This document shows, in pieces, positions 1 through 35,084 of a stretch of 35,084 bases of DNA (positions are counted from its first letter, which is position 1; each line of letters opens with the position of its first letter). Under the pieces are notes generated by a model that did no database searches, had not been told where the DNA came from, and saw only the letters and a list, made by a program, of their open reading frames with translations. Source of the stretch: Deltaproteobacteria bacterium (GTDB taxonomy: Bacteria > Desulfobacterota > Desulfobacteria > Desulfobacterales > JAFDMD01). Position numbers and translations under genes: made by a program. Location of the stretch: the NCBI GenBank assembly GCA_019306185.1, contig JAFDMD010000010.1, forward strand, positions 1 to 35,084. The letters are read 5' to 3'.

Positions 1-196
1 GCACTCGTTCGAAATGACAAACAAGAATAAAGGTTGTTGAAATAACAAGGGCAAAAATAAAGGTTTGTTGACAAGACAAGCGTAAAATTAAAAGCCTGTC
101 ATTTCGACCGAAGGAGAGAAATCCCTTAATAAAAAGAGCCGACTTTTTTGTCTCTTTTATATTTTCGGGCTTTTCCGTAAAAAAACGGGCAAAAAG

Positions 197-1177
197 TTAA
201 ATCGGACTCTTTTTAACAGGATAAACCCCTTCCATAGTATAAGTTTTGTCAAAAGAATCTATAACCGCTTTAACGGCTTCGCCCTGTTTTATTTTATTGC
301 AGTAACAGGCGCATACGGCGGCGGCGGTTTTTATATCTTCTTTGCTTTTCGCATTGGCAATAAGGCCTACTGGTCCGGGAATATCCTTTATTTTTATAAT
401 AATATCTTTTTCTTTTGAATATAAGGATAAAATATTTTCGTTATCTTTTTGATTTCTTCCTATAATTATTTTTGTTTTTTCGTCTATTCTTATATGCCGT
501 CCATATTTTAAAAGATGAAATTCTCTTTCTTCATATTCCTCGCGACCCATAAAAAGGTCTTTTAACCTATCTGAAAATCCTTTGTCCGTAAGCAAACATC
601 CTCCTGCCGGAGCCGGATAATCGGTTATGTTAAAATCCCTTGCAAGTTGAATTTGCGGCTTTCTGGATCTTCCGTAAAAATTTAGCATTTGCTCTTTTTG
701 AATCCAGCCTTTTTTTTCCGGTATTGTTTCAGGCAGCTTTTTTGCGCTTAAAGGTCTTAAAATATAACCGGCAAAGCCGGATTTTTTCTCGACGTAACGC
801 ATAGCGTTTTTGGTTTGCGACATTGGTCTTTGTCCCGCGACTTCGCCGCTAAAAAGAAAATCAAAACCTTTTTGTCGCATAATTTCCCCCGCCTCTGCAA
901 ACATCAAGGCATGGCAGTCCATACAAGGATTTAAGTTCTTTCCGTAGCCGCATGCAGGATTTTTAAGCATTTTAATATATTGCTTTGTAATATTTTTTAT
1001 TATAATCGGTATGCCAGCCATATCGGACGCTTCTTTTGCTTTTTTCGCGGAAAAAAACGGAGTTTCAAAGGATAGCCATTCAACGTATATGCCTTGTTTG
1101 CGTAAAAATACTCCTGCAAGAATGCTGTCTAATCCGCCGGAAGAAAGTCCTAATGCTTTTATTTTTTTTATCTTCAT
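197..1177 (-). CDS. PP-loop ATPase, tRNA thiouridylase/ThiI-like family protein
   Basis: 326-aa ORF with N-terminal PP-loop motif LSSGGLDSILA, CMDCHALMF and PAPAGGCLLTD motifs typical of MnmA/ThiI-related thiolation enzymes. Confidence 0.75.
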   Translation of the reverse strand: MKIKKIKALGLSSGGLDSILAGVFLRKQGIYVEWLSFETPFFSAKKAKEASDMAGIPIIIKNITKQYIKMLKNPACGYGKNLNPCMDCHALMFAEAGEIMRQKGFDFLFSGEVAGQRPMSQTKNAMRYVEKKSGFAGYILRPLSAKKLPETIPEKKGWIQKEQMLNFYGRSRKPQIQLARDFNITDYPAPAGGCLLTDKGFSDRLKDLFMGREEYEEREFHLLKYGRHIRIDEKTKIIIGRNQKDNENILSLYSKEKDIIIKIKDIPGPVGLIANAKSKEDIKTAAAVCACYCNKIKQGEAVKAVIDSFDKTYTMEGVYPVKKSPI

Positions 1178-1459
1178 AATATATATTTAATCTGTTTTAA
1201 ACGTTTTTGTTTAACATACGCCAAGCAGACGCTTTTAAAAATTTTAAGCCATAATATAATCTAATATAATTCAACGCCTATTGCTATGCGCTATTACTTT
1301 TTCCGCTTTTTTTCACAGACTATAGCCGAATTACTATAATTTAAAATAACATAGGATATCGCGAAGGAGCGGAAGCGAGGAGAAACCCTTTGCTTAAGAG
1401 AAAGGAAATAATATAGGGATTTCGCGCTTCGCTTGACATTACGGGAAATTTTTTTTGTC

Positions 1460-1615
1460 TGTTATTTTAACATAAGTTATTTTTGCTTGTCATTTCGACG
1501 AACGAAGCGCGGAGAAACCCTTTAATAAAAAACGAGGAAGTAATAACAAAGCGATAAATAACAGATATTGGCAAAACCGTTTACGTTTAAAATGCAGGCT
1601 TTTCAACATAGACTA
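1460..1615 (-). repeat. family A/cassette I copy A2 (diverged, one end)
   Basis: cttgtcatttcgacgaacgaagcgcggagaaaccctttaat ... gatattggcaaaaccgtttacgtttaaaatgcaggcttttcaacatagacta. Confidence 0.7.
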
Positions 1616-1639
1616 TGTAAGATTTGTTTTATTTATGCA

Positions 1640-1700
1640 AAAAAAACGATTTTCGGGTAAAACAAACGCTGTCCGCCGCTTGACCGAAAACCGTTTTTTT
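1640..1700 (-). terminator. hairpin downstream of rlpA-like gene
   Basis: Arms aaaaaaacgattttcgg / ccgaaaaccgttttttt (one mismatch), just 3' of the rlpA stop on the minus strand, A/T-rich tails. Confidence 0.6.
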
Positions 1701-1706
1701 AAAAGA

Positions 1707-2432
1707 CTATTTCGCTACTATAAAAATTCCTTTATAACCTCTGCTTAAAAGGTATCTTTCGTATTCAAGAGCTTTTGTAAAGGTTTTGATGCCGATTATT
1801 TTGACCTTATGATAGATTACTCCGTTTTCTTCCTCTGTGGTTATAAGGATTTTTTTATTTTTTATAGGAAGCGTTCTTTTTAAGCTTGCGGCATTTTGTT
1901 TTTCTTTAAAAGCGCCGACCTGAATATAAAAATCTCCTTTTTTAAATTCCACGGGTTTTTTCGTTTTATCGGTTATAACATTATTCAATTTAACAATGTT
2001 TAGAGCGGATATTTTTACGCCGGCGGTTCCGGATGCGGCAATTCCGAGCCGTTTAGCCGCTCCGTAAGAAAGGTCGATTACTCTGCCTTCGATAAAAGGT
2101 CCTCTGTCGTTTATTCGGACATTTAAGGTTTTATTATTTTCAAGATTATGAACCCGAACCATAGTTCCAAGCGGAAGAGTTTTATGAGCGGCGCTTATTC
2201 CATACATGTCATAAATCTCTCCGTTTGCGGTCTTTTTTCCATGAAACTTTTTTCCATACCAAGAGGCTATGCCTTTTTCGGTAAATCCTCTTGAATCCGG
2301 AAGCGGATGATACCATTTACCGCCGATTTTGTAAGGCGGGGGATATCCGGCAGGAGTTTCGGGCGGCGCTTTCACGCAGCTTGTAGTAACCAATAATAAA
2401 AGTATAAGAATTAAAAATATTTTTTTAAACAA
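1707..2432 (-). CDS. rlpA: septal ring lytic transglycosylase RlpA family lipoprotein with SPOR domain
   Basis: Lipobox-like TTSC; GIASWYGKKFHGKKTANGEIYD; VRINDRGPF; C-terminal SPOR-like FYIQVGAF. Confidence 0.9.
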   Translation of the reverse strand: MFKKIFLILILLLLVTTSCVKAPPETPAGYPPPYKIGGKWYHPLPDSRGFTEKGIASWYGKKFHGKKTANGEIYDMYGISAAHKTLPLGTMVRVHNLENNKTLNVRINDRGPFIEGRVIDLSYGAAKRLGIAASGTAGVKISALNIVKLNNVITDKTKKPVEFKKGDFYIQVGAFKEKQNAASLKRTLPIKNKKILITTEEENGVIYHKVKIIGIKTFTKALEYERYLLSRGYKGIFIVAK

Positions 2433-2599
2433 AACAGTCTCCGTTTGTTAAGTTTGATATTTACTCCCATTGACATAACAATAATATTAATATAAAAAAA
2501 ATGGATAAAGTCAAAGGTTTTATTTTATATTTTACTGAAAATAAAATTTTAATAGGGCTTTTTCCAAAGCATGTATAATATAATCGGGAGATAAAAACA

Positions 2600-3877
2600 A
2601 TGAGAGAAGCTGTTATTGTAAGCGGGGCAAGAACCGCCGTCGGAAGTTTCGGAGGGGCTTTAAAAAGCGTTTCCGCAGTCCGTCTCGGTTCCATAGTAAT
2701 AAAAGATGTTTTAAAAAAGATAAAAATCAAACCAAAAGCGGATAGAAGCTATTCGCCGGCTACTCTTAAAAATAAAGGGATGATTGAGCTTGAAAAAAAG
2801 GCTTGCGACTGGAGCGAAGATTTTACGCCCGTTGAAATAGACGAGGTAATAATGGGAAATGTTCTTACTGCCGGGTTAGGACAAAATCCTGCAAGGCAAG
2901 CGATGATAAAGGCAGGCATTCCAAAAGAGACTCCGGCTTATACCATAAACAAGGTATGCGGGTCCGGGCTTAAAGCGGTAGCTTTGGCGGCTTCTTCCAT
3001 TATGAGCGGAGGAGCGGAGGTTGTTATTGCCGGCGGGCAGGAGAATATGAGCCTTGCCCCTATGGCGCTGCCTAAAGCAAGATGGGGGCATCGAATGGAG
3101 CTTACCGGAGTAGGCGATATTTATGATCTGATGGTATTTGACGGGCTTTATGAAATTTTTTACGGATACCACATGGGTATGACGGCGGAAAATATCGCCT
3201 CTATGTATAATATAAGCAGGCAAGAACAGGACGAGCTTGGTTTATTAAGTCATAAGCGGGCTATGGCGGCTATAAAAAACGGACTTTTTGAAGAAGAAAT
3301 ATCTCCTGTTATAATAAAAAGCAGAAAAGGAGATATTGTTTTTAAAACGGACGAAAGACCGATGGAAACTAATATCGAAAAGATGAGCCGATTAAGAGCC
3401 GCATTTAAAAAAGACGGTACCGTAACAGCCGGAAACGCTTCCGGCATAAATGACGGCGCGGGCGCTCTTTTGGTTATGAGCGCGGATAAAGCAAAAGAGT
3501 TGGGGCTTGAGCCTATTGTAAAGATAAAATCTTTTGCCGCCGGCGCCATAGATCCCGCATACATGGGATTAGGACCTGTTCCGGCAATAAAAAAAGCTTT
3601 AAAGCTTGCAGGCATGGAGTTATCCGATATTCAGCTTATAGAGCTTAACGAGGCTTTTGCTTCGCAGGCTATAGGATGTATGCGAGAGCTTAAAATAGAA
3701 ACGGATAAGCCTAACGAGCTTGGAAGCGGAATTTCGTTGGGTCATCCGGTAGGAGCTACCGGAGCAAGACAGCTTGTAACCGGAACAAATCAAATTTTAA
3801 GAAAAAATTATTCCACAGGCCTTATTACAATGTGTATAGGCGGCGGAATGGGCATGGCTATGATTGTAGAAAGATAA
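2600..3877 (+). CDS. acetyl-CoA C-acetyltransferase (thiolase)
   Basis: NKVCGSGLKAVALAA active-site Cys motif, NEAFASQA, LGHPVGATGAR and CIGGGMGMAM thiolase motifs. Confidence 0.95.
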   Translation: MREAVIVSGARTAVGSFGGALKSVSAVRLGSIVIKDVLKKIKIKPKADRSYSPATLKNKGMIELEKKACDWSEDFTPVEIDEVIMGNVLTAGLGQNPARQAMIKAGIPKETPAYTINKVCGSGLKAVALAASSIMSGGAEVVIAGGQENMSLAPMALPKARWGHRMELTGVGDIYDLMVFDGLYEIFYGYHMGMTAENIASMYNISRQEQDELGLLSHKRAMAAIKNGLFEEEISPVIIKSRKGDIVFKTDERPMETNIEKMSRLRAAFKKDGTVTAGNASGINDGAGALLVMSADKAKELGLEPIVKIKSFAAGAIDPAYMGLGPVPAIKKALKLAGMELSDIQLIELNEAFASQAIGCMRELKIETDKPNELGSGISLGHPVGATGARQLVTGTNQILRKNYSTGLITMCIGGGMGMAMIVER

Positions 3878-3903
3878 ACTTGAAAAGGAGTTAAAGTTAT
3901 AAA

Positions 3904-4059
3904 ATGAATATCAGTAGAAAGTTAGGCATATTGGTTTTTTGCGGAATGCCCGCTATAGTAGGAGGCGGCATAATTTATTCTATTTTCGGCGGCTTTGTTC
4001 CGGTGTGCATATACGAAATAATACTTATGTTTACGGCGGGGACTTTCTTAAGCAGATAA
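3904..4059 (+). CDS. 51-aa predicted small membrane protein
   Basis: Manual translation MNISRKLGILVFCGMPAIVGGGIIYSIFGGFVPVCIYEIILMFTAGTFLSR*; SD-like aaaaggag upstream; 26 nt after the thiolase stop, same strand; two hydrophobic segments; not in supplied ORF track. Confidence 0.6.
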   Translation: MNISRKLGILVFCGMPAIVGGGIIYSIFGGFVPVCIYEIILMFTAGTFLSR

Positions 4060-4192
4060 AAATTTCGACGGATAACTTTTCGTAGTTTGCCCGTTTGCCG
4101 CGTTATACTCAAATTTTAACGCTCGGCATCCTACGTTTAAAATTTTTGTATGCCTTAAAACCGAACAAGCTACTTTGTTATCCCCGAAATTT
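4060..4192. repeat. family B long palindromic repeat, copy B1
   Basis: aaatttcgacggataac...gttatccccgaaattt inverted ends; internal cgtagtttgcccgtttgc / aaccgaacaagctactttg shared with other copies. Confidence 0.75.
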
Positions 4193-4336
4193 AAATAAAA
4201 GTCGATGTCCAAAATTTTTATCATCTGATTTCAATGAGCGCAGTAAAAAAAAATTATAATTAATTGTCGAAAAAAATTATGACAATGCATTAAACGTTTT
4301 TACTTGGTTATGCGTATTATTAAAGGCTTATAAATA

Positions 4337-5404
4337 ATGGAAACAAAGTCTTCGGGGGGAATAATATTAGGATTTTTCATAACCCTGTTTGTTATATCCG
4401 CATTTTTAACGGGATTTTTATTATTGCCGTTTTTATCGGTTATACTTATCGCCCTACTTGTTACGGGTATATTTAAACCGTTATATAATATTTTCGTCAA
4501 AAAGTTAAAGCCTTCTCTGGCTTCGGCGCTTACCTGCCTTATTATCTTTTTTACAATATTAGGGCCTTTTTTATTTTTTATCGGCATCTTATCAAAAGAG
4601 GCGCATGATTTATATTTAATGGCAAAAAATGCCGTATTTAAGGACAAGATACAAACGCTTTTAGAACATACTTCGCTTCTTAACAGAACAAACATGCTTT
4701 TATCCGATTTTTCCATTCAAATTTCTGCGGAGCAGTTAAAAGACGCTATAAACGAACTTGGCAAAATAGTGGGAATGTTTTTATATAAACAGGCAAGCGG
4801 AGTAGCCTCTAATCTCTTAAAATTTCTAATTAATTTTTTCTTTATGATTCTAATAGTCTATTTTTTATTAATAGATATACGCAAACTTATAAACTTTATA
4901 AAAAACCTTTCTCCTTTGCGTAAAGAAGAGACTGACCAACTTATGATAAAATTTAAAAATATGGCCGCCGCAATACTAATCGGAAACGGTTTGGGCGGAG
5001 TAATACAAGGAGTTCTCGGCGGCGCGCTTTTTGCTATTTTCGGATTGGAATCTCCGGTTTTATGGGGAGTAATAATGGGGCTTTTGGCGTTTATGCCGAT
5101 ACTTGGCATAGGGCTGGTATTTATACCTGTAGCGGGATATTTCTTTTTAATAGGAAAAATAACCTCCGCAATACTTTTTTTGATTTTTTATATAGTAATA
5201 TCCGGAGGTATGGAGTATATTTTTAAGCCTAAAATAGTAGGGGACAAAGTAAAATTACATCCTTTGATGGTATTTTTATCAGTTATAGGCGGTTTAAAAC
5301 TTTTCGGAATATTGGGGATAATTTACGGTCCATTGTTCATCACCGCTTTTTTAACTTTAACCTCTATATACCATTCAAACTATAAAAGGTTTATAACAAC
5401 TTAA
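4337..5404 (+). CDS. AI-2E family transporter / UPF0118-type permease
   Basis: Multi-TM protein with [42 protein letters not shown]. Confidence 0.85.
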
Positions 5405-5420
5405 AATAAAGGGCTCGTTA

Positions 5421-7853
5421 ATGATAAATAATGAAAATTTTGTTCAGGTCGGCATAGAAAAGGAGATGAAAAAATCTTACTTGGATTATGCTATGAGCGT
5501 AATTATAGGCAGAGCTTTGCCAGATATACGAGACGGATTAAAGCCTGTTCACAGACGCATATTATATGCGATGAAAGAATTGAAAAACGATTGGAATAAG
5601 CCGTATAAAAAATCCGCAAGAGTAGTGGGAGACGTTATAGGTAAATATCATCCACACGGAGATGCGGCGGTTTACGACGCATTAGTTCGGATGGCGCAGG
5701 ATTTCTCCTTAAGATACCCTATGATAGACGGACAGGGCAACTTCGGCTCGGTTGACGGAGATTCTCCGGCGGCTATGAGATATACCGAAGCCAGAATGAA
5801 ACGTTTGGCTCATCTGATGATAGACGATCTTGAAAAAGAGACCGTAGATTTTGTTGTAAACTACGACGAATCTTTAAGCGAGCCTTCAATACTGCCTGCA
5901 AAACTGCCCGCTTTTCTTATAAACGGTTCTTCCGGAATAGCGGTGGGCATGACTACCAATGTTCCGCCTCATAACCTTACCGAAGTGGTTTCCGGAATAA
6001 AAGCCCTTATAGATAATCCCGAATTAACGATAGAAGATATTATAAGAATAATACCGGGGCCGGATTTTCCTACCGCAGGCATTATTCACGGCAGAAAAGG
6101 AATTTATGACGCATACAAAACAGGACGAGGAATAATAAAGCTTCGTTGCCATATAGTAGTTGAAAAGGATAAAAATGGAGATCGGGAAACTATAGTAGTA
6201 AAAGAGATACCTTATCAGGTTAACAAGGCGGTTTTAATAGAAAAAATAGCCGCGTTAGTAAAAAATAAGCATATAGAAGGCATAAAATATGTCCGAGACG
6301 AATCGGATCGAGACGGTATGAGAATAGCCATAGCTTTAAAAAAAGGGAATATACCAGAAATAGTTATAAACCAGCTATATAAACATACAAGAATGAGTTT
6401 AAGCTTCGGCATAATAATGCTTGCAATAGTCAACGGAAAGCCTGAGCTTTTAAACTTAAAAAAGATATTACAACTTTTTATAGAACATAGAAAAGATATA
6501 ATAACAAAACGCACAAAATATGAGCTTAAAAAAGCGGAAGCAAGAGCGCATATTTTGGAAGGGCTTAAAACGGCTCTTGATAATCTTGACGAAATTGTAG
6601 CTTTAATAAGAGGTTCCAACACTCCGGCAGAGGCAAAAGCGGGAATCATAAACAACTTTTCGCTTACTCCTATACAGGCGCAGGCAATACTGGATATGAA
6701 ACTGCAAAGACTTACCGGGCTTGAGAGGGAAAAACTTATTCGAGAATATGAAGAGATTATAAAACAAATAGCTATATATCAAGAGATACTTGCAAACGAG
6801 CATGTAGTTCTTAATATGATAAAAGAGGACCTTGATGAAATAGTAACCGAATTCGGAGACGAAAGAAGAACTCGCATAGTAGATGAAGCAAAAGAGATAA
6901 CCATAGAAGATATGATCAAAGAAGAGGATATGGTAGTTACCATATCTCAAACCGGCTATATAAAAAGAGCCGCCCTTACTACATATAGAACTCAAAACAG
7001 AGGCGGCAAAGGCAAAACCGCTATGGGCACAAAAAAGGAGGATTTTGTAAGAGATATATTCATAGCCTCCACCCATCATACATTCTTATTTTTTACCAAT
7101 TTCGGCAAAGTTTATTGGCGAAAAGTATATGATATACCGGAAGTCGGAAGAACCGCAAAAGGATATGCAATAGTCAATCTTCTTAACCTTGCGGAAGGGG
7201 AAAAGCTTGCCACCGTTTTGGCTGTTCCTTCTTTTGAGCAGGGCAATTATCTTATGATGGCTACTAAAAAAGGGCTTGTTAAGAAAACCGATATGATGGC
7301 TTATGCAAACCCCAGAGTAAACGGAATAATAGCCTTAAGGCTTAACCCCGAGGACGAGTTAATATCGGCTCTTGTTACAAACGGCGAAATGAATATATTT
7401 TTAACCTCTTTACTTGGCAAAACCATACAGTTTAAAGAAACCGATATTCGACCTACCGGAAGAGTTTCGGCGGGAGTTATAGGAATGAAGTTTCTCAAAA
7501 CAGACCGCATAATCGGCATGGAGACGGCGGATGCCGGAAAAACTTTATTTACGATAACCGAAAACGGTTTCGGCAAAAGAACCGAAGTTAGCGAATACCC
7601 GTTGCAAAAACGAGGCGGCAAAGGGGTAATTACAATCAAAACCAGCGAAAGAAACGGCAAAGTAGTATCGGCGCTTTTAGTGGACAATAAGGATAATCTT
7701 GTGCTTATTGCCAATTCGGGCAAGCTTATAAGAATATCCGTGAAAGAAATATCTACCATAAGCAGAAATACGCAAGGCGTAAAAATTATGAATACAAATT
7801 ATCAGAAAGACGAAAAAATAGTGAGCGTGGCAAAAGTCGCGGAGGAAGAATAG
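5421..7853 (+). CDS. gyrA: DNA gyrase subunit A
   Basis: [54 protein letters not shown]-terminal GyrA box-like QRGGKG. Confidence 0.97.
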
Positions 7854-7925
7854 ATATAATCGGCATTAGACTTTGATAGAATTAATAAGCAAAAAAATAT
7901 TAAATAGGCGTAAGAATATAAAAAA

Positions 7926-8948
7926 ATGAATGAAACCGAAATTAAAATAGGAGTAATAGGAGGAGGAAGCTGGGGAACGGCTCTTGCCAACCTTCTGGCG
8001 TTAAAAGGTTATAAAATCGATTTATGGGTTTTTGAAACGGAAATTGCAGAGCAGATTAAAACCGAAAGATCAAATAAAGTGTTTTTACCGGACATAATGC
8101 TTTCGGAAAACATAATTCCTACAAACAACCTTAAAAAAGCGGCGTCTGCAAAGGATATTCTTCTTATAGTGGTTCCTTCGCATTTTATAAGAAACATAGC
8201 GTCCGCAATAGAAAAATATATAAGTCCGCAAACAATAATATTAACCGCTTCAAAAGGGATAGAAAACGAGACATCATATACAATGTCTCAGGTATTAAGA
8301 GAGGTTATGACAAAAATACCGGAAAAAAATTTTGCGGCGATTTCCGGTCCCAGCTTTGCCAAAGAGGTGGCTAAAAAAACGCCTACCGCAATAGTAGCCT
8401 CTTGCCATGATCAAAGCATTGCAAAAAAAATTCAACTTATATTTGCAACCGATTATTTCAGGGTATATACAAATAATGACCTCATAGGAACCGAAATAGG
8501 CGGGGCGCTTAAAAACGTCATAGCCATAGCTTCCGGAATGATAGACGGGCTTAAGTTGGGGCTAAACACCAGAGCCGCTCTTATTTCTCGAGGTCTTGCG
8601 GAAATAAGACGTCTCGGGCTTAAAATGGGAGCTAATCCGGAAACATTTTTGGGATTGGCGGGAGCGGGCGATTTAATACTTACCTGCACCGGAAATTTAA
8701 GTAGAAACTATATACTCGGCAAAAGAGTAGGAGAAGGGGAAAAGTTAAAAGATATACTGGCAAACAGTAAAATGGTATCCGAAGGGGTAAAAAATTCGGC
8801 ATCGGTTTATAATCTATCCAAAAGATTAAATATAGAAATGCCGATTTCAAACGCTGTATATCATATATTATATAAGGACATGTCGCCTATGAATGCGGTT
8901 ATAAAACTTATGACAAGAGATTTGAAACATGAGTTCAAGCAGACATAA
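7926..8948 (+). CDS. gpsA: NAD(P)H-dependent glycerol-3-phosphate dehydrogenase
   Basis: GVIGGGSWGTALANLLA; SGPSFAKEVA; ALKNVIAIASGM; GLAGAGDLILTC. Confidence 0.95.
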   Translation: MNETEIKIGVIGGGSWGTALANLLALKGYKIDLWVFETEIAEQIKTERSNKVFLPDIMLSENIIPTNNLKKAASAKDILLIVVPSHFIRNIASAIEKYISPQTIILTASKGIENETSYTMSQVLREVMTKIPEKNFAAISGPSFAKEVAKKTPTAIVASCHDQSIAKKIQLIFATDYFRVYTNNDLIGTEIGGALKNVIAIASGMIDGLKLGLNTRAALISRGLAEIRRLGLKMGANPETFLGLAGAGDLILTCTGNLSRNYILGKRVGEGEKLKDILANSKMVSEGVKNSASVYNLSKRLNIEMPISNAVYHILYKDMSPMNAVIKLMTRDLKHEFKQT

Positions 8949-9645
8949 GGGGGAAGGGCATAGAGAAAGATTAAGAGATAAATTTTTGGAAAACGGTTTG
9001 GCGGGTTTTGCGGATTATGAAGTAATAGAGCTTCTTTTAACATTGGCGACTCCAAGAAAAGACTGTAAGCAGCCCGCAAAACAGGCTTTGGCAAAATTTA
9101 AAACCATTCCGGGCGTTCTTGAAGCCGCAGATTCCGAACTTTTTGAAATAAACGGAATAGGCAAAAAAAATATTTTCGGAATAAAACTGATCAAAGCCGC
9201 CGCAAGCAGATACCTTAAAGAAAGACTAAAAGGCAATAACGCTATAAAAAACTCCGAAGATCTGCTTGATTATTTGTATTTTAATCTGCGTCATAAAGAT
9301 AAAGAATACTGCTTGGCAATATATTTGGATATAAAAAATAATATATTAAATATGGAAACTATCTCCGAAGGCTCTCTAGGAATAACCGGAGTATATCCGC
9401 GAGAAATCGTAAAAGCCGCTATAAAAAATAAAGCGGCTTCCGTAATATTAGTTCATAATCATCCTTCCGGAGATCCCGAACCGTCTAAACCCGACATCAA
9501 TATAACAAAAAAAATAGCCTCCGCATTAAAAACAATAGATATAAAATTACTTGATCATATCATAATAGGAAATAACAAATATTACGGCTTTTCTGATAAA
9601 GGAGATATGAAAATAATAGAAAAAGGGTTGGAAAAGGATGGATAA
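8929..9645 (+). CDS. radC: RadC family JAB/MPN-domain protein
   Basis: GHRERLRDKFLENG; C-terminal VHNHPSGDPEPSKPD JAB motif; 20-nt overlap with gpsA. Confidence 0.95.
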   Translation: MSSSRHKGEGHRERLRDKFLENGLAGFADYEVIELLLTLATPRKDCKQPAKQALAKFKTIPGVLEAADSELFEINGIGKKNIFGIKLIKAAASRYLKERLKGNNAIKNSEDLLDYLYFNLRHKDKEYCLAIYLDIKNNILNMETISEGSLGITGVYPREIVKAAIKNKAASVILVHNHPSGDPEPSKPDINITKKIASALKTIDIKLLDHIIIGNNKYYGFSDKGDMKIIEKGLEKDG

Positions 9646-9883
9646 ACCATATTGTTATGGTAATTTGGAAAAAGTTTTTCCCAAAAAAGAGGACGGACTT
9701 CGTCATACTCCGGATTCCTGCTTTTACTGCTCTTTTCGAGTCGATTGCTTAAAAGCCGCTGTTGCGGAAGGAAGCCAAAACGTAAAACTAAAAGAGGAAA
9801 TGGTAGATAGAGCATATACAAGCGGAAAACTAAACTTTTTCCAAAGATGGTCTAAAAAAAAAATGCTTCATAATAAGGAATAG
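9638..9883 (+). CDS. small Cys-containing conserved-looking protein
   Basis: 81 aa; CYGNLEKVFP...LRHTPDSCFYCSFRVDCLKA; overlaps radC end by 8 nt (translational coupling). Confidence 0.75.
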   Translation: MDKPYCYGNLEKVFPKKEDGLRHTPDSCFYCSFRVDCLKAAVAEGSQNVKLKEEMVDRAYTSGKLNFFQRWSKKKMLHNKE

Positions 9884-10095
9884 CCATAACTATTTTCTAT
9901 TATGTTATTTTAATAAGCTATACAAGGATAGATTAACAGGTTAACGGCAATAAAAAATATAATCAGCGACGACCTTGCCTGCAACATCGCAATTTTGTTA
10001 TTTGCGAATTTGCATTTTAATTATAAACAGAAGGAATACTATATTATAGACGCATAAAAAAAGTTAGACGGCAAACTTTATAAGAGGGAAGAAAA

Positions 10096-11274
10096 ATGAA
10101 ACAGATAAAAGATATAGACTGTAGCAAAAAAAGGGTATTTTTAAGAACCGATTTTAACGTTCCTATGGACGACAAATTAAATATAACGGACGATTCCAGA
10201 ATAAAAAGAGCGCTTCCTACCATAAACTATCTTATTGATAATAATGCGGCTATAATAATAGCCTCTCATCTCGGAAGACCTAAAGGCAGTTTTAATAGTA
10301 AATTAAGTTTAAAGCCTGCGGCAAATTGGTTATCGGACATACTCGGAAAAAAAGTTACTTTTTGCAACGATTTTACAAGCGCAGAAGGTAAAAAACTTAT
10401 CGATAACATCAAGCCGGGCGAAATCTTATTTTTGGAAAATTTAAGATTTTATTCGGGCGAAGAAAAAAATGACCCGAATTTTGCAAAACAGCTTGCGAAT
10501 ATTTGCGATATATATGTAAACGACGCTTTTGGGCTTGCTCATAGAGCGCATGCTTCGGTATCCGCAATTACAAAGTTTGCAAAGGTTGCATCAGCCGGTT
10601 TTCTGCTTTATCGGGAATGCAATTATCTTAAAAAAGCGATGCAAAATCCAAAGCGTCCGCTTGTAGCGATAATAGGAGGAGCAAAAATATCAAGCAAAAT
10701 AGGCGCGTTAAAAAATCTGCTTAATTACGCCGATAAAATCATAATAGCCGGCGCTATTGCAAACACCTTTTTAAAGGTAAAAGGAATTGATATAAAGGCT
10801 TCCAAAATAGATGAGAAGGCTATAGAGGATGTTAAGCTTATAATTAAGACTGCGGAGCAAAAAAATATTCCGATCCATCTTCCCGAAGACTGCGTTGCCG
10901 CAGAAAGAATAGCTTCGGACGCCCTTACTTTTCAATGTAGAATAGATGAAATGCCGGAAAATTTTATGGCGTTAGACATAGGATTAAGAAGTTTTCAAAT
11001 CTTTGAAAAAGCGCTTAAGGATGCAAAAACAATAATATGGAGCGGGACATTCGGAGTTTTTGAACTTTTTTATCCTTTTGGATACGGAACGGAATCGATG
11101 GTAAATATAATAACAAAATCTCCCGCTTTTACCCTTATAGGCGGCGGAGACACTGCGGCGGCTATAAAACAATTAAAATTTAAAAAAAAAGCGTCTTATA
11201 TATCTACCGGAGGCGGAGCCTTTTTATCCTTTCTATCGGGGCAGAGGATGCCAGCCATAGAAGCCCTTAAATAA
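10096..11274 (+). CDS. pgk: phosphoglycerate kinase
   Basis: FLRTDFNVPMD; ASHLGRPKG; LENLRFYSGEEKND; GGAKISSKI; STGGGAFLSFLSG. Confidence 0.97.
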   Translation: MKQIKDIDCSKKRVFLRTDFNVPMDDKLNITDDSRIKRALPTINYLIDNNAAIIIASHLGRPKGSFNSKLSLKPAANWLSDILGKKVTFCNDFTSAEGKKLIDNIKPGEILFLENLRFYSGEEKNDPNFAKQLANICDIYVNDAFGLAHRAHASVSAITKFAKVASAGFLLYRECNYLKKAMQNPKRPLVAIIGGAKISSKIGALKNLLNYADKIIIAGAIANTFLKVKGIDIKASKIDEKAIEDVKLIIKTAEQKNIPIHLPEDCVAAERIASDALTFQCRIDEMPENFMALDIGLRSFQIFEKALKDAKTIIWSGTFGVFELFYPFGYGTESMVNIITKSPAFTLIGGGDTAAAIKQLKFKKKASYISTGGGAFLSFLSGQRMPAIEALK

Positions 11275-11416
11275 ATTTTGTCGGACAACTTCGCATTTTG
11301 CCCGTTTGCAGCGTTCAAAAAATTTTTTAATCCTCGAAATACTCCATGTATTCCTGCGGTTAAAAAATTTTTTCGCCTTGCAACCGAACAAACCGCTTTG
11401 TTATCCGACAAAATTT
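11273..11416. repeat. family B long palindromic repeat, copy B2
   Basis: aaattttgtcggacaac...gttatccgacaaaattt (16/17 matching inverted ends), imperfect complementarity continues to the centre; begins on the pgk stop codon. Confidence 0.85.
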
Positions 11417-11426
11417 TATTATTTTT

Positions 11427-11700
11427 TTAATATTTTCTTGCAAATATTAAAAAAAAGTTTTTAATCGTAAAAAGATTTGTACAAAGAAACAAAGGATAAG
11501 ATCAGAAGTCAATAATAAAGGAATTTCTCACTTCGGTCGAAATGACAGTCCAAGATTACTTTCTGTTATTTTAACATAAGTTGTTTTTGCTTGTCATTTC
11601 GACGAGCAAAGCAAGGAGAAATCCCTTAATAAAAAGCGATAAATAACAGATATTAACAAAACCGTTTGCGCTTAAAAAGCAATTTTTTCAGCATCGACTA
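11427..11700 (-). repeat. family A MITE-like element, copy A3 (one end truncated), contains cassette I at about 11516-11630
   Basis: Ends in tttttcagcatcgacta; internal tgtacaaagaaacaaaggataaga, aaataacagatattaacaaaaccgtttgcgcttaaaaagc. Confidence 0.8.
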
Positions 11701-11769
11701 CGTAACTTGTAAATTAAAAAAATTTTTTTGCCGCATTCATTGGCATTACATAACAAAATCGGTTTTTAT

Positions 11770-12462
11770 ATGAATAAAAAAACAAAGTTTTATATTGTCG
11801 TCGGATTATCCGCTTTAACGGCAATAATATTATTATATATTTTTCGAGCTGAAATTTACGCGAAATCAAACTATTATTATAAGGCGTTATCCGATAAAGA
11901 AAAGGTTGAAAATTTTATTTTATCCTTTGGAGCGGGCGCTCCCTTAATATTTATAATTTTACAAATAGCTCAAGTTATATTCGCTCCTATTCCAGGAGAG
12001 GCTTCAGGCTTTATAGGCGGTTATCTTTTCGGGGTTTTATGGGGTTTTGTATATTCTTCCATAGGCTTATCCATAGGCTCTATTATAAATTTCGCAATAG
12101 GCTCTTTTTTAGGAAAAAAATATATAAAAAAACTTATTCCGGAAAAATATATAGATAAGTTTAATCGACTGTTAAGCAAAGAAGGAATAATAGTAATATT
12201 AATTTTTTTTATATTCCCCGGATTTCCTAAAGATTTGCTTTGTCTTTTTTTGGGATTAAGCGGAATGATGAAATGGGGATTGTTTCTGTTAATGTCTTCC
12301 GTAGGAAGAATGCCGGGCACTCTGCTTTTAAGTATTCAAGGCGCTTATGTTTCTCAAAAACTGTATTGGCATTTTGCGACGGTTTTTCTTTTATGCGTAA
12401 TTTTGGTTTTTTTATCTTATAAGTATAGGGACAAGATATATAAATTTACGAAAAAAAATTAA
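11770..12462 (+). CDS. TVP38/TMEM64 family (VTT domain) membrane protein
   Basis: ORF 11728-12462; internal start MNKKTKFY at 11770 likely; multi-TM with APIPGEASGFIGGYLFG...GSIINFAIGSFLGKKY and FIFPGFPKD motifs. Confidence 0.75.
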   Translation: MNKKTKFYIVVGLSALTAIILLYIFRAEIYAKSNYYYKALSDKEKVENFILSFGAGAPLIFIILQIAQVIFAPIPGEASGFIGGYLFGVLWGFVYSSIGLSIGSIINFAIGSFLGKKYIKKLIPEKYIDKFNRLLSKEGIIVILIFFIFPGFPKDLLCLFLGLSGMMKWGLFLLMSSVGRMPGTLLLSIQGAYVSQKLYWHFATVFLLCVILVFLSYKYRDKIYKFTKKN

Positions 12463-12629
12463 ATCTTACGGCAGGTTGTTTTAAATATCTTTAATAATAA
12501 ACTCGCATATGATGTAATCGTATTATTTGTCCGACAATATTAAAAATCAAAATTACAGATTCTCTTTTCTTTCCAATGGGGCGAAATTCCTGTTGAAACC
12601 GAAAAATTTTTTATCAAATTTTTATAATC

Positions 12630-13814
12630 TTAATTTTGGGCTTCCCTCGCGATTTTTTGATATATAAGACGCATAGAAACCCCAAACTCCAAAGCCTTTT
12701 TCCTACACTCGTCATATTCCGGCGTTATATAAAAAGAACCGTCCGGGTTTATAATTTTTTTTGCCTTTATTTTGCCATATTCGGTTTTAACAAAAATCTC
12801 TTTTCTCTCCGAAACCTTCCGTTTAACCTTATAATATCTTACGCCGGAAGATAATTGTTCGGTAAATATAATATTAATAAGACTTTGAGTTTTTTCGTTT
12901 GAAGATAGAATCTTAATTATTGTCGCCGGTCTGTTTTTTTTTGTAAAAATCGGAATAAATGATACGTCCAAAGCTCCTGCGGTAAGCAGTTTTTCCATAA
13001 CAAATCCTAAAAACTCGGGATTTGCGTCGTCTATATTAGCCTCGATAACGGTTATTCTTTCCTGTTTTATGTTAACAGGTTGATTATACGACGCTCCTAA
13101 TGTAACGGCAAGAATATTTGCCCTTTGTCCCAAATCTTTTTTTCCGGCTCCATACCCTGTTTTTTCTATCGTCATTTCGGGAAATTTTCCGAAATTTTCT
13201 GATAAAACAGATAATATCGCCGCCCCTGTAGGGGTGGTAATTTCGGTATTTATACCTTCCAACCCATATGCCGGAATATTTTTTAATATTTCAAGAGTTG
13301 CCGGCGCCGGCGCCGGTATTATACCGTGAGCGGTTTTAACCGATCCGCTTCCTACCGGAATTTTTGAAGAATAAATTTTTTTAATATCCAAATATTCTAT
13401 ACATAAAACGGCGCCTATAATATCTATAATAGAATCAATGGCGCCTATCTCATGGAAATGAACCTTTTCAATATCCAGATTATGTATTTTTGCTTCGGCT
13501 TCGGCTATTTTATTAAATATCGCAATACTTTTATCTTTTACAAAAGCAGATAATCGGCTTTTCTCTATCATAAATTTAATCGAGCTATAATCTCGGTTAC
13601 AAGTTTGATTATAATCTTTTACGCATATATCAACCGCGCTAATTCCGTTTATCAGGCTTTTTTTTTCTATGATTTGAAAATCGGCTTTTTTTAATCCGTA
13701 AATATTTAAAAAAATTTTAGAAAGCCATGCAACCGGAACTCCCAAATCAACAAAAGCGCCCAGAATCATATCTCCGCTAACTCCCGAAAAAGAATTAAAA
13801 TAAACCGTTTTCAT
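12630..13814 (-). CDS. larC: nickel pincer cofactor biosynthesis protein LarC
   Basis: N-terminal FNSFSGVSGDMILGAFVDLG; HFHEIGAIDSIIDIIG; TPTGAAIL; EANIDDANPEFLGFVMEKLLTAGALDV. Confidence 0.92.
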   Translation of the reverse strand: MKTVYFNSFSGVSGDMILGAFVDLGVPVAWLSKIFLNIYGLKKADFQIIEKKSLINGISAVDICVKDYNQTCNRDYSSIKFMIEKSRLSAFVKDKSIAIFNKIAEAEAKIHNLDIEKVHFHEIGAIDSIIDIIGAVLCIEYLDIKKIYSSKIPVGSGSVKTAHGIIPAPAPATLEILKNIPAYGLEGINTEITTPTGAAILSVLSENFGKFPEMTIEKTGYGAGKKDLGQRANILAVTLGASYNQPVNIKQERITVIEANIDDANPEFLGFVMEKLLTAGALDVSFIPIFTKKNRPATIIKILSSNEKTQSLINIIFTEQLSSGVRYYKVKRKVSERKEIFVKTEYGKIKAKKIINPDGSFYITPEYDECRKKALEFGVSMRLIYQKIAREAQN

Positions 13815-15040
13815 GCTATTTCAAAACCCGCCGCAATAATTAAATTTTTTACCGCATCTATTTTATTTTTATCTTTAATATTAAATTCTACGAATTTTCC
13901 TTGAAGATTAACCTGTATATCCGAAGTTTCGCTTATCGCCTCGACCGCTTTTTTTACCGAAGATGCGCAGTGCATACAAGACATTCCATTTACATTTAAA
14001 CGTATTGCCTCCGAAGACGTTTTATTTTGCCTTATATTATCAAGATAAAATTTTTTAATATAATGTAAAACAAACATTCCTATTAAAACCGCGCTTCCTA
14101 TATATTTAACAGGCAAGGGAAGCATATCATACCCGCTTGCGCTTATTATTTTTGAAAAACCGTATTTTAAGGTTATTATATTTAATAAATATCCGAAAGC
14201 TACGCTTATAACCGCTATTGAAATAATATAAACAATAGCCGTTTTTTTACCGGCGCTTTTTACTACGGTAGATATAGTTATTGCATTTGTAGCGGGTCCG
14301 GTCAGTAAAAATACCAACGCCGCTCCCGGCGATATTCCTTTCATAATTAAAGCCGCGGCTATGGGAGTTGAAGCCGAAGCGCATACATAAAGCGGAATTC
14401 CTACCCCAAGCATAATAATCATAGATAAAAAAGGAGAATTAAGATAAGCGGTAAAAAAAGTATCCGGAATAAACGCCGAAATCGCGCCCGCAATAATTAT
14501 TCCGATAATAAAGGCGTCGGAAATCGAGCCGAAAAGTTCAAATTGAATATAGCCGAAAAAATTTTTTAATCTTATTAAAAAAAGCTCTTCCGGGATATTA
14601 ACGCATGATTTAATCGCTGGTTCGTCATTTTTTTTACCGGAATAAAGATTTACCGTAATACCCGCGGCTATCGCCGTTATAACAGAGGCTATAATTCTGA
14701 AAAAAGCAAATATATATCCCAAAAGGGAATAGGTTATAAAAAAACTATCCGCCCCTACTTGCGGAGTAGAAATTAAAAAGGATATGCTCGCCCCTTTTGA
14801 AGCCCCGGAATTTCTTAAAGATGCGGCGACAGGTATTACCGCGCAAGAACAAAGCGGCAAAGGAATTCCGAAAATAGTAGATTTTATAACAGCGCCTAAA
14901 CTATTTTTTCCGAAATGTTTTTTTATAATTGAATCCGAAAAAATAACATGCAAAACTCCCGCTATAATAAAGCCAAGAAGCAAAAATATAGCAACCTCGT
15001 TAAATAAAAAAAATATCTCTTTTAATAGACGACTAATCAT
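13811..15040 (-). CDS. SO_0444/DUF318-type metal efflux permease with C-terminal HMA domain
   Basis: GIPLPLCSCAVIPVAASLRNSGASKGASISFLISTPQVGADSF; C-terminal NGMSCMHCASSVKKAV heavy-metal-binding motif; 4-nt overlap with larC. Confidence 0.85.
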   Translation of the reverse strand: MISRLLKEIFFLFNEVAIFLLLGFIIAGVLHVIFSDSIIKKHFGKNSLGAVIKSTIFGIPLPLCSCAVIPVAASLRNSGASKGASISFLISTPQVGADSFFITYSLLGYIFAFFRIIASVITAIAAGITVNLYSGKKNDEPAIKSCVNIPEELFLIRLKNFFGYIQFELFGSISDAFIIGIIIAGAISAFIPDTFFTAYLNSPFLSMIIMLGVGIPLYVCASASTPIAAALIMKGISPGAALVFLLTGPATNAITISTVVKSAGKKTAIVYIISIAVISVAFGYLLNIITLKYGFSKIISASGYDMLPLPVKYIGSAVLIGMFVLHYIKKFYLDNIRQNKTSSEAIRLNVNGMSCMHCASSVKKAVEAISETSDIQVNLQGKFVEFNIKDKNKIDAVKNLIIAAGFEIA

Positions 15041-15116
15041 AGTTTTTCTTTTTTTAGTTTCCGTAAAAAAATATTCATTATTAAACGCGACAAATTATAA
15101 AACAACGGAAACTATT

Positions 15117-15376
15117 TAGTCGATGCAGAAAAATCTGCATTTTAAGCGTAAACGGTTTTGCCAATATCTATTATTTATCGCTTTTTATTAAGGGAATTCT
15201 CGCCGCGCTCAAAATGACAGGCAAAAATAAAATTTATCAAAATAATAGAAAGTAATTTTTTCCGTCTCTTCTACGAACATTGTTTTTGTTTGTCATTTCG
15301 ACGAGCAAAGCGAGGCGAAATCCCTTAATTAGCACCTTATGCTCTTATCCTTTATTCCTTTGTACAAATCTTTTTG
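15117..15376 (+). repeat. family A MITE-like element, copy A4 (right end missing), contains cassette I at about 15188-15330
   Basis: tagtcgatgcagaaaaatctgcattttaagcgtaaacggttttgccaatatctattatttatcgc shared with other A copies; continues to tttgtacaaatctttttgcga. Confidence 0.8.
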
Positions 15377-15567
15377 CGAAATTTATAATACCCAACCCTT
15401 TAAAACAGATTAAACGGTTTTTGCAAGTCAAAATTTATAAACCGTTATGATTAGATCATAGATAAACGATTTATAAACAAAGCAAAGTAAAAAAATTGTG
15501 AATACTTCCAACTAAAAAAATATTCTAATTATAACGGGGTGAAAATTTTTACAAAAAAAAACAAAAT

Positions 15568-15599
15568 TTGACTTGCAAAAAAAAGGTATAAATTATATT
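15568..15599 (+). promoter_or_regulatory. candidate sigma70 promoter upstream of the chalcone-isomerase-like pair
   Basis: TTGACT at 15568 and AT-rich TATAAATTATATT around 15587-15599 with near-consensus spacing. Confidence 0.35.
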
Positions 15600-15690
15600 T
15601 CATTTTGTATTAGCGACCGTTTAAAAAAAACTGATAATAGTATTTGAACTGATTTTGATTATAACTGATACTGATATGGAGGCGATGCTG

Positions 15691-16254
15691 ATGAAAAAAA
15701 TTTTTACTTTTATTTTTACGATCCTATTTTTAACGGCGCCTTATGCTAATAGCGCCACCGTAGCAAACGTAGTTTTGCCGGATACATACGAAGTTGACGG
15801 CTATTTTTTGGATTTAAACGGAACGGCTTTGCGTAAAAAATTGATAATAAAGGTATATGCCGGCGGTTTTTACGCTCCTTTTAAGATTACGAAACTGGAA
15901 CAGGCTATTAATCCTGAAATACCAAAAGCGATTCGTATGCATTTTATTTATAAATCCGTACCCGGAGATAAGATTCGTAAAATATACGCCAATGTTTATG
16001 AAAAGGACAGATTCGATTATAAAAATTCGGAAACCGCTCAAACTTTCTTAAATTTCTTCTCTTTTGAGATTAAAAAAGGAGATACGCTTGATCTGGTTTT
16101 CCCCGGCAATGGAGATATAAGAGTAGTTTATAACTCGAAAGTAATAGGAAGCGTAAACTCAGCGGATTTATGCGACGCCACTTTAAAGGCTTATTTCGGC
16201 GCAAATTCCATTTCCGGACTCAAAGAGGGGCTTTTGGGATTGAGCGACAAATAA
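15691..16254 (+). CDS. secreted chalcone-isomerase-like family protein (copy 1)
   Basis: Start at ATG 15691 preceded by ggagg; signal peptide MKKIFTFIFTILFLTAPYANSA; LNGTALRKKLIIKVYAGGFYAP typical of the chalcone isomerase-like fold family. Confidence 0.75.
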   Translation: MKKIFTFIFTILFLTAPYANSATVANVVLPDTYEVDGYFLDLNGTALRKKLIIKVYAGGFYAPFKITKLEQAINPEIPKAIRMHFIYKSVPGDKIRKIYANVYEKDRFDYKNSETAQTFLNFFSFEIKKGDTLDLVFPGNGDIRVVYNSKVIGSVNSADLCDATLKAYFGANSISGLKEGLLGLSDK

Positions 16255-16340
16255 AAAATAAAACGAGTTTGCTTAACGGATTGACGACAACTTTAAAGAC
16301 CGGCGCTTTTTTCAACAAAACAATAACGGAGGCAATTTTA

Positions 16341-16904
16341 ATGAAAAAAATTTTTACTTTTATTTTTCTAATAATACTTTTAACGGCGCCTTACGGTATG
16401 AGCGCCACTGTAGCAAACGTGGTTTTGCCGGACACATACAAAGTTGACGATTATTTTTTGATGTTAAACGGAACGGCTTTGCGTAAAAAATTGATAATAA
16501 AGGTATATGCCGGCGGTTTTTATACCCCTTTTAAAATTTCCGGAGTTGATCAGGCTATTAATCCGGAAATCCCAAAAGCTATTCGTATGCACTTTATTTA
16601 TAAATCCGTCTCCGGAGATAAAATTATTAAAGCATATACCAAAGTTTATAAAAAGGACGGATTCGATTATAAAAATTCGGAAGCCGCCCAAACTTTCTTA
16701 AAGCTTTTCTCCTTTGACGTTAAAAAGGATGATACGCTTGATCTGGTTTTTCCAGGCAATGGAGATATAAGAGTAGTTTATAACTCGAAAGTAATTGGAA
16801 GCGTAAACTCGACGGATTTATGCGGCGCCACTTTAAAGGCTTATTTCGGAATAAATTCCATTCCCGGACTTAGAGAAGGCTTTTTGGGGCTGGAAAAAAA
16901 TTAA
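16341..16904 (+). CDS. secreted chalcone-isomerase-like family protein (copy 2)
   Basis: Start at ATG 16341 preceded by aacggaggcaa; protein highly similar to copy 1 over its full length. Confidence 0.75.
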   Translation: MKKIFTFIFLIILLTAPYGMSATVANVVLPDTYKVDDYFLMLNGTALRKKLIIKVYAGGFYTPFKISGVDQAINPEIPKAIRMHFIYKSVSGDKIIKAYTKVYKKDGFDYKNSEAAQTFLKLFSFDVKKDDTLDLVFPGNGDIRVVYNSKVIGSVNSTDLCGATLKAYFGINSIPGLREGFLGLEKN

Positions 16905-16926
16905 ACTATTATTAACAAAATCGCAA

Positions 16927-16956
16927 TATAGAGAGGTTGCCTGCAACCTCTCTATA
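16927..16956 (+). terminator. perfect 14-bp hairpin after the chalcone-isomerase-like pair
   Basis: tatagagaggttgc ct gcaacctctctata, 22 nt after the stop; no strong T tract, so terminator assignment is moderate. Confidence 0.55.
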
Positions 16957-17033
16957 AATATAATTCCTCTTGTCAAATCTTTTTGTTTGATACAAAAAGC
17001 CTATTTCGATTAAATCAATCCGAAATACTAACC

Positions 17034-17489
17034 GGTCAATGCTGAAAAATCTGTATTTTAAGCGTAAACGGTTTTGCCAATACCTATTATTTATCGCTTT
17101 TTATTAAGGAATTTCTCCTCGCTTTGCTCGTCGAAATGACAAGCAAACTCGGACATAGCCGGATTGATTTAAATCAGCATACGCTTATTACTCAGTCCAA
17201 CAAATCTTTTTAAATCATTTTATTGAAATCTATCTATATGTTAAAATAACAGACAAAAAAAATTCCTGCCTGTCATTCCGAGCGCGGCGAGAAATCCCTT
17301 AATTATTGCCTTCTGCTCTTATACTTTGAGCCTTTCTACAAGTCTTTTTGCGATTAAATAATGAGAATTTTATCTTAAAGTTGCAAAAAAATGTTAAATG
17401 TAATATTCATTCCTTATAAATATATTACCTCATATTTCTTAAAATTTATAATAGTTACAATATATATTATACTTTTTCAGCATTGACTA
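17034..17489 (+). repeat. family A MITE-like element, copy A5, both ends present (456 bp), contains cassette I and block C
   Basis: ggtcaatgctgaaaaat ... tttttcagcattgacta terminal inverted repeats; internal homology to the other A copies. Confidence 0.85.
17144..17235 (+). repeat. block C repeat, copy 1 (inside A5)
   Basis: caaactcggacatagccggattgatttaaatcagcatacgcttattactcag... also at 29729-29820. Confidence 0.8.
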
Positions 17490-17511
17490 TTTATAAAATC
17501 AAAAAAAAATC

Positions 17512-17554
17512 AACTCGGCAAACAGGCAAACTATAAAGTTATCCGACAAAATTT
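17512..17554. repeat. family B partial copy B5
   Basis: aactcggcaaacaggcaaactataaagttatccgacaaaattt matches one arm of B; ends 2 nt before the stop codon of the minus-strand 4Fe-4S gene. Confidence 0.65.
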
Positions 17555-17555
17555 A

Positions 17556-18212
17556 TTAATCTATATAAAAAACCGCCGGCTCAGTTTCAAATTCAGGGTG
17601 AAGAGCCTTTGCGTTGTTATTTTTTATAAGCTCTGATATAGGGCTTTGATAATCCGAAATATCTCCGAATACTCTCGCTCCTACGGGACAAGCGTTAACG
17701 CAAGCCGGATTAGCATCTTCGTCAATGCCAGGCTTTAAGCCTTTTTGCAATCCGTCCGCAATCCTTTCTTCGCAAAAATTACATTTCATTACCGTTCCGG
17801 ACTGAAAAGGATATATTTCCTCGCCGAGTTTTTCAAACTCGGTTTTTCCTTGTCCGGGAAAATATTCTTGCGCTTTGCTACTTTTATCATAGTATGTTCT
17901 TTGCTGATAAGGGCAGCTTACCAAACAGGCTCGGCATCCGACGCATTTGTCATAATCAATCATTACTATGCCGTCATCCTTTTGATATGTAGCCCCCGTA
18001 GGACAAGCCTCTACGCAAGCCGCTTCCGTGCAATGATTACATAATACGGGATAAACAAGTTTTATTGCCGTAGGAAACTTCCCTTTTTCTCCGATTAACA
18101 ATCTGTTCCAAAATAAATTCGGAGGTAAAAAGTGTTCCTCCTTGCAAGAGATAGTGCAGCTCCAGCAAGCTATACATCTTTTAACGTCAATGACCATTCC
18201 CCATCTTGCCAT
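17556..18212 (-). CDS. 4Fe-4S dicluster electron-transfer protein, DmsB/PsrB/PadC-like
   Basis: CIACWSCTISCKEEH; CNHCTEAACVEACPTGA; CVGCRACLVSCPYQQR; CNFCEERIADG...ACVNACPVGARVFGD: four cluster-binding Cys sets. Confidence 0.85.
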   Translation of the reverse strand: MARWGMVIDVKRCIACWSCTISCKEEHFLPPNLFWNRLLIGEKGKFPTAIKLVYPVLCNHCTEAACVEACPTGATYQKDDGIVMIDYDKCVGCRACLVSCPYQQRTYYDKSSKAQEYFPGQGKTEFEKLGEEIYPFQSGTVMKCNFCEERIADGLQKGLKPGIDEDANPACVNACPVGARVFGDISDYQSPISELIKNNNAKALHPEFETEPAVFYID

Positions 18213-18224
18213 ATTAATTTCTCC

Positions 18225-18809
18225 TTAAAAATTATGGATTTTAACTTCGTTATATCCTCTTTCGGCGCATTTTATATTTGCCCGAAGTTTCTCTTTATCA
18301 AAATAATCGGATAAGGATTCCGTAATCGATTTAATATCTATTAATCCGGTAACCGCCGCAAATGCTCCTACTATGCAAGTATTCGGTATAGGCATGCCTA
18401 TTTCTTCGGTCGCAATCCCCGCGGCGTCGATTATTCCGGCGGTTTTAATATTAGGATTGCTATGCTCAAACTTTTCGTTTGTATTAAGCAATATTATTCC
18501 ATTCGGCTTTAATCCGCTCCATATACTATCGGAATTTTCCTGAGAAGGATCAAGAATAATCAAACAATCCGGTTTGTATATTTGGGTTTTTACTCTTATC
18601 GGAGCGTCTCCGAACCTTCCGAATGCGGATACGGGCGCTCCTCTGCGCTCGAAACCGAACATAGGAAAAGCCGCGCCGTATTTGCCGGCTCGGACAAAAG
18701 CATTTGCTATTATTTTGGATGCGGTAACCGCTCCTTGCCCTCCCCTTCCGTGAAATCTAACTTCGATAACCACTTTTTCCTCCGATTCTTTATAATTAAT
18801 AAGAGTCAA
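18225..18809 (-). CDS. 2-oxoacid:ferredoxin oxidoreductase gamma subunit
   Basis: VRFHGRGGQGAVTASKIIANAF; FGFERRGAPVSAFGRF. Confidence 0.9.
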   Translation of the reverse strand: MTLINYKESEEKVVIEVRFHGRGGQGAVTASKIIANAFVRAGKYGAAFPMFGFERRGAPVSAFGRFGDAPIRVKTQIYKPDCLIILDPSQENSDSIWSGLKPNGIILLNTNEKFEHSNPNIKTAGIIDAAGIATEEIGMPIPNTCIVGAFAAVTGLIDIKSITESLSDYFDKEKLRANIKCAERGYNEVKIHNF

Positions 18810-18840
18810 ATATAAATTTTGATCTATAAAAAATCAAAAT

Positions 18841-19758
18841 CTATTCCGAAGCTATTTTTGTAAGCAATTTGTAGTTATAATCTACGCTCTCTTGTAACAC
18901 TTGTATTTCGTCATTCTTAAGGTGTTTAAATTTTTTTATAAGCTTGATATATTCAAGTACAGGCTTCGGTTTTTTCGTCTTACGGGTAAAAATCAACTTT
19001 CCGTTTTCCGCCTCCCATAAAGGATAATAATTTGTTTTTACTGCCATACGGCATAACTCTATTGATTTGTCGGTTCCTACTCCCCACCCTGTGGGGCATG
19101 GACAAAATACGTGTAAAAAGACAAAGCCTTCCTCTTTTTTTTCCTTTGCTTTTAATAATTTTTCGGCAAGATCGTCAAGGGCGCTCATTGTAGCCGTCGC
19201 CGCATAAGCTGTTCTGTGCATAGCCATAAGAAGCGGTAAATTTTTGCCTCTTCTGTTTTTATTGCCTCTGCTTTTTTTCCCTACGGGAGTAGTGCTTGTA
19301 TGCGCTCCGAACGGAGTTGTGCCGCTTTTTTGGATGCCTGTATTCATATAGCCTTCGTTATCGTAACATATATATATAAACGGCTCGTTTCTTTCCGCCG
19401 CTCCGGAAAGGTTTGCAAACCCTATATCCGCGGCGGTTCCGTCTCCGTTAAAGCATACTACGGTATTATCTATGCCGGCTCTATTATAATATCTTGCCAA
19501 GCCGGTAGCGTTGGCGGCGGCTCCGGTCATAAGTGTGCCGTAATAGGCAAGCTTATGCCATGTTCCTGTATTTTGACCTAATAATACCGGAGCGGAACAT
19601 GAAGGAGTGCCTGTTATTACAATATCGTTGCCCAAAATTTTGGGCACTAATCTGATAAGAAGTTCAAGAGGGCATCCGGCGCAAAATGATAAGCCGGATT
19701 CAAAAGGATCCGGATGTTGTAAATATTTAAACGTTTTGGATAATTTTCTTTTTTTCAT
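18841..19758 (-). CDS. 2-oxoacid:ferredoxin oxidoreductase beta subunit (TPP-binding)
   Basis: ORF 18841-19827; likely start MKKRKLSK at 19758 with aggaggcataatata upstream; FCAGCP, GDGTAADIGFANLSGAAERNEPFIYICYDNEGYMNTGIQKS TPP motif. Confidence 0.92.
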   Translation of the reverse strand: MKKRKLSKTFKYLQHPDPFESGLSFCAGCPLELLIRLVPKILGNDIVITGTPSCSAPVLLGQNTGTWHKLAYYGTLMTGAAANATGLARYYNRAGIDNTVVCFNGDGTAADIGFANLSGAAERNEPFIYICYDNEGYMNTGIQKSGTTPFGAHTSTTPVGKKSRGNKNRRGKNLPLLMAMHRTAYAATATMSALDDLAEKLLKAKEKKEEGFVFLHVFCPCPTGWGVGTDKSIELCRMAVKTNYYPLWEAENGKLIFTRKTKKPKPVLEYIKLIKKFKHLKNDEIQVLQESVDYNYKLLTKIASE

Positions 19759-19762
19759 TATA

Positions 19763-20962
19763 TTATGCCTCCTGCCCAAACGGTATCCAATTAACCTTTT
19801 CATAAGGTTTGCCGCTTGAAGCGTCAATAAGATCGGCTACTATTTTTTCTATATTTAAAACCGTAATATCTATATTTGCCAAGCCTGCAATAAAACTTAT
19901 CAATACAGAAGCCTTAATATCTTGAGCAAGGGTTTTAATCTCTATATAGATTGGACCTCCGGAAAAACCAAAAGCTACGCTTCTATCTATTACTCCTATG
20001 CTTTTTTTCCCGCTCAACGCCCTTATAAGCTCCTCTTCCGGAAAAGGTCTGAACATTTTTATTCTTACAAGCCCTATTTTTATTCCTTCTTCTCTTTTTT
20101 GATCTATTACGGTTTTAATTGTTCCGCACATACTGCCAGACGCTACTATTATAATGTCCGCGTCTGAAGTTTTGTATTCTTCTATTTGCCCCCCGGAATT
20201 TCGCAAAAACCGTTTTTGAAACTCTTTTGTAATTTTTTCGAATTTATTTTTAGCTCGTTGAAGAGCAAGGCAATGTTTATATCTAAGTTCAAGATAACCG
20301 CCAAGTATTCCGTGGCTCCCGCATCCCAAACCTTTTCCGGGTAAAAGCTTCGGTCTTTGTGGCTGTTCTTTTAAAACGGATAAAAATTCGTCAACCTCTT
20401 CGATAGGCGGAATTTCCGCTTTTTCGGATAGATAAGAAAGATAAAACCCATCGTAGTTAACCATAACCGGCAGTTGTATCTCATAATCCTCTGCAAGCCT
20501 GTATGCCATTATCAACATATCTAATATTTCTTGGCAATCTTCGGCGATTAAGCTTATCCATCCGGAATCTCGAACGCTTATCATATCCTGTTGCCCGCAG
20601 GATACGGCTATAATTCCGGGAGTTTCTCTGTTGACGTTTGCCATAACTACCGGCGCTCTTGCTCCGGAAGCGGCAAGTATTGCGTCATACATAAAAACCA
20701 GCCCCCAAGACGATGTGGCGGTAAAAACTCTTCCGCCCGCCAATGATGCGGCGGTAATCGAATTCATCGCCGAATTTTCCCCCTCTACGTTTATTAATTC
20801 CGCGTCAAGCTCTCCGTTTGCATGATATTCGGAAAGTTTTTCTATAACTTCGGATTGGGGAGTAATCGGATAAGCGGCAATTACGTCCGGTCGACAAAGA
20901 GACGCCGCTATTGCGGCGGCTTCGTTGCCGGTTACGACCTTTATTTTAAATTTTTTTTTCAT
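19763..20962 (-). CDS. 2-oxoacid:ferredoxin oxidoreductase alpha subunit
   Basis: ORF 19763-21061; likely start MKKKFKIK at 20962; GNEAAAIAASLCRPDVIAAYPITPQSEVIEKL; VEGENSAMNSITAASLAGGRVFTATSSWGL. Confidence 0.92.
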   Translation of the reverse strand: MKKKFKIKVVTGNEAAAIAASLCRPDVIAAYPITPQSEVIEKLSEYHANGELDAELINVEGENSAMNSITAASLAGGRVFTATSSWGLVFMYDAILAASGARAPVVMANVNRETPGIIAVSCGQQDMISVRDSGWISLIAEDCQEILDMLIMAYRLAEDYEIQLPVMVNYDGFYLSYLSEKAEIPPIEEVDEFLSVLKEQPQRPKLLPGKGLGCGSHGILGGYLELRYKHCLALQRAKNKFEKITKEFQKRFLRNSGGQIEEYKTSDADIIIVASGSMCGTIKTVIDQKREEGIKIGLVRIKMFRPFPEEELIRALSGKKSIGVIDRSVAFGFSGGPIYIEIKTLAQDIKASVLISFIAGLANIDITVLNIEKIVADLIDASSGKPYEKVNWIPFGQEA

Positions 20963-21144
20963 TTTATTATTCTTTTTTGCAGATAAATACTTTAATAATG
21001 GATATTTCTCCCTGTTTATACTTTCATTAAATAGCATTGCATAACAAAATATTTTGTTCATTTTAAAGGCTTACAAAAATTTTAACCGCCGGCTTATTCA
21101 ATACAAGTCGAGGATTAAAATTTAAGTATAACGCAAAAAACGGG

Positions 21145-21432
21145 CTATGCAACGCTATCGGCTTCGGGCTTCATCTCTATTGCCTTGCGGGGACATTCGT
21201 TTGCGCATATTCCGCAGCCTTTGCAAAAATCAAGATTCGGAGTAAAATATTTGTTGTTTACGTCTGTCATGCATTGAACGGGACAATATAAAGCGCAAAA
21301 GCCGCAATATATGCAGAGTTCCAGATCGATTACGGGACGTTTTGCGCGCCAGCTTCCGGTATTCATGCAAAGAAGTTCTTTTTGAGCGTTGGACCATGGT
21401 CCTTCATAGTTAAAATAGCCTTTTATTAGCAT
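21145..21432 (-). CDS. 2-oxoacid:ferredoxin oxidoreductase delta subunit (2x 4Fe-4S)
   Basis: ORF 21145-21498; probable start MLIKGYF at 21432; GSWRAKRPVIDLELCIYCGFCALYCP and CKGCGICANECPRKAIEM. Confidence 0.88.
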   Translation of the reverse strand: MLIKGYFNYEGPWSNAQKELLCMNTGSWRAKRPVIDLELCIYCGFCALYCPVQCMTDVNNKYFTPNLDFCKGCGICANECPRKAIEMKPEADSVA

Positions 21433-21819
21433 TGTTAAAAACCTCGTTAAAACTGTTGAATAATCTCTGATTGTGCTCATTTTACGCTTTATAATCAAAT
21501 TTTAATTCTATAAATGCCGAGCGTCAAAAACGAACAACGAGCAAAGCAATCTGTTATGCAAAATTATTTTGTTATATTTTCGATAATATAACAAATGTCA
21601 AACATAAAAAGGATGATTATAAAAAAGTAAATGAAGTAATAAAGAGATTTCTCCGTTAGATTAGAGATGAGATAACAGGAAAGAGGAAACGAAATGACGG
21701 GAAATAAATTTCCCGTCATTTCGACGGAAGCAGCAAGGAGTAATCTCATAATACCGCCGTTATTATAAAAACCTTTATATAAAAATATTCGGTTATTTAA
21801 AATACTTTTAAAGATTTGT

Positions 21820-21860
21820 CATAACGGATAAAAAAAGTCAATTTTTTTTTATCCGTTATG
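21820..21860 (-). terminator. rpoD 3' hairpin overlapping the stop codon
   Basis: cataacggataaaaaaa / tttttttatccgttatg perfect 17-bp arms with 7-nt loop; rpoD stop lies in the arm. Confidence 0.65.
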
Positions 21861-23601
21861 TAGTTTCAATAAAATGTTTCAACTTTTTACTTCTGGTCGG
21901 GTGCCTTAATTTTCTTAACGCTTTTGCCTCTATTTGTCTTATTCTTTCGCGGGTTACTTTAAAATCTTGCCCTACCTCTTCCAACGTATGATCCGATTTT
22001 TCCCCTATTCCAAATCTCATTCTTAACACTTTCTCTTCTCTCGGAGTAAGGGTGGCAAGCACTTTTCTTGTTTGTTCGGCAAGGTTAAGGTTTATTGCAG
22101 CGTCTGCGGGAAGCGTAATTTTTGTATCCTCTATAAAATCGCCGAGATGGCTATCCTCTTCGTCGCCTATGGGGGTTTCAAGCGAAATCGGCTCTCTTGC
22201 TATTTTAAAAACTTTTCGGACCTTTTCTACGGGATACTCCATTTTTTCGGCAATCTCTTCCGGCGTAGGCTCCCTTCCATACTCCTGAACAAGATATCTT
22301 GCGGTTCTTACAAGTTTGTTTATGGTCTCTATCATATGAACCGGTATTCTTATTGTTCTTGCCTGATCCGCTATTGCTCTGGTAATTGCCTGTCTTATCC
22401 ACCATGTGGCGTATGTGCTGAATTTGTATCCTCGTCTATATTCAAACTTGTCAACCGCCCGCATAAGCCCGACATTTCCTTCCTGTATAAGATCAAGAAA
22501 TTGGAGTCCTCTGTTTGTATATTTTTTAGCTATGCTTACTACAAGCCTTAAATTCGCTTTTATTAATCCGCTTTTTGCCTTTTTTGCCTCTTTTCTTCCC
22601 GCCGCGGCGTCGTCCAATATTTTTTTGCATGTTCTTATATCGGATTTAATATATATTTCCCGCTCTTTTATACTTGCTATAAGCCATTTGCTTTTTTCAT
22701 ATAATTTTTTAATTTGCTCTTTCTCAATATCAGGACAAGAAGCGCCTGCCCATTTGCAAAAACCTTTTTCTTCGGAGATATTATCCATAAAATCGTTTAT
22801 AGGCTTTTTTGTTATATTAACGCACTCCCTAAACCTTTTATCCATTGTTTCAAACCATTCGTAATGTTCTTTTAAAGCGTTTTCCATCTCCTCTATTATC
22901 TTGCTTTCAAATCTCCAGTCTTTAATCTTATCAAATATTTTTTTATTTCTTCTACCTATACATTTTAAACTATTGCTTCGTTCCGCAATGTCTAATTTAT
23001 CGAAAAAAAGTTTATTTCTAAATTCTTCATTCTCTTCATGTATTTCTTTTATTTCATTTATTGCGGTTATATATTTTTCTATTTGAAACGCCTCGTCAAC
23101 ATATGTATCTACTTCGTCCACGTCTCGCAAAACATGTTTGGGTCTTAACTCCCCGCTCATTATTTGCTCGCCATATTCTATAATGCATTCTACGCCGATA
23201 GAGGAGCGTAAAAGGGCGTTTAAAACGTCTAATTCGCCAATTTCTATTTTTTTTGCTATCTCGGTTTCATCTTCTCGGCTGAGCAGATCCATAATCCCCA
23301 TTTCTCTTAAATACATTTTAACAGGATCGGTTACGGTATTAAAACCGCTGGAGCTTTCCCCCTTTTTTTTATCTTTGGCTTTATTCTTTTTTTTAACGTT
23401 TGCCTTTTTTTCGTCTTTTATTTCAATTCCGGTTTTCTCCAAAAGAGATAGCAACGCTTCAAAATCTTCCGCTGTTTTTATTTTCTTGGAAACAATTTTG
23501 CTTATCTGTTCATAAGTAAATGGTCCGTCTTTTTTTAATTTTTCTATCAGTTCGCTTAATATTTTTTTATTATCTTTTTTTTCTGCAGACTGATTTGCCA
23601 T
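21856..23601 (-). CDS. rpoD: RNA polymerase sigma factor RpoD (sigma-70)
   Basis: [54 protein letters not shown]-terminal [14 protein letters not shown]. Confidence 0.97.
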
Positions 23602-23620
23602 AATTATGCCTCCTAATAGA

Positions 23621-25417
23621 TTAAGATACAGGGGTAAAACCCACTTCTTTTTTTAAAACCTCTAATAACCTATCTATATTATTTTGATATTCCAATTTTT
23701 TAAAACGATTCTTTTTTTCTAATAATGAATTAATATTATTTTGATGTCCGGCGTTTTTTATTAATTGGTTATATCGCTTTTTTAATTTATTTATTGTTTG
23801 AATTTGGAACTGTTCTATTAACTTAATACAGCTTTTCGTGTCCCAAACCTCCTCTTTTATTGCCAAAAAGGATATTATTTTATTCTGCTCTTTGTCTTCC
23901 AAGTACATAATATCCGATATACTATCGGTTTTACCCTTTTTATTTAAAATATTATACCCGATCTTTTTCAATTGCTGATTTTCAAAATATGATAATATAT
24001 CCTTGTTTTGCACCTTATCTATTATTTGCGGGAACTGAAGCATCATAGTAATAATTTTTTCTTCCATTTTAAATTTTGTTCCGCTTGTACTCGGCTCGGT
24101 TATCTTTTTTCCGACATATTGTTTTTCTCTGTTTTGAAAGCTTTTTTTTAATTTTTCTATTATATGTTCCTCGTCAACCCCTACCGCTTCGGAGGTCTTT
24201 TTTATGTATAAGGCTCTTGCCACATTATCCTCTACGGATGATATGGGCTTAATCATCTCTTCTATTATTCTAATCTTTCCTTCTACTGAAAGCCCGTATT
24301 TTTTAACGGCAAGATCAATGAAAAAATTCATAAAAGATAATGTGTTTTCCGAAAGTTTATAAAAGGCTTCGCTCCCGAATTTTAATAAAAACAGGTCAGG
24401 GTCGTATCCTTTCGGCAATATCATAACATCGGCGGTTACCCCTTCTTTTATAAAAATGCCCGCGCTTCTTGCGGCAGCTTTTCCCCCTGCTTCATCCGCG
24501 TCATAAACAAGCGTCATCTTATCGGCATACCCTTTTAACATTCTTATATGGTCTGCTGTCAAAGCCGTGCCGAGAGTTGCGACGCTATTTTTTATACCGT
24601 AAGAAAAAAGGGCGAGTAGATCAAAATAACCTTCTGCAATATAAACATTTTTTTTACTTCTTATCTCCTCTTTTGTAGAAAAAAAACCGTATAGAGATTT
24701 ACTTTTATTGTATATTGAAGTTTCCGGAGAGTTAAGATATTTAGGCGTTGAATCGTCTATTGCTCTGCCCCCGAAGCCTATAACTCTTTTGCCTGCATCA
24801 ATTATAGGAAAAATTATTCTGTTTCTGAAACGATCATAATATCCGCTATTTTTAGAAATTATAAGCCCCGCTTTTTCCAGTATATTCGGAGCAAATTTTT
24901 TTGTTAAGGCTTTATACAAGCCGTCCCACATATTTAAAGAATATCCGAGATAAAATTTGTTAATAATCTTGTCCGTTATTTTTCTTTTTTTCAAATAATC
25001 AAGGGCTACTTTTCCTTTGCTTGTATTTAATAGAAGATAATGAAAATATTTTGCGGCTTCTTTGTTAGCGTTAACCATCTGCTCTTTTTCGGCTATTTTT
25101 TTCTTCTGAAAATCGGTCATACCGGAAAGCGGAAGCGGTATTCCTGTTTTGTCCGCAAGCATTTTAACCGCTTGCGGAAAAGATAAGCTATTATGCTTCA
25201 TTAAAAAGCTAAACGCATTACCTCCCTCATTACATCCGAAACAATGAAATATCTGTTTTTCCGGATTTACCGTAAAGGAGGGAGTCTTTTCGGAATGAAA
25301 AGGGCAAAGACCCAAAAAATTTCTGCCGGCTTTTTTTAAATTAACATATTCGGATATTAGATCCACAATATCTACGGAGTTTTTAATCTCCGATATTTTT
25401 TCTTCGGGAAAATACAT
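23621..25417 (-). CDS. dnaG: DNA primase
   Basis: Zinc-binding [30 protein letters not shown]; Toprim EGYFDLLAL and VYDADEAG. Confidence 0.97.
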
Positions 25418-25432
25418 ATATTTAAGCCGTTG

Positions 25433-26155
25433 CTACAAAGCTATTTTAAGCGCTTCCTTTAAATCGAGAGTTTTCTCGTAAAGGGCTCTTCCGGTTATAA
25501 TGCCTGTTACCCCGCTTTTTTCCAATAAAAGAAGCTGTTTTATATCGTTTATATCCGATACGCCTCCGGAAGCGATAATAGGAGTCGAAACAGATTCCGC
25601 AAGCATGCGGGTAGTTTCGATATTAGGTCCCGTCTGCATTCCGTCTCTGCTTATATCCGTAAAAATTATAGCCGCTATTTCCAAATCTTCAAACCGTTTT
25701 GCAAGTTCTACCGCTGTTATATTAGATGTTTGCAGCCAGCCTTCCGCAGCCGCAAAACCCTCTTTAGCGTCTATTCCGATTATTATTTTCCCAGGATATT
25801 TTTTGCATGCCTGTTTTACAAATTCAGGATTTTTTATAGCTTCCGTGCCTATGATAATTCTGCTTACTCCTATATTAAATACCTTGTCTGCGTCGTTAAG
25901 ATTTCTAACGCCTCCGCCAAGCTGAATAGGAACTTTAGCTTTATCGGCTATTTTTGCTATAACATTTAAATTTATCGGCTTTTTTGCTATTGCGCCGTCC
26001 AAATCTACGACATGAAGCCTTTTTGCCCCTTCTTTAACCCATTTTTTTGCTGTTTCGGAAGGATCGTCGCTATAAATAGTCTGCTTATCCATCCTTCCTT
26101 GTAAAAGACGAACGCATTTGCCGTTTTTAATATCTATGGCGGGTATAATAATCAT
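25433..26155 (-). CDS. hisA: phosphoribosylformimino-5-aminoimidazole carboxamide ribotide isomerase
   Basis: MIIIPAIDIKNGKCVRLLQG; IQLGGGVRN; FTDISRDGMQTGPN; IASGGVSD. Confidence 0.96.
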   Translation of the reverse strand: MIIIPAIDIKNGKCVRLLQGRMDKQTIYSDDPSETAKKWVKEGAKRLHVVDLDGAIAKKPINLNVIAKIADKAKVPIQLGGGVRNLNDADKVFNIGVSRIIIGTEAIKNPEFVKQACKKYPGKIIIGIDAKEGFAAAEGWLQTSNITAVELAKRFEDLEIAAIIFTDISRDGMQTGPNIETTRMLAESVSTPIIASGGVSDINDIKQLLLLEKSGVTGIITGRALYEKTLDLKEALKIAL

Positions 26156-26808
26156 TTTAACTCTTTTAAAATATTATTTAACCCTTCATAAGCCATATCT
26201 TGCGCCGTAACCCATTTGCCGGATCTTTTAAAAAATTGACTTATGCCGAACAGATTATCGCTTAAAGGCTTTTGAGTTTCTATAAAATTTTCGCTTCTTA
26301 CAATGTTTTCCGCTTTTACGTCTATAACATAAATATTAAAGGTTACCGAAGCGGGCGAATCCGCCGCGTAATCCGCGCCTACTCTATCTTCAAATCTATA
26401 AATATATCCCGATAGAACAATATCAGCGCCGGCATTTTTACCTCGTTGAATAAAAGAATCAATATCATTGGCGGAAACATCCGAATAAAGGTTTGAAGCG
26501 ATTTCTATTATGCCGAACTTTTTACTCTCCGCGGCAAGCGTAACAAGAGTTTCGGTCATAAAATCGGAAGAATTCCGATCAACCTTTCCCGTTTTAAAAT
26601 AATCTCCGCTTAAAAGAGATTTGACCATTGCTTGATCTCCGTAAATTTTTGACATATCTACAAAAGGAACTACAAGGGTTTTGCTTATTTGAGGCAGAGG
26701 CTCTTCAACCGTTTCCGGCTGTTTTAAATTATTCGGGTTTGTTTTAACGCAAGAAAATGTTAAAACGGATAACAACAAAAACAAAGCGATTAAGATTAAT
26801 CTTTTCAT
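26152..26808 (-). CDS. predicted lipoprotein (CsgG/LpoB-like fold suggested)
   Basis: Signal peptide with LTFSC lipobox; FVDMSKIYGDQ...GADIVLSGYIYRFEDR; 4-nt overlap with hisA. Confidence 0.7.
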   Translation of the reverse strand: MKRLILIALFLLLSVLTFSCVKTNPNNLKQPETVEEPLPQISKTLVVPFVDMSKIYGDQAMVKSLLSGDYFKTGKVDRNSSDFMTETLVTLAAESKKFGIIEIASNLYSDVSANDIDSFIQRGKNAGADIVLSGYIYRFEDRVGADYAADSPASVTFNIYVIDVKAENIVRSENFIETQKPLSDNLFGISQFFKRSGKWVTAQDMAYEGLNNILKELK

Positions 26809-26841
26809 CTGTATTCACTATCCTTTCATAGAAAAAAAAAT

Positions 26842-27432
26842 TTAAAAAACGCCTTTTGTAGATCGGGCGCCTTTTATTCTTTTATCAAATGAAACGGCTT
26901 CGGATAAGGCTCTGCCTAATCCCTTAAAAACCGATTCTATTACGTGATGCTTATTTTCCCCGTAAGGGACGTTGACATGTAAATTCAAGCCTCCTTTTGA
27001 AACAAAGGCTTTTAAAAACTCTTTTGTTAAAGAAATATCAAAATCTCCGTAATTATCGCAAATATCGCAAATATTATAAACAAGATAAGGTCTTTTGGAT
27101 AGGTCAACCGATATGTAAGATAAAGCTTCGTCCATAGGAGTCGCGGCGTATCCGTATCTTTTAATCCCTTCGCGCGTTCCTAAAGCCTTATCAAAAGCTT
27201 CGCCCAATACTAACCCGACATCCTCTACGGTATGATGAAAATCAACCTCGATATCCCCTTTTGCTTTAATAAACAGATTAAAAAAGCTATGCGCCGAAAA
27301 AAGATTGAGCATATGATTAAAAAAGGGTATTTGGGTTTCAACCTCGCAGGCTCCGCTTCCATCAAGCATAAGTTGAAGCGATACCGAGGTTTCCGTTGTT
27401 TTTCTTGTTATTTCCGCTATACGATTTTTCAT
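26842..27432 (-). CDS. hisB: imidazoleglycerol-phosphate dehydratase
   Basis: FFNHMLNLFSAHSFFN; DFHHTVEDVGLVLGEAF; NKHHVIESVFKGLGRAL. Confidence 0.96.
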   Translation of the reverse strand: MKNRIAEITRKTTETSVSLQLMLDGSGACEVETQIPFFNHMLNLFSAHSFFNLFIKAKGDIEVDFHHTVEDVGLVLGEAFDKALGTREGIKRYGYAATPMDEALSYISVDLSKRPYLVYNICDICDNYGDFDISLTKEFLKAFVSKGGLNLHVNVPYGENKHHVIESVFKGLGRALSEAVSFDKRIKGARSTKGVF

Positions 27433-27596
27433 AGACTTCTTTGATATTTTTATGATACATCCAAATATGATACATCCAAAATCGAAACCTGTTTGATATA
27501 TTAATTTTTAAATATAATCAAGGTATAAAATCGGATTATAGTTATTTTTTCAAATTCTTTACAATGGCAGCAAGAAGACGGGTTTAAAAAAATAAT

Positions 27597-27798
27597 AAAG
27601 GGATTTCTCGCTGCGCTCGAAATGACAAACTTCTTATTCCGGACGAACATTTTTTTACTCTGTTATTTGGACAAACGTTATCTTTGTCTGTCATTTCGAA
27701 CGAGCGAAGCGAGGAGAAATCCCTTAATAAAAAGCGACAAATAATAGATATTGGCAAAACCGTTTACGTTTAAAATGTAAGTTTTTCAGTATCGACTA
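27597..27798 (-). repeat. family A/cassette I copy A8 (one end)
   Basis: tgtcatttcgaacgagcgaagcgaggagaaatcccttaataaaaagcgacaaataatagatattggcaaaaccgtttacgtttaaaatgtaagtttttcagtatcgacta. Confidence 0.8.
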
Positions 27799-27848
27799 AT
27801 TAAATTATAAACAGAAAAAGTTTTATGGTTAAAAAAATTATTATAAAA

Positions 27849-27913
27849 GGAAATGTCCAAAGTTTTTTGCATAGCGACAAGCAAAAGCCGTGCAAAAAAC
27901 TTTGAACGTCTCC
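27849..27913. repeat. long hairpin, 14-bp perfect core extended to 23-bp arms
   Basis: ggaaatgtccaaagttttttgca (27849-27871) vs tgcaaaaaactttgaacgtctcc (27891-27913); 3 mismatches, 19-nt loop. Confidence 0.8.
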
Positions 27914-28030
27914 AAACTGAATTTAAATAAAAGCAATCTCAATTATATAGAATAGGGTTAAGCGAAAAAAAATGATTATACAAAATAATCAAGGAATTTT
28001 TCCCTTCGGGCGCAATGACAGAATCTTTAT

Positions 28031-28160
28031 GCCTAACAAAGCAGTTTGTTAGGTTGCAAGGCAAAAATTTTAACCGGAGTAATAAGGGTAGTATTTCCAG
28101 AATTAAAGTTTTCACATAACGCTGCAAACGGGAAAACTACAAAGTTATCCGCCAAAATTT
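28031..28160. repeat. family B copy B3
   Basis: cctaacaaagcagtttgttaggttgcaaggcaaaaattttaacc ... aacgctgcaaacgggaaaactacaaagttatccgccaaaattt. Confidence 0.75.
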
Positions 28161-28177
28161 AAAAGAGAAAACATAAA

Positions 28178-28453
28178 ATGACGCAACGCGTAAAACTATA
28201 TGTAACAGGCAAAGTTCAAGGGGTATATTTTAGAGTATATACAAAAGAGGAGGCAAACCGTTTGGGATTAACCGGAACCGTTAAAAACCTTGAAGACGGC
28301 GGCGTTGAAATAATTGCGGAAGGGAAAAAAGAGAAGCTTGATAAATTAATAGAATGGACAAAAACAGGCTCGCCTAACGCAAAAACGGAAAACGTGTCGA
28401 TAAAATTTTACGGCGCTATAAACAAATGGGAAAGCTTTAAAATAATAAAATAA
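28178..28453 (+). CDS. acyP: acylphosphatase
   Basis: KLYVTGKVQGVYFRVYTKEEANRLGLTGTVKNLEDGGVEIIAEG. Confidence 0.95.
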   Translation: MTQRVKLYVTGKVQGVYFRVYTKEEANRLGLTGTVKNLEDGGVEIIAEGKKEKLDKLIEWTKTGSPNAKTENVSIKFYGAINKWESFKIIK

Positions 28454-28732
28454 AACAGCCTCTTTTTTAATTATTATGGCAAATAAATAAAATTTTCATT
28501 GAAATTAAGATTAAAAAATATATATATAGCGAAACCGCTTTAAACGGTTCGCGTATTCAACCTGTAAATTCTTTTACTCTACTTGCAACTAATCCTCCTT
28601 ATGTAAAAAAGCGGCTTATAAAATAATAAAGTTATATTATACTTACGCAGGAGTTAAATTCTATTTCTAAAAAAAATAATTTCGGCTAATAAAATTAATT
28701 AATAAATGCAAAATTAATAATTACGGAGGAAT

Positions 28733-29512
28733 ATGAAAAAAATAGCTTTTTTTTTAATAACAATTTTACTTATCGGGTTTTCAAGCTCTTTATACGCCCA
28801 AGAAAATACAAACCCCAAAGACGAACAAGTTTATTCGGTTTTAGGAACCCTTTATAACTGGAAAAGCTCATGGGAAGGGAAAAACCTCGATCAATACATA
28901 TCCTTTTATCATCCCATGAAAAAATTTGCAGGACTGCCAATAGATAAATTCAAAGAAAGAAAAAAATATATATTTAAAAAAGCGGGAAAAATTGCTCTAT
29001 CCATATCAGACCTTTGCGTTAAAGAGAAACAAGGCAAAATCATTACCGAATTTACGCAGTATTATAATGTGAAAAACCGTTTGGATATAGGAAAAAAAAA
29101 GTTAACATGGGCAAAATCCGGAAAAAAATGGCAAATTATTTCCGAACAATTTACGGCGATGAAAAATAAAGAGAATATAAAATCAAGCTTTATCGGCGTA
29201 AAAACTCTGGAAAAAAATAAAAAGGAAATTTTTGTTTTAAAGATTAGCGAAGCCAATTTTAAACGGCTTAAAATGCGGCAATCCGTAGGGACTACATTTA
29301 AATTTATAATCGATTTTCCGCAAAGCTATAAATTCGCTCCTCAAGCTCCTTCTATAGTACATCTTAAAAGTTCTCTTATAGAAGGCGCTGTAATATATAA
29401 ATATGAAAACTGCTATTTAAAACGAGGCGTTATTTTTCTAACTCCTAATAAGGATTATAAAATAGCAGGCTCATACGACAAAGGTTTTGCGGTATTTTTA
29501 ATTCAAAACTAA
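28733..29512 (+). CDS. exported protein with SnoaL/Cds6-like domain
   Basis: Signal peptide; YSVLGTLYNWKSSWEGKNLDQYISFYHPMKKFAG resembles Cds6 C-terminal domains of L,D-transpeptidases; no transpeptidase domain in this ORF. Confidence 0.6.
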   Translation: MKKIAFFLITILLIGFSSSLYAQENTNPKDEQVYSVLGTLYNWKSSWEGKNLDQYISFYHPMKKFAGLPIDKFKERKKYIFKKAGKIALSISDLCVKEKQGKIITEFTQYYNVKNRLDIGKKKLTWAKSGKKWQIISEQFTAMKNKENIKSSFIGVKTLEKNKKEIFVLKISEANFKRLKMRQSVGTTFKFIIDFPQSYKFAPQAPSIVHLKSSLIEGAVIYKYENCYLKRGVIFLTPNKDYKIAGSYDKGFAVFLIQN

Positions 29513-29556
29513 TGCTCAAAAAATGGTTATAAATGCAGGTTTCGGCATCGAACAAA

Positions 29557-29585
29557 GTAGGGACAGAACATTGTTCTGTCCCTAC
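29557..29585. repeat. near-perfect palindrome gtagggacagaaca-t-tgttctgtccctac
   Basis: 14-bp perfect arms with 1-nt centre, 44 nt after the upstream gene stop. Confidence 0.9.
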
Positions 29586-29728
29586 GGAATATTAACGGCT
29601 TACCTTCCCTATAAATATTTATAAAATTTTAAAGCCCCCACAAGCTTACCTTAAGCGCAAGTTGAGTTTTTGCTTCCTAACCAAAACAAAGCCGAAAATC
29701 CGAGACAACAAGCAAAAAGCGGAGCAAA

Positions 29729-29820
29729 CAAACTCGGACATAGCCGAATTGATTTAAATCGGCATACGCTTATTACTCAGCCCAACAAATCTTGTTAAAT
29801 CATTTTATTGGAATCTATCT
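29729..29820 (+). repeat. block C repeat, copy 2 (immediately upstream of A6)
   Basis: caaactcggacatagccgaattgatttaaatcggcatacgcttattactcagcccaacaaatc... as at 17144-17235. Confidence 0.8.
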
Positions 29821-29825
29821 ATAAT

Positions 29826-30036
29826 TAGTCGGCGCTGAAAAACCTGCATTTTAAACGTAAACGGTTTTGCCAATATCTATTATTTATCCCTTAATTAGCG
29901 CCTTCTGTTCTTATCCTTTGTTCCTTTGTACAAATCTTTTTGCGACTAATAATGAGGATTTTATCTTAATATTTGCAAGAAAATATTAAAATCTATAATA
30001 ATTACAATATGTATTATGCTTTTTCAGCATCGACTA
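29826..30036 (+). repeat. family A MITE-like element, copy A6, both ends present (211 bp), lacks cassette I
   Basis: tagtcggcgctgaaaaa ... tttttcagcatcgacta; internal homology to A5/A7 but without the gaaatgac-type cassette. Confidence 0.88.
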
Positions 30037-30039
30037 ATT

Positions 30040-30181
30040 AAATTTTGTGGGATAACAAAGTAGTTTGTTCGTTTGCAAGACGAAAAAAAATTTTAACCGC
30101 AGGAATAGATTAACTATTTCGAGGATTAAATTTTTTTTTCAACGCCGCAAACGGGCAAACTACTTTGTTATCCCCAAAATT
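30040..30181. repeat. family B copy B4
   Basis: aaattttgtgggataacaaagtagtttgttcgtttgcaagacg ... cgccgcaaacgggcaaactactttgttatccccaaaatt; abuts the stop codon of the ABC ATPase gene. Confidence 0.85.
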
Positions 30182-30930
30182 CATATAATTTGACTTAAGA
30201 AAAGCCTACTCCTGTCGCTTTGCGGATTTTCAAAAAAATCAATCGGATTATTCTCTTCGATTATCATCCCCTCGTCCATAAATATTACCCTTTGAGCAAC
30301 CTCTTTTGCAAAACCCATCTCATGAGTAACAACTATCATTGTCATGCCTTCCACCGCCAGTTGCATCATTACGTCCAATACCTCTTTAACCATTTCCGGA
30401 TCAAGCGCGGAAGTAGGTTCGTCAAACAACATAACTTTAGGCTTCATACAAAGACTTCTTGCAATGGCAACCCTTTGCTGCTGCCCGCCGGACAGCTGCC
30501 CCGGATACTTTTTCGCCTGCTCCGCGATCTTTACCTTTTCAAGATAAAACATAGCGGTTTCTTCCGCCTCTTTTTTGGAAATTTTTCTTACCCAAATAGG
30601 ACCTAAAGTTAAATTATCTAATATAGTAAGATGCGGAAAAAGATTAAAATGTTGAAAAACCATTCCGACTTCGGCTCTTATTTTTTCTATATTCTTTATA
30701 TTATCCGTCAAATCCGAACCGGCTACTCTTATGCTTCCTTTTTGATGCTCTTCCAACCTGTTTATACATCTTATTAAAGTGGATTTTCCGGATCCGGAAG
30801 GTCCGCAAACCACTATAATCTCACGCTGTAAAACCGAAAGATTTATATCTTTTAATACCTGAAAATCTCCGTACCATTTGTTTAACCCCTTTATCTCTAT
30901 AAACGGGGCTACATCTTTCTTATTTTTCAT
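30181..30930 (-). CDS. aapP: amino acid ABC transporter ATP-binding protein
   Basis: [57 protein letters not shown]. Confidence 0.92.
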
Positions 30931-31962
30931 TAAATTGTTTCTCCGTATCCAGTTCCTCTTCTAATTTGCGGCTGAAATTAGACATAGAAAAACAACCCGC
31001 AAAATAAAGAACCGCTATAAAAATATAAACTTCCGTACTAAAGCCCATCCATTTCGGGTTGGACAAAACCGTTTGAGAAGTTTTTAAAATATCGTAAAGC
31101 GCTATTATTACCACAAGCGAGGTATCTTTAAACGCCGAAATCAGAATAGATACCGTAGGCGGAATTACAATTTTTAAAGCTTGAGGCAAAATTATAAGCC
31201 TCATACTCAAATAATAATTCAACCCCAAAGAAGCCGCAGCTTCATACTGCCCTTTGTTCGTCCCTTGCAGCCCGCCTCTTACAACTTCGGCTACATAAGC
31301 CGCTGTAAAAAGAATAATTGCGACTTGAGCCCTTATTATCTTATCTATCGTAACCCCTTCCGGCAAAAAAAGAGGAAATATTATCGAAGACATAAATAAA
31401 AGACTTATTAAGGGCACCCCTCTTATAAGCTCTATATAAACTATACATAAAACTTTTATTGCCGGCATTTTAGACAATCTTCCCAAAGCGAGAATAACTC
31501 CCAAAGGATAAGCAGCGGCAAGCCCGAATACCGCAGCAAAAGAGTAAGAGGAAGTCCGCCCCAGTTAGCGCTGTTCACCGGAACAAGTCCGAATATTCCG
31601 CCCTTCATAAGAATCCCCATCACCGGAAGCCCCGCAATCCAGAATCCGAGAAGCGCCTTTGATCTGTATTTTTTATTCCTTGTGAAATAAAGAAGAGTAA
31701 AAAGAATCATCATCGAGACAAAAGGTCTCCAATGCTCCTCGTAAGGATAAAAACCAAAAATTATAAATCTAATATTATAAGTTATTACAGACCAGCATGC
31801 GCCGGAACCGCTTTTGCATACCTCGCTTTCGGCAAACCAACTGCTTTCGATAAAAGCCCATTTTATAAAAGGGGGAATAGTTTTAAATAATATAAAAAGA
31901 ATAATTACGGTTAAAGCGGAATTAAAAGGAGTTGAAAAAAGATTCTTTTTAATCCATTTCAT
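30920..31962 (-). pseudogene. aapM: amino acid ABC transporter permease AapM, apparently frameshifted (ORFs 31456-31962 and 30920-31504)
   Basis: N-terminal ORF matches the AapM start (GACWSVI...FGFYPYEEHWRP...NWGGLPLTLLL), C-terminal ORF continues in another frame (VFGLAAAYPLGVILALGRLSKMPAIK...ELIRGVPLISLLF). Confidence 0.75.
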
Positions 31963-31963
31963 G

Positions 31964-33139
31964 TTATCTCTCCTTTAACGCCATCTTTTTATTATATAAA
32001 TTCATCAAATAAGAGGCGATAAGGCTAAATGCCAGATAAAACGCCATAATCAAAGCGACTCCTTCAATAGATTGCCCCGTTTGATTTATAGTAGTATTTG
32101 CTACCGATACAAAATCCGGAAATCCTATGGCGATTGCAAGAGAAGAGTTTTTTACAAGATTCAACATCTGACTTGTAAGCGGCGGAATCATTACTCTTAA
32201 CGCCTGCGGAAGTATTACAAGCCCCATAATTTGCCCCTTTTTTAAACCCAAAGAAGCTGCCGCCTCTTTTTGTCCTTTGCTTACGGATTGAATTCCGGCT
32301 CGCACAATTTCCGCTATAAATGCGGCGGTATATAAAATCAGTCCGCATAAAAGAGCGGCAAACTCCGGAGACAATACCGCGCCTCCCTTAAAATTAAAAC
32401 CGGATAATACAGGCATATCGATTTTAAAATATGCGCCCGTCAAAATCCACGTAATAATCGGCGCTCCGATCATAAGAAATAGAGCAGGATAAAATACCCG
32501 AAAAATCTTTCCTGTTTTTCTTTCTCTTTTATCCGATATTCTTTTAATTACATAAGAAATAGCCGCCCCCGCAATAAAGGCGATAAAAACAAATTTGTAG
32601 GAAAAATGAAATAAAGGAGAAGCTACGGCAAACCCTCGGTTCGATATAAAAATCCAAGAAAAAGGATGCAAAGCGTCTCTCGGAGGCGGGAACAAATCAT
32701 AAAATAAGGCATAAAAAAAAAACAACTGCAAAAGAATAGGAATATTTTGCATAACCTCTATATATATAAGAGCAAGCTTTGAAATCAACCAGTTTGAAGA
32801 AAGTCTTGCTATTCCTATAAAAATTCCGAAAACAATAGAAAAAATAATTCCTATAACCGACACCTTTAAAGTATTTATTGCGCCGACCATAAGAGCCTTG
32901 CCGTAAGTATCCGCCGCAGAATAGGAAACCGCAGATTCGCCGATTTCAAAAGACGCCTCCTTTTGCAAAAAGCCGAAACCGGTAGCTATAGACTGTCTTT
33001 CCAAATTTTCAACCGCATTTGAAATAAGATACCAGCCTATAAAACCTACAAAAAGGCAGGCTGCTATCTGAGAGATTACGGCTCTTTTTTTTTGGTCAAG
33101 CCAAAAAGGCGTTTTTATTTTCGATATTTCGGAGTTCAT
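31964..33139 (-). CDS. aapQ: amino acid ABC transporter permease
   Basis: Long HisM-type permease; GYLISNAVENLERQSIATGFGFL; IPILLQLFFFYALFYDLFPPPRDA; AEIVRAGIQSVSKGQKEAAASLGL. Confidence 0.92.
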   Translation of the reverse strand: MNSEISKIKTPFWLDQKKRAVISQIAACLFVGFIGWYLISNAVENLERQSIATGFGFLQKEASFEIGESAVSYSAADTYGKALMVGAINTLKVSVIGIIFSIVFGIFIGIARLSSNWLISKLALIYIEVMQNIPILLQLFFFYALFYDLFPPPRDALHPFSWIFISNRGFAVASPLFHFSYKFVFIAFIAGAAISYVIKRISDKRERKTGKIFRVFYPALFLMIGAPIITWILTGAYFKIDMPVLSGFNFKGGAVLSPEFAALLCGLILYTAAFIAEIVRAGIQSVSKGQKEAAASLGLKKGQIMGLVILPQALRVMIPPLTSQMLNLVKNSSLAIAIGFPDFVSVANTTINQTGQSIEGVALIMAFYLAFSLIASYLMNLYNKKMALKER

Positions 33140-33214
33140 TATATTTACAATTATTATCTAACAAAATTCAATCATCATTTTTTATTATTAATTATTCTTA
33201 ATAATGTTATAATC

Positions 33215-33370
33215 TTAATTAAGGAATTTTTCCTCTCTTCGCTCGTCAAAATGAGAAGCAAAAATAAAATTAGTCCAAATAATAATGACAAGAAAAAATA
33301 ACATTTGCCGAAATAATACGGCAAAAATAAAAAACTGTCTTATCAAGTAAAGCGAAAAACCCCTTAATTA
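33215..33370. repeat. cassette I-like repeat standing alone
   Basis: cttaattaaggaatttttcctctcttcgctcgtcaaaatga ... aaagcgaaaaaccccttaattatt; inverted ends, no family A sequence around it. Confidence 0.6.
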
Positions 33371-33429
33371 TTTTGGATAATCCTTTTTTTCAATTAAATA
33401 TCTTTAACAATTAAATAGAAAAACAAATC

Positions 33430-34443
33430 CTACCTAAAAGGAGGAGCATACATAAGTCCGCCTTCCGTCCATAAAGCGTTAAGCCCGCGTTCTATGCCGA
33501 GAGAAGTGTTTTTGCCCACATTACGCTCAAAAATTTCTCCGTAATTTCCAACCTGTTTTATTATATTATACGCCCACTTATCGCTTAATCCCAAAGTTTT
33601 ACCCATTCCCGGAGTAACTCCCAAAAAGCGTTTTATTTCAGGATTTTCGCTATTAAGTTTTGCGTCAACGTTTGCAGAGGTTATATCAAATTCTTCGGCG
33701 TTAATTAAAGCCATTACAACAAAATTAACAATATCAAACCACTGATCATCTCCATGTCTTACCGCCGGAGCAAGAGGCTCTTTTGATATTATTTCCGGCA
33801 GAACCTCATAATCGTTTGGATTAGGAGCTACGGCTCGCTGCCCTGCAAGTTGAGAAATATCCGAAGTAAGGCAGTCGCATCTTCCCGAAAAAAAAGCCTT
33901 GTTCAACTCCGCGCTCTGCTCGATTACCACAGGCTTCCAATCCATTTTATGAGTGCGGAAAAAATCCGCAGCGTTCATTTCGGTAGTAGTTCCGGGTAAA
34001 ACGCATACGGTTGCGCCGCCCAATTCTTGCGCGCTTTTTATGCCAAGCTTTTTCGGAACCAAAAACCCCTGCCCGTCATAATAATTAACATGAGCAAAAT
34101 TTATTCCGTTAGTCGTCTCCCTTGTTAGCGTTTGAGTAGTGTTTCGGCATAATACGTCTATCTCTTTGGATTGAAGCGCCGTAAGACGCTGTACCGCGGT
34201 TAAAGGAATAAATTCCGCTTTCGAAGCGTCTCCGAAAATTGCGGCTGCAATCGCTTTTGCCGTATCAACGTCAAGCCCCTTCCAAACGCCCTTGTCGTCC
34301 GGCATGCCAAACCCGAAAACCGAACCGTTAACCCCCGCTTTAATATGACCTCTTTTTTTAACCTCGTCTAATGTTCCGGCCGCGCATACTACGGCAAACC
34401 CTGCCAATACAATCGATAACAAAACAATTTTTAAATAACGCAT
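33430..34443 (-). CDS. aapJ: general L-amino acid ABC transporter substrate-binding protein
   Basis: Signal peptide; GTLDEVKKRGHIKAGVNG; GLDVDTAKAIAAAIFGD; CRNTTQTLTRE; VRHGDDQWFDIVN. Confidence 0.93.
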   Translation of the reverse strand: MRYLKIVLLSIVLAGFAVVCAAGTLDEVKKRGHIKAGVNGSVFGFGMPDDKGVWKGLDVDTAKAIAAAIFGDASKAEFIPLTAVQRLTALQSKEIDVLCRNTTQTLTRETTNGINFAHVNYYDGQGFLVPKKLGIKSAQELGGATVCVLPGTTTEMNAADFFRTHKMDWKPVVIEQSAELNKAFFSGRCDCLTSDISQLAGQRAVAPNPNDYEVLPEIISKEPLAPAVRHGDDQWFDIVNFVVMALINAEEFDITSANVDAKLNSENPEIKRFLGVTPGMGKTLGLSDKWAYNIIKQVGNYGEIFERNVGKNTSLGIERGLNALWTEGGLMYAPPFR

Positions 34444-34685
34444 TTTCTTTCCTTTCTTTTAACCTTGAATTGCCGAATGTTATTTAATAAATGATATTTA
34501 TTAAATAAAACCAATTTATCAATCAAATACAATTTAAACTTTTCACAGTCAAATAAAAAAATCAACATATTGTACCGGCGTATTATACATATAAAAAACA
34601 ATAAAACCGTTTTGATAAGAAAAAAATTTAATCTCTATCGTCTTGAGAATTAAAATTTAAGCATAACGTAAAAAAAAGACATAAT

Positions 34686-34974
34686 TAGTCGATGCTGAAA
34701 AACCTGCATTTTAAGCGTAAACGGTTTTGCCGATATCTATTATTTATCGCTTTTGATTAAAGGATTTCTCCTCGCTTTGCTCGTCGAAATAACAAGCAAA
34801 AATAACTTATGTTAAAATAACAGAAGGTAATCTTGAACTGTCATTTCAACCGAAGGGAGAAATCCCTTAATTAGCGCCTTCCGATCTTATCCTTTGTTCC
34901 TTTGTACAAATCTTTTTGCTATTAAAATTTTTTTAATAATGGGAATTTTATCTTAAAATTTGCAAGAAAATATT
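34686..34974 (+). repeat. family A MITE-like element, copy A7, contains cassette I at about 34756-34872; right end interrupted
   Basis: tagtcgatgctgaaaaacctgcattttaagcgtaaacggttttgcc ... ttgcaagaaaatatta then divergence (gggtctgttgacatttt). Confidence 0.85.
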
Positions 34975-35011
34975 AGGGTCTGTTGACATTTTCGGAATAA
35001 CAGCTTGAAAT

Positions 35012-35074
35012 ACCATCGCAATCTCGTAAATTGTTTTTTTTTACATATAAAAGTAATAATGAGATTGCGATGGT
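35012..35074. repeat. 14-bp perfect inverted repeat near window end
   Basis: accatcgcaatctc (35012-35025) / gagattgcgatggt (35061-35074). Confidence 0.8.
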
Positions 35075-35084
35075 TCGACTAATG

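Follow-up and report, generated by a model that had tools for sequence, protein, structure and literature searches.

A dispersed non-coding repeat family in a Desulfobacterales genome, very probably a MITE derived from an IS5-type insertion sequence

Correia elements of Neisseria are short and non-coding, carry terminal repeats, occur in >100 copies and are mostly intergenic (PMC10969869). BrickBuilt of Porphyromonas gingivalis is a MITE with a repetitive internal structure (PMC4596501), and REP/RAYT (Y1 transposase) repeats are intergenic, palindromic and present in ∼100 copies (PMC2817692). The repeat family described here (family A) contains palindromic ATTAAGGGATTTCTC...GAGAAATCCCTTAAT modules, with module loss, where BrickBuilt contains a minisatellite; its terminal repeats are long and it duplicates its target, unlike REP/RAYT repeats. 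The target duplications led us to reject a REP/RAYT assignment; the host has one weak Y1 match. Family A can be likened by description to Correia elements, with similar copy number and build, whereas the terminal repeats and the target of Correia elements are different. Among insertion sequences (ISs), an IS5-family member (NF033578) of a relative, G041, has 17-bp terminal repeats identical to those of family A, and related ISs in G003 and G018 have left-end homology and a leader hairpin in common with it; in contrast to these ISs, family A has no transposase and its middle is modular and unrelated.

We analyzed a window of 35,084 nt (contig JAFDMD010000010.1) in the context of its host genome (G000; assembly of 2.46 Mb in 170 contigs, estimated contamination 5.87%), two congeners (G001, which is MAG WB1_Bin_3, and G002) and further relatives. 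Family A has the features of prokaryotic MITEs: it is short, without a transposase gene, with sharp inverted ends, target duplication, empty sites, many dispersed copies and, in a relative, an autonomous IS that shares its ends. Very probably it is a non-coding MITE that arose by internal deletion from an IS5-family element whose autonomous form has decayed in the host.

Copy A6, located by sequence and profile search, has both terminal inverted repeats and occupies exactly 211 bp (29826-30036, plus strand), with termini TAGTCGGCGCTGAAAAA and TTTTTCAGCATCGACTA. Its 5′ arm (29826-29889, plus strand; profile E 1.2e-20) consists of the terminal repeat and a conserved AAACGTAAACGGTTTTGCCAATATC core; the outer 52 bp of its 3′ arm (29985-30036, plus strand; profile E 1.6e-13) are homologous to the left end of an IS5-type IS, the basis being that the same profile also matches IS left ends. 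In the copy alignment, A6 has no middle module and only part of the 3′ arm. A6 is an internal deletion derivative; the deletion would have joined TTTAT to CCCTTAATTAG, with ATC common to both break points. The target-site duplication TAATTA can be read directly on the left (29822-29827, the last TA shared with the element end) and on the right (30035-30040), and the orthologous locus of G002 has no A6 at this point. The longest complete copy in the window, A5 (17033-17489, plus strand; 457 bp; sequence, alignment and profile), has a modular middle at ∼17100-17293 and a full 3′ arm (17377-17489, plus strand; profile E 1.3e-22) with the IS left-end homology.

The 5′-arm profile detected seven copies in the window (E 4e-17 to 1e-22), on the minus strand at 1615-1550, 11700-11635 and 27798-27733 and on the plus strand at 15117-15182, 17035-17098, 29826-29889 and 34686-34751. 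Among these seven the 3′ arm exceeded the profile threshold only in A5 and A6; therefore, the other five copies are truncated. Profile searches delimited one that keeps the 5′ arm and some of the middle (1402-1615, minus strand), two without the 3′ terminal repeat (11416-11700, minus strand; 15117-15379, plus strand), one with the 5′ arm and middle (27591-27798, minus strand) and one (34686-34973, plus strand) cut in the 3′ arm by a different multi-copy IS (TAGGGTCTGTTGACA from 34974). We found 10 TTTTTCAGCATYGACTA-like ends in the window at ≤3 mismatches (0.34 expected from shuffles) and seven matches to the GCTGAAAAAYCTGYATTTTAA core (0.03 expected from shuffles). Neither A5 nor A6 contains an ORF of ≥90 aa; the window had no match to Rfam families and no detected tRNAs. 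The sequence-only reading had given A6 this extent and these paired termini, had seen the same architecture in A5, and had described five related copies with one visible end, a common core and an absence of coding capacity; all of this was borne out.

The end of the different IS that is inserted in the last copy fills 34974-35084. A further eight contig ends carry the same TAGGGTCTGTTGACA end and a DDE_Tnp_1 C-terminus, so the assembly is probably interrupted by this IS; its repeat at 34974 probably ends the contig. The DDE_Tnp_1 fragments at contig ends were considered as the partner of family A and rejected, as they belong to this separate IS.

A genome-wide profile search had been proposed from the sequence alone, together with the possibility that the family is confined to this locus. 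The TTTTTCAGCATCGACTA end (≤2 mismatches) occurs 211 times in the 2.46-Mb host genome (106 forward and 105 reverse; reversed control 0+0) and the 5′ core GCGTAAACGGTTTTGCCAATA (≤3 mismatches) 117 times (61+56; control 2, i.e. 2+0), counts that include truncated copies and sister subfamilies. The copies are dispersed over many contigs, in both orientations and with unrelated flanks, and many non-coding repeats of the host genome belong to family A. The same core was found once in one congener and not at all in the other; 117 core copies against 1 and 0 show a lineage-specific burst. A scan of a sequence collection with the core, a collection that may omit near relatives of the host, matched one record, the congener WB1_Bin_3. 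Paired copies are 141-643 bp long. Aligned copies have the terminal repeats, a ∼67-bp 5′ arm, a variable middle made of the ATTAAGGGATTTCTC...GAGAAATCCCTTAAT modules and a 3′ part in common. Of 189 ends read inward, the 5′ type accounts for 85 and the 3′ type for 66; the other 38 belong to neither, and several of them have a common arm beginning GTTAATAAAAAGCGTAAAAAATGAGCCG, which points to related subfamilies with the terminal repeat in common.

Alignment of the flanks, another check proposed in advance, gave no sign of blurred boundaries. Over 190 termini the last base is A in 95% and the last TA is conserved in ≥95%; conservation falls to background within ∼5 bases outside, where the flanks prefer A/T. 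Direct repeats were evaluated in 47 paired copies from ∼0.56 Mb of the host, picked around known ends and paired with up to 2 mismatches against the degenerate end. The longest direct repeat was an exact TAnnTA in 16 copies (5 expected) and an exact TAnnnTA in six (0.4 expected). Where the spacing was equal on both sides, the n's were identical in 22 of 32 copies versus 9.9 by chance (0 of 20000 permutations as good), and the concordance of TAnnTA/TAnnnTA spacing between the two sides had p 0.0002. Direct-only repeats numbered 13 and inverted-only repeats 0; on this ground we rejected the alternative that the ends extend as an inverted repeat and no duplication exists. The target duplication of family A is 6-7 bp at AT-rich TAnnTA or TAnnnTA, a result that replaced a duplication of TA only. 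Subgroups of the IS5 family duplicate 2-4, 8 or 9 bp, and 6-7 bp is not usual; family A provides such a footprint for a branch of IS5-type elements.

Three empty sites fit the proposed insertions. A copy at C80:11585-12059 interrupts a repeated transposase-like gene, probably of IS3 type by motif, with TATATTA on both sides; two uninterrupted copies of this gene on C135 read AAATTATATTAGACC and AAATGATATTAGACC, with a single TATATTA or GATATTA. A family A copy of G001 is absent from the orthologous site of G002, which has one TGTTTA versus two TATTTA in G001: G002 reads GACTATGTTTAAGAGG where G001 reads GACTATATTTA-GTC...GAC-TATTTAAGAGG. The gene before this copy, whose translation looks like a fusion of cysteine synthase and cysteinyl-tRNA ligase, has 95% protein identity in G002. 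The A6 locus fits less exactly. Both neighboring genes are kept in G001 and G002, with no arm match; G002 reads CTATAAAATTTTGTGGG, while the window minus A6 would read CTATAATTAAATTTTGTGGG, so G002 fits as an empty A6 site but is not base-exact.

The sequence-only reading had also suggested looking for a transposase gene bounded by the same terminal repeats, and one was found in G041. An end search in relatives detected exact inverted ends 1475 bp apart on G041:C480; the IS between them (L140:1311-2785, 1475 bp) has the 17-bp ends of family A and encodes a 440-aa protein that matches the IS5 family transposase NF033578 (transpos_IS5_1) with 521 bits (cutoff 275), as well as PF05598 and PF01609, and matches ISNCY_1 with 115.8 bits, below the cutoff of 325. 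By these matches the predicted partner transposase belongs to the IS5 family NF033578. The flanks of this IS are TAAGTA and TAACTA, with no perfect duplication. Similar ends lie beside transposase sequence or contig ends in G003, G018, G047, G050, G066, G102 and G142. In G047 and G003, IS termini of this kind lie within ∼35-140 bp of many contig ends, which suggests high-copy relatives of the parent IS.

Subterminal homology of family A to the IS extends beyond the terminal repeat at the left end of the IS. The 3′-arm profile matches the IS left end in G003 (E 5e-13 over 115 bp) and in G018 (E 5e-6), where a frame for the N-terminal part of a transposase lies downstream. Arms resembling TTTGCAAG and CTTGCAAA stand at ∼+69 and ∼+102 in the ISs of G041, G018 and G003, and likewise in most of the family A copies shown in the alignment. 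By homology, the 3′ arm of family A corresponds to the IS left end, including its leader hairpin. The match of the 5′ arm to the ISs is limited to the terminal repeat plus a few bases; in the profile search of ISs the sequence of this arm beyond ∼20 bp had no match to a known IS right end.

The absence of a visible transposase, noted in the sequence-only reading, holds for the window but not for the whole genome, as fragments of the matching transposase lie elsewhere. The host keeps only C-terminal pieces of it, on C109, C8, C67 and C37; those on C109 and C37 have stops, those on C8 and C67 are short remains, and none continues as a complete transposase. Downstream of the C67 piece, 48 bp match a segment of C108 at 96% identity; this segment terminates in TAGTCGGCGCTTAAAAA, a terminus of family A type at C108:24073, and the match connects the dead transposase with family A ends. 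A single fossil right end was observed in the host, and it is unlike the family A 5′ arm; a left-end-like relic is present at C144:9999. The two congeners had no transposase match. An intact copy may possibly be hidden at an assembly break in the host. In two places, C109:415 and C37:1333, the 5′ end of a family A copy directly borders the fossil transposase, at an identical position in both; the related fossils have no TAnnTA target at these junctions.

The following course of events would account for family A as a MITE. The 3′ arm of family A is the left end of the IS, extending as far as the leader hairpin that immediately precedes the start of the transposase, and both ends of family A keep the 17-bp terminal repeat of the IS. 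An IS5-type transposase supplied in trans would recognize these ends and insert copies at AT-rich TAnnTA/TAnnnTA, duplicating 6-7 bp; ∼100 copies would accumulate in the host lineage, and the autonomous element would then decay, leaving the transposase fragments as its only trace in the host assembly. Because no intact IS with family A ends was found in the host or the two congeners, mobilization in trans by an IS5-type transposase is what we infer. Divergence and the fossils suggest that the burst came before the death of the transposase, and family A appears to be inactive at present. The reading of the sequence alone as a non-autonomous mobile repeat dispersed in trans agrees with the sharp ends, the duplications, the empty sites and the G041 IS; its alternative, retention as an RNA/DNA structural element, is not needed, though it may also hold. 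The MITE can be traced to its parent through the IS left end, the host fossils, the intact parent type in relatives and the empty sites in close relatives. Family A adds a new member to a familiar class of elements, and both its parentage and its insertion footprint are documented unusually well; a few literature searches returned no earlier description of this family, which is weak evidence.

Two other origins have practically no weight. A MITE of IS630/Tc1 type inserting at TA would agree with the TA...TA ends and the AT-rich flanks, but would leave a 2-bp TA instead of the 6-7-bp duplication; no DDE_3 transposase was found in the host or the two congeners, and the IS with family A ends is of IS5 type. 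It is hardly conceivable that local duplication or an effect of sequence assembly, with no transposition, produced the family: seven copies in 35 kb and the fragmentation of the assembly into 170 contigs, with its estimated contamination, could be taken that way, yet the many contigs, both orientations, unrelated flanks, target duplications and empty sites speak against it.

A different proposal gives the repeats a role of their own that keeps them in place, as intergenic hairpins serving as 3′-end, terminator or mRNA-processing signals, mobility being only historical; we consider this unlikely. The specific version, in which family A was kept after transposase death as distributed 3′-end signals between convergent genes, the IS leader hairpin and the palindromic modules providing the signal, is distinctly improbable. 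By crude ORF calls, the 39 complete copies with both neighbors called lie in 21 tandem, 16 convergent and 2 divergent gaps; the convergent share (16/39) exceeds that of other gaps (31/214, p 0.0004) and that of all gaps (p 0.003), though this bias rests on those crude calls. Moreover, convergent gaps are also the least harmful places for insertion, and low harm is the simplest reason for the bias. None of the 39 complete copies overlaps a called ORF. Compared with dinucleotide shuffles, folding is strong in A5 (z −7.0) and weaker in A6 (z −3.3), but terminal repeats together with nested palindromes make any MITE fold strongly. The profile shows good conservation of the 5′ arm among copies; against a retained function, many copies are truncated or without the middle or one arm, and the congeners manage with one or no core copy.

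Other repeats were observed in the window. A second intergenic palindromic repeat (GGGATAACAAAGTAGTTTG ... CAAACTACTTTGTTATCCC) adjoins A6 at 30037-30180 and occurs also at ∼4079-4198, 11283-11421 and 28063-28165; at the G002 site orthologous to the A6 locus it takes the form of a near-perfect hairpin. The middle of A5 (17140-17238) and the sequence directly upstream of A6 (29725-29823) share a 99-bp repeat with 94% identity, and similar sequence flanks copy C73:3923. Finally, a 300-bp direct repeat, 86% identical (15678-15977 and 16328-16627), falls within the neighboring ORFs 15655-16254 and 16170-16904 and is perhaps a tandem gene duplication.
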